Assembly (NCBI RefSeq): GCF_004000605.1
Contig: NZ_CP018911.1
Location: forward strand, 2,523,001-2,587,000
Length of the DNA stretch: 64,000 nucleotides
Reading direction: 5' to 3'
Source of the DNA: Glycocaulis alkaliphilus
Lineage (GTDB): Bacteria > Pseudomonadota > Alphaproteobacteria > Caulobacterales > Maricaulaceae
Shown here: positions 1 through 64,000 of the stretch, piece after piece
Layout: the number at the start of each line of letters is the position of its first letter
How positions within the stretch are numbered: position 1 is the stretch's first letter
Translations under genes and position numbers: made by a program
The notes under the pieces: model-generated
The model's database searches: none
Told to the model about the DNA's origin: nothing
Seen by the model: only the letters and a program-made list of their open reading frames with translations

Positions 1-665
1 TCTGGGCGTTTGCCGCCGGACGGCGCTTCAACGAATTTGGGATTACGCCACACCATCAGCGAGGCATGGCCAAGAGAATCAGTATCTTCGGGGTAGTAGT
101 TCTTCAGAACGCCCACCGGCTCAAAGCCCATGCGCATCTGGAAGTTGGAGACCGAATCCTTCACCTCGCGAGCCTCGATGGCGGCCAGATACTCTTCCGG
201 CGTGGGGTAGGCCTTGCGGCGGCGCTTATAGCCGGGCAGCCGCCCGCCAAAGACAACGCCCTTCAGCCCCCAGGCCTGGCAGAGCTGTTTTCTGGCATTG
301 TAGAGGCGCTGGCCAATGCGCAGACGGCGGCGTGTCGGATCAACCGCCACCTCCATGCCGTAGAGCCATTCTCCATCCTCGTCATGGCGCGCCGCATAGC
401 CATTGCCGGTGATCTCCGCCCATGTATGCGGGCTCATCGCCAGCTCTTCGCTGATGATGAAGGTCGCACACCAGCCGACCACATCGCCTTCATATTCCAC
501 GAGAAACTGGCCTTCGGGAAAGGCCTGTATCTGGCCGCGTATCATGCCGGGCAGGTCTGGCGGCAGGTTGGGATAGGCCCGGTCCTGAAGCGCCAGAATC
601 TCCGGCACATCGGCCAGCGTGGCATTACGTACGGTCAGTTTCGCGCTGCGGCGGGTATCGGTCAT
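1..665 (-). CDS. GNAT N-acetyltransferase domain protein, C-terminus outside window
   Basis: The reading frame starts at an ATG (663-665) that overlaps the stop of the upstream amidase gene by 4 nt and stays open to base 1, giving at least 221 residues. It has a GNAT fold pattern: an N-terminal segment starting TVRNATLADVPEI, a central GMEVAVDPTRRRLRIG strand/acetyl-CoA loop and then RLYNARKQL. The sequence resembles the N-terminal half of bifunctional GNAT/carbon-nitrogen hydrolase proteins, so a nitrilase domain may follow left of the window; that is inference. The tight overlap with the N-carbamoylputrescine amidase suggests a role in polyamine or amine metabolism, but the substrate is unknown. 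Confidence 0.8.
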   Translation of the reverse strand, partial: MTDTRRSAKLTVRNATLADVPEILALQDRAYPNLPPDLPGMIRGQIQAFPEGQFLVEYEGDVVGWCATFIISEELAMSPHTWAEITGNGYAARHDEDGEWLYGMEVAVDPTRRRLRIGQRLYNARKQLCQAWGLKGVVFGGRLPGYKRRRKAYPTPEEYLAAIEAREVKDSVSNFQMRMGFEPVGVLKNYYPEDTDSLGHASLMVWRNPKFVEAPSGGKRP

Positions 666-1510
666 GAAAAATGGGGTCCGTATAGATCGGTGCGCCGATC
701 CCGGAAAAAGCCCCAGGCGGCGCGGTGACGGTCAAGGAAGGCACGGTCGAAACGCGCAACCGCTACACCTTGTTCCGTCCGGTCCAGCTCGGACACCACC
801 TCGCCGGTATGATCGCAGATAAAGCTGGTCCCGTAGAAGACCTGGCCGTTCTCGTCGCCCACCCGGTTCGCTGCGGCGATGGGCATCACGTTGGAGACGG
901 CATGGCCCTGCATGGCCCGGCGCCAGCGCGCCGCCGTGTCCAGGCTGTCATCATGGGGCTCAGACCCGATGGCGGTGGGGTAGAGCAAGACTTCGGCGCC
1001 CAGAAGCGCCATGGCACGCGCGGTTTCGGGGAACCACTGGTCCCAGCAAATGCCAACGCCGACGCGGCCATGGCGGGTATTCCACACCTTGAAGCCGGTA
1101 TCGCCGGGACGGAAATAATACTTCTCCTGATAGCCGGGACCGTCGGGGATATGGCTCTTGCGGTAGGTGCCGAGCGCCTTGCCGTCCGCATCCAGCATGA
1201 CCATGGAGTTATAGTAGCGCGGACCGTCGCGCTCGAAGATGGACACCGGGATCACTACCCCCAGCTCGGCAGCCAGCGGCTGCAGCGCGGTCACGCACGG
1301 ATGCTCCAGCGCGGGAAAGGCGGTGCCAAACCAGCGCTCTTCCTGGCTGGTGCAGAAATACGGCCCCTGAAAGAGTTCGGGCGGCAGGATCACTTGCGCG
1401 CCCTTGCCCGCCGCCTCGCGCACGAGGCCCTTCACCGTTTCGATGTTGGCATGCATGTCTTCACCGAACGCGCCTTGCAGCACGCCCAGCGTAATCGTCT
1501 CGTTGGTCAA
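662..1510 (-). CDS. aguB: N-carbamoylputrescine amidase
   Basis: A nitrilase-superfamily enzyme of 282 residues that hydrolyses N-carbamoylputrescine to putrescine, ammonia and CO2 in the cytoplasm. The Glu-Lys-Cys catalytic triad is visible: Glu45 in PPELFQGPYF, Lys118 in YRKSHIPDGPGY and Cys155 in GVGICWDQWFPE. The motif wording and the length match the plant/bacterial AguB (CPA) subfamily rather than generic nitrilases. Agmatine deiminase, the enzyme for the preceding step, lies in the same operon with one gene between. The start is 2 bases after the serine hydrolase stop, and the stop overlaps the GNAT start, so the four genes are probably cotranscribed. Confidence 0.93.
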   Translation of the reverse strand: MTNETITLGVLQGAFGEDMHANIETVKGLVREAAGKGAQVILPPELFQGPYFCTSQEERWFGTAFPALEHPCVTALQPLAAELGVVIPVSIFERDGPRYYNSMVMLDADGKALGTYRKSHIPDGPGYQEKYYFRPGDTGFKVWNTRHGRVGVGICWDQWFPETARAMALLGAEVLLYPTAIGSEPHDDSLDTAARWRRAMQGHAVSNVMPIAAANRVGDENGQVFYGTSFICDHTGEVVSELDRTEQGVAVARFDRAFLDRHRAAWGFFRDRRTDLYGPHFS

Positions 1511-1512
1511 GA

Positions 1513-3243
1513 TCAGTCCTCGTTAAGCTGGTCGAGCCAGTCGCCCGGCCCGTCGCCCGTGCGCAGATCCATCACCGTCGGCCAGAGCCGCCACGGGGCG
1601 CTGGCATCGGCATTCCACAGCGCTATGTAGGCAAATCCGGTCGCCGGTTCCATGACTATCTGCGCGCCATAGCCCGACAAATAGCCCGAATGGGCGATGA
1701 GGGTGCGGTCCCCCCAGCGGTAAATGCGCCAGCCCAGCCCGTAATGGGTCTCCTGCACCCGCCCCGGGAAGCGCCGGTTCAGGCCTTGGGTTTCCCGCGG
1801 GGTGGCCACGTAAGGCGTGAAAATGCGCTCGCGGATTTCGGCCGGTATACCGCCCGTCTCCGAGATATGCGCCTGTGCCCAGGCCATCAGGTCTTCCAGC
1901 GATACGACAGCCGCCGCAGCCGGCGCCACCGCATCATAATTGCTGGCCGGGCTGCCGGCCGTGTCCGTACGGCGTGCCCAGCCACGATGGGGCCGGGCCC
2001 AGCTGGCAGAGCGCGTCAGGTCGCGTTCGGTAAAACCGGCCGTCGTCATGCCGTAGCGGTCAAACAGCCGGCGGCGCACATTGCGCTCATAGCTGGAGCC
2101 CGTCGCCGAGCGCACCACTTCGGCGGCGCCTGAAAACACAATGTTCTGATAGGTGTAGCACTCGCCAACAGCGCAGACCGGATCCAGCAGGGCCGTGTCG
2201 GTGAGGATGGAGTCGATGGTGCGCCCCTCCTCCAGCCGGTTGTCATAGGCGTTGCGTGGCAGGCCGGTGCGGTGCGACACCAGATCCAGCACGGTCGGCT
2301 GGCGGGAATTGTTGACGCGGATCGTCTCCGGTGCCGGATCATCCAGCCGGATGCGGCCCTCATGCTCAAGATGGGCCAGCAATACGCCGGTCATCGTCTT
2401 GGTCAGCGAGGCGGCACGGAACACGGTGCGCGGCGTGATGGGCTCACCCGACCCGGCCGCTGTCTCGCCAGAGGTATAGATAAGCGCCGGGCGGCCCTGC
2501 TCGATAATGGCGACAGCCAGACCGACCACGCGCCGTGAACTGGCCGCCTGATTGAGCCGCACGATCACATCGTCCAGATAGGCAAGGTTGGAATAGAGCG
2601 AGACGCGCGGTTCGCGCGGATTGCTGATCTGGGCCAGCGTCTCGGCCTCATCCACCAGGGTCGGCAAGAGACGCTCAGGCGTGATCTCCCAGACGAACTG
2701 GCCGCCATCGGCGGGCACCGCCACCGGCACCGTGTAGCCGTCGTTGACATAGGCCATGTCGAGCGATTCCGCGATGGCCGCAGCTTCGGCCAGCGCCGCT
2801 TCCGCGTCCAGCTCCGGCGCGCTGGCGATGAATGGGGCCTCTGCCTCCACGCCCGACACCGGCGCGATACGGTAGATGGTTTCGCCCTCGGTCTGTGCAG
2901 CCCCGGCCTCGTCCGCGCCGGGGCGGCGTTCTGGCAGGTGACGTTCCGGCAGCACAGGCGCGGCGTCCAGCCCCATGCCTGCCGCTGCGCCGGCATCGGC
3001 CAGGACATAGACTGCCTCGCCGCCATCGCGCATTTCAGACACGCCTGCAGCCTCGCGCCGCGCCTCGGCAGCGGCGATCAGCGCGTCGGCCTGCTCCATG
3101 GTCAGGCTGGCTTCAGAGGACGGTGCATCATCGGCAGATGCGAGTGCGCTGGCCGTCAGCGCACGCAAGTACGGCACAGGCGGCGCCGCACTGGATGCGG
3201 CCGCCATGGCAAGCGCGGCAAAAGCATAGGCCGTATAGCGCAT
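1513..3243 (-). CDS. Serine hydrolase, beta-lactamase/PBP-type, with long N-terminal extension
   Basis: This 576-residue protein has a likely signal peptide (MRYTAYAFAALAMAAASSAA) and a class C beta-lactamase-like domain in its C-terminal part. SLTK at 279-282 is the SxxK nucleophile motif, YQN at 365-367 is the YxN motif, and HSGYLSGYG near the end takes the KTG-like position. The first 210 or so mature residues are Ala/Glu-rich and show no domain I recognise; most family members have SxxK within the first 100 residues. It probably acts in the periplasm on a peptide or ester. It lies between the agmatine deiminase and carbamoylputrescine amidase genes with gaps of 4 and 2 nt, an odd position for this family; its link to polyamines is unknown. 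Confidence 0.85.
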   Translation of the reverse strand: MRYTAYAFAALAMAAASSAAPPVPYLRALTASALASADDAPSSEASLTMEQADALIAAAEARREAAGVSEMRDGGEAVYVLADAGAAAGMGLDAAPVLPERHLPERRPGADEAGAAQTEGETIYRIAPVSGVEAEAPFIASAPELDAEAALAEAAAIAESLDMAYVNDGYTVPVAVPADGGQFVWEITPERLLPTLVDEAETLAQISNPREPRVSLYSNLAYLDDVIVRLNQAASSRRVVGLAVAIIEQGRPALIYTSGETAAGSGEPITPRTVFRAASLTKTMTGVLLAHLEHEGRIRLDDPAPETIRVNNSRQPTVLDLVSHRTGLPRNAYDNRLEEGRTIDSILTDTALLDPVCAVGECYTYQNIVFSGAAEVVRSATGSSYERNVRRRLFDRYGMTTAGFTERDLTRSASWARPHRGWARRTDTAGSPASNYDAVAPAAAAVVSLEDLMAWAQAHISETGGIPAEIRERIFTPYVATPRETQGLNRRFPGRVQETHYGLGWRIYRWGDRTLIAHSGYLSGYGAQIVMEPATGFAYIALWNADASAPWRLWPTVMDLRTGDGPGDWLDQLNED

Positions 3244-3247
3244 GGGA

Positions 3248-4249
3248 TCAGACCCGCGGCTGGTTGCACGTCACACAATGAAAGGACCCGCCGCCAGACA
3301 GGATATGCGAAGACGGGCTGGCCGCAAGAGTGTGCAACGCAAAGTAAGGTTTCAAAACCTCTAACGCCGCATCGGCGTGCGTGTTAAACGATGGAACTAC
3401 AACGGTTTTCGGCGAAATCACCCAGTTCATGTGAGAGGCGGCCTTTGGCTCGCCCTCCTCGTCCACAACCCGCCCCGGCGAGGGAATGCGCACCACTTTC
3501 AGCTTGCGCCCCTTCGCATCGGCTGCGCTTTCCAGCTGCCGGGCGATGGCATCAAAGATTTTTGCATTGGGGTCATCGCTGCCGCTGGCGCTCTGGCAGG
3601 CGACGATGCCGGGCGCGATGAAGCGGGCGATATTGTCGACATGACCGTCTGTATGATCGCCAATGAGGCCTTCATCGAGCCAGATGACGGTGCTGATCCC
3701 CAGCGCCTCTTTGAGGCGGTCCTCCACCTGCGCTTCGCCAAGACCCGGATTGCGGTTAGCGTTCAGCAGGCACTGGCGCGTGGTGAGAAGCGTGCCCTCG
3801 CCATCAAACTCCAGCGCGCCGCCCTCGCACACCAGATCGATCTCTTTCAGCGTGGCTCCCGCCAGCGCGGCGACGGCAAGACCGATCTGCTGGTCGCCAT
3901 CGAGCTCATACTTGCCGCCCCAGCCATTGAAGCGGAAACGCACTGCCTTCAGCTGGCCGTTCGACACCGCGAACACTGGCCCGGTATCACGCACCCAGAC
4001 ATCGCCGTAAGGATTGCGCACCACCTCGACGGTCTGCCCCAGACGGGCGCGGACATCGCGGGCCGTTTCCTCATTGGCCGCATGCACGGCGACGGCCTGG
4101 CCGCCGCGCACCAGATGGCTGACAAAGCTGGCAAATTCGGCGCGGGCGGGGGCGAGGTTTTCCTCCCACAGATCGCCGTCCGCGGGCCAGCAGGTGTGGA
4201 TCACGCTCTGCGGCACGGTCTCGTGGGGGATGTGAAGATTGGCGGTCAT
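3248..4249 (-). CDS. aguA: Agmatine deiminase
   Basis: Agmatine deiminase (porphyromonas-type peptidylarginine deiminase family) converts agmatine to N-carbamoylputrescine and ammonia. Visible family motifs include WVRDTGPVF, GWGGKYEL, LTTRQCLLNANRNP, GDHTDGHVDNIARF and the C-terminal GGGSFHCVTCNQPR, which carries the catalytic cysteine. I chose the ATG at 4249, which gives MTANLHIPHE and 333 residues. The frame stays open to a GTG at 4300, but those 17 extra residues are not like the family. It is the first gene of the minus-strand operon containing the serine hydrolase, aguB and GNAT genes, so the two-step agmatine-to-putrescine route is complete here. Confidence 0.92.
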   Translation of the reverse strand: MTANLHIPHETVPQSVIHTCWPADGDLWEENLAPARAEFASFVSHLVRGGQAVAVHAANEETARDVRARLGQTVEVVRNPYGDVWVRDTGPVFAVSNGQLKAVRFRFNGWGGKYELDGDQQIGLAVAALAGATLKEIDLVCEGGALEFDGEGTLLTTRQCLLNANRNPGLGEAQVEDRLKEALGISTVIWLDEGLIGDHTDGHVDNIARFIAPGIVACQSASGSDDPNAKIFDAIARQLESAADAKGRKLKVVRIPSPGRVVDEEGEPKAASHMNWVISPKTVVVPSFNTHADAALEVLKPYFALHTLAASPSSHILSGGGSFHCVTCNQPRV

Positions 4250-4337
4250 GAGTGGCCCGGACAGCTGGCGGTGAAAGGCTTTGCCATACCATGCCTGCAC
4301 AGGCGTAGCGATGGGGTTAAGCGGGGGACCTCTTACT

Positions 4338-4429
4338 GAAACCCCGGAAGCGCAAAGCGCTATCCGGGGCCTCTCTCCGCTTCATCCTGCCACAGGTCCC
4401 GGATGGCCCTGCGGGCCTCCGGGATTTCA
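4338..4429 (+). repeat. Two-hairpin intergenic repeat, copy A
   Basis: The first hairpin has outer arms CCCCGGA/TCCGGGG and an inner AGCGC/GCGCT stem. A CCTCTCTCCGCTTCATCCTG linker follows, then a second hairpin with arms CCCGGA/TCCGGG around GGCCC/GGGCC. The copy sits between the agmatine deiminase start and the terminator of the Oar-like receptor. Five more copies occur in this window. Confidence 0.8.
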
Positions 4430-4446
4430 ACGATGTTTCAAAAGAA

Positions 4447-4472
4447 AAGGGCGGCTCAAAAGAGCCGCCCTT
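4447..4472 (-). terminator. Rho-independent terminator of the Oar-like receptor
   Basis: A perfect 11-bp stem (AAGGGCGGCTC with GAGCCGCCCTT) and a 4-nt loop. Read on the minus strand it is followed by a T-rich tract. It starts 31 bases after the receptor stop codon. Confidence 0.85.
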
Positions 4473-4503
4473 CCCAGTCTCAAAGCCCGTAGAGGCGTGG
4501 CTA

Positions 4504-7500
4504 CTAGAACTCGTAGCGCAGGCCCAGACGGATTTTGTAGAGAGAGTTACCAACACTCTCAACACCGGTCGTCTGGTTCGGGTTGAAGCTGTTGTAACGG
4601 TATTGGCAAGCTCCGGCCGTAGCGCAGACGATCGCCGGATCAAAGTTCGCATCGTAAACGAGCGATGCCGGATTGGCGTTGCTAGGCGTAGCCGACGCAC
4701 GCGAGTTCAGGCGGCGGAAGGTCGGATCACCGGTACGAACCAGGTCAGCCGTCACAACCGGCAGGTTGCCGAAATTGCCGCCGCGGGAGTTGTAGCTGCG
4801 GCCCCATTCATTGTTGAGCAGGTTCGGGAAGTTCTCGATATCGATCACGAAGGTCGCACGATTATTCCGGAAACGCTCAACGCCGAAGGAAGCAAACGGC
4901 AGATCCTGCTGGAAGCGCAGGTTCCACAGCTGCTGCCAGGGTGCGTTGGCCGAGTTACGGTCAACGATCTGGCCACGGGTCAGACCGGCATCCGCCACGA
5001 ACTGGTTGAACACCGCCTGGTCGAAGCCGGGGGCGTAGACCACGTTCGGGTCGCTTTCCAGCGGGATGTAGAGCAGATCGGTGCTTGAAGGCGACTGGAC
5101 CGAGTCCAGACCGAAGAGCGGGTTCAGCTGGTTCACCGAGAAGGTGTAGCTGACCGGCTGGCCCGAGCGGATATTGCCGAACACGTCAAAACGTGAGCGC
5201 AGATCACCGAAGAGCTCAGCCTCATACGACAGGTTGATGCCGAACGAGTGACGGGTTTCAAAGACCGAACGGCCTGCAGTCTGGTTGTTACGGTCAACCG
5301 ACAGCTGGTTGTGGAAGTTCGACACCGACACAGACGACGCGCCGGACGCAATCATGTCCACATCCTGGTAGGCATAGGACACATAGAAGCCCAGGCCGTT
5401 GTCGAACTCGTTCGCCAGCGAAACCGAGTAGACCCAGCTGTCGCCGTCATTGACGTTGTAAAGCTCGATGGCGTTCTGGATATTCTCGCCAGCCTGCTGG
5501 TTATAGGCAAGAATATTGGTGTAGACCGGACGGCCGTCAGGCGCGACGCCTACGGGCAGTCCACGCTCGGTCTGGGCCAGATTCCGCCAAGAATAGCCAC
5601 GGTGGATGCTGCCATAAAGCGCCTGAACCTCGATCAGATAGTCGCGGCCAAGATTGAAGCCACCGAAATCAAGGTCAAACTCGTGCTGAACGGTCACGTT
5701 GCCACGCCAGGTCGACGGGACATCGAAGCTCGGGCTGATGACATCAACCGGAGCCGGCGTGGTCAGGTCAGAAGCAGCCACCTGGTCGAGAAGGGGTTGC
5801 GGCACGTTGCGCGGGTCAACACCCGTGAACAGGCCGGACACCGAGAAGTTCTGCGGCAGGTAGTTATTGCCGAACCACACATTGGGGTCACCACCGGCGA
5901 AGAGACCGAAGCCACCTGACACGGTGGTGCGGCTCAGCGCATCCCAGCGGAAGCCGAAGCGCGGCATCAGAATGTCGAGACCGTCAAGGCTGCGGCGGTT
6001 GGCAGCGCCATAGGCCAGATCGAAATCAGGACGGTCCGGCAGGCCGAGATTGTCTTCAAAGCGCTGATAACGCAGACCGAAAGTCAGCTCCAGGTCCGGC
6101 GTCATCTGCCACTGGTCCTGAACAAAGGCTGACCAGGTGGTGTAGTCAACGAACGTGGCCGCATCGACCGCATTCCCGGACGGAGCGCTACGGAACACGA
6201 CGTTGGCAGTACCCGTCGCAATGTCGTTGACCGCGTTGGCACCCTGGAAGTTGAACTGACCACGGCCGTCCTGCAGGAAGAGGTTGTAGAAGGCGTAGTT
6301 GTTGTACTCGCCGCCGAAGCTGATGACGTGATCGCCCCAGATATAGTCACCCTGGCCATAAACAACGAGGCGTTCATCGCTGAACTCGTTGTAGGCGCGT
6401 GAACGGTCACAGCCACCCAGAATGGTGCGCGAGCCGCCGGCGGGGATGTTCACAAGGCCTTCCAGCGGCGTGCCGGCGACGTTCTCCGGCGTAAGCACGA
6501 CGCGGATCTCACCAACTTCACCACCCCGGCAGTTCTGGCCGGGATTGGCTTCCTTGTAGCCAATGCGCAGGGTCGTGGAGAAATTGCTGGTCCAGTTGGA
6601 ATACAGGTGAGCGTTGTAGGCCGTCACCTGACGCGGCGTGTCATACCAGACCGAGCTGAAATTGTTGCCGTTGCTGGTGTTGGTGTCCGTTTCCTGAACG
6701 TCCTGGTAGGACAGGGTCAGGCGGTGGTCGTCCGTGATGTTCCAGTCGATGCGCGCGAAGTAGCGCTCAGCCGTTACCGGGATGGTCGCCACGTCGGGAC
6801 GCGGGCCAACATCAACGCCAAGGCCGCTCTGGATCAGGCCGCGAAGCGCTTCGTGGAAGCCGGGCTGGTAGCCCTGACCGGCGTCAACATTGCTCGGGGC
6901 AACAGGACGGGCCGTTTCGAAGTTTTCGTAGCCCACAAAGAAGAACAGGCGGTCACGGATGATCGGGCCACCCAGCGTGAAGCCGTATTCTTCCTCGGTG
7001 AACGCGTCGGACGGGATGTAGCGGCCGAACGCGGTGTTCGACTGATAGTCATCGCCTGACCGGTAGTAGGACAGCGTACCGGAGAATTCGTTGGTACCGC
7101 CGCGGGTAACGACGTTCACCAGACCGCCGGTGAAGCCGCTCGTGAACACCGAATAATCGGTTGCCACAACGGAGACCGCCTCGACCGTGTCGAGCGAGAG
7201 CGGCGAGCGGTTGGTCGCGTAGGTAGACGTGCTAAGACCAAAATCGTCGGACTGGCTGATGCCGTCGATCACGAACGCGTTGAAGCGCGGGTTGGTACCG
7301 GCAACAGACAGGTTACCGATCGCGCCGGTGGAGTTGGCAAGCGGATCGCGCACCAGCGTGCTGATCAGGTCACGGTTGAAGGACGGCTGGTTGAGGATGT
7401 CCTGGGCGTTGAAGGACGAGCCGGCACCGTTATTGAGGCTGATCGACTGGCCGGCCGTACCGGAGACAACGATGGTCTCGACGTTCTCAATCAGGCGCAG

Positions 7501-7839
7501 CGAGGCGCGGATCGGCGGGTTGGCGCCCGGCGCGAGGCTCAGATTGTCGACCAGATCGCCTTCATAACCGGGCGCGTCGACCGTGATGCGGTAGGGGCCA
7601 CCCACGCGCAGGCCGGACGCGGCAAAGTTGCCGTTGGCGCTGGTGGAGGCAACCGACACGGTGGAAGTCGGAATGTGGATGATCGTCACCGACGCATTGC
7701 CAACCGGCGCGCCAGTTTGATCCACAACAGTGCCGCGCACCTGCGAGGCGGTCTGCTGGGCATGCACGGCGGCTACCGGGGCCATCGCGGCGAGCGCGGC
7801 CACAGAAGCGCCATAAGCGAGCTTCTTGAAGAGTTTCAT
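4504..7839 (-). CDS. Oar-like TonB-dependent outer-membrane receptor
   Basis: An outer-membrane protein of 1111 residues. Residues 1-28 form a signal peptide ending VAAVHAQ. A carboxypeptidase-regulatory-like beta-sandwich follows (about 30-115, starting VRGTVVDQTGAPV), then a plug domain with NAFVIDGISQSDDFG and a large beta-barrel. The chain ends in an aromatic-rich strand with terminal Phe (LGLRYEF), as expected for BAM-dependent barrels. The added N-terminal domain and the length are typical of Oar-like receptors rather than siderophore receptors. The ligand is unknown; large peptides or polysaccharides are possible. The gene is alone in its transcription unit, with a strong terminator downstream and a long upstream region. 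Confidence 0.9.
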   Translation of the reverse strand: MKLFKKLAYGASVAALAAMAPVAAVHAQQTASQVRGTVVDQTGAPVGNASVTIIHIPTSTVSVASTSANGNFAASGLRVGGPYRITVDAPGYEGDLVDNLSLAPGANPPIRASLRLIENVETIVVSGTAGQSISLNNGAGSSFNAQDILNQPSFNRDLISTLVRDPLANSTGAIGNLSVAGTNPRFNAFVIDGISQSDDFGLSTSTYATNRSPLSLDTVEAVSVVATDYSVFTSGFTGGLVNVVTRGGTNEFSGTLSYYRSGDDYQSNTAFGRYIPSDAFTEEEYGFTLGGPIIRDRLFFFVGYENFETARPVAPSNVDAGQGYQPGFHEALRGLIQSGLGVDVGPRPDVATIPVTAERYFARIDWNITDDHRLTLSYQDVQETDTNTSNGNNFSSVWYDTPRQVTAYNAHLYSNWTSNFSTTLRIGYKEANPGQNCRGGEVGEIRVVLTPENVAGTPLEGLVNIPAGGSRTILGGCDRSRAYNEFSDERLVVYGQGDYIWGDHVISFGGEYNNYAFYNLFLQDGRGQFNFQGANAVNDIATGTANVVFRSAPSGNAVDAATFVDYTTWSAFVQDQWQMTPDLELTFGLRYQRFEDNLGLPDRPDFDLAYGAANRRSLDGLDILMPRFGFRWDALSRTTVSGGFGLFAGGDPNVWFGNNYLPQNFSVSGLFTGVDPRNVPQPLLDQVAASDLTTPAPVDVISPSFDVPSTWRGNVTVQHEFDLDFGGFNLGRDYLIEVQALYGSIHRGYSWRNLAQTERGLPVGVAPDGRPVYTNILAYNQQAGENIQNAIELYNVNDGDSWVYSVSLANEFDNGLGFYVSYAYQDVDMIASGASSVSVSNFHNQLSVDRNNQTAGRSVFETRHSFGINLSYEAELFGDLRSRFDVFGNIRSGQPVSYTFSVNQLNPLFGLDSVQSPSSTDLLYIPLESDPNVVYAPGFDQAVFNQFVADAGLTRGQIVDRNSANAPWQQLWNLRFQQDLPFASFGVERFRNNRATFVIDIENFPNLLNNEWGRSYNSRGGNFGNLPVVTADLVRTGDPTFRRLNSRASATPSNANPASLVYDANFDPAIVCATAGACQYRYNSFNPNQTTGVESVGNSLYKIRLGLRYEF

Positions 7840-8257
7840 GGGATAGGTCCCCCTGGATCGACCAAAATGAAGCGAAGCCCGCCGGAATACGGGCGTTCGG
7901 GGGACCGCTTACGAGCGCTGGGAGTCGGTTCGGTGACACAAGTGTGAAGGTTTTATTTCAACGCTACCGATTTATTAACAGCCCGTTAGGATGCATACGG
8001 ATGCTGTAACGGGCCGACAGCCATGGAAATTCAAGCCTGTGCGGGAATTTCGAGCCGCCGGTTATGCGTTTGAGACATCCGCTGATCGATGCCGGACTGC
8101 ACCGCTCCTGCAGCGACATCTCAGGCACCGTGACTTCTGCGCAACGCCTCTCCTGATCGCCACCTGCAGCAATAACCGCAAGCCAGGTGCGCTGGTGGCG
8201 GTTAGGCTTTATGTAGGAATGACCCCGACGTCACTGTCTGCCCGGCCCGACACAATA
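7840..8257. other. Divergent intergenic region, no gene seen
   Basis: About 420 bases separate the divergent receptor and glycosyltransferase genes and should hold both promoters. A T/A-rich patch at about 7940-7985 suits the receptor promoter. The glycosyltransferase frame is open back to 7991, but that part has no similarity to the family. An imperfect dyad AACCGC...GCGGTT lies near 8176-8205. I see no known riboswitch or operator. Confidence 0.4.
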
Positions 8258-9823
8258 ATGACCCTGCTGCAAGCCTCCCTCACCGATCTGACAACGCGAA
8301 GGCTGGTCCTGGCGGCGGGCCTGTTCGGCTTGCTGCTTCTGGCCGCGCGCATAACCGGGCTGATCGTCAATCCCTCCAGCCTCTATGCCGACGAGACGCA
8401 ATACTGGGTGTGGTCGCGCGATCTGGACTGGGGCTATTTCTCCAAACCGCCGCTGATCGCCTGGATCATCGCTGCCACCACCGCTGTGTTCGGTGATTCG
8501 GACTGGGCGATCCGGCTCGCCGCACCGCTGCTGCATACCGCAACCGCGCTGCTGCTGGCGCTCAGCGCTGACCGGCTGTTTGGCCGGGCCGTAGCCGCAT
8601 GGACCTTCATTGCCTGGATCACCCTGCCCTCGGTCTGGCTGTCGGCGGCGGTCATTTCCACCGATGCGGTATTGCTGACCTGCTGGGCGCTGGCGCTTTA
8701 CGGATTTGTCCGCCTGCGCGAAGGGGCGGGGTGGAGCGCTATTGTCCTGCTGGGCGCCGGGTTCGGTTTTGGCATGCTGGCAAAATACGCCATGGGCTAT
8801 TTCGCGGCCGGGCTGGCGCTGGCGGCTATTCTCGACCCGGTCTCGCGCCGCGCGCTTGTCCGGCCGCGCCTGCTGGTGGCGGGCGCACTGGCCCTGCTCA
8901 TCATGGCACCAAACCTCATCTGGAACTGGCGCAACGACTTTGCGACCGTCTCCCACACGGCGGCCAATGCCAACTGGCGCGGGGATATGTTCAATCCCGG
9001 CGAGGCCATCACCTTCCTGATTGACCAGATGGGCGTGTTTGGCCCCGCCTTCTTCGTCGCGCTGGTGGCAGCATTCATTGTGCTGGTGCGCCAGTGGCGC
9101 AAGGGCAGCGCCGACCCGCGCCTGATCATACTGGCCTGTTTCTGCGTGCCCGCCATTCTGGTCGTGACGGGGCAGGCCTTCTTGAGCCGCGCCCACGCCA
9201 ACTGGGCGGCCAGCGCCTATGCCGCCGCCACCATCATCGTCGTGGCCGTATTGCTGCAGGGTCCGCGCTGGCGGCGCTGGGTACTGATCGGCTCGGTTGC
9301 GCTGCACACACTTGTCGGCGTGAGCTTCGCCACGCTCGCCATGAGTCCGGCCCTGACCGAGCAGGTGGGCCTTGCCAACGCGTTCAAGCGCGTGCGCGGC
9401 TGGCCGGAAACCGCAACCGCCCTGGCAGAGATTGTGGAGCGCACGGGCGTCGAGACGCTCGTTTTCGATAACCGCAATGATTTCCACCAGATGCAACGCT
9501 ATGGCGGAGCCATCAATGCAGAATTTTTCATGTGGATGCGCTATGCCGGCATCACCAATCACGCCGAACAGGGCTGGGCCCTGCCTGCAGGCTATGACGG
9601 CCCGGTCCTGATCGCATCGGAGCGGCCCATGGAAGTGCCGGTCATGGCGTTCGACTTTGCAAGCCTGGAGCGCGCCGGCGATATCCGCATTGATCTGGGC
9701 GGCGGGCGCGAGCGCCACTACCAGCTCTTCATCGCAGAAGGCTACCGGCCCGTTGTCAGGACCGACCAGTTCGAGGATGCGGTCCGCCTGTCACGTCAGG
9801 CGCGCGACACGGCCCTTCAGTAA
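8258..9823 (+). CDS. GT39-family membrane glycosyltransferase (ArnT/PMT-like)
   Basis: An integral membrane protein of 521 residues with about a dozen predicted helices. Soon after the first helix it carries YADETQYWVWSRDL and GYFSKPPLIAW, the acidic DE motif and lumenal loop of GT39/ArnT-like enzymes that take a sugar from a polyprenyl-phosphate donor. A helix-rich core (to about residue 390) precedes a soluble C-terminal region. The acceptor (lipid A, protein or another glycan) cannot be told from sequence. I prefer the ATG at 8258 because the family begins just before the first helix; ATG 8219 (MTPTSL) is also possible. The gene converges with msrA and the two 3' ends overlap by 7 nt. Confidence 0.85.
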   Translation: MTLLQASLTDLTTRRLVLAAGLFGLLLLAARITGLIVNPSSLYADETQYWVWSRDLDWGYFSKPPLIAWIIAATTAVFGDSDWAIRLAAPLLHTATALLLALSADRLFGRAVAAWTFIAWITLPSVWLSAAVISTDAVLLTCWALALYGFVRLREGAGWSAIVLLGAGFGFGMLAKYAMGYFAAGLALAAILDPVSRRALVRPRLLVAGALALLIMAPNLIWNWRNDFATVSHTAANANWRGDMFNPGEAITFLIDQMGVFGPAFFVALVAAFIVLVRQWRKGSADPRLIILACFCVPAILVVTGQAFLSRAHANWAASAYAAATIIVVAVLLQGPRWRRWVLIGSVALHTLVGVSFATLAMSPALTEQVGLANAFKRVRGWPETATALAEIVERTGVETLVFDNRNDFHQMQRYGGAINAEFFMWMRYAGITNHAEQGWALPAGYDGPVLIASERPMEVPVMAFDFASLERAGDIRIDLGGGRERHYQLFIAEGYRPVVRTDQFEDAVRLSRQARDTALQ

Positions 9824-10449
9824 CCGCCCGCCTCATTGCCCCAGATTTCGCGCAGGCGCTGATCGCGCCGGCAGCCAAAGCGGTAGCGCTGATAGCGGAT
9901 CGGATTATTCGCCGCATAGTTCTGGTGATAGTCCTCCGCTGGCCAGAAGATTTCAGCCTCGCGGATACGCACCGCCAGCGGCTGGCCGAAGCGGGCCTCG
10001 ACTTCGGCGGCGCTGGCCTCGGCAGCGGCGCGCTGCGCCTCATCGAGCGTGAAAATGGCAGGCGCATAGGCCGCCCCCCGGTCGCAGAACTGCCCGCCCC
10101 CGTCGAACGGATCGACATTGCGCCAGTAGTGATGAAGCAGCGCCTCATAGCTGACGATCTGCGGGTCATAGATGATCTCGACCGCCTCGACATGGCCGGT
10201 ATTGCCATTGACCACCTGACGGTACTCGGGATTCTCCACATGCCCGCCGGTAAAACCGGAGACCACGTCGATCACGCCGTCGAGCCGCTCAAAGTCGGCC
10301 TCGGTACACCAGAAGCAGCCCGAGGCAAGAATTGCGCGGGCCTGCCCGTCCGGCAGGGCGGCGGGTTCGCCAGCCTCTTGCGCTGTCCCGGCAGAGCTGT
10401 CCGAGCAGGCCATCAGGAAGGCTGCGGCAATAAGGGCGAGGAGGCGCAT
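9817..10449 (-). CDS. msrA: Peptide-methionine (S)-S-oxide reductase, lipoprotein form
   Basis: MsrA reduces methionine-S-sulfoxide in proteins. The catalytic GCFWC motif is at residues 44-48, followed by TEADFERLDGVIDVVSGFTGG, and EVIYDP and QFCDRG regions are present. The protein starts MRLLALIAAAFLMACSDSS, a lipoprotein signal with lipobox Cys15, so it is probably anchored in the cell envelope and repairs periplasmic proteins. I chose ATG 10449 because it gives this signal peptide and has an AAGGA ribosome-binding site; the frame is open further upstream without similarity. No MsrB gene is adjacent. Confidence 0.93.
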   Translation of the reverse strand: MRLLALIAAAFLMACSDSSAGTAQEAGEPAALPDGQARAILASGCFWCTEADFERLDGVIDVVSGFTGGHVENPEYRQVVNGNTGHVEAVEIIYDPQIVSYEALLHHYWRNVDPFDGGGQFCDRGAAYAPAIFTLDEAQRAAAEASAAEVEARFGQPLAVRIREAEIFWPAEDYHQNYAANNPIRYQRYRFGCRRDQRLREIWGNEAGGY

Positions 10450-10543
10450 GGCGGTATCCTTCCGGTCAGCTGACAGTGAGTAAATGACGCAGACTGCCGT
10501 CAGGGAAAGCCCCGCACGCGAAATTGTGACACGCAAGGCGGGA

Positions 10544-11485
10544 TCAGCTGATACCGCCCAGCTCCTCCAGCCCCGCCGCCAGCGCAAGGTTCTGCACGGC
10601 CTGAACGGCGGCGCCTTTCAGGAGATTGTCGAGTGCGCAGACCAGTGTCGCATTGCGTCCGCCCTCGCCCACAGACCAGCCGCCGATCACTGCGCCCGGA
10701 ATATCCTGCCCGTCACGGATTTCGGGGATGGTGTCAGAGAGGCGGATCAGCTTTTCGCCGCCATAGGCTTCTGCATAGCGGCTTTTCAGCGCTTCCAGCG
10801 TCACCGGCGCGGCAAAGTTCAGCTGCGCGGTCAGGGTGATGCCCCGAAAGAAGGCAGCGACATGGGGTGAGAAGCGCACTTCATGGGCAAGATGACGGCT
10901 CATCTCGCGCTCATGCATGTGGCCGGTGAGGCTGTAGGGCATGAGATTGTCGCGCAGCGCCTCGAGATCGTTCTTGCGGCTGGGCGTGGTGCCTGCGCCG
11001 GAATAGCCCGACACGCCAAACAGATGCGCCGGACCGCTCAAGAGATCACGCACCGGATGCACGCAGAGCTGTCCCGCCGTGGCATAGCAGCCCGGATTGG
11101 AGATGCGCGCCGCGCCTTTCAGGCGCTCCCGGCCGTAAAGCTCCGGCAGGCCATAAGCCCAGCTGCCGTCAAAGCGGTAATCGGCCGACAGATCGACCAG
11201 GATCGTGCCCGGCGCTGCGGCTTCAATCGCCGCCACATAGGGCGCGGCTTCGCCATTGGGCAGCGCCAGTATCACCGCGTCCGCACCGCGCGCCGCGACG
11301 TCTTGCGGCCCCATGGCCTCGAAGGTCAGCCCATCGCGGGCTTCAGGCGCGAGATTGGATACCGGCTCACCCGCCATCGCCCGCGAGGAGGCAAAGACCA
11401 GCTCCATATCGCTGCGGCGCGACAGGATGGCGATGAGCTCCTTGCCGGTATGTCCGCGCGCACCCACAAGACCGACGGTCAGCAT
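10544..11485 (-). CDS. argC: N-acetyl-gamma-glutamyl-phosphate reductase
   Basis: ArgC makes N-acetylglutamate semialdehyde from N-acetylglutamyl phosphate using NADPH. The 313-residue protein has the N-terminal nucleotide-binding segment VGLVGARGHTGKEL (4-17) and the catalytic Cys133 in ISNPGCYATAG, and it has the shorter length of the type-2/short ArgC forms. It is the last gene of the argF'-argB/A-argC operon, 4 bases after the kinase/synthase stop. Confidence 0.95.
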   Translation of the reverse strand: MLTVGLVGARGHTGKELIAILSRRSDMELVFASSRAMAGEPVSNLAPEARDGLTFEAMGPQDVAARGADAVILALPNGEAAPYVAAIEAAAPGTILVDLSADYRFDGSWAYGLPELYGRERLKGAARISNPGCYATAGQLCVHPVRDLLSGPAHLFGVSGYSGAGTTPSRKNDLEALRDNLMPYSLTGHMHEREMSRHLAHEVRFSPHVAAFFRGITLTAQLNFAAPVTLEALKSRYAEAYGGEKLIRLSDTIPEIRDGQDIPGAVIGGWSVGEGGRNATLVCALDNLLKGAAVQAVQNLALAAGLEELGGIS

Positions 11486-11489
11486 GGCT

Positions 11490-12845
11490 CTAGCTCCTCA
11501 GCGTCGGCGGCAGGGCCGCGATACGCTCCACCATCGCCGGAATGCGCGACAGATTATCCTCTCCGCGCCAGAACACCGTCCAGTGGCCAGTCTTCACCGC
11601 GCCATGGCAGGTAGCGAAGTAGAACTCATTGACGGGATTATCGGTGCGCGAGCGCCAGTAAAGGCGCGGCGCATAGGCGATCAGCTTGCGCCAGACAGCC
11701 CCGCCCAGCCCCTCGCCGCGCGCATCGTCGAGCACAGCAAACTTGTCGAGATAGATGATATCATCGAGCCGCGAGGTGATGGCCGCCGCGCGGTAGCTCT
11801 CGGTCACGAATGCGCGGTCAAAGTCCAGCGCTTCGAAATACCCCTCCACCAGCTTGCGCCCGAAGGCCTGTTCGATCAGCGGGGCCGCACGCGCCGGGTC
11901 GAGATCGGCCTTGGTCATGATCTCCAGCATGCGCTCGCCCTTGCGCACCAGTGTGCCGGATCCGGCATGGGTGAACAGCTCCTTGGCGAGTTCCCCCGGA
12001 CTGGTGATCGAGACCGAGCTGGACAGTGGCAGATCATCAAGCAGACGCTTGATCTCTTCCATTTTCAGACGCATCCCGCCCGACACCCAGTCCGCGCCCA
12101 TCAGCTCGTCAAAATCGGTGGCGAGGTTGATGGCCGAGATGGCTTTTCCGGCTTCATCCAGAAGCGCGCCCGTGCCCGTCAGGAAGACGATCTTGTAGGG
12201 CTGCAGCGCGTGTACGAGCGCGCGCACGGCGGCATCGGCATTGATATTGACCATGCGCCCGTCTGCCGTATCGCCAAGACAGGCCAGGATCGGCGCCTGC
12301 CCGGCGCGCGCCGCCGCTGCAACCAGATCAAGGCGCACAGCCTTGGGATCGCCGACGCGCCCAAGCTCCGCCTCATCCATCAGCTCGGCTTCAAACACGC
12401 CTGAGGGGATGGCCGCCGCGCGCCCGCCGCAATCGCGGATCGCCTGCACCAGATCGAGATTCACGCGCGTCAGCGTATCGCGGATCACGGGGATCGCTTC
12501 GGGCGGGGTCACGCGCAGGCCCTGCTTGCGCACGGTCTCGATGCCCGCCTCGGCCAGCGCCTTGTCGAGCTGCGGACCGCCGCCATGCACCACGATGGGA
12601 GCCAGCCCCACCGTCTGCAGGAAGGCGAGCGAGGCTGACAGCGCCTCCATCTCCTCTTCCATCACCGCGCCGCCGACCTTGATGACAGCGAAACGCTCCT
12701 GATCGAGGCGCGAGAAACGGGTCAGATACTCGCGTATCTCCTTGCCGTCGCGCATCTGGGAGAGAAGCTGGACGATGGCCGAGCGTACGGGAACAGCGGC
12801 CCCGCCGCGTTCATTTGCCGAATTACCGGCTGCCTGATCGATCAC
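11490..12845 (-). CDS. argB: Bifunctional N-acetylglutamate synthase/kinase
   Basis: This 451-residue protein joins two activities of early arginine synthesis. The amino-acid-kinase domain (about 50-290) shows KVGGAVMEEEME, VVHGGGPQLDKAL and INADAAVRAL, as in acetylglutamate kinase. The C-terminal 150 residues form a GNAT-like NAT domain (FDRAFVTESYRAAAI, DDIIYLDKFAVLDDARGEGLGGAVW), as in vertebrate-like synthases. This architecture is the one characterised from Maricaulis maris (NAGS/K), where one chain both acetylates glutamate and phosphorylates the product. Its ATG overlaps the argF' stop by 4 nt, so translation is probably coupled. Arginine feedback is expected from the family but was not tested here. 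Confidence 0.93.
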   Translation of the reverse strand: MIDQAAGNSANERGGAAVPVRSAIVQLLSQMRDGKEIREYLTRFSRLDQERFAVIKVGGAVMEEEMEALSASLAFLQTVGLAPIVVHGGGPQLDKALAEAGIETVRKQGLRVTPPEAIPVIRDTLTRVNLDLVQAIRDCGGRAAAIPSGVFEAELMDEAELGRVGDPKAVRLDLVAAAARAGQAPILACLGDTADGRMVNINADAAVRALVHALQPYKIVFLTGTGALLDEAGKAISAINLATDFDELMGADWVSGGMRLKMEEIKRLLDDLPLSSSVSITSPGELAKELFTHAGSGTLVRKGERMLEIMTKADLDPARAAPLIEQAFGRKLVEGYFEALDFDRAFVTESYRAAAITSRLDDIIYLDKFAVLDDARGEGLGGAVWRKLIAYAPRLYWRSRTDNPVNEFYFATCHGAVKTGHWTVFWRGEDNLSRIPAMVERIAALPPTLRS

Positions 12846-13849
12846 GCCGCCCCTCCTTTTACGAGGGCTTCCATGATCGCCTTTTGCACGTGCAGACGGT
12901 TTTCCGCTTCCGCCATACCGATAAAGGCGGGCGAATCCACGACCGAGTCTGCAATCTTCACATTACGGCGCATGGGCAGGCAGTGGCTGACGACCGCATT
13001 GTCCGTCATCGCCATCTTGGCATCGTCAATCATGAAGCCTGCGCCCTTGGCGCGGTGGGGCGCTTCACCGTCCCACTGGCCGAAAAAGGGCAGCGCGCCC
13101 CAGCTCTTGGCATACACGGCGTGCGCGCCGCTATAGGCCGCCTTCACATCGGTGGTGACGGTAAGCGAGCTGCCGGCATCACCGCAGAATTTCTCGGCCG
13201 CGTCCATGTAGCGCTGATCGAGGCGATAGACCTCGTCCGGGATCAGAAGGCGCACATTCATGCCAAACTTCGACGCAATCAGCAGCGCGGAATTGGCCAC
13301 AGCGGTGTTGAGCGGCTTGGGATGCGGTACCCAGGTGAGAAGAAACTCCTTGCCGCGCACATCGCCGATAGCGTCCTGCAGGGCCATCATATGGGCCAGC
13401 TCCTGACAGGGATGGACGATTGTTTCCATGTTGATGACAGGAACCGTGGCGTATTTCGCATACGCCATGATCAGCGGATCCTCGCGCTCGGCCGTCCAGT
13501 TCTCGAACTTGGGGAAGCAGCGGATCGCGATGAGATCGACGTAAGAAGACAGCACGCGTGCGGCCTCCTTCACGTGCTCTTCGGCCGTGCCATCCATGAT
13601 GGCCCCGTCCTCGAACTCGACCGGCCAGGTACCGCCGCGTGCATCGAGCACGATGGCATGGCCGCCCAGCTGGTGAGCGCCAAGGTCAAACGAGGTGCGC
13701 GTGCGCAGGGACGGGTTGAAGAAGACGAGCGCGATGGACTTGCCTTTGAGCGCATCGCCTTGCGGGCTTTCGCGGTATCGGCGCGCACGGTCGATCAGGC
13801 TCTGAAGTTCTTGTCTCGACCAGTCAGCGGTAGACAGGAAATGCCGCAT
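12842..13849 (-). CDS. argF': N-acetylornithine carbamoyltransferase
   Basis: A transcarbamylase of 335 residues. The carbamoyl-phosphate motif SLRTRT is at 47-52, HPCQELAH and the C-terminal HCLPMRRNVK are present, and the sequence is close to Xanthomonas AOTCase. Glu90 in DGTAEEH aligns with Glu92 of the Xanthomonas enzyme, which is known to select acetylornithine; succinylornithine enzymes have Pro there. The Lys in RRNVK aligns with the carboxylated lysine of that enzyme. The product would therefore be N-acetylcitrulline, which must be deacetylated by an enzyme encoded outside this window. It is the first gene of the arg operon. Confidence 0.9.
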   Translation of the reverse strand: MRHFLSTADWSRQELQSLIDRARRYRESPQGDALKGKSIALVFFNPSLRTRTSFDLGAHQLGGHAIVLDARGGTWPVEFEDGAIMDGTAEEHVKEAARVLSSYVDLIAIRCFPKFENWTAEREDPLIMAYAKYATVPVINMETIVHPCQELAHMMALQDAIGDVRGKEFLLTWVPHPKPLNTAVANSALLIASKFGMNVRLLIPDEVYRLDQRYMDAAEKFCGDAGSSLTVTTDVKAAYSGAHAVYAKSWGALPFFGQWDGEAPHRAKGAGFMIDDAKMAMTDNAVVSHCLPMRRNVKIADSVVDSPAFIGMAEAENRLHVQKAIMEALVKGGAA

Positions 13850-13966
13850 CGTTTCACGCGCCTCCCTTGGGCGTTGGAAAGCTCACGCGTTTAGCGCTCA
13901 TTGCTGCGTTGCGCAAACGGGTGTGTGAGCGGGAGGAATGTTTGAGCCTTCACGCGCCTGGCGTTT

Positions 13967-14054
13967 GAACCCCCGGAAGCCCGCAGGGCTATCCGGGGCC
14001 TCGGGCCAGTTCTGCAAGAGGCCCCGGCTCGCGCTTCGCTTGGCCGGGAGTTCA
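13967..14054 (+). repeat. Two-hairpin intergenic repeat, copy B
   Basis: Same organisation as copy A. The inner stem of the first hairpin is AGCCC/GGGCT, a compensatory change from AGCGC/GCGCT in copy A. The second hairpin is GGCCCCGGCTCGCG...TTGGCCGGGA. It lies between the argF' start and the L,D-transpeptidase stop. Confidence 0.8.
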
Positions 14055-14071
14055 GTATCTGGCTGAACCGC

Positions 14072-15571
14072 TCACGGGCTGCCCTGCACGGCGGCCGTGA
14101 GGACTTCGGCATGGTCCTCCACCGCACTCTCCCCGCGCGCATCGGCGTCCAGCGCCGCGATGAGAGCCGCGTCGCGGCTATAGATGTCGTGGATGAAGCG
14201 GACATGGCCGAAACGGTCCGACACGGCGGTAAAATAGAGGATGTGGACAGGGATGTGATTGCGCAGCCAGACGCGGCGCGTTCGGCCATTGTCAAAGGCC
14301 TCCTCCATCGCCTCGCGCGTCCAGCCCGTCTCGCCCTGCAGCACCCACCAGGCGAGCTCGCGCGGCTCGTCGACGCGTACACAGCCGGAGGATTCATTGC
14401 GCTGCACATTGTCAAACAGGGCACGATGGGGCGTGTCGTGAATGTAGATATTGTGGATGTTGGGGAACATGAATTTCACCTCCCCCATAGAATTGCCGCG
14501 TCCCGGCACCTGGATGACGCGGTAACGGCCATTGGCCCAGTCCGCCTGCGACGGGTTGACGACCCTGCCGGTAGACTGGTCCACCAGCCGGTAGCCCGAC
14601 GCCAGCGCATAGCCCGGATTGGTCTGGAACCGCCTGAGCCAGGGCGCGCCCAGGCTGGTGGGCGTGTACCAGACCGGATTGATCTCGATAAAGGTCATGT
14701 CCTCGGAGAAGATCGGCGTGCGGTTATAGCCCCGCCCGATCATGGAGCGGTGTACCCGCTCCACCTGCCCGCCTGACCACGCTTCCAGCCGGTAGTCGGC
14801 GAGGTTTACCCGGATATGGCGCTCGCCCAGATCACGCGGCACCCAGCGCCAGCGCTCCAGATTGGCGCGCACCTGATCGAGCCGGTGACGCGGCGGCGTA
14901 TTCAGCTCCCGCAAGGTACCCGGCCCCACGACCCCGTCCGTCGCCAGATTGTGCCGCGCCTGAAAGCGGATCAGCGCCGTTCGCAGCATGTCATCAAACG
15001 GCGTGTCCGGTGGCGCGAGTCGCGCCAGCAAGCCTTCCTGATGCAGGCGCGCACGCAACGCATCCACCCGCGCGCCACTATCACCAAGCCCCAGCCTCGG
15101 CCCGCCTGCTATGGGTGAATGGGCACGCAGCAGCGCATGACGGCGGATCAGCTCGCGGCGCAAGGCCATATAGTCAGGGTGGGAGGGGCTGAACCCCTCC
15201 AGCGTGGCAAACACGGCATTCTCACGAAGGGCTGTCGCCATCGCCATGTCGAGGTCGAGCCTGCGCTGCGGCGCGGTCCAGTCCGGTTCCAGCTGTCGCG
15301 GATCGATCCGGCCAATCGCAAGGTCGCGCGCGAGCGCCATGAAGCCCTCGCGGGCCAGTGCATCGCGTTCCGGCCCCGCGCTCAAGGCGAGCACCGCTTC
15401 GGGTGCAGGGTAATGGCCAGATGTCAGCCCGTGCGTCCACGCCTCGCTCAACGCATCGGCCAGATCGGCGATGTGGCTGTCGCTCCACGCCTGGCGCGCA
15501 TGCGCGGGACCTGCGACGGCCAACACCAGTGCGCATAGCGCTAACGTCGTGAAAAAGGCGCGTGCGCCCAT
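14072..15571 (-). CDS. L,D-transpeptidase with peptidoglycan-binding domain (YcbB/LdtD-like)
   Basis: A periplasmic cell-wall cross-linking enzyme of 499 residues. It has a signal peptide (MGARAFFTTLALCALVLAVAGPAHA), an N-terminal scaffold, a PG_binding_1 motif (LGDSGARVDALRARL...DGVVGPGTLRELN) and a YkuD catalytic domain. The active-site signature is IHDTPHRALF...ESSGCVRVDEP, with His and the nucleophilic Cys. The domain order matches LdtD/YcbB, which forms 3-3 cross-links. ATG 15571 gives the signal peptide and has AGGAG directly upstream; a GTG at 15640 would add residues without similarity. Transcription probably ends at the repeat downstream. Confidence 0.9.
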   Translation of the reverse strand: MGARAFFTTLALCALVLAVAGPAHARQAWSDSHIADLADALSEAWTHGLTSGHYPAPEAVLALSAGPERDALAREGFMALARDLAIGRIDPRQLEPDWTAPQRRLDLDMAMATALRENAVFATLEGFSPSHPDYMALRRELIRRHALLRAHSPIAGGPRLGLGDSGARVDALRARLHQEGLLARLAPPDTPFDDMLRTALIRFQARHNLATDGVVGPGTLRELNTPPRHRLDQVRANLERWRWVPRDLGERHIRVNLADYRLEAWSGGQVERVHRSMIGRGYNRTPIFSEDMTFIEINPVWYTPTSLGAPWLRRFQTNPGYALASGYRLVDQSTGRVVNPSQADWANGRYRVIQVPGRGNSMGEVKFMFPNIHNIYIHDTPHRALFDNVQRNESSGCVRVDEPRELAWWVLQGETGWTREAMEEAFDNGRTRRVWLRNHIPVHILYFTAVSDRFGHVRFIHDIYSRDAALIAALDADARGESAVEDHAEVLTAAVQGSP

Positions 15572-15651
15572 CTCCTGCCCCCTCGGCCGTGCCGGCGAGG
15601 TTAACAAGACCTTGCCGCGATGAGAACGGGAAATAATCACGCAAACAAAAA

Positions 15652-15676
15652 CCCCGGACCGATATAGGGTCCGGGG
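15652..15676 (-). terminator. Rho-independent terminator of the acidic lipoprotein gene
   Basis: A perfect 9-bp stem CCCCGGACC/GGTCCGGGG with a 7-nt loop, followed on the minus strand by TTTTTGTTTG. It begins 33 bases after the lipoprotein stop and separates that gene from the L,D-transpeptidase. Confidence 0.85.
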
Positions 15677-15709
15677 CCATTGTTACTCTCGAATGCCGGT
15701 GAGGCCGCC

Positions 15710-15982
15710 TTATTCAGGCGCGCCGTCCTCCGGGCTTTCCTCGGTGGCTTCTTCCCAAGCCTCTTCGGCGTCTTCAGCCCATTCTTCGGTCTGATCGGTC
15801 GTCGCATCCCAGGCATCGCCAGCAGCGTCGGTGGTGTCATCCCACGCTTCTTCTACCGGGCTTTGCTCTTCAGTGCCCAGCGCCTCATCGATTGCTTCGC
15901 CCGCTTCTTCTGCCGGACCCTGCTGCTCACAGGCGGCCAGAATCGCACTTGCAGCGAATGCAGCCAGAACAAACTTTTTCAT
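15710..15982 (-). CDS. Small acidic lipoprotein with spaced tryptophans
   Basis: A 90-residue protein with a lipoprotein signal (MKKFVLAAFAASAILAAC, lipobox Cys18) and a very acidic mature part. Trp residues recur at intervals of 8-11 within Asp/Glu/Ala/Thr-rich sequence (EEAWDDTT, GDAWDATT, EEWAEDA, EEAWEEA), which could form an amphipathic helix. The start is set by the signal peptide and a GGAGAAG ribosome-binding site 6 nt upstream; the frame is open further upstream without similarity. It has its own terminator. I do not recognise a family or function. Confidence 0.8.
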   Translation of the reverse strand: MKKFVLAAFAASAILAACEQQGPAEEAGEAIDEALGTEEQSPVEEAWDDTTDAAGDAWDATTDQTEEWAEDAEEAWEEATEESPEDGAPE

Positions 15983-16215
15983 CGTCAACTTCTCCATCAG
16001 TGACCTGTCCATCAGGGAGGCCGGCGGCGCTATTCGTGCCCCGGTTTTTTGCAGCCCCGCGGAATAACCGCGAAGGAAAGCCAACAGCTTATTGGCTTCC
16101 CGTCAAGCAATAACAGGGTGTATCGCCCCGAAATCACCGTCCGCAACGCCGGGAATAAACGCACGCCTGCCGCATTTGGTTGCAGCCCATTTGCGGTAAA
16201 CAGCATTCACCGGCC

Positions 16216-17196
16216 TTACAGTTTTGTCATCCGGGCATGGTGGACGCCGCGCGCAATGGCCCGCGCCAGACAGTCAGCTGCCAGATTGCCAAGCCGGGCA
16301 AGGGACAAGGGCGCAGGATCCGGCAGGCCAGCCCGCCCGGTCGACGCCACGAACACCACATCGCCATCAAAGGGCGTATGCACCGGACGGATCGCGCGCG
16401 CCATGCCATCCTGCGCCATGATGGCGACCCGCCGCGCCTGATCAGGTGTCAGCGCCGCATCCGTGGCAATGATGGCAAGCGTGGTGTTGGCGCGCAGGCC
16501 GGGATTGAACTTCGCCTCGCCCCAGTCTTCCAGATCGTCCAGCGAAGCAGGCGCGCAGCCCAGCCCGCCAAACTCGCTCTCCCGCTCAAACGGCGCGGCC
16601 CAGTACTGCTGCGTACCGGGCACTGTCACCGAACCGAAACTGTTCACGCACACAAGCGCGCTGACCGTGTAGCCCTCGCGCGATTTCACGCTGGCAGAGC
16701 CGGTTCCGCCGGGCAAGGCCCCAGCCCTTGCGCCAAACCCGGCCCCGGCGCGGCCAAGGCGCACGGGCGCGCGGCGGCGGGCATCGTCAAGCGCGGCGCG
16801 GCCCAGCCGCGCATAGGGCGGTTCCTCGCCCCAGCCCTTGTCTCCGCCATTGGCCAGATCATAGAGGATCGCCGCCGGTACGATGGGAGAGGCCGGCACG
16901 CCCGGCTGGGGCATCAGTGCATAGCCACGGCCCTCAGCTCCAAGCGCGGCGCATACCGCATCGGCTGCGCCCAGCCCGTAGACAGAGCCGCCCGACAGCA
17001 CGATGGCGTCCACGCCTTCCACCAGCCCACCGGGGCGCAGCACATCGCTTTCGCGTGTGCCGGGGCCGCCGCCGCGCACATCGATGGCGGCAATCGCGGG
17101 TTCGTCGAACAGCACCAGCGTGACGCCGGTGCGGACGGCCTCATCCTCGGCCTGTCCGACGCTGAGCCCGGCTATATCGGTGAGGTCGTTGTGCAT
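16216..17196 (-). CDS. P1 (DmpA/S58) family peptidase
   Basis: An Ntn-hydrolase-like aminopeptidase of 326 residues. The family pattern is clear: an N-terminal LTDIAGLSVGQAED segment, RGGGPGTRESDVLRPGGLVE, VLSGGSVYGLGAADAV and a core VCVNSFGSV. In this family the precursor cleaves itself before the nucleophilic Ser/Thr; here Asn185-Ser186 is the likely cleavage point, by analogy with beta-aminopeptidase BapA (inference). No signal peptide is visible. It would release N-terminal residues from short or beta-amino peptides. The gene stands alone. A weak inverted repeat at about 16073-16099 downstream might end its transcript. Confidence 0.85.
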   Translation of the reverse strand: MHNDLTDIAGLSVGQAEDEAVRTGVTLVLFDEPAIAAIDVRGGGPGTRESDVLRPGGLVEGVDAIVLSGGSVYGLGAADAVCAALGAEGRGYALMPQPGVPASPIVPAAILYDLANGGDKGWGEEPPYARLGRAALDDARRRAPVRLGRAGAGFGARAGALPGGTGSASVKSREGYTVSALVCVNSFGSVTVPGTQQYWAAPFERESEFGGLGCAPASLDDLEDWGEAKFNPGLRANTTLAIIATDAALTPDQARRVAIMAQDGMARAIRPVHTPFDGDVVFVASTGRAGLPDPAPLSLARLGNLAADCLARAIARGVHHARMTKL

Positions 17197-17257
17197 TACT
17201 CGCGCTCCTGCTCGGCGGCGTCAGCCTAGCCGCATCTCTAAAGCAGACAAAAGAAAA

Positions 17258-17283
17258 CCCCCGCAAGGCGGACCTTGCGGGGG
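17258..17283 (-). terminator. Rho-independent terminator of the second TonB-dependent receptor
   Basis: A perfect 11-bp stem (CCCCCGCAAGG/CCTTGCGGGGG) with a 4-nt loop, followed on the minus strand by TTTTCTTTTG. It lies 28 bases beyond the receptor stop codon. Confidence 0.9.
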
Positions 17284-17311
17284 CAAAACCGTCCAGTGAC
17301 GGGAGGAGAGC

Positions 17312-19702
17312 TTACCAGTTCACGCGGACGCGGCCATAGACATAGCGGCCGTTAAAGCCGGCCGGCGAGAAGCTGGAGAAGGGCAGGATGCCATTGAAGT
17401 CCAGACCGGCAGGGACATTGTCCGGGTAGGTATCGAAGACGTTATTGGCACCCAGAGCGAAGTTTACGCGGCTGGTGATGTCGATATTGCCTTCAAGGTC
17501 GATGACCCACTGTTCGGACAGTTTCACATCGCTGGCAGCCGCCGTGCCGGGCGAAAGCGTTTCACCAAAGCGCGTGGCGCGGACAAACCCGCCAAGCCGG
17601 TCACGCGACCAGTCGAGGCCGAGGATGAACTTGTCGCGCGGCGTGCCCTCTTCCAGACGCAAGGTGGACTGGCGCCCGAAGATTGTCGGCGGCGGGGTCA
17701 GCGAGGACAGGACGCCGGTAGACTGGATATTGCTCAACTCGACCGTGTTGTAGTTATAGCCGAACGTCGCGTTGAACTCGCCGATATTATCGACCGACCA
17801 GCCATAGCTGGCTACGATGTCCACACCTTCAGTCGTGCTGTCCGCCGCGTTCAGGAAGAAGCGGGCCGAGGTGACGCCGGCCGGCAGAATGGCCTGCACC
17901 TCCGGCGAGTTCAGATTTTCCGAAAGCAGGATGCGGTCATCAATCTCGATGCGGTAGGCATCGATGGTGAGCGCAAACCCGCCGGTGGCGAACACAGCGC
18001 CCAGCGAGTAGTTCACGCTGGTCTCCGCCTCCAGCGGCGTCGCGCCCAGCGCAATGGCAACGGGGCTGGAGACCGGGAAGGTGCCGGTTTCGAACGGCAC
18101 GCCGCCGGTGAACACCGTCGCGGTCGAGGTGAAGAAGGACTGGTGCAGGGACGGTGCGCGGAAGCCGGTGCTGACCGAACCGCGAAGTGCCAGCGCATCG
18201 GTGAGTTCGAAACGGGCGGCGAGACGGCCATTCAGCGTGTCACCGAAATCGGAATAGTTCTCGTAGCGGCCCGCGACCGAGACGGTCAGGCGGTCGGTGA
18301 GATCAGCCTCCAGATCGATATAGGCACTGAAGGACTGGCGGCTGGCATCCACCTCGTTGCTGGGCTGGAAGCCGGGGAAGACCTGGCTGCCCGGAGCGCC
18401 CGGGAAAGCGCCCTGGATGTAGGAGCCCGGCTCGCCTGCACCAATCTCGAAGTTTTCAAAGCGTGCTTCGAGGCCGAGACCGACATTGAGCGGACCTGAG
18501 AAGGCATCCACCGCGTACTGGCGCACAAGGTCGAAATTGGCCACGGCCTGGCTGTAGGCCAGCTGACCGGCATAGAATTCGGTCGGGCTGGCAGCGCCCA
18601 GCGTCGTGTTCAGCGTGTTCCTGATCGTGTAGTCGATCTGGTTACGGCCATAGACCAGGCTGGCATCAGCCGACCATTCGCCCAGCTGCGCGCGCAGCCC
18701 CCCGCCAACCGAATAGTCCTCCACTTCCGACGCGATCAGCGGCAGGAAGCCGTCCGGATAGATGGCCAGTACGTTGCGGGCATCCAGCGCACGCCGGTAG
18801 AAACCGGCCGAGTCCGCCTCGCGGTTCTGGTAGCTGGCAAAGCCGTAAAGCTCGTTGCCATTGGCAAAGGGAATACCGGCATTGGCCAGAAGGGTGATGT
18901 CACGTGCATTCGGGTTGCCAAAGCGGTGATTGAGGCGGTCAAAGCTTTCCTCGCGCGGGTCACCCGCCGGCTCGTATTGCTGACGCGGATCCGGGCCGGA
19001 GCGATTGGTGGAGCTGCGGTCACGGAACTCACCCGAAATCGTCAGGAAGCCGTCGGCGCCAAGCGGCAGGCCCGCCCAGGCGGCGGCGGTGAAGGTTTCG
19101 CCGTCACGCTCGTCACGGTCACCGCTGAGCAGGGGCACGGTCGTCACGTTCTGGCCATAGGTGAAGGTGGCGCCTCCGCCTTCGCGCGCTTCGCGCAGGC
19201 GCACATTGATGACGCCGGCAATGGCGTCCGAGCCGTATTGTGCCGCTGCGCCGTCGCGCAGCACTTCCACCGCGCCAATAGCGCTGGTCGGGATGGTGTT
19301 GAGGTCAACCGCAGCCGAACCCCGGCCCACCGACCCGTTCAGATTGACCAGCGCGCTGACATGGCGGCGCTTGCCGTTGACGAGGGTCAGCGTCTGGTCC
19401 GGACCAAGCCCGCGCAGGGTCGCCGGACGGACGCTGTCGGTGCCGTCAGTCAGCGAGGGCTGGGGGAAGGAGAAAGACGGCACGGCATAGTTCAACGCCA
19501 CATTGAGCTCGGTCGAGCCATTGGCTTCCAGCTGTGCGTTGGAAATGACGTCGACGGGCGCAAGGGTCTGCAGGGCGGTGCGCCCTTCGGAGCGCGTGCC
19601 GGTGACGACGATAACATCTTCAGGTGTGCTGGCAGGCTGCTGTGCGAGGCCTGCGCTGGCTGCAACCAGGGCAATCGCGGTGCTGGTGAATAGTGTTTTC
19701 AT
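17312..19702 (-). CDS. TonB-dependent outer-membrane receptor
   Basis: A 796-residue receptor with a signal peptide (about 1-20), a TonB-box-like EDVIVVTGTR at 28-37, a plug domain (about 45-165; PATLRGLGPDQTLTLVNGKRRH, EVLRDGAAAQYGSDAIAGVINV) and a beta-barrel ending VRVNW with an aromatic last residue. The plug is of the kind found in receptors for organic nutrients in Caulobacterales/Maricaulales, but the ligand cannot be read from sequence. It is divergent from a LysR regulator gene that is followed by gamma-glutamyltransferase, so the LysR protein may control it and the ligand may be a peptide or glutathione-like compound; this is speculative. Confidence 0.92.
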   Translation of the reverse strand: MKTLFTSTAIALVAASAGLAQQPASTPEDVIVVTGTRSEGRTALQTLAPVDVISNAQLEANGSTELNVALNYAVPSFSFPQPSLTDGTDSVRPATLRGLGPDQTLTLVNGKRRHVSALVNLNGSVGRGSAAVDLNTIPTSAIGAVEVLRDGAAAQYGSDAIAGVINVRLREAREGGGATFTYGQNVTTVPLLSGDRDERDGETFTAAAWAGLPLGADGFLTISGEFRDRSSTNRSGPDPRQQYEPAGDPREESFDRLNHRFGNPNARDITLLANAGIPFANGNELYGFASYQNREADSAGFYRRALDARNVLAIYPDGFLPLIASEVEDYSVGGGLRAQLGEWSADASLVYGRNQIDYTIRNTLNTTLGAASPTEFYAGQLAYSQAVANFDLVRQYAVDAFSGPLNVGLGLEARFENFEIGAGEPGSYIQGAFPGAPGSQVFPGFQPSNEVDASRQSFSAYIDLEADLTDRLTVSVAGRYENYSDFGDTLNGRLAARFELTDALALRGSVSTGFRAPSLHQSFFTSTATVFTGGVPFETGTFPVSSPVAIALGATPLEAETSVNYSLGAVFATGGFALTIDAYRIEIDDRILLSENLNSPEVQAILPAGVTSARFFLNAADSTTEGVDIVASYGWSVDNIGEFNATFGYNYNTVELSNIQSTGVLSSLTPPPTIFGRQSTLRLEEGTPRDKFILGLDWSRDRLGGFVRATRFGETLSPGTAAASDVKLSEQWVIDLEGNIDITSRVNFALGANNVFDTYPDNVPAGLDFNGILPFSSFSPAGFNGRYVYGRVRVNW

Positions 19703-20048
19703 GGGTCCAATCCCCTTTTTTGATCAGTCGGTGAAGAGCGCCCCGGCTAACGCTGCAGCGCAGCAAACCGGTGGTTATACCGTCCAGAATGTCCGAACAT
19801 TAAGTTGGGTTTGAACGGTTTCCAGTCAGTTGGAGCCAATCTGGCACCAAGCCCCCGTCGATGTGACAATTTTGCGACACATGCCGTCATGGACGGAAAG
19901 GGAGCGCGTTGAGCGAAGAATATCTAATTGCATGCTGGCGCCCCCTCGAAAAACTCCCGCCCCCACACTGCACAATCGACAGGCTGAACGAGACATTGTA
20001 GACAAAAGGCCCGTTACACAGCGCGAGCGCAATCGAGCGGACCTAGGG
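19703..20048. other. Divergent intergenic region between TonB receptor and LysR gene
   Basis: About 346 bases hold the receptor promoter and the LysR promoter. The region contains one short dyad (19788-19801, listed separately). The LysR frame is open through most of it, but the residues are not family-like. No RNA gene or riboswitch is seen. Confidence 0.4.
19788..19801. promoter_or_regulatory. Candidate operator dyad in the TonB receptor/LysR intergenic region
   Basis: AATGT-CCGA-ACATT is a 5-bp inverted repeat 86 bases upstream of the receptor start. Its position suits a binding site for the divergently encoded LysR protein, although it does not show the T-N11-A form clearly. Confidence 0.3.
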
Positions 20049-21002
20049 ATGGCATTAGAAAATCTGAACGATGGAGAGCTGGCCTCGTCTGCGCCACAAC
20101 CGCTCCTGCCGCTTAATGCCCTGCGCGCCTTCGAGGCAGCCGCCCGGCGCGGCAGCCTTGCTGCAGCTGCGAGAGAGTTGGGCGTCACACCGGGCGCCGT
20201 ATCCCAACAGATCCGGCTTCTGGAGGATGTGCTCAAGACCCGCCTGCTGGAGCGCACCGGGCAGGGCGTATTGCTCACCGTGGAGGCCGCCGATGCGGCG
20301 CCCTATCTGCACGAGGCGTTTGCCAGCCTCGCCGAAGCCAGCGCGCGGTTGCGTTTTGCAGGCGCCGCACCTGCGCGGGTGCGTCTGGGGGTTCCCGGTG
20401 CCTTTGCCGCCGCCTGGCTCGCCCCGCGCCTTGCCCGGGCGGGACGCAGTGATGTCAACCTGATCAGCGATCCCGGCACGGACGATCTGGACCGCTTCCG
20501 GCTGGATATAGAGATACGCTTCGGCGACGGGCAATGGCCTGGCTATGCGGTGCGCCCGTTATTGTCGGACAGCCTGATGCCCGCCGTCGCACCTGACCTG
20601 CTCGAGCAGTGCGATGGCGACTGGCGCAAGGCCGTGCTCGCCCTGCCGCTCATTCATGACACGACCCCGGCACGCGATCCGTCCCAACCCGACTGGCAGG
20701 TCTGGCTGGCGCGCCGCGGGCTGAACCGGCCCGATCTCGCTCAAGGCGATCATGTCAGCGCGCCTGATCACGCCGTGCGCGCCGCCGTATCAGGGCGCGG
20801 CGTGGCGCTGGTACGCGCCTCGCTGGCCGAAAACGCCGTCGCGGAAGGACGCCTCGTCACCCTCATCGCCGACGGGGTGACACCGCTGTCCTGGCGCTAT
20901 CATCTATTGTCACCCGAAGGACGCCCGTTGAGCCGTGCCGCGCGCTCGCTGGCGAGCTTCCTGACCGAAGAGGCAAGGCCCTTTGAAACAGCGGGGGTCT
21001 AG
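20049..21002 (+). CDS. LysR-family transcriptional regulator (GcvA-like)
   Basis: A 317-residue regulator. The N-terminal winged helix-turn-helix begins PLLPLNALRAFEAAARRGSLAAAARELGVTPGAVSQQIRLLED, typical of the GcvA/AmpR branch. A substrate-binding-like effector domain follows from about residue 105. ATG 20049 places the helix-turn-helix at the usual distance from the N-terminus; the frame is open back to 19830 but that part is not family-like. It is divergent from a TonB receptor and lies 62 bases upstream of gamma-glutamyltransferase, so these are its likely targets (inference from position). The effector is unknown. Confidence 0.9.
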   Translation: MALENLNDGELASSAPQPLLPLNALRAFEAAARRGSLAAAARELGVTPGAVSQQIRLLEDVLKTRLLERTGQGVLLTVEAADAAPYLHEAFASLAEASARLRFAGAAPARVRLGVPGAFAAAWLAPRLARAGRSDVNLISDPGTDDLDRFRLDIEIRFGDGQWPGYAVRPLLSDSLMPAVAPDLLEQCDGDWRKAVLALPLIHDTTPARDPSQPDWQVWLARRGLNRPDLAQGDHVSAPDHAVRAAVSGRGVALVRASLAENAVAEGRLVTLIADGVTPLSWRYHLLSPEGRPLSRAARSLASFLTEEARPFETAGV

Positions 21003-21064
21003 CCAAACCCGCTGCCACGCCACACCTTCCACCGGACTGACTGGAAAAGAGAGAGAGACCGTCC

Positions 21065-22795
21065 ATGTATCTGAACCGCTTCCTCCTCACCGCCGCCCTG
21101 CCCTTTGCCCTGATTGCCTGCAGCGGCGATGACAGCGCGCAGCAGAGCACTTCGGGTCCGGTTACAGGCAGCGAGGAAGCTATGGTGTCCGCCGCTCATC
21201 CGCTGGCCGTGGAGGCCGGTCTGGATGTCTTGCGCCGGGGCGGCGATGCGGTGGACGCCGCCATTGCCGTGCAGATGGTGCTGGGTCTGGTCGAGCCGCA
21301 GAGCTCCGGCATTGCGGGCGGGGCCTTCATGGTGCGCTATGACGCGCAGACGGGCGCCGTCACGGTCTATGACGGGCGCGAGACAGCCCCGGCGGCGGTA
21401 ACAGAAGACTACTGGCTGGACGAAAACGGCGAGCCTCTGGCCTATCTCGATGCCTGGCAGAGCGGCCAGTCCACCGGCGCGCCCGGGGCGGTGGCCATGC
21501 TGGCCATGGCCCATGAGGAACATGGCCGGCTGGACTGGTCCGCAAGTTTCGAGGCGGGAATTGAACTGGCCGAAGAGGGTTTCCCGCTATCGGGGCGCAC
21601 CTCTGCCATGGCCACCCGCGTGGCACAGATTTCCCAGCTATCGCGTCAGGAGCCTGCCCGCTCCTATTTCTACGATGAAGAGGGCAATGCCCACCCTGAG
21701 GGCTTTATCCGTACCAATCCGGGCTATGCCGACACGCTGCGGGCCGTCGCGGCTGACTGGCACAATTTCTACACCGGCGAGATCGCGCAAGACATCATTG
21801 CCACCGCATCGCGCGATCCGCGGGGCGGTCTCCTGACGCTGGAAGACCTGGAAGCGTATGAGCCGGTCCGGCGCGAGGCCATCTGTGTGCCCTACCGCGT
21901 CTATCAGGTCTGCTCGGCCCCGCCGCCCTCATCGGGCGCGGTCGCGGTCGGGGCCATCCTGACCTTGCTGGAAGGGTTCGAGATGAGCGCGTTCGGCCCG
22001 GACACGGTCGAGGGCTGGCATCTCTTCATCGAGGCCAGCCGCCTGGCCTATGCCGACCGGGATCAGTATGTCGGCGATCCGGCCTTTGCCGATGTGCCGG
22101 TTGAGGGTCTGCTGGACCATGCCTACCTGACCGAGCGCCGCCGCCTGATCTCCATCGATGCAGCGATCCCGGCGATCCGTCACGGTACCCCGCCCGGCGC
22201 GCCGGAAGTGATCGCCGATACGACGCCGGACGCTCCCGGCACCACGCACTATTCCATCCGCGACACGTTCGGCAATGTCGTCTCGATGACCACCACGGTG
22301 GAGTCCATTTTCGGCAATAACCGGATGACGCAAGGCGGCTTCCTGCTCAACAACCAGCTCACCGATTTTGCCTTCGTGCCAAGGGATGCAGACGGGCGCA
22401 CCCATCCCAATGCGCCGGCAAGCGGAAAGCGTCCGCGCTCGTCCATGTCGCCGACAATCGTGCTGGATGCCGAAGGCGATTTCCTGATCGCCACCGGCTC
22501 TCCGGGCGGCAATTCCATCATCGCCTACACGGCCAAGACGCTGGTTGCGATGCTGGACTGGGGGATGACGCCGCAGGAGGCAGCCGCCCTTCCCAATATC
22601 GTCGCGCGCGGCGATGTGGTCAGCATTGAGAGCGGCTTTGATGCAGAGCTGCTGGAGAGTTTGCGCGCGCTCGGCCACCAGATACGCGGCGAGCAGGGCG
22701 AAAATTCCGGCATCCACATCATCCGCCTGAATGCGGACGGCATGCTGGAAGGCGGGGCGGACCCCCGCCGGGACGGCGTGGCCGGACGGCCCTAG
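21065..22795 (+). CDS. ggt: Gamma-glutamyltransferase, lipoprotein form
   Basis: An Ntn-hydrolase of 576 residues that cleaves gamma-glutamyl bonds of glutathione and related compounds and can transfer the glutamyl group. The signal ends in a lipobox (FALIACSG, Cys19), so the enzyme is probably membrane-anchored in the periplasm. The autoprocessing site is GTTHYSI, where Thr394 becomes the N-terminal nucleophile of the small subunit. AHPLAVEAGLDVLRRGGDAVDAAIA, AGGAFMV, NQLTDF and RPRSSMSPTIV are family motifs. A GA-rich ribosome-binding site precedes the ATG. It lies in the same direction after the LysR gene and could be coregulated with the TonB receptor. Confidence 0.93.
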   Translation: MYLNRFLLTAALPFALIACSGDDSAQQSTSGPVTGSEEAMVSAAHPLAVEAGLDVLRRGGDAVDAAIAVQMVLGLVEPQSSGIAGGAFMVRYDAQTGAVTVYDGRETAPAAVTEDYWLDENGEPLAYLDAWQSGQSTGAPGAVAMLAMAHEEHGRLDWSASFEAGIELAEEGFPLSGRTSAMATRVAQISQLSRQEPARSYFYDEEGNAHPEGFIRTNPGYADTLRAVAADWHNFYTGEIAQDIIATASRDPRGGLLTLEDLEAYEPVRREAICVPYRVYQVCSAPPPSSGAVAVGAILTLLEGFEMSAFGPDTVEGWHLFIEASRLAYADRDQYVGDPAFADVPVEGLLDHAYLTERRRLISIDAAIPAIRHGTPPGAPEVIADTTPDAPGTTHYSIRDTFGNVVSMTTTVESIFGNNRMTQGGFLLNNQLTDFAFVPRDADGRTHPNAPASGKRPRSSMSPTIVLDAEGDFLIATGSPGGNSIIAYTAKTLVAMLDWGMTPQEAAALPNIVARGDVVSIESGFDAELLESLRALGHQIRGEQGENSGIHIIRLNADGMLEGGADPRRDGVAGRP

Positions 22796-22821
22796 GGGGA
22801 CTGATCAATCTCCACCCATCT

Positions 22822-22914
22822 TGAACTCCCGGCCAAGCGTAGCGCAGAGCCGGGACCTCGTGCAGGAGAAGCGGGACAAGGCCCCGGACAGCCCTTCGGG
22901 CTTCCGGGGTTTCA
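22822..22914 (-). repeat. Two-hairpin intergenic repeat, copy C (inverted)
   Basis: The reverse complement of the other copies: the hairpin TCCCGGCC...GCCGGGA comes first, followed by GGCCCCGGA-CAGCCCTTCGGGCT-TCCGGGG. It lies between the converging ggt and iron-transporter genes. Confidence 0.8.
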
Positions 22915-22933
22915 CGTCCAGAGCGTGAAAACC

Positions 22934-23992
22934 CTACCTCGCCACCACACTCACAAAAGCCGGGTCCAGGACGAGAGACACCGCGTCACCGGCCTGTGCC
23001 GGATGGCTGACCGGCGCGCGGGCCGTCACCCGTTCACCCGACGCCAGCGCGATCAGGAGCACGACCACGGGGCCAGCAGGGCGCCGTGAGACGATACGGG
23101 CAGACGCCCCGGCTTCGCCCCCCGCGCCAACGAGAATGCCCTCAGGGCGCACCAGCACGGTGACGGCGCTGCCATCGGGTTGAGGGGCGGCGGCCACACC
23201 CAGAGGCGTTGATGCCTTGCCGCCGTCCACCCTGCTGGCAAAGGCCTCGACATCGCCCAGCATGCGCGCCGCACTTTCACTGGCAGGCGCGAGATAGAGC
23301 GCGTCAGGCGTGCCCGACTGGATGATGCTGCCACGCTCCATCAGCGCGATTTCGTCGGCGCTGGCCAGCGCATCTTCGGCGTCGTGCGTGATGATGAGCG
23401 AGGCCGTGCCGGAGCGGCGCAGCACGTCCAGCGTCATCGCGGAAAGGTCGGCGCGCAGCCGCCGGTCGAGCCCGCTAAACGGTTCGTCCAGCAGCATGAC
23501 GGCAGGTTCGGGCGCCAGCGCGCGGGCCAGCGCGACGCGTTGCTGCTCACCGCCTGAAAGCTCGTGCGGATAGGCGCGCGCCCGGTGGGTCAGCTCCACC
23601 GCCTCAAGGCTTTCCATCACGCGCTGGCGGCGTTCACCGCCGCTCAAATGACGCAGGCCAAAAGCCACATTCTGGATCGCGGTCAGGTGCGGAAACAGGG
23701 CGTAATCCTGAAACACCACCCCGCAGCGGCGGCGCTCCGGCGCCAGATGCATGCCCGGCCCGCTCCACACATTCCCGTCTGACACGATCTCGCCCGCATG
23801 CAGGCGTTCCAGACCGGCAATCGCGCGCAGCAGCGTCGACTTGCCTGCCCCGGACGGCCCTAGCAGCGCCGTTACCTGACCGGCACGTAGAGACAGATCA
23901 GCCCCGCGCACGGCGACACCGTCCGCGCCGCCAAGGCGCACCTCGGCGCCGGTAATCACCACGCGCGGCGTATCGTTTGCCATCATGTTCAT
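22934..23992 (-). CDS. fbpC: Iron(III)-type ABC transporter ATP-binding protein
   Basis: The ATPase of an FbpABC-like importer, 352 residues. Walker A is GPSGAGKS at 45-52, the Q-loop is VVFQDYALFP, the signature is LSGGEQQR at 145-152 and Walker B ends LLDEP at 167-171. A C-terminal TOBE-like regulatory region occupies about 240-352. The start overlaps the permease stop by 4 nt (ATGA). Together with the permease and binding protein it would import ferric iron or a simple iron chelate; the substrate is inferred from family and gene order. Confidence 0.88.
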   Translation of the reverse strand: MNMMANDTPRVVITGAEVRLGGADGVAVRGADLSLRAGQVTALLGPSGAGKSTLLRAIAGLERLHAGEIVSDGNVWSGPGMHLAPERRRCGVVFQDYALFPHLTAIQNVAFGLRHLSGGERRQRVMESLEAVELTHRARAYPHELSGGEQQRVALARALAPEPAVMLLDEPFSGLDRRLRADLSAMTLDVLRRSGTASLIITHDAEDALASADEIALMERGSIIQSGTPDALYLAPASESAARMLGDVEAFASRVDGGKASTPLGVAAAPQPDGSAVTVLVRPEGILVGAGGEAGASARIVSRRPAGPVVVLLIALASGERVTARAPVSHPAQAGDAVSLVLDPAFVSVVAR

Positions 23993-25656
23993 TCGGCCAG
24001 CCCCGGTATCGCTTCGGAGGGAGGCACACTGGCGCGCGCACGCTCTGTGGCGGTAATGCGCCGGGCAATCCAGATCATCGCCGGCAATGCCGCCACAACC
24101 AGCAGCACCGCGGGCAGGGCCGCTTCGCCCAGCCTTTCATCGGCGGCATAATTGTGCGCGGTCACGGCCAGCGTGTTCATGTTGAAGGGCCTTAGGATCA
24201 TCGTCGCGGGAAGCTCTTTGAGAACCTCCACAAATACAAGCAGGCCTGCCAGCGCGACACCCGACGAGACCAGCGGCCAATGGACGCGCCGGGCGAGTTC
24301 CAGCGGTCTTGCCCCCAGAGTGCGCCCGGCTGCATCAAGGGAGGGCGTGACGCGCGACAGCGCGCTTTCGCTGGGGCCGATGGCGGCGGCGATGAAACGC
24401 GCCTGATAGGCAAAGATCAGCGCCAGCGCGCTGCCTGTCAGAACCAGCGGGAAGGGCGAACCTGTGAGGGAACGCCAACCCGTATCCAGCCAGCCCTGCA
24501 ATGTGCCGAAGATGATCAGCACGCCCAGCGCCGCCACCGCGCCCGGTACGCCATAGCCCATCGAGGCAATACGGGCAGAGGCTCTTCCGGCAAGCTTTCG
24601 GGTGCGGATGGCATAGGCAAGTCCCAGCCCGATAACCGCTGCCAGCAGGCCGGATACGCCCGCCAGCATCAGCGAGTTTACCGCCGCATCCATCAGCCCG
24701 GTTGCAGCCGGCGTATAGGCCGCCCGCCAGCCCAGCCTTGCCGCCGGGATGACGAGACCCATCAGCACGGGCATGAGGCACGCAAAGGCCGCCAGCATTC
24801 CGGCAAGCGGGGAGAGACTCTGACGGCGGAAGGCACGCACATGGCCAGACGCCGCTGTCTGACGCGCGCGGCGGCGCAAGGCCCGCTCGGCCATGAAAAT
24901 CAGGAAGGTGATCGAGACCAGCAGCATGGCAAGGCGCGCCGCATCAGGGATCGACCCCTCGCCCGCCCAGGCGCGCATCAGCGCCACGGTCAGGGTCGGC
25001 GCGCCCAGATGACTGACCGTGCCATAGTCTGCCAGCGCCTCCATCACCACCAGCGCAAGGCCCGCCGCGATGGCCGGGCGCACCATGGGCAGGGCGGTGC
25101 GGGCAAAAGCCTGGAAGGGCGAACACCCCAGCGTACGCGCCGCATCATAGGCGTCGGCGGATTGGGCCGAGAAGCTCTCACGCGCCAGCAGATAGACATA
25201 AGGATAGAAGACGAGGCCAAAGATCGCGCCTGCGCCAAGAGGTCCATGCACGGCGGGCACCAGCCCGCCCAGCGGGCCCGCGCCTTGCGTCAGGTCATAC
25301 CAGCCATAGGCCGCCGCATAGGCGGGCATGGCCAGCGGCAGGGCCAGCATCCACTGAAACACATTGCGGCCCGGAAACACGTGGCGCGTGACCAGCCAGG
25401 CCGTGCCTGTGCCTATAACGCCCGCCAGAAGCGCCGCCGTCAGGCCCACAATCGCGGTATTGATGAGGAATTCGGCCAGGCGCGTATTGGCAATGTGGAT
25501 CAGATAATCGCTCCACGGGCCGGACACGCCGAGCCACACCACGGCCAGCAAAGGCGCGGCGCACAAAAGGCCTGCAAAAGCAGCGAGCCAGACAGGATGT
25601 AATCCTGTCCGGCCCGTCATTCTGCGGCGCAGTGTGGCAGTATCGGTTATGGCCAT
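23989..25656 (-). CDS. fbpB: Iron(III)-type ABC transporter permease
   Basis: A fused two-half permease of 555 residues with about 12 membrane segments. Each half has a binding-protein-dependent permease loop (YDAARTLGCSPFQAFARTALPMVRPA in the first; LDAAGRTLGARPLELARRVHWPLV in the second), the EAA loops that contact the ATPase. This duplicated form is standard for FbpB/AfuB/ThiP. The start overlaps the binding-protein gene by 10 nt and the end overlaps the ATPase gene by 4 nt, so the three genes form one operon. Confidence 0.9.
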   Translation of the reverse strand: MAITDTATLRRRMTGRTGLHPVWLAAFAGLLCAAPLLAVVWLGVSGPWSDYLIHIANTRLAEFLINTAIVGLTAALLAGVIGTGTAWLVTRHVFPGRNVFQWMLALPLAMPAYAAAYGWYDLTQGAGPLGGLVPAVHGPLGAGAIFGLVFYPYVYLLARESFSAQSADAYDAARTLGCSPFQAFARTALPMVRPAIAAGLALVVMEALADYGTVSHLGAPTLTVALMRAWAGEGSIPDAARLAMLLVSITFLIFMAERALRRRARQTAASGHVRAFRRQSLSPLAGMLAAFACLMPVLMGLVIPAARLGWRAAYTPAATGLMDAAVNSLMLAGVSGLLAAVIGLGLAYAIRTRKLAGRASARIASMGYGVPGAVAALGVLIIFGTLQGWLDTGWRSLTGSPFPLVLTGSALALIFAYQARFIAAAIGPSESALSRVTPSLDAAGRTLGARPLELARRVHWPLVSSGVALAGLLVFVEVLKELPATMILRPFNMNTLAVTAHNYAADERLGEAALPAVLLVVAALPAMIWIARRITATERARASVPPSEAIPGLAE

Positions 25657-26687
25657 CCCACCCGGTCAAAAATGCGCTGGGCTTCAGCGCCGTTTTCGCC
25701 CAGCGCGTTGACGTTCAGATCACGCGCCTCGAAACCGGCAAACCCATCAAGAACGGTGTTGTCATAGCTGACAGACGGGTCGGCGGGAAACTCATTGGTA
25801 AGTTCGGCAAAGGCGCGCTGGGCCCGCTCCGACAGAAGGAAGGCCAGAAGCGCCCGCGCGGCTTCAGGGTTGGGCGCATTGGCTGCAAGGCCCGCGCCGG
25901 AGATGTTCACATACGTGCCGCCCCGGCCCTGATCGGGGAAGACGACGCCGACAGCCTCGCCCACCGCGCGGTCCGCGCTGTCAGAGGCGTTCAGCAAACG
26001 GCCAAGATAGTAGTGATTGACCATGGCGACATCGCATTCACCAGCGGCCACGGCGCGGATCTGGTCGGTATCGCCGCCCTGCGGGGTGCGGGCCAGATTC
26101 TGCGCGATGCCGCGCGCAAAGCTTTCTGCCGCCTCAGCGCCATCTTCGGCGATCATGCCGGCTACCAGCGACTGGTTATAGACATTGGAAGAAGAGCGCG
26201 CGCACACCCGGCCTTCAAACTCCGGACGGGCAAGGTCGGCATAGGTTTGCACCTCCGACGGGTCCACACGGCCCTGCGCATAAACGATGACGCGGGCGCG
26301 GGTCGCGAAGCCGAACCAGAGATTATCGGGATGCACCAGGGTGTCGGGCACCCGGTCCAGCATGCCGCCCAGATCGCCTGCTGGCTGGAACAGGCCCGCC
26401 TGCTCGGCACGGTGCAGACGGCCTGCATCGACAGTGATGATGACATCAGCCTGCGACCGCTCGCCATCGGCGCGAACCCGCTCGATCAGCAGATCGCCGT
26501 CGGCCTCGACCAGATTGATCGCGATGCCGGTCTCTTCGGTGAAGGCCCGGAACACTTCCTGATCGGACGCGTAATGGCGCGCCGAGAACACGTTGACGAC
26601 GCTGTCCTGCTCGGGCTGGCCACAGGCGGCCAGACCCAGCGAGGCACACAGAGCGCCGATTATGGAAAGGCGGAGACGGTCAGACAT
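25647..26687 (-). CDS. fbpA: Iron(III)-type ABC transporter substrate-binding lipoprotein
   Basis: A type-2 periplasmic binding protein of 346 residues. The start MSDRLRLSIIGALCASLGLAACGQ gives a lipoprotein signal with Cys22, and AGAGGAA lies 7 nt upstream of ATG 26687; the frame continues upstream without similarity. VVNVFSARHYASDQEVFRAFTEETGI is the family's first strand and helix. The conserved Tyr pair of ferric-binding proteins appears as NHYYLGRL (Tyr-Tyr). It is the first gene of the fbpABC-like operon. Confidence 0.9.
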   Translation of the reverse strand: MSDRLRLSIIGALCASLGLAACGQPEQDSVVNVFSARHYASDQEVFRAFTEETGIAINLVEADGDLLIERVRADGERSQADVIITVDAGRLHRAEQAGLFQPAGDLGGMLDRVPDTLVHPDNLWFGFATRARVIVYAQGRVDPSEVQTYADLARPEFEGRVCARSSSNVYNQSLVAGMIAEDGAEAAESFARGIAQNLARTPQGGDTDQIRAVAAGECDVAMVNHYYLGRLLNASDSADRAVGEAVGVVFPDQGRGGTYVNISGAGLAANAPNPEAARALLAFLLSERAQRAFAELTNEFPADPSVSYDNTVLDGFAGFEARDLNVNALGENGAEAQRIFDRVGWP

Positions 26688-26770
26688 GGCGTTCCTCTTA
26701 CGGTTTGCAGCAGCACAAAGAACCTCCGTCAAAAGGGTCCGGCGCCGTTACCGGGCTGTCATGCCAGCTC

Positions 26771-26785
26771 TGCGAACGCTTCGCA
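26771..26785. promoter_or_regulatory. Candidate operator upstream of the iron transporter operon
   Basis: TGCGAA-CGC-TTCGCA is a perfect 6-bp inverted repeat 84 bases upstream of the fbpA start. It does not match a Fur, Irr or RirA consensus that I know. Confidence 0.3.
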
Positions 26786-26900
26786 AGAGCAATAGCGAAT
26801 TAATTGAACGTCCATGCAGCCACGGGGCCCCGCCCGGCGTTTCCCAAAAGGAAAGACAACATTTCCAAAGTGGCGCGACAAGCGGCCACTTCGCCAATGG

Positions 26901-26914
26901 TCACTTTAAAGTGA
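26901..26914. promoter_or_regulatory. Perfect 14-bp palindrome upstream of the iron transporter operon
   Basis: TCACTTTAAAGTGA is fully self-complementary, with the pair at -2/+2 also complementary. It has the size of a dimeric regulator site. No adjacent regulator gene is present. Confidence 0.3.
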
Positions 26915-26962
26915 TCCGCATCCGGTAAGGCGATGCTGGCCATGCCATGTGCAATAGCCGGC

Positions 26963-27002
26963 TTCGACTGCCCTTGCAGGCCTGGGCCTGCGGGCAGTCG
27001 AA
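26963..27002. repeat. Long near-perfect hairpin downstream of tRNA-Val
   Basis: The outer arms TTCGACTGCCC/GGGCAGTCGAA (11 bp) and inner arms GCAGGCC/GGCCTGC (7 bp) are separated only by TT on one side and a 2-nt loop. It lies 33 bases past the tRNA 3' end. It may end or protect the tRNA transcript, but no clear T-tract follows. Confidence 0.6.
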
Positions 27003-27035
27003 AATCCGGCATTACACAGATTTAATGAGGAAATC

Positions 27036-27110
27036 TGGTGGGCGATACTAGGATCGAACTAGTGACCCCTTCGGTGTGAACGAAGTGCTCTACCGCTGAG
27101 CTAATCGCCC
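27036..27110 (-). tRNA. tRNA-Val (anticodon CAC)
   Basis: A full cloverleaf on the minus strand. The acceptor GGGCGAT pairs with ATCGCCC, the D-arm is GCTC/GAGC, and the anticodon stem CTTCG/CGAAG encloses loop TTCACAC with CAC at 27076-27078. The T-arm is ACTAG/CTAGT around TTCGATC. The discriminator A and a genomically encoded CCA end the gene. A 7-bp hairpin (CAGATTT/AAATCTG, 27017-27037) starts at the CCA end. Confidence 0.97.
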
Positions 27111-27366
27111 GGAGGGAGCGGCGTATAGAGGTAAAACACGCACGCGGTCAAGCACTGGATCGCTAAGCGGGCCCGAATTCGCTGCATGCATTCACTGGCT
27201 TGATAACATATTCGCGAGGAGGGCTTTCGTCACACTTCCGTCAAGAAGACAAAGCATCTATATGCCTCATACAGCCGGGCGCAAGAAGCGGCCCCGGCAT
27301 GACACCCGACAGTCACCAAAGCCGGTGCGCTTCAAGGCCCTAAGCGCGTCGAAGGAGAATAGAGAC

Positions 27367-27585
27367 ATGGCCAGTAATGACCTCTGCACGCCTGAAGGCG
27401 CGCGCCGCCTGAAAGAACGTATCGAAGCCTACTGGAAAGAGCGCGGTTACGACGTGACCGTCGATCTCGTGGACGCTGGCTTCATGCCCGCCATGCGGTC
27501 TGCCCGCACCGATGTGCGCTCCAACCTCGTCAACGGCATGCCGCGCCCGGCCAATGACCGTGGCGAGAATCGCCGCAGCGCGTAA
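27367..27585 (+). CDS. Conserved small alphaproteobacterial protein of unknown function
   Basis: A 72-residue protein, MASNDLCTPEGARRLKERIE..., with YWKERGYDVTVDLVDAGFMP and DVRSNLVNGMPR. I recognise the pattern as a small conserved hypothetical of alphaproteobacteria, but no function is known to me. The start is ATG 27367 with GGAGAA 9 nt upstream; the longer frame from 27262 is not conserved in character. It has no signal peptide or membrane segment. The gene is alone, converging with gph across 2 bases. Confidence 0.8.
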   Translation: MASNDLCTPEGARRLKERIEAYWKERGYDVTVDLVDAGFMPAMRSARTDVRSNLVNGMPRPANDRGENRRSA

Positions 27586-27587
27586 TT

Positions 27588-28286
27588 TCAGGCCGGTCGC
27601 CTGCCCGCTGCCAGTTCGGCGAGCATGGCAGGCAGATCGTCGAAATGATCGAAAAGCCGGTCAGCGCCCAGCGTGCTGACCGGCTTTTCGCTGTAACCTC
27701 CCGAAAACAGCACACTGGCGGCGCCTGCACCCTGTGCGGCCAGCGCGTCAGGCTCGGAATCGCCCACCAGAGCGATGAAGCGCCCGGCATCGCCCTCGCC
27801 GGCGGCGGTGAGGAGATGGGACGGGTCCGGCTTCTTGGCCGGCGCGTCCTCCGGCCCGGTGATCCGCTCGAACCGGCCTGTCAGGTCCAGCGCCTCCATC
27901 AGCTGGCGCGCCAGCGCGGACGGCTTGTTGGTACAGACGCTAAGCCGTGCGCCCGATGCCGCCAGGACATCCAGCGCGGCCTCCACCCCGGCAAACGGGC
28001 GGCTGTGCGCGGCAATATCGGCTCCGTAAGTCATCAGGAAATGCGACAGCGCCGATTCGGCCATGTCCGGCTCCAGAACGGCCCCGGCCCGGTCGAAAGC
28101 CCGCACGATCAGCGCCCGCGCGCCACGTCCGACCATGGCGCGAACATCATCGACCGGCACCGGATCAAGGCCGAAGCGGGCAATCGATTCATTGAGCGCC
28201 CGCACCAGATCAGGGGCCGTGTCCACCAGCGTTCCATCTAGGTCAAACGCGATGGACGCCCCCCGCAGGGCCTCAAAATGCGTCAT
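27588..28286 (-). CDS. gph: Phosphoglycolate phosphatase-type HAD hydrolase
   Basis: A HAD phosphatase of 232 residues. Motif I is FDLDGTLVDTAP (14-25), the Gph-type form, with Asp nucleophiles; the cap domain follows. Motif II is SVCTNKP and the C-terminal ALVGDSEPDALAA carries the metal-binding Asp. It probably removes phosphate from 2-phosphoglycolate, produced by DNA repair or oxygenase reactions, although HAD substrates are hard to predict. ATG 28286 is chosen because motif I then lies at the usual position. The gene is divergent from glmU. Confidence 0.88.
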   Translation of the reverse strand: MTHFEALRGASIAFDLDGTLVDTAPDLVRALNESIARFGLDPVPVDDVRAMVGRGARALIVRAFDRAGAVLEPDMAESALSHFLMTYGADIAAHSRPFAGVEAALDVLAASGARLSVCTNKPSALARQLMEALDLTGRFERITGPEDAPAKKPDPSHLLTAAGEGDAGRFIALVGDSEPDALAAQGAGAASVLFSGGYSEKPVSTLGADRLFDHFDDLPAMLAELAAGRRPA

Positions 28287-28384
28287 GGCCAGTCTTCCCC
28301 TTCGCAAGTATGCGCCCGATGGGCTATAGCGCGGGCGGGCCTGTGATAACAGCGCCCGGCGGCAGGCAGGATAAAGGGCATCCC

Positions 28385-29737
28385 ATGGCAAAGGCGCGCG
28401 CAGTCATCATTCTGGCAGCTGGCCATGGCACGCGCATGAAATCGGACCTGCCCAAGCCGCTGCATGCTGTCGGCGGACGCCCCATGCTGGACTGGAGCCT
28501 CGCGCTGGCCGGTCAATGCGGCGCGGACCGCCAGGTGGTGATCTGGGGTGCGCACGGGCCGGAGGTGAAGACCCGCGCAGAGGCCGCTGGCGCGGCAACC
28601 GCCCTGCAGGATCCGCCCATGGGCACCGGCCACGCCGTGCTGTGCGGCAAGGACTCGCTGACCGGTTTTGACGGCGATGTGGCCGTGCTCTTTGCTGACA
28701 CGCCCCTCATCCGCACCGAAACGCTGCAGGCCGTCTTTGCGGCGCTCGATTCGGGCGCGGACATCGCCGTTCTGGGCTTCGAGCCGGAAAATCCCACCGG
28801 CTATGGCCGCCTGATCGAAAACGCGTCCGGCGCGCTCACCGCCATTGTCGAGGAAAAGGAAGCCAGCGCCGAGCAAAAAGCCGTGCGCCTGTGCAATTCC
28901 GGCGTAATGGCAGCGCCAGCGCGCGTGCTGTTTGACCTGCTCTCGAAGGTCACGAACGACAACGCGAAGGGTGAGTATTATCTGACCGACATCGTGGCGC
29001 TTGGTGTTGCTGCCGGACACACCGCCCGCGCGGTGCGCGCGGACGCAGATGAGGTGCTGGGCGTCAACTCCCGCGCCAATCTGGCCGAAGCCGAAGCCGC
29101 CTTTCAGGCGCGCGCCCGCACCGCCGCCATGGAGGCGGGCGTAACGCTGATTGCGCCGGAAACCGTGTTCTTCAGCCATGACACGCAAATTGCGAATGAC
29201 GTGATCGTGGAGCCGAACGTGGTCTTTGGCCCCGGCGTGCGCATCGAGACCGGCGCATTGATCCATGCCTTCAGCCATCTGGAGGGGACAAGCGTTGGCG
29301 AGAACGCGTCCGTTGGCCCCTATGCCCGCCTGCGCCCCGGCGCGGTGCTGGAGACGGGAGCGAAAATCGGCAATTTCGTCGAGGTGAAAAACGCGGTCCT
29401 GCACGCCGGCGCGAAGGCCAATCATTTGTCCTATATCGGCGATGCCGACATTGGCGCGAAGGCCAATATCGGCGCTGGCACCATCACCTGCAATTATGAT
29501 GGCTTCTTCAAACATCGAACGATTGTCGGCGATGGCGCGTTTATCGGGTCCAATACCAGCCTGGTCGCGCCTGTGAACATTGGACGCGGGGCCTTTACAG
29601 GCTCGGGCAGCGTCATCACATCAGACGTGCCGGATGACACGCTGGCTCTGTCGCGCGCCAAGCAGGAGAACAAGCCCGGCTGGGCGGCACGCTTCCGCCA
29701 GATGATGCAGGCGCGCAAGGACAAGACGAAAGCATAA
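28385..29737 (+). CDS. glmU: Bifunctional GlcNAc-1-phosphate uridyltransferase/GlcN-1-phosphate acetyltransferase
   Basis: GlmU makes UDP-GlcNAc for peptidoglycan and lipopolysaccharide. The 450-residue protein has the N-terminal uridyltransferase motif LAAGHGTRMKSDLPKPLH, then DTPLI and NSGVM, and a C-terminal left-handed beta-helix of hexapeptide repeats with KIGNFVEVKNA, HLSYIGDADIG and GAGTITCNYDGFFKHRT, the acetyltransferase active-site region. ATG 28385 gives the standard N-terminus; the frame opens earlier without similarity. Confidence 0.97.
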   Translation: MAKARAVIILAAGHGTRMKSDLPKPLHAVGGRPMLDWSLALAGQCGADRQVVIWGAHGPEVKTRAEAAGAATALQDPPMGTGHAVLCGKDSLTGFDGDVAVLFADTPLIRTETLQAVFAALDSGADIAVLGFEPENPTGYGRLIENASGALTAIVEEKEASAEQKAVRLCNSGVMAAPARVLFDLLSKVTNDNAKGEYYLTDIVALGVAAGHTARAVRADADEVLGVNSRANLAEAEAAFQARARTAAMEAGVTLIAPETVFFSHDTQIANDVIVEPNVVFGPGVRIETGALIHAFSHLEGTSVGENASVGPYARLRPGAVLETGAKIGNFVEVKNAVLHAGAKANHLSYIGDADIGAKANIGAGTITCNYDGFFKHRTIVGDGAFIGSNTSLVAPVNIGRGAFTGSGSVITSDVPDDTLALSRAKQENKPGWAARFRQMMQARKDKTKA

Positions 29738-29777
29738 TAGACCGGGAAACCGGCCCCACACGCGAAAGGACCTCCCC

Positions 29778-31250
29778 ATGAGTGATTACAAGTCCCGCCT
29801 GAAAAATTCCGGCCTGTGGCGCACTGATTCCTTCATCAATGGCGAATGGGTGAAGGGCGATAGCCGGTTTGACGTCAACAATCCGGCCAACCGGGAAAAG
29901 GTCGCTGATGTCGCGGATGTCGGGGCGGAGGGCGCCAAGCGCGCGGTGAAGGCCGCTGCGGCGGCGAACCTTGCCTGGCGGCGCACCTCGGCGTTCGAGC
30001 GCTCGCGCATCGTCAATCGCTGGTATGAGCTCATCATGGAGCATCAGGATGATCTGGGGATCATTCTGGCTGCCGAGATGGGCAAGCCACTCAAAGAAGC
30101 CAAGGGCGAGGTCGCCTATGGCGCTGGCTTCGTCCAGTGGGCCGCAGAGGAAGCCCGGCGCGTGCATGGCGAGACCCTGCCCGTGCCGACGCCGGGCGCG
30201 CGCGGCTGGACGATCCGCCAGCCCGTGGGCGTTGTCTCGTGCATCACGCCGTGGAACTTCCCCTCCGCCATGATTACCCGCAAGTGCGGCCCCGCGCTGG
30301 CGGTGGGCTGTCCCATCGTCATCAAGCCGGCGGCGGAAACGCCGCTCTCCGCGCTGGCGCTGGCCGAGCTGGCAGACCGTGCCGGCTTCCCCAAGGGCGT
30401 GTTTAACGTCGTCACCGGCGAAGCGGGCGAGATCGGCCCGGTCCTCACCGGATCTGACGAGGTGGCGATGATCGCCTTTACCGGCTCCACGCCGGTGGGC
30501 GCGCTGCTGATGGAGCAGGCGGCGAAAACCATCAAGCGTGTCGCGCTGGAGCTGGGTGGCAATGCGCCCTTCATCATCATGGATGATGCCGATCTTGAAA
30601 AAGCCGCTGACGGGCTGGTTCAGGGCAAGTTCCGTGCGGCCGGCCAGACCTGTGTGTCGCCCAACCGCGTCTTCGTACAGGAAGGCGTGATCGACAAGCT
30701 CACTGAACTCCTCAAAACGCGCGTGGCGAAGCTGAAGCTCGGCGATCCCTTCGCTGACGGCACCGATGTCGGCCCGCTGATCCACGAAGAAGCCGTCAGC
30801 CGCGTGGCCGAGCTGGTGGAGAACGCCGTTTCCGAGGGCGCCAAAGTGCTCGCGGGCGGCAAATCACGCGTGGACGAGATGGGCGGCGCGTATTTCGAGC
30901 CGACCCTCATCACCGGCGCGGACCACTCGATGAGCCTTGCCTGCAACGAGATTTTCGGCCCCGTCGCCGCGCTCTACCCGTTCAAGGACGAGGACGAGGT
31001 CATCAGGCTCGCCAATGACACGCCCTACGGGCTTGCCGCCTATCTCTACACGCGCGATGCCGGACGCATTCACCGCATCTCCGAAGGCATTGATTTTGGC
31101 ATGGTCGGCGTCAACGCGCCGATGGTCGGCTCGCCCGCCACACCCTTTGGCGGCATGAAGCAGTCCGGCATTGGCCGCGAGGGCGGCAAATGGGCGGCCG
31201 AAGAGTTCACCGAGCTGAAATTCGTCCTCCTTGGCGGGGTCGATCAGTGA
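29778..31250 (+). CDS. gabD: NAD(P)-dependent aldehyde dehydrogenase, succinate-semialdehyde type
   Basis: A 490-residue aldehyde dehydrogenase. The substrate-side TPWNFPSAMITRK, nucleotide-binding IAFTGSTPVG, general-base Glu258 in LELGGNAPFI and catalytic Cys292 in AGQTCVSPNR are all present; the wording is closest to the GabD (succinate semialdehyde) group. That reaction would join GABA breakdown to the TCA cycle, but related aldehydes cannot be excluded. An AAGGA site lies 7 nt upstream. Its stop overlaps the rpiA start (GTGA), so the two genes are coupled. Confidence 0.9.
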   Translation: MSDYKSRLKNSGLWRTDSFINGEWVKGDSRFDVNNPANREKVADVADVGAEGAKRAVKAAAAANLAWRRTSAFERSRIVNRWYELIMEHQDDLGIILAAEMGKPLKEAKGEVAYGAGFVQWAAEEARRVHGETLPVPTPGARGWTIRQPVGVVSCITPWNFPSAMITRKCGPALAVGCPIVIKPAAETPLSALALAELADRAGFPKGVFNVVTGEAGEIGPVLTGSDEVAMIAFTGSTPVGALLMEQAAKTIKRVALELGGNAPFIIMDDADLEKAADGLVQGKFRAAGQTCVSPNRVFVQEGVIDKLTELLKTRVAKLKLGDPFADGTDVGPLIHEEAVSRVAELVENAVSEGAKVLAGGKSRVDEMGGAYFEPTLITGADHSMSLACNEIFGPVAALYPFKDEDEVIRLANDTPYGLAAYLYTRDAGRIHRISEGIDFGMVGVNAPMVGSPATPFGGMKQSGIGREGGKWAAEEFTELKFVLLGGVDQ

Positions 31251-31951
31251 GCGCGCAGAGCCAGAAGGCCAGAGCCGCTGAAGCGGCGCTGGAGTATATT
31301 GAGGACGGCATGATTGTGGGGCTCGGTTCGGGCTCCACAGCCGCCCTTTTCGTCAAGGCGCTGGGGCGGCGCTGCGCGGCGGGTGATCTCTCCATCAAGG
31401 GCATTCCCACCTCGCGCGAGACCGAACAGATCGCGCTTGAGGCGGGTGTGCCCCTCATCCCCATCGAGCAGGCCGACCGCATTGATGTGGCGGTGGACGG
31501 AGCTGACGAGGTTGATGGCGGCTTCCGCCTCATCAAGGGCGGGGGCGGATGCCTCCTGCGCGAGAAGATCATCGCCGATGCCGCCGATCTGATGGTGGTG
31601 CTGGTGGACGAGACCAAGCTCGTCGAGACGCTCGGCGCCTTCCCGCTGCCAGTCGAGGTCGATCCGTTCGGCTGGACCATCACGGCCAAGAAAGTCTTCG
31701 ACGCGCTGCGCCGCGCCGGCGTGGAGCGGCCTCTGGTCGATATCCGCCGCCAGGGCGACCGCAGCGAACCCTTCATCACCGATGGCGGCCATTACATTCT
31801 CGATTGCGCCTGCGGAGCGATCGAAGACGCTTACAGCGTGGACGCCGAATTGCTCGCCATTCCCGGCGTGGTCGATCACGGCCTCTTCATCGATCAGGCC
31901 CGCGTCGTGATCGTCGGCGAGGATGACGATGTGAAGGTGATGGAGCTTTAG
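31247..31951 (+). CDS. rpiA: Ribose-5-phosphate isomerase A
   Basis: RpiA interconverts ribose-5-phosphate and ribulose-5-phosphate in the pentose phosphate pathway. The 234-residue protein has GLGSGSTAALFVKALG, DGADEVDGGFRLIKGGGGCLLREK (catalytic Asp/Glu/Lys region), KLVETLGAFPLPVEV and GVVDHGLFI. I chose the GTG at 31247 because it overlaps the gabD stop and places the first helix correctly; earlier in-frame codons lie inside gabD. Confidence 0.95.
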   Translation: MSAQSQKARAAEAALEYIEDGMIVGLGSGSTAALFVKALGRRCAAGDLSIKGIPTSRETEQIALEAGVPLIPIEQADRIDVAVDGADEVDGGFRLIKGGGGCLLREKIIADAADLMVVLVDETKLVETLGAFPLPVEVDPFGWTITAKKVFDALRRAGVERPLVDIRRQGDRSEPFITDGGHYILDCACGAIEDAYSVDAELLAIPGVVDHGLFIDQARVVIVGEDDDVKVMEL

Positions 31952-32054
31952 GGCCCACCTGCTGACACCGATTGTAAGCCTCGCGGGTCTATCGCCCGCG
32001 CGAACGCTCTACTAGGCTATGTCCGGTTCAATGATTGCCGGAAAGGCCCTGCCC

Positions 32055-32651
32055 ATGCGCGCGCTGCTTACCTCGCTTATCATCGTTATCGCCCTGCCGT
32101 TTGCAGGCCTCGCCGACGACCGCTCCGAACGGATTGATGCGGCGCGCGACTTCATCCATGCCAGCGGCATGTGGCAGTCGATCCTCTACAATATGCCAGA
32201 TGTTGGCGCGGCTGTGGTGGAGAGCATACGCGAGATGCGGCCAGAACTTCGCGACGATCAGGCCCGCGATATCGCCTCGCTGCTCAATGCCCGCTATGAG
32301 ACAGAGCAACCGGCCTTTCTTGATACGGTGTCAGGCGTGCTTGCCAACCACCTTTCCACCGCCGACCTGCGCGAGCTGGCCGCCTATTACCGCTCTGAGG
32401 CCGGACAGGTTCAGGCCCGCGCCATTGCCCGCGGCAGCGAAATGACCGACGCGGACATGGCCGCGCTGATCTTGGCGCTCCCGCCCGAAGCGCAGGCCGA
32501 GGTAGCGCGTTTCGGCAGTAGCCAGGCGGCACGCAACTGGCTCACCGCCCAGCCGCGCTTCATCGGCGACATTGAACGCGCGTCCGAAAGCTTTGGTGAA
32601 AACCTGGTCTCCAGCTCGGTGGCGGAGATACAGGCCATTCTGGCGCGCTGA
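32055..32651 (+). CDS. DUF2059-domain secreted protein
   Basis: A 198-residue protein with a signal peptide (MRALLTSLIIVIALPFAGLADD) and an all-helical mature part. LSTADLRELAAYYRSEAGQ matches the core of DUF2059, a family of periplasmic proteins of unknown function. ATG 32055 has GGAAAGG 8 nt upstream and gives the cleanest signal peptide; ATG 32019 is also in frame. It converges with map across repeat copy D. Confidence 0.8.
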   Translation: MRALLTSLIIVIALPFAGLADDRSERIDAARDFIHASGMWQSILYNMPDVGAAVVESIREMRPELRDDQARDIASLLNARYETEQPAFLDTVSGVLANHLSTADLRELAAYYRSEAGQVQARAIARGSEMTDADMAALILALPPEAQAEVARFGSSQAARNWLTAQPRFIGDIERASESFGENLVSSSVAEIQAILAR

Positions 32652-32661
32652 CCCCCACACA

Positions 32662-32757
32662 GTGAACCCCCGGAACCGCAAAGCGGTATCCGGGGCCTCT
32701 CTCAGGATTATCCTGCATAAGGTCCCGGATGGCCCTCAAGGGCCTCCGGAAGTTCAG
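32662..32757 (+). repeat. Two-hairpin intergenic repeat, copy D
   Basis: The inner stem of hairpin 1 is ACCGC/GCGGT, a further compensatory variant. Hairpin 2 is TCCCGGA-TGGCCC-TCAA-GGGCC-TCCGGA. The copy reaches into the map stop codon (32754-32756). Confidence 0.8.
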
Positions 32758-33512
32758 GAGGCCAGATCAGGCCGCGTCACGATAATCGCGCCGCGGTCCG
32801 TCGCCACGACCGTATGCTCAAACTGCACGGTCGGTGCGTGGGGTTCGCTATAGAGCGTCCAGCCATCATCGCCGTCAGCGGCCCAAATTCCGCCTCTGGA
32901 GAGGAATGGCTCGACCGTCATCACCATGCCCCTCTCGATCCGGCGCCGGTCGCTGCGTGTGGGCCAGGTGGCGATCTCTTCGGGATATTCATGCAAGGCC
33001 CGGCCCGTGCCATGGCTGGCGAGATTGCGGATCAGCGTATAGCCGCGCTTGTCTGCAAACTGGCCGATGGCATTGCCGATCCCGGCCAGCGGCTTGCCTG
33101 TGCCCACCTGTGCGATGCCGATATTCATGGCGCGCTTGCCGTCACGGCGCAGGGTTTCGAGTGAGGCAGGCAACGGACCAACCGTAAACGTCGCGCCGGT
33201 ATCGGCGAAGAAGCCGTTCTTGGAGGCCGACACGTCGATATTCACCATGTCGCCGAGTGCGATCACCCGGTCGCCGGGAATGCCGTGAGCGATCTCCTCG
33301 TTGACGCTGATGCAGGTTGCGCCGGGAAAGCCATAGGTGGATTGCGGCGCAGACACCGCGCCGTCGCGCTCGAGCAGCGCAGCGCCTATCGCGTCCAGCT
33401 CGCGCGTGGTCATGCCCGGCTCCATAGCCCTTGCCATGGCGTGCATGGTGTTGGCGACGATACGGCCGATCTCCTTTAGCCCGTCCAGCTCGTCTTCGTT
33501 GGAAACCGTCAT
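32754..33512 (-). CDS. map: Type I methionine aminopeptidase
   Basis: The enzyme removes N-terminal Met from new proteins. The 252-residue protein shows the metal ligands in order: Asp in VNIDVSASKNGFFADTG (two Asp), His in SHGTGRALHEYPEE, Glu in TVEPFLSRG and Glu in QFEHTVVATD. CISVNEEIAHGIPG is the type I substrate-pocket segment. The gene follows dapD on the same strand with a 21-nt gap and may belong to the same transcript. The repeat at its 3' end probably marks the end of the unit. Confidence 0.96.
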   Translation of the reverse strand: MTVSNEDELDGLKEIGRIVANTMHAMARAMEPGMTTRELDAIGAALLERDGAVSAPQSTYGFPGATCISVNEEIAHGIPGDRVIALGDMVNIDVSASKNGFFADTGATFTVGPLPASLETLRRDGKRAMNIGIAQVGTGKPLAGIGNAIGQFADKRGYTLIRNLASHGTGRALHEYPEEIATWPTRSDRRRIERGMVMTVEPFLSRGGIWAADGDDGWTLYSEPHAPTVQFEHTVVATDRGAIIVTRPDLAS

Positions 33513-33533
33513 TGGGCTTTCCTCTTTTACGCG

Positions 33534-34373
33534 CTAGTCCCGCAATAGCGCGTTGATGCCGGTCTTGGAGCGGGTCTGCGCGTCCACGCGCTTGACGATC
33601 ACCGCGCAGGCGAGCGAGGGCCCGCCCTTCGGGTCCGGCAGCGTGCCCGGCACCACCACGGCATAGGACGGGATTTCCCCGCGCGTGATCTCGCCGGTCG
33701 CCCGGTCGACGATCTTGGTGGAGGCGCCAAGGAACACGCCCATGGAGATGACCGCGCCCTCGCGCACGATCACGCCTTCAGCGACTTCAGAGCGCGCGCC
33801 GATGAACACATTGTCCTCGATGATGACGGGCGCAGCCTGCAGCGGCTCCAGAACGCCGCCAATGCCCACCCCGCCGGAGATGTGTACATTCGCCCCGATC
33901 TGCGCACAGGAGCCGATTGTGGCCCATGTATCGACCATCGTGCCTTCACCCACATAAGCGCCGATATTGACAAAGGACGGCATCAGCACCGCGCCTTTGG
34001 CGACAAAGCTGCCCCGGCGCACGACACTGCCCGGCACGGCGCGGAAACCCGCAGCCTCGAACTGGCTGGCTGACCAGCCCTCCCATTTGACCGCGACCTT
34101 GTCCCACCACGGCCCCGGCACCGGCGCGCCGGGCAGGCCCAGGCGGCGATTGGGTTCAAGGCGGAAGGAGAGCAGCACGGCTTTCTTCAGCCATTCATGG
34201 ACCTGCCAGTCACCATTACCGTCTTTGGAAGCCACGCGCAGACGGCCCGCATCCAGTTCGCTGAGCGCGGTGTTCACCGCATCGCGCAGTTCGCCTTGAG
34301 TCGCGGTGGAAACGCCATCGCGTGCCTCCCAGCCCGATTCAATGACAGATTTCAGGGCAGCGGTGTCGCTCAT
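33534..34373 (-). CDS. dapD: 2,3,4,5-tetrahydropyridine-2,6-dicarboxylate N-succinyltransferase
   Basis: DapD succinylates tetrahydrodipicolinate in the lysine/diaminopimelate pathway. The 279-residue protein has a left-handed beta-helix with [35 protein letters not shown] (written here only to mark the hexapeptide region), [17 protein letters not shown] and [11 protein letters not shown]. The start overlaps the nucleotidase stop by 4 nt. Its position downstream of the rpmH-engB block is common in alphaproteobacteria. Confidence 0.96.
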
Positions 34374-35065
34374 GCGGGTGTCTCCTTGAAGCCCTCGACA
34401 ACTTCGCCAAGGAAGGTGTCGAGGCAGTCTACGGCATAGTCTACAAATTCGGGGTGCTCGCCCGGCCCGGCCGTGTGGCCATTGCCGATATTCTCACGGG
34501 CGCGCACCAGCACGGTCGCAAAGCCGATCCCTGCAGCGGTTTCGAGGTTGCGCGCACTGTCTTCAAACATCACCGCGCGCGCCGGATTGACCGCATGACG
34601 CTTGATGAAGCGGTCAAAGCTCTCGCGCTGGGGCTTGGGCGTGAAATCTGCGGCGGCAATATCGAATATGCCCTCGAACAGATGGTCCAGCCCAAGGCGC
34701 GCGAGCACGTTCTCTGCATGGCGCACCGACCCGTTTGTATAGATGATGCGCGCGCCGTCCAGCGCCGCGATATGGTCCGCCAGCACCGGGTTGGGTTCCA
34801 GCACCGAATGGTCGATGTCGTGGACGAATTCGAGAAAGTCTTCCGCCTTGATCTTGTGATTGACCATCAGCCCGTTCAGCGTCGTCCCGTAATCGTGCCA
34901 GAGGCCGTGCTGGATCTTGAACGCCTCCTCGCGCTCCAACTCCATCAGCTGCATGACGAACTCCGTCATGCGCGCCTCGACCTGGCTCATCACCGCCGTG
35001 TGTGCCGGGTAAAGCGTGTTGTCGAGATCAAAGACCCATACATCGCGCTGGAGAAGGCGTTTCAC
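34370..35065 (-). CDS. Pyrimidine 5'-nucleotidase-type HAD hydrolase
   Basis: A 231-residue HAD phosphatase. Motif I is [10 protein letters not shown] (11-20), the form found in Sdt1/pyrimidine 5'-nucleotidases; motif II is [15 protein letters not shown], and [13 protein letters not shown] carries motif IV. It probably acts on UMP/CMP or related phosphates. It overlaps both neighbours by 4 nt within the engB-DUF1036-nucleotidase-dapD chain, so it is translated in a coupled operon. Confidence 0.87.
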
Positions 35066-36048
35066 TGGACGAGATCCTCAAAGTCAGCCTCTTCCAGCGT
35101 CACGCGCGCGATACCCTCCACAGGCACCGGGCTGGGGCGGAACAGGACCTGGGTGTAGCCGCGCTCTGCGCAGTTGGCGCGGCCTTCGGAGGTGAACCGT
35201 CCCGGCGCAACACAAAACGCCTCTACGCCGCGCCGCAAGGGCTCGGAATTGCCGCCATTAATGGTCTGCGCGAACACAAACACCTCTCCGGGCTGCAGCC
35301 GCTCGTCAATAACGCGCATGCAAGACCCGGACTCGATGCGCCACCAGCCCCGGCTCTGCCAGCGTTCATTGCGTTGACGGGCAATCGCGATGCCGACCGG
35401 GACCGATGCCTGATTGCAGACATTCAGGCCCACTTCCCGGTTGCGCTCCAGCGCGACCGCGTGCAGCCGCTCAATCAGCCGCTCGTAATTGCTGCCAAAC
35501 GATGCGCCAGCATCGCGCTCGAAGGCGGCGATCTGGTTGCGCGAGCGGCGGCCCGCAAACCCGTCCACCACCCGCACCTCATAGCCCAGCGTCTGCAACA
35601 GGCGCTGCACGCCTGCTTCCAGCGCCCGGCTGCCAAAATCATCGGGCTCGACCAGTACGGCGCGCGCACGTTCGGACGGGGCGAGCTGGCGGAAGTCACG
35701 CTGCTCCAGCCCCATCGCCTCGCAGTCTTGCGCGCCCTCGATCTGGAAGTTGGCGCGGTCCACGCAGACCGGCGTGCGGCCCAGCCATTCACGCGCCCCG
35801 CCGAGATAGGCCTCGCTGGTGCGCGCATAGAGAAATTGCGGCGCGCCGGAGGGTATGCCTGAAAAGCGCACGCAGGAACCCGGCGCAATGCGCTGCCAGC
35901 CTTGCGCGGAGATACCGTTCTCCCCGCCCCAGGCCTTGGCCGCATCCACATAATAGCTGGTCTCGTTGCACACCTCGCCAGCGCGCGCCTGCGGAGCGAA
36001 AATCCCCGCCAGGACCAGCACCGCCAGCACCATCACAGCCCGCATCAT
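35062..36048 (-). CDS. Secreted protein with two DUF1036 domains
   Basis: A 328-residue protein with a signal peptide (MMRAVMVLAVLVLAGIFAPQARA). It has two related modules: VCNETSYYVDAAKAWGG...GWQRIAPGSCVRF near residue 27 and VCNQASVPVGIAIARQ...GWWRIESGSCMRV near residue 207. Both match the DUF1036 pattern with paired cysteines. A linker with SRNQIAAFERD between them resembles a short peptidoglycan-binding segment, which is only a suggestion. Function unknown. It overlaps engB and the nucleotidase by 4 nt each. Confidence 0.8.
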   Translation of the reverse strand: MMRAVMVLAVLVLAGIFAPQARAGEVCNETSYYVDAAKAWGGENGISAQGWQRIAPGSCVRFSGIPSGAPQFLYARTSEAYLGGAREWLGRTPVCVDRANFQIEGAQDCEAMGLEQRDFRQLAPSERARAVLVEPDDFGSRALEAGVQRLLQTLGYEVRVVDGFAGRRSRNQIAAFERDAGASFGSNYERLIERLHAVALERNREVGLNVCNQASVPVGIAIARQRNERWQSRGWWRIESGSCMRVIDERLQPGEVFVFAQTINGGNSEPLRRGVEAFCVAPGRFTSEGRANCAERGYTQVLFRPSPVPVEGIARVTLEEADFEDLVQ

Positions 36049-36710
36049 TTCTCCTGCTCCGGTATTGCGAGATCCGCAATATCGGCGCGCAATGCGTCAA
36101 GGCCAAGGCGCTTGGAGGAGGATGTTGCAGCAATGACCGGATAGGCCGCGACCTTCTTGGCCACGGCGGCCTGCGTGGTGGCGATCATCGCCTCGCGCTC
36201 GGCCGGTTTCAGCTTGTCGAGCTTGGTCAAAGTCACCTGATAGCCGACCGCCGCCTCGGTCAGCACTTTCATGATCGCCTCGTCCGCCGGCTTGATGCCG
36301 TGACGGCCATCGATGAGCAGGATGACGCGTTTCAGATTGACCCGGCCGCGCAAATAGTCGCGCGTCAGCGCCATCCAGCGTGCGGCGACATCTTTCGGCG
36401 CCTTGGCAAAGCCATAGCCCGGCAAATCGACAATGCGGATGCGCCCGGCCAGATCAAAGAAATTGAGCTCGCGCGTGCGCCCCGGCTCGCCAGAGGCGCG
36501 TGCCAGATCCTTGCGATTGGTCAGCGCATTGATGAGCGAGGACTTGCCCACATTCGACCGGCCGGCAAAGGCAATCTCCGGCATGTCGGCAGGCGGCAGC
36601 CCGTCCATGCCGACCGCGCCCTTGATGAAGGTCACATTCTGGGCGAACAGGCGCTTGCCTGCGGCCAGCCGGGCCGCCTCTTCCTCGCTAAGCTCGTCGG
36701 GCGCGCTCAG
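36045..36710 (-). CDS. engB: Ribosome-biogenesis GTPase EngB (YsxC/YihA), probable CTG start
   Basis: This GTPase of large-subunit assembly has G1 GRSNVGKSS (about 50-58), GEPGRTRELNFF, G3 DLPGYG, G4 TKLDK and G5 ATSSSK. The only standard start in frame is a GTG at 36635, which cuts off the family's N-terminal segment and has no ribosome-binding site. Upstream, LSEEEAARLAAGKRLFAQN continues in frame and looks like the normal EngB N-terminus. The only initiation-like codon there is CTG at 36708-36710, with GGAGG 7 nt upstream and a CTGA overlap with the yidC stop. I therefore propose a CTG start (221 residues). Confidence 0.85.
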   Translation of the reverse strand: MSAPDELSEEEAARLAAGKRLFAQNVTFIKGAVGMDGLPPADMPEIAFAGRSNVGKSSLINALTNRKDLARASGEPGRTRELNFFDLAGRIRIVDLPGYGFAKAPKDVAARWMALTRDYLRGRVNLKRVILLIDGRHGIKPADEAIMKVLTEAAVGYQVTLTKLDKLKPAEREAMIATTQAAVAKKVAAYPVIAATSSSKRLGLDALRADIADLAIPEQEK

Positions 36711-38815
36711 TCCTCTCCCTCCGGCTTGGCCGGCGGGGTGCGCCGGGTACCAGGGCGTTTGGCCGCCGGCTTCTTCGCCGGGGCTTTACGCGCGCCCTTG
36801 GGCTTTTTCGCTGCCGGGTTGGACGCAGTACGCCGCCCCGGCGTGGCGGGTTTCGGCGCGGGCGCATCGGCCTCGGGAACGCTGCTCTCCACCTGCTCGG
36901 TCACATCGACGGGGGGCGGTGACGCTTTTGCGTCCTTCGCCGTGCCCTTGGCCGGTTTGACGTCATTGGCAGGCTTGGCCGCCGCTGGCGTCAGGCCCGG
37001 CGCGGCGCCCGGCAGGGCAAATTCCGGCACCGGCTTTCCTGTGACGCGCGAATGCAGCCGCGCCGCGATCTTGTCCACCTCGGTATAGGTGCCGTGGCGG
37101 CGCATGATGACGTATTGCTGCAGGATCGTCAGGAAGTTGTTCCACGTCCAGTAGATCACCAGCGCAGCCGCGAACGGCGACAGGATGAAGGTGAACACGA
37201 TCGGCAGGAAGGCGAAGATGCGCCGCTGCATGGGATCGGGCGGCGGGGGGTTGAGCGATTGCTGCGCCCACATGGTCAGGCCCATCAGGATTGGCCAGAC
37301 GCCCAGCTGGTAATCGCCCAGCAGCCACCAGCCATCGACCGAATAGGGCAGAAGGCCGAACAGATTCCACAAGGAGGTGGGATCGGGCGCCGACAGGTCC
37401 TGGATCCAGCCGAAGAAGGGCGCATGACGCGCCTCCAGCGAGATGAACACCGTCTTGTAGAGCGCAAAGAAGATGGGGATTTGCGGCAGGATGGGCAGAC
37501 ACCCGGCGAGCGGATTGATCTTCTCGCGCTTGTAGAGCTCCATCATCTCCTGGCTCTGGCGCTGCTTGTCAGCGGCAAAGCGCTCGCGGATCTCGGTCAT
37601 TTTCGGACCGACCGCGCGCATCTTGGCCATGGAGGCAAAGGCGCGGTTATTGAGCGGGAAGAGCGGGATCTTGATGAGCACGGTCAGTAGCAGGATCGCC
37701 ACGCCGAAATTGCCCGTCCACTGGTAGAACGTGTTCAGGAGCCAGAAGAAGGGCCGGGTGAAGAACCAGAAATTGCCCCAGTCCACCGCCATGTCGAGGC
37801 GCGGAATGCCCTGCTCGTCCTGATAGCGCTGCAGGATCGGCACCGATTTGGACCCCGCATAGACATGCGACACGCTGGTGACCGAGCTGCCCGGCGCGAT
37901 CGTGTCGGCGGTGCGCACATAGCTCGATTCAAAGATGGTGCGGCCACCCGACTGGCGCGCCTCGAAGCGCGCGCGGATCTCGCCATCATCGCTGGGCGCC
38001 ACTGCCGTCAGCCAGTATTTGGAGGTAATCCCCATCCAGCCGCCCGCGCCGGTGCGCTCCATGGAGCCGTCGCGCTCGATCCGGTTATATTTGCGGTCCA
38101 TGAGCGACCCGCCGGCAACGCCGATCGGGCCTTCGTGCAGGATGAAGAAATTGGTGATGTCCTCGGGGATGCCTTCCTGGCGCACCACACCAAAGCGCGA
38201 CAGCGATACTGCGTCTGCGCCATTATTGGTCACCGTATCGGTGACGGTGAACAGATAGTCCTCATCCACCGTGATCACCCGGCGGAAGGTAAGATCGCCC
38301 GCCACATGCTCCAGCGTGACCGGGCTGGCTGGCGTCAGCGTGGTATTGCCTACAGCCTGCCAGGGCGTCGAGGGACCGGGCAGGCCCGGCGGCGCACCGG
38401 CAGCGCCCGTCCAGCCATCGACCGCATAATGCCCGCCGCGCGTGCCTTGCGGAGAGAGCAGCGTCACCGGCTCATCCGACCCGACAGCCACATCATAGCG
38501 CAAAAGGCGCAGATCATCGAAGCGCGCGCCGGTCAGCGCGATGGAACCTTCCAGCGCGGGCGTGCGGATCGTAATGCGCTCGGAGCGGCCAAGCGCATCC
38601 TCCCGGCTGGTGAACCCGCCAAGCGCCGCAGGCGCCTCTTCGCCGCCAAACGCGCTGGGCGTGTCGGTGGCCGCCTCGCCTTCTTCAGCTTCCACCGCCG
38701 CTTCCTGCGCGGCACGCTGCTCGGCCATCATCGGTTCGACGATGAAGAGCTGGTAGGGAATGAAGATCGCCAGAACGATCGCCACCACGAGGAGAATATT
38801 GCGGGTGTCACCCAT
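36707..38815 (-). CDS. yidC: Membrane protein insertase YidC with long basic tail
   Basis: A 702-residue insertase, about 100 longer than usual. Helix 1 is ILLVVAIVLAIFIPYQLFIV. A large periplasmic domain follows (to about residue 355), then the conserved core with AILLLTVLIKIPLFPL, the coiled KMTEIRERFAADKQRQSQEMMELY loop and NPLAGCLPILPQIPIFFALY. After the last helix about 85 residues are rich in Lys, Ala and Pro. Such basic tails in Oceanicaulis and Rhodopirellula YidC are known to bind ribosomes. It overlaps rnpA by 8 nt and engB at CTGA. Confidence 0.96.
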   Translation of the reverse strand: MGDTRNILLVVAIVLAIFIPYQLFIVEPMMAEQRAAQEAAVEAEEGEAATDTPSAFGGEEAPAALGGFTSREDALGRSERITIRTPALEGSIALTGARFDDLRLLRYDVAVGSDEPVTLLSPQGTRGGHYAVDGWTGAAGAPPGLPGPSTPWQAVGNTTLTPASPVTLEHVAGDLTFRRVITVDEDYLFTVTDTVTNNGADAVSLSRFGVVRQEGIPEDITNFFILHEGPIGVAGGSLMDRKYNRIERDGSMERTGAGGWMGITSKYWLTAVAPSDDGEIRARFEARQSGGRTIFESSYVRTADTIAPGSSVTSVSHVYAGSKSVPILQRYQDEQGIPRLDMAVDWGNFWFFTRPFFWLLNTFYQWTGNFGVAILLLTVLIKIPLFPLNNRAFASMAKMRAVGPKMTEIRERFAADKQRQSQEMMELYKREKINPLAGCLPILPQIPIFFALYKTVFISLEARHAPFFGWIQDLSAPDPTSLWNLFGLLPYSVDGWWLLGDYQLGVWPILMGLTMWAQQSLNPPPPDPMQRRIFAFLPIVFTFILSPFAAALVIYWTWNNFLTILQQYVIMRRHGTYTEVDKIAARLHSRVTGKPVPEFALPGAAPGLTPAAAKPANDVKPAKGTAKDAKASPPPVDVTEQVESSVPEADAPAPKPATPGRRTASNPAAKKPKGARKAPAKKPAAKRPGTRRTPPAKPEGED

Positions 38816-39206
38816 GACCGGGTTTGTCCTTCACGCTTTGTCGGTGCCGGGACGGCGCGGCGAGGCTTAGCAATGCGCTTTTCATATCGTCAAGCAAAGC
38901 CTCCCATTCACGCGCAGCCGTTCCGGCACGCGCGATGAACACATAGTCGGTGCCGGAGAGGCCATGGAGGGGGAGAATTTGGCGCGCGGCCTCTTTCAGG
39001 CGGCGCCGCGCCCGGTTGCGCTGGACGGCATTGCCCACCTTCTTCGAGGCGGTAAAGCCAGCCCTGGCGGGGCCCTCTGCCGGATCACGCGCCACCATCT
39101 GCACGACAAGGCCGGGACGGGCGGCAGAGCGGCCATCACGCGCACGCAAAAAATCGCGCCGTACGCGGATGCGCGCGGCGCGATTTGGATATTGCAGCGC
39201 TTTCAA
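38808..39206 (-). CDS. rnpA: Ribonuclease P protein component
   Basis: The protein subunit of RNase P, which trims tRNA 5' ends. RAGFTASKKVGNAVQRNRARRRLKEA is the RNR signature, followed by DYVFIARAGTA. The frame has only TTG/GTG-like starts near the family N-terminus. I chose TTG 39206 (reading MKALQYPNRAAR), 10 nt after rpmH, because many alphaproteobacterial RnpA proteins begin this way; a TTG at 39263 inside rpmH is the alternative. No yidD gene lies between rnpA and yidC. Confidence 0.88.
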   Translation of the reverse strand: MKALQYPNRAARIRVRRDFLRARDGRSAARPGLVVQMVARDPAEGPARAGFTASKKVGNAVQRNRARRRLKEAARQILPLHGLSGTDYVFIARAGTAAREWEALLDDMKSALLSLAAPSRHRQSVKDKPGHG

Positions 39207-39216
39207 AGTGTGGCGA

Positions 39217-39351
39217 TTAGGCCGACAGGCGCTTGCGGCCACGCGCACGGCGGCGGGCGACAATCTGACGGCCAGCCTTGGTGGCCATACGGGCGCGGAA
39301 ACCGTGACGCCGGGCGCGGACGATTTTGGACGGCTGGAAGGTACGTTTCAC
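39217..39351 (-). CDS. rpmH: 50S ribosomal protein L34
   Basis: L34, 44 residues: [20 protein letters not shown] and [20 protein letters not shown] cover nearly the whole protein. The start is GTG 39351 with AGGAG 8 nt upstream. It is the first gene of the rpmH-rnpA-yidC-engB block; the promoter should lie in 39352-39580. Confidence 0.97.
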
Positions 39352-39580
39352 GGCACTGGCTCCTGAAAAGGCAAACGCGCCGGTCTCATCACGTCCGCGC
39401 TCTACGCGCGAGGGACGGGGCAAAGCCCGGCGAAAATCGAGCCGCGGTAACTACCGGCGCGGGGGGCAGGTGTCAAGCGGGGGCGGGTAATTCGGGCAGC
39501 TCAATTCGCAAGGCGACTTTCAGCTGCGCAAGCCTATATTGGCAAGCTGATAGCACCCCCCACCCGCCCAAGGACATCCC

Positions 39581-40336
39581 ATGACCGCTCCCACGCCCCC
39601 TGATGCGCCTGCAAAGGCGAAACCGCTCTGGCTGCGGCTATTGCCGGTGCTCATTCTGGCGGCGGCGTTGATCGCGGTGCTGGCAAGCGGGGTGTGGCGG
39701 GATCTCAATCTTGAGACATTGCAGGCAAACCAGGCCGCGCTGGAGGCTTATGTCGCGGCGAACCTGATCCTGGCGGTGCTGATCTACACACTGATTTATG
39801 CGCTGGCGGTCTCGATCTCGGTGCCGGGCGCGATCTGGTTCACCATCGGGGCGGGCTTTGTGTTCGGGCCGATTGTCGGCACCGGCGTTGCCGTTACCGG
39901 CTCCACCATCGGGGCAACGATCATCTTCATCGCCGTGCGCTATGCCTTTGCCGACTGGGCGCGGGCGAAGTTCGGCAACTGGGTGAAACGCCTGCAGGAC
40001 GGGTTTTCCTCCGATGCCTTCAGCTATGTGCTGATATTGCGCCTGATTCCGGTCCTGCCCTTTTTCGGCATCAATATCGCGACCGCATTGCTGAACGTGC
40101 CGCTTCGCGCCTATGTGCTCGGCACGTTTATCGGCGTCATGCCGCTGGCCTATGTCTATGCCACGGTCGGCTCCACCATTGGCCGGGCCGCAGGCGGCGT
40201 GCCGAGCCTTCTCGATCTTCTGACCCCCGAACTCATCGCGGCCATCTGTGTATTCGCGCTCGTTGGCTTCCTGCCCTTCATCTACAAGCGCCTGACCGGC
40301 AAGAAGCCGCCAGCTTCCAATGGGGGCGAGGCATGA
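39581..40336 (+). CDS. TVP38/TMEM64-family membrane protein
   Basis: A 251-residue protein with about six membrane segments of the SNARE-associated/VTT (DedA-like) family. VPGAIWFTIGAGFVFGPIVGTGVAVTGSTIGA (a conserved G-rich hairpin region, abbreviated here) and FSYVLILRLIPVLPFFGINIATALLNV are the family core, with Arg-Pro before the re-entrant loop. Members are thought to move or scramble lipids or support proton-dependent transport. The stop overlaps the flavin oxidoreductase start by 4 nt; this pairing recurs in other bacteria, sometimes as a fusion. Confidence 0.9.
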   Translation: MTAPTPPDAPAKAKPLWLRLLPVLILAAALIAVLASGVWRDLNLETLQANQAALEAYVAANLILAVLIYTLIYALAVSISVPGAIWFTIGAGFVFGPIVGTGVAVTGSTIGATIIFIAVRYAFADWARAKFGNWVKRLQDGFSSDAFSYVLILRLIPVLPFFGINIATALLNVPLRAYVLGTFIGVMPLAYVYATVGSTIGRAAGGVPSLLDLLTPELIAAICVFALVGFLPFIYKRLTGKKPPASNGGEA

Positions 40337-41754
40337 GCCGGGACACCATCAGGGCCGATCTATGCATTATCGGCGCGGGCGCAGCAGGCCTTGTCACATC
40401 TGCGGGCGCCGCCATGTTGAACCGCAAGGTGGTGCTGTTTGAAGCGCGCGAGATGGGCGGCGATTGCCTCAATTTCGGCTGCGTGCCGTCCAAAGCGATC
40501 CTCTCCGCCGCCCACGCGGCCCACACCGTGCGCGCGGCGGCGAAGCTGGGCGTCAACGCGGGCGAGCCAAAAATCGACTTTGCCGCCGTGATGGACCATG
40601 TCCGCAAGGCCATCGCCGATATCGAGCCCAATGACAGCCAGGACCGTTTTGAGGGGCTGGGTGTGCGCGTGATCCGCGAATGGGCGCACTTTACCGCTCC
40701 TGACACGGTGGAAAGCGACAGTGTCACCGTAAAGGCGAAACGCTTCGTCATCGCGTCGGGCACCCGCGCGCGCATCCCCTCGATACCGGGTCTCGATACC
40801 CTGCCCTACCTCACCAATGAGACGATCTGGCAGCTCGATGCCCTGCCCCGCCATCTGTTCATTCTGGGCGCGGGACCGATTGGCTGCGAGCTGGGACAGG
40901 CCTTTGCCCGTCTTGGCTCAGACGTGACCCTCGTGGAGGCCGGCACCGCCCTTGGCGCGTTCGAGCCGGACCATGTGGCGGTCTTGCGTGAGGCGCTGGC
41001 CGCCGATGGTGTGCGCCTGATCGAAGGCACCGGCGTTGAACGCTTTTCCGGCGAGGCGGGCGCCATCACCGCGCATCTGGCAGGCGGCGAGACCATTAAT
41101 GCCAGCCATGTGCTGGTGGCCGCAGGGCGCGAACCCGTCACCGATACTCTGGGGCTGGAGGCGGCGGGCATTGAGGCCGATGCGCGCGGGATTGTCTGCG
41201 ATGACCGCCTTCGTACCGCCAACAGGCGCGTTTATGCGGCAGGCGACATCGCGGGCAAGGGGGCGCTGACCCATCTGGCTGGCTGGCATGGGTCGGTCAT
41301 CCTGAGAAACCTCTATTTCGGCGTGCCAACCAGACAATCCTCCAACCCGATACCGGCCTGCGTCTATACCAGCCCGGGCCTTGCCCAGATCGGCCTGACT
41401 GAAGCGAAAGCACGCGAACAATACGGCGGCAAGGTATCCGTCACCTCCTGGCCGTTCCACGATAATGACCGCGCGATTGCCGAGGGCGATACCGCAGGCG
41501 GGGTGAAGCTGGTGCTTGGCAAGGGCGGCAAGCTGCTGGGCGTGCATGTGGCAGGCGCACGCAGCGATGACATCGCCGCGCTGGCCGCCATCACCATGGC
41601 CAAGGGCGGTACGGTACGCGACCTCACCGGCCCCGTCCTTGCCTATCCGACGCGCGGCGAGGCTATAAAACGGGCAGCGGGCAAACATTTCGAGCCTGTG
41701 GTATTTGGACCCTTCGCGAAAGCGTGGGCCGGGTTATTGTCCGCGCTGCACTGA
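40333..41754 (+). CDS. FAD-dependent disulfide oxidoreductase, mercuric-reductase-like
   Basis: A 473-residue class I flavoprotein disulfide reductase. FAD binding is IIGAGAAGLVTSAGAA (13-28), the redox-active pair is Cys45 and Cys50 in GGDCLNFGCVPSK, and NAD(P) binding is FILGAGPIGCELGQAFARLG. YAAGDIAGKGALTH and a dimerisation domain with TSPGLAQIGLTE follow. It lacks an N-terminal MerA metal-binding domain and lies next to no other mer or lipoyl-complex gene, so true mercuric or lipoamide substrates are unlikely. The TVP38 partner suggests an envelope or redox role, so far undefined. Confidence 0.88.
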   Translation: MSRDTIRADLCIIGAGAAGLVTSAGAAMLNRKVVLFEAREMGGDCLNFGCVPSKAILSAAHAAHTVRAAAKLGVNAGEPKIDFAAVMDHVRKAIADIEPNDSQDRFEGLGVRVIREWAHFTAPDTVESDSVTVKAKRFVIASGTRARIPSIPGLDTLPYLTNETIWQLDALPRHLFILGAGPIGCELGQAFARLGSDVTLVEAGTALGAFEPDHVAVLREALAADGVRLIEGTGVERFSGEAGAITAHLAGGETINASHVLVAAGREPVTDTLGLEAAGIEADARGIVCDDRLRTANRRVYAAGDIAGKGALTHLAGWHGSVILRNLYFGVPTRQSSNPIPACVYTSPGLAQIGLTEAKAREQYGGKVSVTSWPFHDNDRAIAEGDTAGGVKLVLGKGGKLLGVHVAGARSDDIAALAAITMAKGGTVRDLTGPVLAYPTRGEAIKRAAGKHFEPVVFGPFAKAWAGLLSALH

Positions 41755-41780
41755 TTTGCGTTCGCAATCATGGGGGCAGC

Positions 41781-43208
41781 TTGGCCAGAGGGGCAATCAG
41801 GGAAGGACTGGCGCGCACCGGGCGGATCCTGCGCTCCGGCACCGGCTCGCTGGGCGGACGCCTGCTGGCGCTGACCATCGCCTTTGTGCTGACCGCTTCG
41901 GTGCTGATCTTCTTCCCGTCGGCGGCCAATTTCCGCAATAGCTGGCTGGGCGAGCGGGCCAATGCCGCCCATCTGGCCGCCATTGCCGCCGAGTTGGCCG
42001 AAGACAATCTCTCCGAAGAGGCCGTGCGCGAACTGCTGGACGGGGCCGACGCCATCGCGGTGGCGCGCATAGCAGGCGGCGCGACCGAGCTGGTGCTGGG
42101 AGCAGATACGGGCAATGCGCCCCTGCTGGACGAGGACCAGACCCGGCGGCGGCCCTTGCGCGAGATGGCTGCCGTCATCACCACTTTCACCGGCCCGGCT
42201 GACCGGCTGATCGTGCTGACCGCCATTCCCCAGACCCGGCCCGATGAGCGCATTCTGGTCATCCTGCCCGAAGCGCCCTTGCGCGAGGCATTGATCGGGT
42301 TTTCCGCGCGCCTGTTCTGGTTTGCGCTGTTTGCTTCGCTGGCCACCGGCGCACTGATATATCTGGCGCTGCTGGTCCTGTTTGTCGGGCCGATGCGGCG
42401 GCTATCCCTATCCATGACGCGGTTTCAGGAAAACCCGTCCGATGCGCGCCGCGTGCTCTCGCCCGGCAAGCGCCATGACGAGATAGGCGAGGCGGAACGC
42501 GCGCTGGCCGCCATGCAGGCCGATATTCTGGCCGCCATCCGCCAGCGTGAGCGGCTGGCAAGCCTCGGCCTCGCCGTCGCGCGCATCAATCACGATCTGC
42601 GGAACGTGTTTGCCTCCGCCCAGCTGGTTTCTGACCGGCTGGCCATGAGCGAGGATGCGCGCACCGCCGCCATGGGCCAGCGCCTGGTGCGGGCCATCGG
42701 GCGCGGCATCCGCCTGTGCTCCGATGTTCTGGAATATGGACGCAGCGGCGAGGCGCACCCCGAACTGCAACCCGTCATCCTTGCCCCCCTTGTCGAGGAG
42801 ATCGCCGGTGAGCTGCTCGCCCGCAGTGATGGCGTGATCTGGGAGAATGCCATTGCGCCGGACATTACCGTGATGGCTGACCGCGACATGCTGCACCGCC
42901 TGTTCGGCAATCTCATCCGCAATGCGGCCACCGCGATGAAGGATCAGGACGGCGCCCGTCTGACGGCCAGCGCCCATGCCAGCGGCGATGAGGTCCACAT
43001 CACGCTCGCCGATACCGGGCCGGGCATTCCTGGCCGCGTGCAGGCTCGCCTGTTCGAGCCCTTCTCGTCCGGCGGCGGCGAGGGCAGCACGGGGCTCGGC
43101 CTCTCCATCGCGCGCGAGCTTGCAGGACTTATGGCCGGCGCCATCACCCTGCAATCGACCGGGCCGGAGGGGACGGTGTTTGTGGTCAGCCTGAAGGGTG
43201 CGGACTGA
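41781..43208 (+). CDS. Sensor histidine kinase
   Basis: A 475-residue membrane kinase. Transmembrane helices at about 26-46 and 177-202 flank a sensor domain of about 130 residues, then a HAMP-like linker. The phospho-acceptor helix is VARINHDLRNVFASAQL with His271. The ATPase domain shows NLIRNAATAM (N box), DTGPGIP (G1) and STGLGLSIARE (G2). The HDLRN variant of the H box is typical of one alphaproteobacterial group. No response regulator gene is adjacent. I chose TTG 41781, with GGGGG upstream and 26 nt after the oxidoreductase stop; a GTG at 41724 would overlap that gene by 31 nt. Confidence 0.87.
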   Translation: MARGAIREGLARTGRILRSGTGSLGGRLLALTIAFVLTASVLIFFPSAANFRNSWLGERANAAHLAAIAAELAEDNLSEEAVRELLDGADAIAVARIAGGATELVLGADTGNAPLLDEDQTRRRPLREMAAVITTFTGPADRLIVLTAIPQTRPDERILVILPEAPLREALIGFSARLFWFALFASLATGALIYLALLVLFVGPMRRLSLSMTRFQENPSDARRVLSPGKRHDEIGEAERALAAMQADILAAIRQRERLASLGLAVARINHDLRNVFASAQLVSDRLAMSEDARTAAMGQRLVRAIGRGIRLCSDVLEYGRSGEAHPELQPVILAPLVEEIAGELLARSDGVIWENAIAPDITVMADRDMLHRLFGNLIRNAATAMKDQDGARLTASAHASGDEVHITLADTGPGIPGRVQARLFEPFSSGGGEGSTGLGLSIARELAGLMAGAITLQSTGPEGTVFVVSLKGAD

Positions 43209-43234
43209 CGCCCTAGTCTCTCAACTACCCGTGA

Positions 43235-43324
43235 TGAAACCCCGGGCGAGTGAAGCGAGGCCCGGGGCCTCTCTCCGCTTCATCCTGCCAGGTCCCGGCT
43301 CTGCTGCGCAGGCCGGGATTTCAG
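43235..43324 (+). repeat. Two-hairpin intergenic repeat, copy E
   Basis: Hairpin 1 has the outer arms CCCCGGGC/GCCCGGGG with a divergent centre. It has the same CCTCTCTCCGCTTCATCCTG linker as copy A, and hairpin 2 is TCCCGGC...GCCGGGA. It lies between the converging histidine kinase and MerR-like genes. Confidence 0.8.
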
Positions 43325-43332
43325 GCGATCTC

Positions 43333-43875
43333 TCAGGCCAGGAAGGCCGGGCGCTCCACGGTGTCAAACCGGTTGCGATGGACAAAGCGCGCGACCGAGC
43401 AGTGCGCGAACTCCGCCAGCGTCTCGCCTTCGGGTAAGGTGGGCAGCCCTTCAAACCGCAGGCGCAGGGCCGCGCAGTGATCACCCGGCGCGCCGGCATG
43501 ACTTTGCCATTGCGACAGCGCCGCCGCGACCGCCGCGCCCTCATCCGCACGCAGATGGCGCACGCACGCATTCACGCTCATATCGCTGACCTGGCGCAGA
43601 TCGGCGGCGATCTGGATTTTCAGCACATCGCCAAGGCTCCACAGCCGCATCCGCCCGCCATGCGGGCGCACGCCGTGCAGCGGCTTTACAAAGCCCAGCC
43701 TCTGCAGCGGACGCAGGAGACTGTCCGCATCGCCTTCCACCGCCGGTTCATACCGCCCCTCACCGAGCAGCTCGGCATCGGTGAGTATCTGGCGCGCACG
43801 CCAGTCATAGGAAAGCAGCGCCGACAGAGCCGACGGATCACGAAGCGCAAATTCGGCGCGTGACGATGACAGCAT
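43333..43875 (-). CDS. Hypothetical protein with possible MerR-like DNA-binding segment
   Basis: A 180-residue cytoplasmic protein. The middle part LLRPLQRLGFVKPLHGV...GGRMRLWSLGDVLKIQIAADLR resembles the helix-turn-helix and wing of MerR-like domains, where an Arg-x-Tyr/Trp before a DVL helix is usual; this is a weak similarity by eye. The N-terminal FALRDPSALSALLSYDWRARQILTDAEL could be a dimer helix. An inverted repeat lies 46 bases upstream (43922-43956), consistent with autoregulation. It converges with the histidine kinase. Function otherwise unknown. Confidence 0.65.
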   Translation of the reverse strand: MLSSSRAEFALRDPSALSALLSYDWRARQILTDAELLGEGRYEPAVEGDADSLLRPLQRLGFVKPLHGVRPHGGRMRLWSLGDVLKIQIAADLRQVSDMSVNACVRHLRADEGAAVAAALSQWQSHAGAPGDHCAALRLRFEGLPTLPEGETLAEFAHCSVARFVHRNRFDTVERPAFLA

Positions 43876-43921
43876 TTTGAAAACCCCCGCCCGGAAGTGG
43901 ACTCAACTCACGCACTAGCTA

Positions 43922-43956
43922 TTCACTTACTTGAGTAACTGAATGCGTTTAGTGAA
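43922..43956. promoter_or_regulatory. Nested inverted repeats upstream of the MerR-like gene
   Basis: TTACT-TG-AGTAA (43927-43938) is a perfect dyad, and TTCACT (43922) with AGTGAA (43951) forms a second, wider dyad. The AT-rich setting suits a promoter between the divergent MerR-like and lipocalin genes. Confidence 0.4.
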
Positions 43957-44085
43957 CTTATATTCTCTGGCGGGTGTTTAAATCAGGTTAACGCGATCTT
44001 TCGCACCCGGATGGTGGAGCCTGACCGCCTGTCCGCGCGTTACTGGCGCACTATGTTCTGTCGGAATGACACCGGAGTTTGCCCC

Positions 44086-44661
44086 ATGATCCGTCCAGCC
44101 TTGCTCGCTTTTGCCGCCCTTGCACTCGCCGCCTGCCAGCCGCCATCGGGGCGCGAGAGCGATGCCCCGCCCTTGCAGACGGTGGAGAATGTGGAGATCG
44201 AGCGCTATCTCGGCCGCTGGTTCGAGATTGCCCGCTATGACCATCGCTTCGAGCGTGGCTGCGCAGGCGTGACGGCCGACTATGCCCTGCGCGATGACGG
44301 CCTCATCGATGTCACCAATACCTGCTACCAGGGCGGGCTGGACGGCGTGGCGGAAACCGCCAATGGCCGCGCCCGCATCGCCGACGAGGCAACGAACGCG
44401 CAGCTGGAAGTCTCCTTCTTCGGCCCGTTCTGGGGCGATTACTGGATCATTGATCTGGCCGAGGATTATAGCTGGGCCATCGTGTCAGAGCCGGGCGGGC
44501 GCTACTTGTGGATCCTCTCACGGACTCCGCAAATGGACGAGGACACCCTCGCCAGGCGCCTGGACTGGCTGGAGGCGCAAGGCTTTGACACCTCCAGGCT
44601 GATCCGGGTGGAGCAGTGGGAGAGCGCCGGGGCCGCGCCGGACGCCGGCCAGGCACGCTAG
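44086..44661 (+). CDS. blc: Lipocalin-family outer-membrane lipoprotein (Blc-like)
   Basis: A 191-residue lipocalin with lipoprotein signal MIRPALLAFAALALAAC (Cys17). The first lipocalin motif is YLGRWFEIARYDHRFERGC, then VTADYALRDDGLIDVTNTC. SFFGPFWGDYWIIDL and YSWAIVSEPGGRYLWILSR form later strands, as in bacterial Blc. It probably binds lipids or fatty acids at the outer membrane. The start is ATG 44086; the frame is open back to 44011 without a signal peptide. The gene is divergent from the MerR-like gene. Confidence 0.92.
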   Translation: MIRPALLAFAALALAACQPPSGRESDAPPLQTVENVEIERYLGRWFEIARYDHRFERGCAGVTADYALRDDGLIDVTNTCYQGGLDGVAETANGRARIADEATNAQLEVSFFGPFWGDYWIIDLAEDYSWAIVSEPGGRYLWILSRTPQMDEDTLARRLDWLEAQGFDTSRLIRVEQWESAGAAPDAGQAR

Positions 44662-44881
44662 GCACACTAGGCACACGCCTTCCACCAGACCGCTCAGGAC
44701 ATCACAAATACGGCGCCACCCAGGTGCCGGGTCATGCCTGTTTTTCAAACAGAAGCAAAAACGCTAACATGGATCAGTGCAAAGGAAGCACTTTAAGCTC
44801 TAAATTCATGCTACTATCTCAATGAAGCAATAGCAATACATGGCAAATGGCCATTGCGCTTCATCTATAAGGAATTTCATC

Positions 44882-45010
44882 ATGACTGATAATCAGAAAA
44901 CTACTCAAAAAGACCATTCCAAAGACAAGCCCGCCGGGCAGAATCCGGGCAACCAGCCCGGCAACAAGCCCGCGCAGAATCCGGCGAAAGCCGACTCGCA
45001 GCGCAAATAG
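44882..45010 (+). CDS. Small Pro/Asn/Lys-rich protein
   Basis: A 42-residue reading frame, MTDNQKTTQKDHSKDK followed by short PGQNPGN/PAQNPAK-type units, ending SQRK. It is hydrophilic and probably unstructured. Support for a real gene: an AAGGA ribosome-binding site 8 nt upstream, an AT-rich upstream region unlike its surroundings, and a strong terminator 13 bases after the stop. I do not recognise a family. Small stress-induced proteins of this composition exist, but no function can be assigned. Confidence 0.6.
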   Translation: MTDNQKTTQKDHSKDKPAGQNPGNQPGNKPAQNPAKADSQRK

Positions 45011-45023
45011 CGCCGGGCAGACG

Positions 45024-45055
45024 GATGCGGGGGTAACCCCGCATCTGTTCTTTTT
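45024..45055 (+). terminator. Rho-independent terminator after the small Pro/Asn/Lys-rich gene
   Basis: A perfect 9-bp stem GATGCGGGG/CCCCGCATC with GTAA loop, followed by TGTTCTTTTT. It lies between the small gene and the next hypothetical gene. Confidence 0.85.
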
Positions 45056-45078
45056 GATCCTTCGGGGGAGTACATGCC

Positions 45079-45450
45079 ATGACCATCCGCTTTCAGCATT
45101 ACAACCTGCTGATCGACAGTGCCTTCCGGCTCGATTCCAGCCGCCGGGCACTTGACCCCGGCCTGTATCGCGTCGAGACCGAAACCGAGCTGATGGAGGG
45201 CGCTTCCTTCCAGGCCGAGCGCTGGCTGTTCGCCACCATCCGCCCGATCGATGCGCAGGGGCGCACCCGGCGCGGCGAAATCTACGAGGTCACGCGCGCC
45301 GAGCTGACACAGATCCTCACCTGCCATGCCAGCACGCTGCAACCGCCCAACATGGCGCGCGCTACCATTCACAAACCAGCCCTCCTTTCCCGCACCGATG
45401 CGCTCGCCATCGAGCGCGCCTGCAATGAAGGCATGGTGCAGACCGGGTGA
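45079..45450 (+). CDS. Hypothetical protein
   Basis: A 123-residue cytoplasmic protein beginning MTIRFQHYNLLIDSAFRLDS. It contains YRVETETELMEGASFQAERWLFATIRPID and a C-terminal ALLSRTDALAIERACNEG helix. GGGGGAG lies 9 nt upstream of the ATG. It has no signal peptide, no membrane segment and no family I recognise. Its base composition resembles the core genome. Confidence 0.65.
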   Translation: MTIRFQHYNLLIDSAFRLDSSRRALDPGLYRVETETELMEGASFQAERWLFATIRPIDAQGRTRRGEIYEVTRAELTQILTCHASTLQPPNMARATIHKPALLSRTDALAIERACNEGMVQTG

Positions 45451-45591
45451 GGCCTGGGGCGGCCACCCTCGCGTTTCACCAGGACAAGCCGGTGCCCAGA
45501 AACGGCGCATGGCGCCGAAAAGCGCGACCGCGCGCCCGAGCCTATGCGAGGAGCGAAGCCCGGATGGGCTGAGCATCAGGAAAAAGAGACT

Positions 45592-45612
45592 GGATCCCGG
45601 CGTTCGCCGGGA
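45592..45612. repeat. Short GC-rich palindromic repeat
   Basis: TCCCGGCG-TT-CGCCGGGA is a perfect 8-bp stem preceded by GGA. This looks like a common alphaproteobacterial dispersed palindrome. It lies in the gap between the hypothetical gene and the restriction-modification gene; only one copy is seen here. Confidence 0.5.
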
Positions 45613-45632
45613 AAACGCCAGAGAGAGAGGGA

Positions 45633-48600
45633 TCACCCCTCAATCGGCAATTCGATCTCACCCATGATCCGGTGGGTTTCAAAGAGCACCTTGATGATGC
45701 GCTGATAGTGCTGGATGTCAGCAAAGGACAGCGCGCGGCCCTTGCGGTCTTTCAGCCATTTCTGCGCGGGCTGGTAGCCGCCGATATAAAAGTTCCACGC
45801 AATCTCCGGCACGCCCTCAAAGCGCTGGGCCTTGTTGATCCAGACAGAGCCCGCATCGAAGCTGGGCTTGTCCACCACGCCGTCGCCCTCGCCCATGAAG
45901 GGATAGGGCGTCTCGCCGATGGCGGCAGGCTCCATCAGGTGCAGGCGGCGAAGCTCTCCGCCCTTCTCACTTACATGCCAGAAGATATCGGGCGAAGCCG
46001 GATACGGGATGCGCGGAAAATCGATCTTCAGGAACTCGGCAAAAGTCTCGCGGTAATCCGGGCTGTGCAGCACGCCATAGATGTAATCGAAAATGGCGAT
46101 CTCGTCCGGCTCGCCATGCGCGTCGTCCCTGGCCAGTTCGCGCAGCTTGCGCCAGATTTTCGGATCGAAATTCACCCGGCGCGTCTGATCGAGGGAGCCT
46201 TCCTCCGGGTAGAGATAGAGGGGGTTGAAGACATTCACTTCCTTGATGCTCAGGGAGTGGTGCGTAATGGGCTGGTCGAACACCAACACGTCAGCAAAAT
46301 CACGACCGCCTTCGATGGTTCGCGTGAAGCTGAGCCCAAGATTTTGCTTAAATGCGTGCCGCATCACCTCATCACGCGGACGGCAGATGAAGCCGCGCGA
46401 TGTGCCGGTGTAATAGGTCCAGCGCGTATCGAAGGGGCGGTAGGCAATCGGCACGACGCGATCTTCGGAGAAATTCTGCTTCACATCGCCCTGCGCCCAG
46501 CCGACCTGCCAGTCCTGCACGTCCTTGCCGAGCTGGTATTTGGTGCGCGCCTCTTCCACCGGCAGGGCGGCAAAATCCTGCACCCGCCGCCAGAGTTCGC
46601 CTTTGTCCATATCGATGGTCAGCGCATCGCGCGCGGTGACGATGCCCACCGAATTGACCGGCATCAATTCCTGCACGCCAAAGCCTTCCAGATAGGCTTC
46701 TTCCAGCGCGTAATCGCGCCGCGTCATCACATATTGCGGGGCCTGAAGGGAAAGCGGCTCGAAATGCGTCGCCTTCACCCCCGCCTCGCGCAGCGAGTCA
46801 TACTTGCCGCTGCGCGTGCCCCACAGATCACCGTGGAGGACTTTTGCGAGCGGCTTGTCCTTGCCCGCTGCGGCCTTTTTCTTCACCGCAATGATGATCG
46901 CCACGCCCTGCTGGATATCGAACACGTTCTTGTCGGGCGAGCCGTCGGGCGAGACTTCCTTCTTCTTGGCATTGCCGTGCAAATCCAGCACGTAGATGGC
47001 GTCGAACGTGTTCAGAAGGTGCCAGCGCATACCCCGGAAGGTGGGTTATCCAGATAGCCGTGATTGGTGATGAAGCCGAGAATGCCTTCGCCATTCTTTT
47101 CAATCATGTGCTCGCCGAAGCGGATGAATTTCACATAGTCATCATTGATCCATTTCGGATTGCGCTCTTTCAGCTTCTCCTTGCCGCCCGGCTCTTTCTT
47201 GTAAGCCTCCATCAGGCCCATGATCCAATCGCCTTTATTGGCGCTTTCGCCCGAATAGGGCGGGTTGCCGATCACGCACATGATGGGCATGTCGCGCTTG
47301 ATCTTGCTGGCCTCGCGCGCCTCTTCGGCCAGCCAGCGGGCGAACAAGACCTGCTCCACCCGCTCACCCTCTTCCAGCGAGTTGGTGAGATAGACAGAGA
47401 GGCGCGGCGGCTCGCCGGAGGGCGTGTAACCCATCTCGGTCAGGATCATGTCCAGCTTCATGTGGCACATGGCGTAGCTGGCCATGAGAAGCTCGAACCC
47501 GTGAATGCGCGGGATCAGTTCGGTTTCCACATAGGAAGACCAGTGGCCGGGGGCGGACGCCTTCACCCGGTTGCCGATCTGCTTGATCACTTCGGCCAGG
47601 AACGTGCCGGTGCCGGTGGCGGGATCGAGAATCTGGACGCGGTGTACATCGCGCTTCTCGGTTATCGCCTTGCCCTTCTTGTCGGTCTGGCCGGTATCGA
47701 AATCGATCCTGATCTTCGAGGTGTCGGCAAGGCCGTCCGCCAGACCGAACTCGCTCTTCAATACCTCATCGACCGCACGCACGATGAAATTGACGACGGG
47801 CTCTGGCGTGTACCATACGCCGCGCGCCTTCCTCTTGGCCGGGTTATAGGCGGCCAGGAAGGTTTCGTAGAAATGCAGGAAGGGGTCATTCTGGCCGGTC
47901 AGCCTGCCGAAATCGGCCATGATTTCATTGAGATTGCAGGCGAGGAAAATCTTGGTCAGGTCATCGATGATCCACGCCATGCGGTCATCGAGATCCGGCC
48001 CCGCGATATAGCCGAACAGGCGGCGCAGGAAGGGATTGGATTTCGGTAAGAGCTCCAGCGCTTCCTGACGGCTGAACGTATCGAGCGTCTGGTCATGCAG
48101 ACGCGCAGCGAAGAGGCCATAGGCAATCGTCTCGGCATAGATGTCGGCAAAGTCAGCCGCCGTGATGTCGTGGATCAGATGTTCCTGAAAGGCGCGGTAT
48201 TGCGCCGTCAGGTCTGTATCGCCATTGCGCTCCAGATCGGCGACCAGCGCCCGGCCCATCACATCCTTGATCAGTACGGCTTTCGCCGCCATCAGCTCGG
48301 CAAGGCGTTTTGAGGAGGTGATGGTGCGCGGCGTCTGCGCCACGAAATCCTTCAGCTGGGCTTCCAGCTCCGCGAAGGCTTCCGGCTTTGGCTGCAATCC
48401 CATCAGCACATCGCCAATGGAGATGGAGCGGATCAGCTCAGCCTCGCGGTAGAACTCGAAATCGAGCCCGTTCGTGTAGAGAAGGTTGGGGAAGCCCTTC
48501 AGATAGCGCTGCTTCTGCTCGACGCTGTAACCCTTGAGGGCCTTTAGCTCGACGCCGACATCCTTCGCCTCGCAATGGCCCACCGGCACATCGCCGCGCA

Positions 48601-48775
48601 TGAAGATGAAGTCCGGCGCGCCGATGGCGACGCGCTTTGGCTCATTGGTGACGCTGATCCGCTCATCCAGCGCGCTGAACAGCTCATAAAGCGCCGGGCG
48701 ATAGCTGTGCTCGGTCGCCTGCCCGCCTTTGAAGGTGGCGGCGATCTTCTCGAAATATCCGGCAATCACACTCAT
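45633..48775 (-). pseudogene. Single-polypeptide restriction-modification enzyme (type IIG/ISP-like), frameshifted
   Basis: One gene now split in two frames: 47012-48775 (N-terminal part, 587 residues) and 45633-47030 (C-terminal part). The N-terminus has a PD-(D/E)xK nuclease pattern: Pro54-Asp55 in GAPDFIFMR, then Glu69-Ala-Lys71 in HCEAKDVG. A gamma-type adenine methyltransferase follows, with VWYTPEPVVNFIV, motif I DPATGTGTF (384-392) and motif IV NPPY (504-507). The C-terminal part looks like the specificity domain of type ISP enzymes; no helicase domain is seen. Near 47041-47045 a CCC run replaces the expected CCCC, so GYLDNP no longer runs into TFRGMRWHLLNTF. The start is ATG 48775. 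The cause could be mutation or a sequencing error. Confidence 0.85.
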
Positions 48776-48848
48776 GGCCCGCGCGCGTCTCCCCTGTTGC
48801 CACACGCTAGCCGTGTTGGGGCGGGAGGGGCAATCAGGAAGGATCATT

Positions 48849-48937
48849 TAAACCCCGGAAGCCCGGAGGGCTATCCGGGGCCTCGGGCCGGTTCTGAGGG
48901 AGGTCCCGGCTCTGCGCTTCGCTTGGCCGGGATTTAA
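48849..48937 (+). repeat. Two-hairpin intergenic repeat, copy F
   Basis: The inner stem of hairpin 1 is AGCCC/GGGCT with a GGA loop. Hairpin 2 is TCCCGGCTCTGCG...TTGGCCGGGA, nearly the exact inverse of the matching part of copy C. It lies upstream of the restriction-modification gene. Confidence 0.8.
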
Positions 48938-48952
48938 AGGGAATAACACCCC

Positions 48953-49480
48953 CTACCCGAAATCGACCTCGTCTTCGGGGCTCATGTTTTCCTTGTCCGT
49001 CGCGCGGCGGAACGGCCCGGGATAGCGCGGATCAGTGCGGCGGCGGCGGTCCGGGCCGAAATAGTTGCCCGACTTGATGAAGCGGCGCGGCCGCTCGATC
49101 AGCGCCACCATGCGGTTATACAGATCGACCGGGCGCACGGGCTTGGCCAGATACTCGTTCACGCCCGCATTGATGGCTTCCATGATGCGGGTGCGGTCGG
49201 TATGGCCGGTGACCATGATGATGGGCAGGTATTTGTTGGGGCTGTCAGAGGCGGTGCGCACCAGCCGGGTGAACTCCAGCCCGTCCACATCGCCCAGCGC
49301 ATAATCGACCAGCGCCACATCGGGGTTGGACGTGCGCATGGATTCAAACGCATCGGCCGCGTCACGCACCTCCACCACGGTGCGCACGCCAAAACCCTGC
49401 AGCACCTTGCGCAATATGGTGGACATATGCGCGTTGTCCTCAACGATAAGGACCCGCACGCGTTCAAAGCTGCCTGACAT
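48953..49480 (-). CDS. Single-domain response regulator (CheY-like) with basic tail
   Basis: A 175-residue protein. The receiver domain has VLIVEDN with acidic Glu14/Asp15, phospho-acceptor Asp59 in VALVDYALGDVDG, the VTGH switch segment and Lys in YLAKPVRP. It is followed by about 50 residues with YFGPDRRRRTDPRYPGP, a tail seen in many alphaproteobacterial CheY-like proteins. It has no output domain, so it probably acts by protein contact or in a phosphorelay. ATG 49480 gives MSGSFERVRVLIVEDN; an ATG at 49522 is also in frame. It is divergent from uvrB and no kinase is adjacent. Confidence 0.88.
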   Translation of the reverse strand: MSGSFERVRVLIVEDNAHMSTILRKVLQGFGVRTVVEVRDAADAFESMRTSNPDVALVDYALGDVDGLEFTRLVRTASDSPNKYLPIIMVTGHTDRTRIMEAINAGVNEYLAKPVRPVDLYNRMVALIERPRRFIKSGNYFGPDRRRRTDPRYPGPFRRATDKENMSPEDEVDFG

Positions 49481-49602
49481 GCCTCGCCCGATGGATTCGC
49501 GACTAATGCCATCATTGTGCATGGCCCGCGTTAACCAAAACTTGCGGGCCCGGTGCAGCGGCGCTCTCGCTTTCAGGGCGGCCGTGTTGCATATATGTTC
49601 TC

Positions 49603-51810
49603 ATGGCCAAGCTGACCCGCGACGATACCGCCTATGCCCCGCCCGAAGAGGCCATAAGCCCAGGCGGCGTGTCCGATTTGGGCCAGGCCGGGTTTGTGCG
49701 CGATGTAGTCCCCGCCGGCATCCACGATGCGCTGTCTTTGCCTGCCAACTGGACGCCGCACCGCCCGGACCGGCCCGACAAGTCCGAGGGCGGGCGCACC
49801 TTCCAGATGGTCAGCGATTTCGAGCCCTCCGGCGACCAGCCCGCGGCCATCGCCGAGCTGGTGGAGGGCTTGAGCCAGCATGAGCGCGATCAGGTGCTGC
49901 TGGGCGTGACGGGGTCGGGCAAGACCTTCACCATGGCCAAGGTCATCGAGGCGACGCAGCGCCCGGCTTTGATCCTGGCGCCGAACAAGACGCTCGCCGC
50001 GCAGCTTTACGGGGAGTTCAAGAGCTTCTTCCCCCACAATGCGGTGGAGTATTTCGTCTCCTATTATGACTACTACCAGCCGGAAGCCTATGTGCCGCGC
50101 ACCGACACCTATATCGAGAAGGAATCCTCGATAAACGAGGCCATCGACCGGATGCGCCACGCCGCGACGCGGGCAATCCTGGAGCGCGATGACGTGATCA
50201 TCGTGGCGTCGGTCTCCTGCATTTACGGCATCGGCTCGGTGGAGACCTACACCGCCATGGTGTTCGACCTCAAAGTGGGCGATGTGAGCGATCCGCGCGA
50301 GATCATGCGCCAGCTGACCGCCCTGCAATACACCCGCAACGACGCCGCCTTCACGCGCGGCACCTTCCGGGTGCGCGGCGATGTGCTGGAGATCTTCCCC
50401 GCCCACTATGACGCGCGCGCCTGGCGGATCAGCTTCTTTGGCGACGAGATCGAGAGCATTTCCGAGTTCGACACCCTCACCGGCAAGGCGGTGGCGGCGC
50501 TGGAGACAGTGCGCGTCTACGCCAACTCCCACTATGTCACCCCGCGCCCGACGCTCAATCAGGCTATTCAACATATCAAGGCGGAGCTGGCCGAGCGGCT
50601 GGAATGGATGGAGGCCAATAACAAGCTCTTGGAAGCCCAGCGCCTCGCCCAGCGCGTGCAGTTCGATATCGAGATGCTCGAAGCCACCGGCAGCTGCAAC
50701 GGCATCGAGAACTATTCGCGTTATCTGACGGGCCGCAAGCCCGGCGAGCCGCCGCCAACCCTCTTTGAATACATTCCCGAAAACGCCCTCGTCTTCACCG
50801 ATGAGAGCCATGTGACGATCCCGCAGCTCGGCGCCATGTACAAGGGCGACTTCTCGCGCAAGCGCACGCTCGCCGAGCACGGCTTCCGCCTGCCCTCCTG
50901 CATGGATAACCGCCCCCTCAAATTCGAGGAATGGGAGGCGATGCGCCCGCAGACCATCCACGTCTCGGCGACGCCCGGCAGCTGGGAGCTGGACAGGACC
51001 GGCGGCGTCTTCACCGAGCAGGTGATCCGCCCCACCGGGCTTATCGATCCGCCGGTGGAGGTGCGCCCGGTCGCCAAAGAGGGCTTCAGCCAGGTCGATG
51101 ACATTATCGAGGAGGCGCGCGCCACGGCCGCTGCCGGGTATCGCACCCTCATCACCACGCTCACCAAGCGCATGGCCGAAGACCTCACCGAATACATGCA
51201 CGAGCAGGGCCTGAAAGTGCGCTACATGCATTCCGACGTCGATACGGTGGAGCGCATCGAGCTGATCCGGGACTTACGCCTTGGCGTCTATGACGTGCTG
51301 GTCGGCATCAATCTGTTGCGCGAGGGGCTCGATATCCCCGAATGCGGCCTCGTGGGCATTCTCGACGCCGACAAGGAAGGCTTTTTGCGCTCCGAGACGA
51401 GCCTCGTCCAGACCATTGGCCGCGCGGCGCGTAACGCCGATGCCAAGGTCATCCTCTATGCAGACAGCATTACCGGCTCGATGGCCCGCGCCATGGACGA
51501 GACCGCGCGCCGCCGCGCCAAGCAGATCGCCCATAACGAGGCGCACGGCATCACGCCGACCACCATCGTGCGCGGCATTTCCGATGTGCTCGAAGGTGTG
51601 ATGGAAAAAACCGCGGCCGGCCGCGGCGCCCGCGCCCGCCAGCGCGGCCAGGAGCGCCGGGGTACCGCCGAGGATCAGGCCCGCTTTGAACCCAATAATC
51701 TCAAAGCCACCATCGCCGACCTTGAAAAACGCATGCGCGAGGCGGCTGCCAATCTCGAATTCGAGGAAGCGGCACGGCTAAGGGACGAGATCAAGGCACT
51801 GGGGGCGTAG
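49603..51810 (+). CDS. uvrB: Excinuclease ABC subunit B
   Basis: UvrB is the damage-verification helicase of nucleotide excision repair. The 735-residue protein has Walker [15 protein letters not shown] (101-114), the beta-hairpin region [31 protein letters not shown], helicase motifs V/VI ([22 protein letters not shown]) and a C-terminal UVR helix pair ([16 protein letters not shown]). About 65 extra residues precede the usual N-terminus. The stop is 3 bases from the stop of the DGQHR gene, so the accessory unit abuts uvrB exactly. Confidence 0.97.
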
Positions 51811-51813
51811 GGC

Positions 51814-53001
51814 TTAATCGTAATCCGCCAATCCAGAAGCCCGCAAAAAATCTTTAAATAGGGACCGTTCGCCACCTGTCCCGGGGAGGTAGTTTCGCGA
51901 GTTTATCGCATCTCCATCAATATCTATGTTTTTAATGATTTCATAGAAAGAAGACATTTTCACGAAGTCGCCTTCATGCGACTTCAAAGCATTGTACATA
52001 GGTCTCATCAAAGACATTAAGGCGCGAAAACCATTGCTTCGCACAAGAATTTCTCCCGGTTGTGGATCATCCCATTGCCGCTGCCAATGTCTACGTACAG
52101 CCTCGAAATAATGCATGATCTGATCAGCGATCAAACCATCCTTTTCTTCAAAAAACCACCGTCTGAAAATCAACAAATCAGGGTCATATGGTCCCGCCGC
52201 GCTCCAGTGTCCCGTCGTTTTGCCAATTTCCCTATCTCGAATAATATCCTTCGTTAATAAGGGAAGGAGAGCTTGTACAACAGTAGCTTGAGTTAAAACT
52301 TCACCAAAACGCCCATCGGTAGCAACTCCAAGCCTCTTTATACGTTTATAGAACGGACTTTTCTCCGTAGAATCAAGCAGCACTGTTACTGTATGACAAC
52401 TTTTCTCCGGACTTCTGCTTTTGCTATAAGAAAGCAGGTCGTAAACAAGGCTTTTGTTTACTTTGGTCTGAGCCAAATTAACGGTCGCAAATATTCCAGC
52501 CTGATCTGCAATGTCGGCATCAACAAAAATACAAACGTTAACGTCAAATTCCTCTTTGTTTATATCGGACTCCTGAAGCCCCCGAATGCGGTGCTGGCCA
52601 TCCAAAACTCGGGCAATCCCGCGAAAAAGAACTGTGTTCGCATCCAGATGATCTCCTGGAACGTTCGTTAACGTCATCTTGTAGAACGACCCAGGGGAGT
52701 CCGACTTGCAAATCTCGTCGAGAGCAACCGTTCTTCCTTCTACAGCAAGCACTACTGCCGTCGGAAACGTAGCGTCCGGAAGTCGTACATATCGTGCAAT
52801 TTCTTCCACGCGCTTGGTGTTCACCGTTCGCTGAATACCTAAGTATTCGTCGAGATCGTCATTCCCAATTTTCTTTCGAACGTCGAACCAAGAAATATCA
52901 ATCAGCTCTTTCGCGCTCATTTTTCCGATGAAAAAGTCGCCAATTGGCTGACTGACCTTCATCACATCGAACGAAACGGATCGCGGACTCTCATTAATCA
53001 T
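51814..53001 (-). CDS. DGQHR-domain protein (DndB-like)
   Basis: A 395-residue protein with the DGQHR signature at 134-138 (RVLDGQHRIRGL). It also has an upstream QRTVNTKRVEEIARYV segment and a downstream IFATVNLAQTKVNKSLVYDLL segment, both typical of this family. DGQHR proteins include DndB, the regulator of DNA phosphorothioation operons, and relatives in other DNA-modification clusters; the fold is related to ParB-like nucleotide-binding domains. ATG 53001 overlaps the membrane-protein stop by 8 nt, so it is the third gene of the MT-A70 unit. It is clearly more AT-rich than uvrB, which supports transfer. No dnd genes are present. Confidence 0.85.
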   Translation of the reverse strand: MINESPRSVSFDVMKVSQPIGDFFIGKMSAKELIDISWFDVRKKIGNDDLDEYLGIQRTVNTKRVEEIARYVRLPDATFPTAVVLAVEGRTVALDEICKSDSPGSFYKMTLTNVPGDHLDANTVLFRGIARVLDGQHRIRGLQESDINKEEFDVNVCIFVDADIADQAGIFATVNLAQTKVNKSLVYDLLSYSKSRSPEKSCHTVTVLLDSTEKSPFYKRIKRLGVATDGRFGEVLTQATVVQALLPLLTKDIIRDREIGKTTGHWSAAGPYDPDLLIFRRWFFEEKDGLIADQIMHYFEAVRRHWQRQWDDPQPGEILVRSNGFRALMSLMRPMYNALKSHEGDFVKMSSFYEIIKNIDIDGDAINSRNYLPGTGGERSLFKDFLRASGLADYD

Positions 53002-53515
53002 AACCAACACCCACGACCGCAGCTTCGGCATTCACCTGATCGCGATTAACTTGATCGGGACTCGGAGGTGGCTGCTCTGAAAGAACTTTAACTCTATAAT
53101 ATATAAAAAAGGCACCGATAAATAGCAAAACACTAACTACGCTATGTAAAATAGTAAATGACGTCTCCAAATTCGGTATCAAAGCAATAAATGGCTTTTG
53201 TGCTATATACATGGCTAGCATAGCTATGCATGTCAGAACGAACACAAGCGACCATGCCCGCACCCAAGTGAGATTATTATGAGATTTCAGCTGTATTGTA
53301 ATAAAAACAGATGCAGAAACTGAAGTTGCATAAAAATACAAATCTCCAGATAGAAATACTTCTATAATTAAATATCGCCAACTCTCTAGAATAAGAGATG
53401 CCATATAACCTAAGATCAGCGGAACCAACGAAAAAACGGCCAGAATGATAACTTCACGTCGTGCATCTTTTTTGCCAGACCTAGAGGCATGTTCAATTGA
53501 AAAACTATCAAACAC
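52994..53515 (-). CDS. Four-helix membrane protein of the MT-A70 unit
   Basis: A 173-residue protein with a short basic N-terminus (SRSGKKDARREV) and hydrophobic segments at about 22-43, 49-74, 86-105 and 118-141. A hydrophilic Pro/Gln/Asn-rich tail of about 30 residues follows. It has no signal peptide and no catalytic motif I recognise. It starts 5 bases after the methyltransferase stop and overlaps the DGQHR gene by 8 nt. A small multi-helix protein in such a unit could be a membrane effector as in several defence systems; this is inference from context only. The gene is strongly AT-rich. Confidence 0.75.
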   Translation of the reverse strand: MFDSFSIEHASRSGKKDARREVIILAVFSLVPLILGYMASLILESWRYLIIEVFLSGDLYFYATSVSASVFITIQLKSHNNLTWVRAWSLVFVLTCIAMLAMYIAQKPFIALIPNLETSFTILHSVVSVLLFIGAFFIYYRVKVLSEQPPPSPDQVNRDQVNAEAAVVGVGYD

Positions 53516-53520
53516 TGCAT

Positions 53521-54144
53521 CTACCTTTTTTCACGAGCGAGCTCCGATTGAGAACTCGAATTATACGTATAGGTACGCCAGTCCGGAGCGTAAGCGCCAT
53601 CCGCTTGATTGCCCCAATTGTGCCAGCCTAGGCGAGTCCCTCGCGAAAACAATTCCAATCTCGGCCCCGGTGAGCATGCTTCGATAATGTCGTATTGCTC
53701 AACGGGCTTCCGCGAGTGCTCCATTTTTCGCGTCGAGATGATATTCACTTGGCTCCGTGCAGGAGCAAGTGTTCGCGGGTTCGGGCCGCGCACGCCAAAT
53801 AGAAGCAACTCAGTAACGTTGCGGAAGTAGAAACCTACGCCGCGTCCATCTGGGCCGCCGTCCTTTCGGATCTTCTGCCAGACAAGGTTGCTCTTATATG
53901 TGAAGCCCCACGCCTGCATGAGCGTCAGGCCATCTGGAAGAAGAGCATTCGGAACCCAGAGATATAGGTGGGCTGTGTCGGCGGCGTAGTCAGTGACAGG
54001 CATTGCGCAGAGTTCTTCCAACGACATCGTTGGATACCGTGTAAGTTTACGATTTTCCGGAGCTATTTTCCCCGTGCGGTTTTTAAAGCGCCAAGGGGGG
54101 TCAGCGAGAATGGTTCCAAATCGCTTGTCGGCAAAATCCAGCAT
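53521..54144 (-). CDS. MT-A70-family adenine-N6 methyltransferase
   Basis: A 207-residue methyltransferase. The catalytic DPPW is at 15-18 (FGTILADPPWRFKNR), with HLYLWVPNALLPDGL, FTYKSNLVWQKIR and the SAM-side PGPRLELFSRGTRLGWHNWGNQ. This is the MT-A70/Ime4-like group, found in phages and mobile elements, that methylates adenine N6 in DNA or RNA. ATG 54144 has GGGAG 8 nt upstream and starts just before strand 1; the frame continues upstream to 54291 into the lipoprotein gene without similarity. It is the first gene of the three-gene accessory unit. No nuclease gene is adjacent. Confidence 0.9.
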   Translation of the reverse strand: MLDFADKRFGTILADPPWRFKNRTGKIAPENRKLTRYPTMSLEELCAMPVTDYAADTAHLYLWVPNALLPDGLTLMQAWGFTYKSNLVWQKIRKDGGPDGRGVGFYFRNVTELLLFGVRGPNPRTLAPARSQVNIISTRKMEHSRKPVEQYDIIEACSPGPRLELFSRGTRLGWHNWGNQADGAYAPDWRTYTYNSSSQSELAREKR

Positions 54145-54199
54145 CTGAAACGCTCCCGGTGACTTGCACCGAACCGAATCCGTTTCGGTTGCTGGACCG

Positions 54200-54733
54200 T
54201 TAAGATCCCACCCTGCGATAAATCCCGTCAATGCGCACGTCGCCGTCCAGGATTTCCAGATAGGTTCGTATGACCTGTTCGAGCTGGTCAAGCGTTTCTA
54301 TCGAGCAGAAGCCTTCCGGGTCGCGAATGATGCCGGCGGCGGCGAGCTGTTCGGCCGTCAGGATATGGCAATCGGGCTGGTGATAGGTGGTCATGTCCGC
54401 ATAGACGAAGAGCACGCCATAGGTGATGGCGTCCTGGCGGGGGACTTGCGCGATATAGATATCGCCCGACAGGCGGCGCAGCCTGGCATTCTGGTGCGGG
54501 AAGTTCGGCGCATCCGAGCTATAGCGGCGCGAGAAGAAGCCGTAATCGATACGACCCTGCCACGTGACCCCGCCCCATTCCACGCCCTCTGTATCAAACG
54601 GCGTATGGGTGTATTCGCCCGGCGGCATGGCGCGCCTGGCATCGCGCGCGCCGATCAGCTCCTCCTCGCTGGTAAAGCACCCGGCGAGCAGGAGCGCGGG
54701 CGCGAGCAGGAGGAGCTGGGCGAGCCTCCTCAT
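54200..54733 (-). CDS. Hypothetical lipoprotein
   Basis: A 177-residue lipoprotein (MRRLAQLLLLAPALLLAGC, lipobox Cys19). The mature part contains GEYTHTPFDTEGVEWGGVTWQGRIDYGFF and a central YIAQVPRQDAITYGVLFVYADM strand region, then two conserved-looking cysteines (DCHIL, GFCSIE). I do not recognise the family. Its start overlaps the aminopeptidase P stop by 4 nt, so the two are coupled. It marks the right border of the accessory unit, 55 bases from the methyltransferase start. Confidence 0.75.
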   Translation of the reverse strand: MRRLAQLLLLAPALLLAGCFTSEEELIGARDARRAMPPGEYTHTPFDTEGVEWGGVTWQGRIDYGFFSRRYSSDAPNFPHQNARLRRLSGDIYIAQVPRQDAITYGVLFVYADMTTYHQPDCHILTAEQLAAAGIIRDPEGFCSIETLDQLEQVIRTYLEILDGDVRIDGIYRRVGS

Positions 54734-56571
54734 ACCGGCGCGCAGGCCGCTTTCAGCCAGGCCGCCACGTCAGCCTCCTCCGCCACCAATGGCCCGATCT
54801 TGTCCAGCACCGCCGCATGATAGGTATTGAGCCAGTCACGCTCCTCTGCGCTCATCAGGCTCACATCCACCAGGGCGGTATGGATGGGCGCGAAGGTGAG
54901 GGTTTCAAAGCCCATCATTGGCCGCTCGCCGCCGGGCAGATCCTCCGGCGGGGTGACGACCTGCAGCGTCTCGATGCGGATGCCCCACTTGCCCGTATTA
55001 TAAAAGCCCGGCTCGTTACTGAAGATCATCCCCGGTTTGAGCGCGATCGTGTTGGGCGCCTTGGCGATGCGGCCCGGCCCTTCGTGTACGGAGAGATAGC
55101 TGCCGACCCCGTGGCCGGTGCCATGGTCATAATCCATGCCCGCCATCCATAAGGGCTGGCGCGCCAGCGCATCGAGCTGGGATCCGGTGGTGCCTTCAGG
55201 GAAGCGGATGCGCGCCAGCGCGATATGGCCTTTGAGCACCAGGGTGAAGGCGCGGCGCATGTGGGTGTCCGCCTCGCCGATGGGCACGGTGCGGGTGATG
55301 TCGGTGGTACCGTCCGGGTACTGACCACCGGAGTCCACCAGATAAAGCGTGCCGCGTTCAAGCTTTCTGACCGTCTCGGTCGAAACCCGGTAGTGCGGCA
55401 GCGCGCCGTTCGGCCCCGCGCCGGAAATCGTCTCAAAGCTGATATCGCGAAATTCAGGCAGCGCCCGGCGGAAACTTTCCAGCTTCACCGCCGCGCTGAT
55501 CTCGTCTTCATTCCCGGACTGGGCGTCTGTATCCAGCCAGTGGAGGAAGCGCACCATGGCCGCGCCATCGCGGATATGGGCTGCGCGCGCGCCCTCCACC
55601 TCGACCGCATTCTTGATCGCGCGCGGCAGGGCCACCGGATCGGCGCCGCGCTTCACAATCGCGCCGGCTTTTTCAAGCTGGTTGAAGACATGGGCGCTGG
55701 TGATGGCCGGGTCCACCAGAACGGTTTTTCCGGTGAGCGCGGCGAGCGCGGAATCGAAGCTGTCTTCAGATTCGATGGATATCTTGTTGCCGTCTACAGG
55801 ATAGAGGTCAGAAACCCCTTTTTCGGGGTCGAAATACCCAGAAATCGACCCGTCCGATAGTATAATTGCCCGTCCCAGACCTATAGGGGCGCAGGCGACG
55901 TCTCCGCCGCGCAAATTGAGGATCCAGGCCACCGAAATCGGGTCTGACAGCACGGCCGCATCGGCTCCCGCCTCTTTAAGTGCCTGAGAAACCTCATCAA
56001 GTTTCGCCTCCACGCTGCGCCCGGCAAGCGTGACGGGGTGGGGATAGATCTTCGCTTTCGGGGCCGCGGGGCGATTTTCCCAGATTCTATCCACCGGGTT
56101 CTCGTCAACTATCCGCATGTGGATACCGGCGCGTGAGGCCGCTGCCTCTATCCGCGCAATGGCATCGGGGCTGTGCAGGCGGGCATCATAGCCGATTATC
56201 TCGCCTTTACGGGCGTTTGCGGCGATCCAGCCCGCGATTCCGGGCTCCGGAAAGCCCTCGAATGCGAAGAGTTGTCCATCAACCTGGTCGCGCACCTGCA
56301 GGGTATAGCGCCCGTCGGTAAAGATGGCGGCCCTATCCCGCATCACAATCGCCGCCCCGGCACTGCCCGTGAAGCCACTTACCCATGCCAGACGGTCCGC
56401 GCTGGCGGGGACATATTCGTTATTATACTCGTCCTCATGGGGCACGAGGAAGCCGTCAAGGCCGAGGCGCTCCAGCTCTTTCCTGAGCAGCGGCAAGGCT
56501 TTACGGCCATTGGCGGGGCCGCCCTTGGGGGTGAAGGTCTGGATGGTCTCGAGGGGGATAATTTGGGTCAT
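54730..56571 (-). CDS. pepP: Xaa-Pro aminopeptidase (M24 family)
   Basis: A 613-residue peptidase of the long APP1-like type with two N-terminal creatinase-like domains (from PLLRKELERLGLDGFLVPHEDEYNNEYV) and a C-terminal pita-bread domain. The five metal ligands lie in YLVDSGGQYPDGTTDITRT (two Asp), DHGTGHGVGSYLSVHEGP (His), FSNEPGFY (Glu) and IRIETLQ (Glu). It releases N-terminal residues before proline, probably in the cytoplasm. The lipoprotein gene follows with a 4-nt overlap. Confidence 0.93.
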   Translation of the reverse strand: MTQIIPLETIQTFTPKGGPANGRKALPLLRKELERLGLDGFLVPHEDEYNNEYVPASADRLAWVSGFTGSAGAAIVMRDRAAIFTDGRYTLQVRDQVDGQLFAFEGFPEPGIAGWIAANARKGEIIGYDARLHSPDAIARIEAAASRAGIHMRIVDENPVDRIWENRPAAPKAKIYPHPVTLAGRSVEAKLDEVSQALKEAGADAAVLSDPISVAWILNLRGGDVACAPIGLGRAIILSDGSISGYFDPEKGVSDLYPVDGNKISIESEDSFDSALAALTGKTVLVDPAITSAHVFNQLEKAGAIVKRGADPVALPRAIKNAVEVEGARAAHIRDGAAMVRFLHWLDTDAQSGNEDEISAAVKLESFRRALPEFRDISFETISGAGPNGALPHYRVSTETVRKLERGTLYLVDSGGQYPDGTTDITRTVPIGEADTHMRRAFTLVLKGHIALARIRFPEGTTGSQLDALARQPLWMAGMDYDHGTGHGVGSYLSVHEGPGRIAKAPNTIALKPGMIFSNEPGFYNTGKWGIRIETLQVVTPPEDLPGGERPMMGFETLTFAPIHTALVDVSLMSAEERDWLNTYHAAVLDKIGPLVAEEADVAAWLKAACAPV

Positions 56572-56748
56572 GGGGGCAAGCTAATCCCCCTGCTGGCGGC
56601 GATCAATCGGGGCGTGCTGCGGGCCATCTATCCGGCGGGGCGGGGCCGGACTATCCGGAGGACAGGGCGGGCGATCCGGCAAAAAACTGTCACACACAAC
56701 AAGGGCTAAACGCTATATAGGGCGGGGATAGTTGACCCGGAGTCCGCC

Positions 56749-58596
56749 ATGATCCGCTTCGCTGTAGCGCTGCTAGCCGCATTTTTCCTCAATATTTCAA
56801 TAACTTATGCTGATCCGGGCGCGCGCTTTGCTGACGGCCATACCCGCGCCCCCGATACTAGTCCCCATGCGGCGCTGGAGGCACAAGTCTCTGATATACT
56901 TGACAGATTCGCCGCCGAACTGGGTCCGGACGCGCTGGTCGCCCTCACGCCCGAAACCGCCCTCGCCTTCCTGACCGGGGAAGAAAGGTCTTATCTTTCA
57001 ACGGCTTTCGTTCATTTCTCCATTGATCGCCCGGCCCGCATCTATGTCGCCTATGACGGCATGTATGGCGAGCGGCCTTTCTGGCTTGACGATCTCGGCT
57101 TTGAACGCCGCGAAGATATTGATTTTATTGTTGATTCTGAAGACCCCTACGAGGTCTGGCAGCGCGAGTACGAGGCTGGAGAGATCCGCCTTGGCATCCC
57201 TTCCTTCTCCGGCGAGCTTAAACCCTATGTCGTGTTGGCGGCGCCTCTGGATGGCGGTGAAGCCATTGAAATTACACCGCTTGTTGACGGCACGGATGTG
57301 CAGATTGCCGCTGAGGGCGGCGAGCCCTTCATCGACGATAATGACTATTTCAACGCCCTGCCGGCAGAACTCGACGGCCTTCCCGTACTAAGGTCTTATG
57401 AAAGCTGGGAGTTTGTCTCCCGCATGGTCGGCTTCTTCCGCACCACGGATTACCCGTCCTCAAGCCAGCCCGATCACATCATCCAGACCTGGCAGGGCGA
57501 TCCGCGCGAGGAGATCACGATCCAGTGGCGCACAAGCGCGGACGCGGCCAGCGATCCGGTGCTCTGGTATGCCCCTGAGAATGAAACGGAATCCGTCTCT
57601 TACGTACGCGCCGGGACGGTGACGTTGCGCAGCCGGCAGATCGTCAATGACCCGGCTGTGGACTTCCACCGCGTGCGCCTGACCGGGCTGGCGCCGGGTA
57701 CACGATACGCGTTCGGCGTCAGCGCCGATGGGGGCGAAAACTGGAGCGAAGTGAGGCACTTCCACACCGCAGGTGAAACAGGGGCAGAGACCTGGCAGTT
57801 CGCCTATCTGGGCGATCCGCAGAACGGGCTGGATGAATGGGGCGATCTCATCCGTCAGGGCTATGAAAGATTTCCCGAAATCCGCTTCTGGATGATTGCC
57901 GGAGACCTGATCGACAAGGGCACCGAGCGCGATAACTGGGACCAGTTCTTCGCCGAAGGCTCCACCGTTTTCGACCGTTCAGCCGTGGTCCCGGCCATCG
58001 GCAATCATGACAGCCATGGCGGCCACCCCACCCTTTATCTTCAACAGTTTGCCCTGCCCGATAATGGCTCTGAGCACCTTGATCCGGGCCGCACCTATCA
58101 CCTTACCTATCAGGACATGCTGATCGTGGTGATGGACTCCAATTACGACCTGATCGAGCCGGAAACGCAGACCGAATGGCTGGACCGCGTGCTGGGGACA
58201 AGCGATGCCCGCTGGAAAGTGGTGATCTACCACCATCCTTTCTACGCCTCGCGCCCTGGCCGCGATAACGAGCCCTTGCGCGATGCCTGGGGTCCGATCT
58301 TCGACCGGCACAATGTCGATATAGCCTTCCAGGGCCACGACCACGCCTATATGCGCACCGTGCCCATGAGGGATCACCGCCCGGCAGAGCCGGGTGAGCA
58401 CGGCACCATCTATCTGGTCGCGGTTTCCGGCACCAAGATGTACGAGCAGGAATTGCGCGATTTCGTCGCCTTCGGCACCACGAATGAGCGCACCTATCAG
58501 ATCATCGATATGGACTCAGCCGCCGGCACCCTCTCCTACCGCGCCATCAATGCGGACGGTGTGGAGATCGATGCCTTCGCGCTGGAAAAGGAATAA
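56749..58596 (+). CDS. Secreted purple-acid-phosphatase-like metallophosphoesterase
   Basis: A 615-residue protein with a signal peptide (MIRFAVALLAAFFLNISITYADPG). An unassigned N-terminal region of about 230 residues comes first, then a fibronectin-like purple-acid-phosphatase N-domain (ITIQWRTS, RLTGLAPGTRYAFGVS). The metallophosphatase domain carries GDPQNG, AGDLIDKG, GNHDSHGG, HHPFY and GHDHAYMRT, the dinuclear metal motifs in order. It probably releases phosphate from organic phosphates outside the cytoplasm. The gene stands alone and is divergent from pepP. Confidence 0.9.
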   Translation: MIRFAVALLAAFFLNISITYADPGARFADGHTRAPDTSPHAALEAQVSDILDRFAAELGPDALVALTPETALAFLTGEERSYLSTAFVHFSIDRPARIYVAYDGMYGERPFWLDDLGFERREDIDFIVDSEDPYEVWQREYEAGEIRLGIPSFSGELKPYVVLAAPLDGGEAIEITPLVDGTDVQIAAEGGEPFIDDNDYFNALPAELDGLPVLRSYESWEFVSRMVGFFRTTDYPSSSQPDHIIQTWQGDPREEITIQWRTSADAASDPVLWYAPENETESVSYVRAGTVTLRSRQIVNDPAVDFHRVRLTGLAPGTRYAFGVSADGGENWSEVRHFHTAGETGAETWQFAYLGDPQNGLDEWGDLIRQGYERFPEIRFWMIAGDLIDKGTERDNWDQFFAEGSTVFDRSAVVPAIGNHDSHGGHPTLYLQQFALPDNGSEHLDPGRTYHLTYQDMLIVVMDSNYDLIEPETQTEWLDRVLGTSDARWKVVIYHHPFYASRPGRDNEPLRDAWGPIFDRHNVDIAFQGHDHAYMRTVPMRDHRPAEPGEHGTIYLVAVSGTKMYEQELRDFVAFGTTNERTYQIIDMDSAAGTLSYRAINADGVEIDAFALEKE

Positions 58597-58690
58597 TTCT
58601 CAGCCGCGTCCCGTACTCGCGCCCGAGCAGGTTTGGTCCTAGAAAGGCGTTCTTACCGGAATGCCTTTCGGGTCATCTGAGGAATAATCC

Positions 58691-59563
58691 ATGTCCACAC
58701 TCTGGCGCCTGCTTGCCATCGGTCCGGCCGCGCCCCTGAAGGCCGCAGATGCTGCCCTGAATGGGTGGGAAGACGGCCCGATGCTCTCCTGGTCCTTCTT
58801 CGAGGACGGCAGCGAAGAGGTCTGGCGGCTGGACGTGCTTTTCGGTCAACAGATCGATGTGGAAGGGTTCCTCGACGCCATCGGGCTGACGGGCGCGAAC
58901 ATTGATGTGCAGTTCGCCCCACTTCCCGAAGAGGACTGGGTGCGCCTCTCGCTGGCAGGCCTGCCGGCGGTGAAGGCGGGCCGGTTCGTCATCTATGGGG
59001 AACATGCCCGCCGCCCGCTGGAGCCCGGCGAGCTTGGCATCGAGATCGAGGCGGGCCCCGCCTTCGGAACCGGCCATCACGGCACCACGATGGGCTGCCT
59101 CATCGCTTGCGACAGGCTGGAGCGTGAGGGGCTGAAAGTCGCCCGCGTGCTGGATCTGGGTTGCGGTACGGGGGCGCTTGCCATCGCCGCGGCGCTGGTC
59201 TGGCCCAATGCCGATGTGCTGGCGACCGATATCGACCCTGAAGCCGTCACCGAGACCGAGATCAATAATGCCAAGAACGCTGTGGCTGACAGAATTCAGG
59301 CCATTACCGCAGACGGGTTTGACCATCCCGCTTTCGAGGGTGCGGTGTTTGACCTGATCTTCGCCAACATCCTCGCCGGACCGCTGCAGGAGCTGGCGCG
59401 CGCACTGGCCGAGCGTCTGGCCCCGGACGGCCGCGCCGTGCTCTCAGGCCTGCTGGAAGAGCAGATCGAGGCGGTGGAGGCGGCTTACAGGGACGCCGGA
59501 CTGGTCACGGCCCATGCCGACATTATCGAAGGATGGGCGATCCTGACGCTGAAAGGCGCTTAG
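58691..59563 (+). CDS. prmA: Ribosomal protein L11 methyltransferase
   Basis: PrmA methylates L11. The 290-residue protein has an N-terminal substrate-recognition domain and a C-terminal SAM domain. The linker AFGTGHHGTTMGCL and motif I VLDLGCGTGALAIAAAL (153-169) are diagnostic, with ATDIDPEAV and FANILAGPLQELA following. An imperfect hairpin lies just upstream (about 58640-58667). The gene converges with the MgtC-like gene, and the 3' ends overlap by 4 nt. Confidence 0.93.
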   Translation: MSTLWRLLAIGPAAPLKAADAALNGWEDGPMLSWSFFEDGSEEVWRLDVLFGQQIDVEGFLDAIGLTGANIDVQFAPLPEEDWVRLSLAGLPAVKAGRFVIYGEHARRPLEPGELGIEIEAGPAFGTGHHGTTMGCLIACDRLEREGLKVARVLDLGCGTGALAIAAALVWPNADVLATDIDPEAVTETEINNAKNAVADRIQAITADGFDHPAFEGAVFDLIFANILAGPLQELARALAERLAPDGRAVLSGLLEEQIEAVEAAYRDAGLVTAHADIIEGWAILTLKGA

Positions 59564-60267
59564 CGGTCCATATCGGATATGCGCCAGCGGGCGGCGGTAA
59601 CGGCCGCTTCAAGGCTCAGCCGTCCGACGATCTGCTCCAGCGTCTTGTCGGCGCGGGTATCCGAGGTGAGTTCGGCGCTAACCTCCACCCGCTCGCTCTC
59701 CTCGATATTCTCGCTGTCGAGAGCTTGCAGATGCAGCCCGCCGGAAGCCACGCCCTGCAGCAGGAGCGCGCGGATATGGGCTTCTTCCTCGCCCCGGCAG
59801 ACAATGGTGACGGCATAGCCTGCGGGCAGTTCGGCGCTGTCCATGGGCTGACGGTTTATCTTCGCGGCCAGCGGGCGCAGCAGAAGGTTCACCAGCACCA
59901 CCAGCACTGCGACGATCAGTGCGTAGACCAGCGCACCAGCCCCGGCGAGCACCCCCACCGCGGCAGCGCACCAGAGCGTGGCGGCGGTGTTGAGGCCGCG
60001 CACATTGAAGCCTTCACGGAAAATGATCCCGGCCCCGATAAAGCCGACCCCGGAGACGACCTGCGCGGCCACGCGCGTGGGGCTCACCTCATCCCCGCCG
60101 AACAGGGTGGAGAATACGACAAAACTGGCTGAGCCCAGCGCCACGAGCGTGTTGGTGCGCAGGCCCGCAAGGCGCTGGCGCCATTGCCGCTCAAACCCGA
60201 TCAGCGCGCCCAGCAGGACAGCGGCGATCAGATTGATGGTGGACGGGATGATCAGCGGATCAAGCAT
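59560..60267 (-). CDS. MgtC/SapB-family membrane protein
   Basis: A 235-residue protein with four or five N-terminal membrane segments (LIAAVLLGALIGFERQWRQRLAGLRTNTLVALGSA region) and the family motif GFIGAGIIFREG, followed by GLNTAATLWCAAAVG. A cytoplasmic C-terminal domain of about 90 residues has an ACT-like pattern. MgtC proteins help cells survive low magnesium and control phosphate and ATP levels rather than import magnesium. The gene is next to mgtE and its partner, separated by a terminator. Confidence 0.88.
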   Translation of the reverse strand: MLDPLIIPSTINLIAAVLLGALIGFERQWRQRLAGLRTNTLVALGSASFVVFSTLFGGDEVSPTRVAAQVVSGVGFIGAGIIFREGFNVRGLNTAATLWCAAAVGVLAGAGALVYALIVAVLVVLVNLLLRPLAAKINRQPMDSAELPAGYAVTIVCRGEEEAHIRALLLQGVASGGLHLQALDSENIEESERVEVSAELTSDTRADKTLEQIVGRLSLEAAVTAARWRISDMDR

Positions 60268-60290
60268 GACGGGGCACCATACGGGAAAAA

Positions 60291-60328
60291 GGGCAGGCCA
60301 AGCGATAGCACGCCCGGCCTGCCCTTCA
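60291..60328 (-). terminator. Terminator of the mgtE operon
   Basis: A 9-bp perfect stem GGGCAGGCC/GGCCTGCCC with a 16-nt loop, followed on the minus strand by TTTTTC. It lies 10 to 15 bases after the stop of the outer-membrane-like gene. Confidence 0.75.
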
Positions 60329-60338
60329 ACCCTTAAGC

Positions 60339-61028
60339 CTAGAACTCGACGGCAAAACCCACGGTGAGCCAGTTGGCCCGCTCACCATCGAGATTGCGTC
60401 CATAGACGATATCGAGAGCAACATTGCCGTCGAACAGGAAGGGGCGGATGCCCGCCTGCCAGCCGGGGCGATTGCCTTCAGAGCCGAAGACTTCGCCAAT
60501 CAACTCCAGCCGGTCATGGGCCATCACTTGCGCAGCCATGCCCCATACACCGGCGGTCTCGTTCTCGGTAAGGTCGCGCTCCACGCCTGCATTGAAATGC
60601 AGGTTGAGGCGCTCATTGACCGGCAGCGACAGCGGCACCACGGCGTAGATCGTGTCGGCATTGCGGATCACCCCGGCATGACCGCTGCCCACCGACAGGG
60701 CGAGGCCAACCCCGTGCTCCTCAATATCGCGAAAGGCGATCTTGGCGGCAGGGGCGAAGGTGGTCGCCCATTCGCCATCAGTCCGGCGGCGCTCCAGCGT
60801 CAGCTCGAACTCGACAAACGGGAGGGCCTCGAACACATAGCCCGGCGAGACCAGGTAGAGCACCTGATCGCCATTGCTGGCCCAGCTCGTCCAGCTTTCC
60901 AGCTTGAACTTGCCCGGCGTGGCAACCCCTGCATCATCGACAGCATAAGGGCCACCATTTGCAAGTGCAGCAGAAGACATGCTGATGCCGGAAGCCGCAG
61001 CAATTAAAGTAAACAGAAAGCTTCTCAT
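60339..61028 (-). CDS. Putative outer-membrane beta-barrel protein linked to mgtE
   Basis: A 229-residue protein with a signal peptide (MRSFLFTLIAAASGISMSSAALA) and alternating hydrophobic strands. It ends in a Phe-terminated strand (WLTVGFAVEF), the usual signal of outer-membrane barrels. GPYAVDDAGVATPGKFKLESWTSWAS opens the mature part. ATG 61028 has GGAG 8 nt upstream; the longer frame to 61079 enters mgtE. It starts 28 bases after the mgtE stop and both share the downstream terminator. I do not recognise a named family; a porin-like role for magnesium entry is only a guess. Confidence 0.8.
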   Translation of the reverse strand: MRSFLFTLIAAASGISMSSAALANGGPYAVDDAGVATPGKFKLESWTSWASNGDQVLYLVSPGYVFEALPFVEFELTLERRRTDGEWATTFAPAAKIAFRDIEEHGVGLALSVGSGHAGVIRNADTIYAVVPLSLPVNERLNLHFNAGVERDLTENETAGVWGMAAQVMAHDRLELIGEVFGSEGNRPGWQAGIRPFLFDGNVALDIVYGRNLDGERANWLTVGFAVEF

Positions 61029-61056
61029 CGAGCTCACTCCTGTTGATTGGGGCTGT

Positions 61057-62454
61057 TTATGCCGCAGCAGATGATACATCTAGCAGAGCAGTTGCTATGG
61101 TGAAGTAAATCATCACGCCCGCCGCATCGGCGATGGAAGTAATGAGCGGGGCGGATGCCGCTGCCGGGTCGAGCTTCATCCGCGACAGGATGAAGGGCAG
61201 GCTCATCCCGATGATAGAGCCGACCAGCACAATCACCACCATGGAAAGCGACACCACGAGGGCGACTTCCGGCCCGCCACGGAAAATGCCGATGGCAGAT
61301 ACCGCAATGGCCATGGTGATGCCGAGCAGAAGCGCGACAAAGCTCTCACGCCCGATCATCTTGCCCCAGTCAGAGAGCTTCACATCGCCAACTGCCAGAC
61401 CGCGCACCATCAGCGTGGCAGCCTGTGAGCCGGCATTGCCGCCGGAGTCGATCAGCAAGGGCAGGAAGAAGACCAGCGCCACATAGGCCATGATCGTGTC
61501 TTCGAAATAGGCGATGCCTGCGCCGGAGAAGATGTTGCCGAAGACCAGCAGCACCAGCCAGACGATACGCATGCGGTAGAGCACGAAGGTGGAGGCGGTG
61601 CGCACATTGGTGATGCGCTTCATGCCGGGCACATAGCCCTTCTGGTCGCTGCCCACGTCCTGAACACCACCGGCGCGGTAAAAGTCCTCGGTGGCTTCGG
61701 CCGCCTGCACGTCCATCGCGTCGTCAGCCGTGATGATGCCGACCAGCGCATCGCCGCCATTGATGACGGGAATGGCCAGCAGGTCGTACTGGGCGATCTT
61801 GCGGGCGGCCTCCTCCTGGGACTCATTGGCCCGTACGAAGATCACCTCGCGTACCATGATGTCACCGACGAGGGCCTCGTCCGGCTCGGTCAGCAGGTCA
61901 CGCAAGGAAACCACCCCAATCAGGCGGCGGTCCTCATCGACCACGTAGGAATCGTAGATCGTCTCCTTGTTGGGGGCCTCGCGGCGCAGCCTGGCGATGG
62001 CCTCCACGGTGGTGAGGTCTGCTTTCAGCGTGGCGTAGTCCGAGGTCATGATCGCCCCGGCCGTGCCTTCGGCATAGGCCGAGAGCTTGCGGATGTCCTC
62101 GCGGTCTGCGCGCGCCAGCACGGGCAGAAGCCGGTCCTGCAACTCTTTGGGCAGGGCGTTGAAAAGGTCGGCCCGCTCATCGGGTGACATCGCGGTAATG
62201 AGGGCTGCCAGCGCATCGCGCTCCATGGCGAGCGCCGTTTCCGCCTGCATGGCGGCCGGCAGATAGCCGAAGACTTCACCCGCCCGCTCTACACTGAGTG
62301 CGGTCAGCACACGGGCCACTTCTTCCGGGCTCAGCGTACCAATGGCATTGGCAATGTCCGCCGGGTGCAGGCTCGCCAGAGCTGTCTTGATGGATGCTGT
62401 ATCGTTATTGTTCAGAAAGTCGCGGATCGCAGCCGCGATGTGATTACTCGTCAT
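61057..62454 (-). CDS. mgtE: Magnesium transporter MgtE
   Basis: A 465-residue magnesium channel/transporter. The MgtE N domain (about 20-125, PADIANAIGTLSPEEVARVL), two CBS domains (about 135-255, RLIGVVSLRDLL and ALVGIITADDAMDV) and five C-terminal membrane helices are in the usual order. FFLPLLIDSGGNAGSQAATLMVRGLA is the pore signature. The N and CBS domains sense cytoplasmic magnesium and gate the channel. A GGAGG site lies just upstream. The long leader region suggests regulation at RNA level. Confidence 0.96.
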   Translation of the reverse strand: MTSNHIAAAIRDFLNNNDTASIKTALASLHPADIANAIGTLSPEEVARVLTALSVERAGEVFGYLPAAMQAETALAMERDALAALITAMSPDERADLFNALPKELQDRLLPVLARADREDIRKLSAYAEGTAGAIMTSDYATLKADLTTVEAIARLRREAPNKETIYDSYVVDEDRRLIGVVSLRDLLTEPDEALVGDIMVREVIFVRANESQEEAARKIAQYDLLAIPVINGGDALVGIITADDAMDVQAAEATEDFYRAGGVQDVGSDQKGYVPGMKRITNVRTASTFVLYRMRIVWLVLLVFGNIFSGAGIAYFEDTIMAYVALVFFLPLLIDSGGNAGSQAATLMVRGLAVGDVKLSDWGKMIGRESFVALLLGITMAIAVSAIGIFRGGPEVALVVSLSMVVIVLVGSIIGMSLPFILSRMKLDPAAASAPLITSIADAAGVMIYFTIATALLDVSSAAA

Positions 62455-62535
62455 GTCAGAACCTCCTGACAGGGCGTTGCAACAGGCCCGTCAGAAGACT
62501 GTCAGAGGCGCACCGGCCTCCTCGACATGAGAAGG

Positions 62536-62643
62536 TCAGCGCGCGCCGGACATCCCGCCACGAGCGCAAATCTCGGATTGGTCGCGCAGGCCGCCACGTC
62601 CTGTGGAACGCATCACGGCCCGCCTACTCGACGGATCGTCCAT
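62536..62643 (-). CDS. Candidate leader peptide of mgtE
   Basis: A 35-codon frame beginning MDDPSSRRAV with GGGAGG 6 nt before the ATG; it ends 81 bases before mgtE. The acidic-then-proline opening followed by Arg recalls MgtL (MEPDP...) of the enterobacterial mgtA leader, whose translation destabilises ribosomes at low magnesium. This is a resemblance by eye; the frame may be chance in GC-rich DNA. Confidence 0.3.
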   Translation of the reverse strand: MDDPSSRRAVMRSTGRGGLRDQSEICARGGMSGAR

Positions 62644-62889
62644 GATCGGCCTCCCTGCCTGCCGGCAAGCCCGCATCAGGGGCATGCGCGACGCGCGTGC
62701 TGCGGGCCTTTTGCGGCCCGGCACACAGATGATAACGAAGCGAGACGAGATTGGTTCTCACACCCGCGCGAATGTCTGACCCTCAGGCCATCAAACGCGG
62801 GTGGATCAGACGGAAACGCGGGTCCTGTAAGGACGAGCCGCTGCCGGATCACCCGGCGTCTAAAGGCCGGAGGGCGTTGTGTTGTGTTC

Positions 62890-62910
62890 AGCCCGCGTCA
62901 GACGCGGGCT
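62890..62910. terminator. Perfect 21-bp palindrome downstream of the TetR gene
   Basis: AGCCCGCGTC-A-GACGCGGGCT is a perfect 10-bp inverted repeat around one base. It is 117 bases past the TetR stop. It could end TetR transcription, although no T-tract follows, or bind a dimeric regulator. Confidence 0.4.
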
Positions 62911-63026
62911 ACTGGAACTGCCGTCCATCAAAGTGTCCTTGATTGTCGCCTGCCGTCAGCAGGCGCGCAGGGAGTTACCCCGCGCCACTTGGCACGTCAA
63001 CCGGACGTGTTTTGCACAGTGGGAGT

Positions 63027-63677
63027 TTAGTGACCGGAATTCAGGATCAGTTCCAGACAGGCATCGATATGCGCCTCGATCTGGCGGGTCTCGATCGAGT
63101 TCCTGCCGGTGAGAATCTCATATTCCGGAGCCAGCACGATCGGCAGGGAGAACGCGCCCGACAGCACGAACATGAGATGCGTCGGATCACCCGCCGCGAT
63201 CAGCCCCTCGCTCTGCGCCGATACAATCAGCGCAATGATCTTGTCGTTCAGCGGCTTCTGGTGCCGGGCAATCAGCCATTCCAGGCGCGGCGTGCGCTCG
63301 GCGCCCTCCTGCAGCAGGAGGCGCATGTGTTCAGGATGGGCTGCCAGCGTCGTGATATGGGCGCGGATGGCCGCCTTGTAGAAGGGCAGGCCGGTCAGGC
63401 CATCCGTGCTTTCCAGCTCTTCAGCCAGCTGCGCGTTGACGCGCGCATAGAGGCGCTCCACCGCCGCTTCCCACACGCCCTGTTTGGACTTGAAATGATA
63501 CATGATGAGCGGCACCGGCGCGCCGCAGGCGCGCGCCACATCGCTAACCGACGCGCCGGCAAACCCGCGCTGGGCAAACAGGGTGATGGCCGCGTCCAGG
63601 ATGCGGCTCTGCGTCGCCTCTCTCTGGGCCTCGCGCTCATTGGTGCGGGCAGGCCGGGATCGTGTTTTCGTATTCAT
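63027..63677 (-). CDS. TetR/AcrR-family transcriptional regulator
   Basis: A 216-residue regulator. The helix-turn-helix is at about 24-70: ILDAAITLFAQRGFAGASVSDVARACG and then VPLIMYHFKSKQGVWEAAV, where MYHFKSK is the usual recognition-helix end. The C-terminal ligand domain includes LLLQEGAERTPRLEWLIARH. The targets are unknown: downstream lies the long mgtE leader and upstream a repeat and uvrD. The N-terminal NTKTRSRPARTNEREAQRE is a flexible basic arm. Confidence 0.9.
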   Translation of the reverse strand: MNTKTRSRPARTNEREAQREATQSRILDAAITLFAQRGFAGASVSDVARACGAPVPLIMYHFKSKQGVWEAAVERLYARVNAQLAEELESTDGLTGLPFYKAAIRAHITTLAAHPEHMRLLLQEGAERTPRLEWLIARHQKPLNDKIIALIVSAQSEGLIAAGDPTHLMFVLSGAFSLPIVLAPEYEILTGRNSIETRQIEAHIDACLELILNSGH

Positions 63678-63735
63678 AATCGGAGGATTAAAGCCTTTGG
63701 GGCGGCAGGTCGATAGGGCGCACTGGCAGCAATCA

Positions 63736-63841
63736 CTTTGCCCCTCGCCCTTCGAGGCGCCCCTACAGGGGCTCCTCAGGGTGAGGGGGCCGCAGATTTT
63801 CCCTCATCCCTCGGCCACGTGGTGCTCGAAGGACAAGGGAA
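63736..63841. repeat. Dispersed palindromic repeat between TetR and uvrD
   Basis: GCCCCTCGCCCTTCGAGGCG, CCCCTACAGGGG and CTCAGGGTGAGGGG form a symmetric array, followed by a second part with CCCTCATCCCTCG and GTGCTCGAAGGACAAGGG. This type of sequence is common between genes in alphaproteobacteria. It fills most of the gap between the uvrD stop and the TetR start. Confidence 0.55.
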
Positions 63842-63861
63842 AATCGTTTGCGAGCTGGTCC

Positions 63862-64000
63862 TCACGCCTTCTCGACAAAGCTCGAAACGACCTTCTTCTC
63901 GCCGGCCTTGTCGAAGGCTACCGTCAGCTTGGCGCCATCAGCAACTAGAATCCGGCCATAGCCGAATTTCTGATGGAAGACCCGGTCACCGCGGGCAAAC
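63862..64000 (-). CDS. uvrD: ATP-dependent DNA helicase UvrD, C-terminal end only
   Basis: The last 46 codons of a gene that enters from the right edge. The sequence FARGDRVFHQKFGYGRILV...KLTVAFDKAGEKKVVSSFVEKA matches the C-terminal Tudor-like segment of UvrD/PcrA (GDRVxHxxFGxG...). This segment contacts RNA polymerase in characterised UvrD/PcrA proteins. The rest of the gene lies outside the window. Confidence 0.85.
   Translation of the reverse strand, partial: FARGDRVFHQKFGYGRILVADGAKLTVAFDKAGEKKVVSSFVEKA

Follow-up and report, generated by a model that had tools for sequence, protein, structure and literature searches.

A recurrent unit of an adenine methylase, a small membrane protein and a DGQHR-domain protein beside uvrB in Glycocaulis alkaliphilus: a candidate modification-linked defence module

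Introduction

Modification-based immunity is usually conceived as a mark on self DNA combined with a nuclease. Two systems (SspABCD–SspE and IscS–DndBCDE–DndI) use DNA modification to mark self and encode a ParB/Srx-type DGQ[Q/H]R protein beside the modifying enzymes. A DGQQR ParB-type domain in SspE and DndI is described as sensing DNA modification, with NTP hydrolysis controlling the attached nuclease (PMC9646914, PMC11662687). Work on related proteins describes DndB as a negative regulator (repressor) of the dnd operon (PMC4507180, PMC10853773), reports that a DndB-like protein binds ATP and GTP (PMC12704722) and links DGQHR domains to ParB/Srx (PMC4619093). In Kiwa (KwaA–KwaB), a membrane protein is combined with a DNA-binding partner and DNA is not cut (PMC12904381).

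Here, a three-gene unit from Glycocaulis alkaliphilus is described, found in a window of 64,000 nucleotides (the whole stretch of DNA that was analysed). It encodes an adenine methylase, a small membrane protein and a DndB-like DGQHR protein. Whereas SspE and DndI carry a nuclease, no HNH domain was found in the window DGQHR protein with Pfam; the mark of the unit is predicted to be adenine methylation, and a separate membrane protein would stand in the place of the effector. Type II restriction–modification (R-M) systems of the DpnII and BglII/BstYI types have the same or related methylases, and some loci of the family described here have a nuclease beside the membrane–DGQHR pair, but the window segment has none. 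A complete type II R-M system was rejected for the window, as the methylase is present with no endonuclease gene beside it. KwaA is similar in size to the window membrane protein, but the partner of the latter is a DGQHR protein and a methylase belongs to the unit. PADLOC holds Kiwa models; none matched in the window at E up to 1 or among 64 relatives of the membrane protein at 0.01, and membership in Kiwa was rejected. No description of the three-part unit was found in the literature searched; most subscription papers and all preprints lay outside that search, and a prior description is possible.

Organization and location of the unit

The initial annotation had described three minus-strand genes packed as one unit against uvrB, and the coordinates bear this out (Table 1). 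The methylase stop lies 5 nt from the start of the membrane-protein gene, the latter overlaps the DGQHR gene by 8 nt (52994–53001), and the DGQHR gene ends 3 nt away from the uvrB stop (51810). The membrane-protein and DGQHR genes are also AT-rich relative to their borders, as had been noticed, with GC fractions of 0.385 and 0.45 compared with 0.644 for uvrB and 0.629 for pepP; the MT-A70 gene, at 0.54, is likewise lower than both. By the list of open reading frames (ORFs), the segment 51811–54199 holds no fourth gene, hence no restriction endonuclease gene beside the methylase. A promoter and terminator scan gave signal no higher than shuffled sequences, and border repeats are short.

Table 1. 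Coordinates of the unit and its borders in the window
Feature	Coordinates	Strand	Remarks
MT-A70 adenine DNA methyltransferase	53521..54144	-	207 aa, DPPW
Small membrane protein	52994..53515	-	173 aa, GTG start
DGQHR-domain (DndB-like, ParB/Srx-type) protein	51814..53001	-	395 aa; possible longer start at 53031
Variable segment holding the unit, uvrB to putative lipoprotein gene	51811..54199	.	Congeners with different cargo
uvrB	49603..51810	+	Conserved left border of variable segment
Putative small lipoprotein gene	54200..54733	-	Lipobox by eye; right border; homologous end in congener intervals
pepP	54730..56571		Beyond putative lipoprotein gene

An insertion beside uvrB had been proposed, and comparison of the uvrB–pepP interval with that of congeners supports a variable insertion. 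The two bordering genes are syntenic in three of them, and the gap holds different cargo in each: a C5 methylase and a NotI-type nuclease (G385), a kinase and a TPR protein (G387), and a 480-aa protein of no family (G389). The fourth, G386, also differs, with an AAA ATPase after uvrB on a contig that ends before pepP; the stretch covered in a fifth congener, G388, showed no pepP. In another genus, G402 has an MT-A70 gene and two BglII-type genes after uvrB. The cargo that relatives carry in the same place (C5 methylase with NotI-type nuclease, kinase with TPR protein, AAA ATPase, BglII-type R-M) favours a defence reading of the unit. No empty uvrB–pepP site was seen among the relatives compared. 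Two further alphaproteobacterial loci, from a Rhodobiaceae bin (L031) and Devosia (L087), have uvrB directly upstream, about 0.3 kb before a D12 methylase gene, and the end of uvrB may be a recurrent landing place. The window genome is one contig of 3.02 Mb, in which the DGQHR gene is the only match of a single-protein search. Across 41 genomes including this one, the only other strong DGQHR match is in G405, and three others are weak. When 385 genomes from the class were searched, the genome's own match and four weak partial matches came up.

The membrane protein and the DGQHR protein

The third gene had been called DndB-like, an assignment that family profiles uphold (Pfam DndB, PF14072, 3.5e-12; NCBIfam TIGR03187, 186.5 bits against a cut-off of 58.85), with the motif at residues 134–138. 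Among 57 relatives, R58, D134-G135, H137-R138, F171 and N175 are invariant, and Q57 and Q136 nearly so. A Foldseek search with the structural model (pLDDT 89.2) gave nothing significant; the match of highest probability among the best 50 was a weak one to the ParB-like PadC (probability 0.69, E 0.69), in line with the ParB/Srx link made for DGQHR domains (PMC4619093). Its sequence profile had no match in the PDB. By analogy with described DGQ[Q/H]R proteins, the protein is predicted to be an NTP-dependent reader of DNA modification.

The second gene had been read as a four-helix membrane protein. Four long helices and a C-terminal helix are present in its predicted structure (pLDDT 90.4), and a hydropathy scan alone gives three segments. 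The model, with a positive-inside reading, suggests a four-helix bundle with both ends in the cytosol. A motif common to the family, G-[E/D/Q]-L..Y, lies at the start of TM2 (G57–Y62 in the window). The window protein has no Pfam match above cut-off, at E 0.1 each Pfam family matches at most 3 of 64 relatives, and a PADLOC scan of the same 64 gave one weak match. Foldseek returned no significant fold match for the model, and the family profile matched PDB entries weakly, all of them designed or unrelated membrane proteins.

Recurrence of the unit across genomes

A plasmid search with the DGQHR protein returned 24 records, nine of which were opened; the same search with the membrane protein found nothing. 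In all eight annotated plasmid records, a hypothetical gene lies directly before the DGQHR gene. Their neighbours include BglII/BstYI-type R-M genes (L006, L007, L009), a Dam gene (L008) and dnd genes (L011, L013, L014); L012 has neither R-M, Dam nor dnd genes nearby, and the gene before its DGQHR gene encodes 273 aa. A census was then seeded with five DGQHR proteins (seed set A1: the window, L006–L009) and scanned one genome per species. It matched 134 stretches, 96 of which encode relatives, and the best 80 of these 96 were kept. The seeds already had a membrane partner and a nearby methylase, which biases the census toward this form. The 80 loci span 15 phyla, with 51 in Pseudomonadota, as named in record titles, many of them of metagenome bins.

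A small gene with 2–5 hydrophobic segments lies directly upstream of the DGQHR gene in 78 of 78 judgeable loci, 75 of the 80 by ORF calling (at least two segments) and three on re-inspection (L045, L062, L086). In the other two, L038 and L055, the contig ends 126 and 180 bases upstream. As background, such a partner lies upstream in 17 of 243 close same-strand gene pairs outside the unit. When 398 genomes of the phylum were drawn independently, 13 had DGQHR-family matches at 1e-10. The only match of window-like strength, in G729, has the order D12, membrane protein, DGQHR with tight overlaps. A membrane partner is present in 4 of the draw's 13 loci besides that of the window (L137–L140); the other 9 are weaker DGQHR loci (48–92 bits) without a membrane gene.

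Absence of the three families from one another's company in other genomes would have spoken against the initial annotation. Instead, with the membrane–DGQHR pair at all 78 judgeable loci and an adenine-type methylase near 65 of the 80, they are found together, and the three genes are confirmed as a real, recurrent unit. Because the layout recurs in many genomes, its occurrence in the window is not due to chance.

The methylase is the exchangeable part

The first gene is an MT-A70 adenine methyltransferase with a DPPW motif, as originally annotated (PF05063, 9.1e-28; PADLOC MTase_II, 3.8e-88), and is the predicted self-marking enzyme of the unit. It is the only match of an MT-A70 search of its own genome (control silent in 14 genomes); a D12 search there gave no match (control positive in 4 of 14), nor did a BglII-family search, for which the control was also silent. 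Phage relatives of the MT-A70 protein were found in 348 records, 5 of them at 60–80% identity; no DGQHR relative was found in phage records (tblastn) or viral contigs.

A six-frame search located a methylase near the DGQHR gene in 65 of the 80 loci: 57 D12/Dam-like, 7 MT-A70 and 1 N4/N6-type. The D12/Dam-like form is the commonest, and the window carries the rarer MT-A70 form. Most of the 66 methylase matches (60) lie within 2.5 kb of the DGQHR gene (464 kb searched), with 6 further out (683 kb). In 43 loci, the D12 gene directly precedes the membrane gene and shares its strand; that strand also carries the gene before D12 at 27 of these 43 loci and the gene after DGQHR at 20 of 41. The window order also occurs in L051 and L059; in the remaining MT-A70 loci, the methylase gene is either downstream or inverted, except in L006 and L007, where it precedes the pair by 3.7 kb. 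The D12 gene of L015 was displaced by the ORF caller and recovered by tblastn, the 720-nt gap there being an artefact, and the D12 match of L064 is a 114-residue piece. The D12 gene of L016 adjoins an HNH gene (HNH_2) and could be part of a different system. In 15 of the 80 loci, the D12, MT-A70 and single N4/N6 queries found no methylase. Seven of these are near contig ends (L038, L047, L055 and L057 cut at most 0.5 kb upstream, L078 2.3 kb upstream, L054 and L089 downstream), and eight (L036, L048, L062, L081, L090–L093) are open for about 8 kb on both sides.

Co-variation was measured in 39 of the 80 loci, those with an ORF-called D12 gene adjoining the membrane gene and near full-length genes. 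Distances correlate at 0.85 for DGQHR and membrane protein, 0.55 for DGQHR and methylase, and 0.56 for membrane protein and methylase; the partial correlations are 0.78, 0.16 and 0.22, respectively. The membrane protein is the most divergent part (median identity 16.5%, compared with 45% and 49% for the other two). On a quick tree of 93 DGQHR proteins, which omits L010 (DGQHR in two short ORFs) and includes short L076, L084 and L087, the 10 MT-A70-linked rows need 9 label changes (gains or losses), and starred branches force 8 of these. The mean for shuffled labels is 9.7, and 129 of 500 shuffles need as few as observed, so the scatter of the MT-A70 label is no different from random. The nearest rows to the window, L015 and L016, both carry D12; L015 comes from the window organism's own family and is the same contig as in G405. 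The fixed core is the membrane protein with the DGQHR protein, and the methylase is the exchangeable part.

Restriction companions and the GATC target

Restriction genes were sought in 89 loci with BglII-type (including R133a) and DpnII-type queries and by ORF clustering. Besides the three parts, the largest ORF clusters are integrase-like (by eye) and BglII-type, with 7 loci each, and the remaining clusters have at most 5 loci each. By this clustering, BglII-type and DpnII-type are the only restriction families that recur in at least 3 loci, and a gene of either type is present in 8 of the 65 methylase-bearing loci. BglII-type genes are found in L051, L059 (PF09195), L068 and L077 among the 80, and in plasmid loci L006, L007 and L009 (annotated); DpnII-type genes are found in L080, L083, L085 and L088 (PF04556). 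The recognition sites of both types contain GATC. The D12 proteins of L008 and L015, the two tested, have DpnM and Dam as their closest PDB structures, and the window MT-A70 shares about 70% identity with the MT-A70 proteins encoded near BglII-type genes. The recurring companions point to a GATC target, and the window MT-A70 may share this specificity.

The commonest form combines D12 and the pair but has neither a BglII- nor a DpnII-type gene; it accounts for 51 of 80 loci, or 53 with the re-inspected L045 and L086. Of 102 genes flanking these 53 units, 97 were scanned; the five omitted were one spurious ORF, one D12 gene itself and one each from L064, L079 and L082. Among the best 25 of 111 PADLOC families, the commonest match 3 of the 97 genes each (PbeA and a type IV methyl-directed enzyme), with single matches to further defence models, type IIG and type I among them. 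Among the best 25 of 107 Pfam families, phage integrase matches 4 of 97, and ResIII, helicases and a secretion tail domain 3 each. L082 has a weak PD-(D/E)XK match. Many D12 units sit amid assorted mobile and defence genes, including some restriction genes; among the families listed for the 97 genes, no nuclease family has more than 3 members, and no common one accompanies the units.

Relatives within dnd clusters

Related pairs lie within dnd clusters in L010, L011, L013, L014, L139 and L140. In L010, an unannotated E. coli record, the pair is located between DptH- and DndD-like genes; among 5,426 E. coli genomes, 123 have a match to it, 109 of them across at least 80% of the pair. The DGQHR proteins of L011, L013, L014, L138, L139 and L140 form one clade (support 100), five of whose six members are in dnd clusters, L011, L013 and L014 by annotation and L139 and L140 by tblastn; no dnd genes were found by tblastn in 14 kb around L138. 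Dnd clusters with a TIGR04172 protein (Dnd-associated DGQHR protein 1) have the same two-gene layout of small TM protein and DGQHR protein, but the window protein scores 160.4 bits against a TIGR04172 cut-off of 450, lies outside the dnd-type clade and is of the form partnered by methylases. The membrane-protein profiles of the methylase and dnd groups match at 84% over 115 columns, a likeness that is no more than suggestive, as membrane segments resemble one another. No dnd genes were found by tblastn at 1e-3 in the whole window (DndB, C, D and E of L011; DndC and DptH of L013), with the same queries positive in L010, L014 and L140. Membership in a Dnd system was rejected, as dndB, dndC, dndD and dndE were not found in the window. 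The DGQHR half of the dnd-type pair was catalogued as dnd-linked in 2011 (PMC3226654).

Proposed mechanism and alternatives

The reading we favour, with somewhat better than an even chance, is that the unit is a defence module linked to DNA modification and lacking a nuclease of its own. The methylase, MT-A70 here and usually D12/Dam-like, would methylate adenine in GATC-containing sites and so mark self DNA. The DGQHR protein, as a ParB/Srx-type NTP-binding protein, would use NTP to read how DNA is modified, in the manner of SspE and DndI, and its output would pass through the obligate membrane partner and not through a nuclease. The membrane protein, the putative effector, could either damage the membrane, stopping the infected cell, or hold unmodified incoming DNA at the membrane in a Kiwa-like manner. 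A broader version, whose chances fall a little short of even, is that this represents a widespread restriction without a restriction enzyme, in which adenine-methylated GATC signifies self, a ParB-like NTPase is the reader and a membrane protein the effector, with a pair portable between m6A and phosphorothioate marking.

Because DndB is described as a repressor, the DGQHR protein could instead be a regulator. It would repress methylase expression or activity, the membrane protein would sequester it or signal stress to it, and the unit would have no effector. The negative regulation of the dnd operon described for DndB (PMC4507180, PMC10853773) is a precedent; the pair also lies beside complete DpnII- and BglII-type R-M systems, where an effector is already present, and the L014 dnd cluster has no separate DndB in the stretch shown. 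However, the dnd clusters of L010, L011, L013 and L140 hold a DndB as well as the pair, so that the post of regulator seems taken, the membrane partner is both constant and the most divergent part, and at the many loci without a recognised nuclease a purely regulatory pair would make the methylase a simple orphan. We regard this alternative as rather unlikely. A self-maintaining addiction pair, with a membrane toxin restrained by a DGQHR antitoxin or by the methylase mark, would suit the tight two-gene overlap, the divergent small membrane protein, and the occurrence on plasmids and near integrases, but it leaves two adenine methylase families, GATC-type endonucleases and dnd clusters alongside unexplained, and we consider it improbable.

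The defence reading must also be weighed against erosion, in which the window MT-A70 would be the remnant of a BglII-type system whose endonuclease has gone, the other two genes being passive passengers. MT-A70 genes do occur with BglII-type genes at L051, L059, L068, L077 and plasmid L006 and L007, as they do after uvrB in G402, and the GC of the window MT-A70 gene is above that of the other two. Against this, the form met most often has D12 and the pair but neither a BglII- nor a DpnII-type gene, and the pair is constant in many phyla, which makes erosion a poor prospect. The same difference in GC could suggest three unrelated insertions beside uvrB, a reading with a negligible chance of being right, which was rejected because the families recur together in 15 phyla.

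Significance

In dozens of genomes from 15 phyla, a mark, a DGQHR protein and a membrane protein are found together with no common nuclease. Should the effector prove to be the membrane protein, the unit would provide a different output for the recognition of self and non-self DNA, and some seemingly solitary Dam-like methylases would gain a function. A testable role is also suggested for the TIGR04172 family (DNA phosphorothioation-associated DGQHR protein 1) and for the membrane protein paired with it.

Genes around uvrB

The 3′ end of uvrB is duplicated as short extra copies in three relatives (the congeners G389 and G386, loci L097 and L098, and G399, locus L103). These copies lie ~0.8–1.4 kb downstream of uvrB and give the gene's end the appearance of a point at which elements integrate. 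In two genomes besides that of the window (a Rhodobiaceae bin, L031, and Devosia, L087), the form of the unit carrying a D12/Dam-like methylase in place of MT-A70 directly follows uvrB. In G402, from another genus, a single MT-A70 gene lies between two BglII-type nuclease genes that differ from each other. The Type ISP gene of the window is split into two overlapping frames, and the congener G385 holds a closely similar copy at the equivalent position.

Features near uvrB and near DGQHR genes
Feature	Location	Strand	Context
Type ISP restriction-modification gene	window 45633-48847	-	uvrB side opposite to unit
MT-A70 gene flanked by two BglII-type nuclease genes	L133:1200-3493 (G402)		downstream of uvrB
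uvrB	L031:4148-6175		immediately upstream of D12 form
uvrB	L087:4348-6360		immediately upstream of D12 form
SIR2-domain protein, 1221 aa	L092:9071-12736		after membrane–DGQHR pair

Other Architectures and Relatives

At L092, a 4-nt overlap joins the membrane–DGQHR pair to the downstream SIR2-domain protein, and a methylase search near the pair found none. At L143 (G597), a Dam-like methylase precedes a long DGQHR-containing protein (761 aa), no small membrane gene was seen with them, and this layout is an architecture different from the unit. Of the ten E. coli records listed for the small membrane protein that accompanies dnd, seven (H25–H31) bear the RefSeq name "accessory gene regulator B family protein", which is probably a misnomer. 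MT-A70 enzymes with 67–71% identity to that of the window (H35–H39) are found in phages of Nitratiruptor and of Mesorhizobium and in one further phage record that is unassigned, where they possibly make anti-restriction marks.
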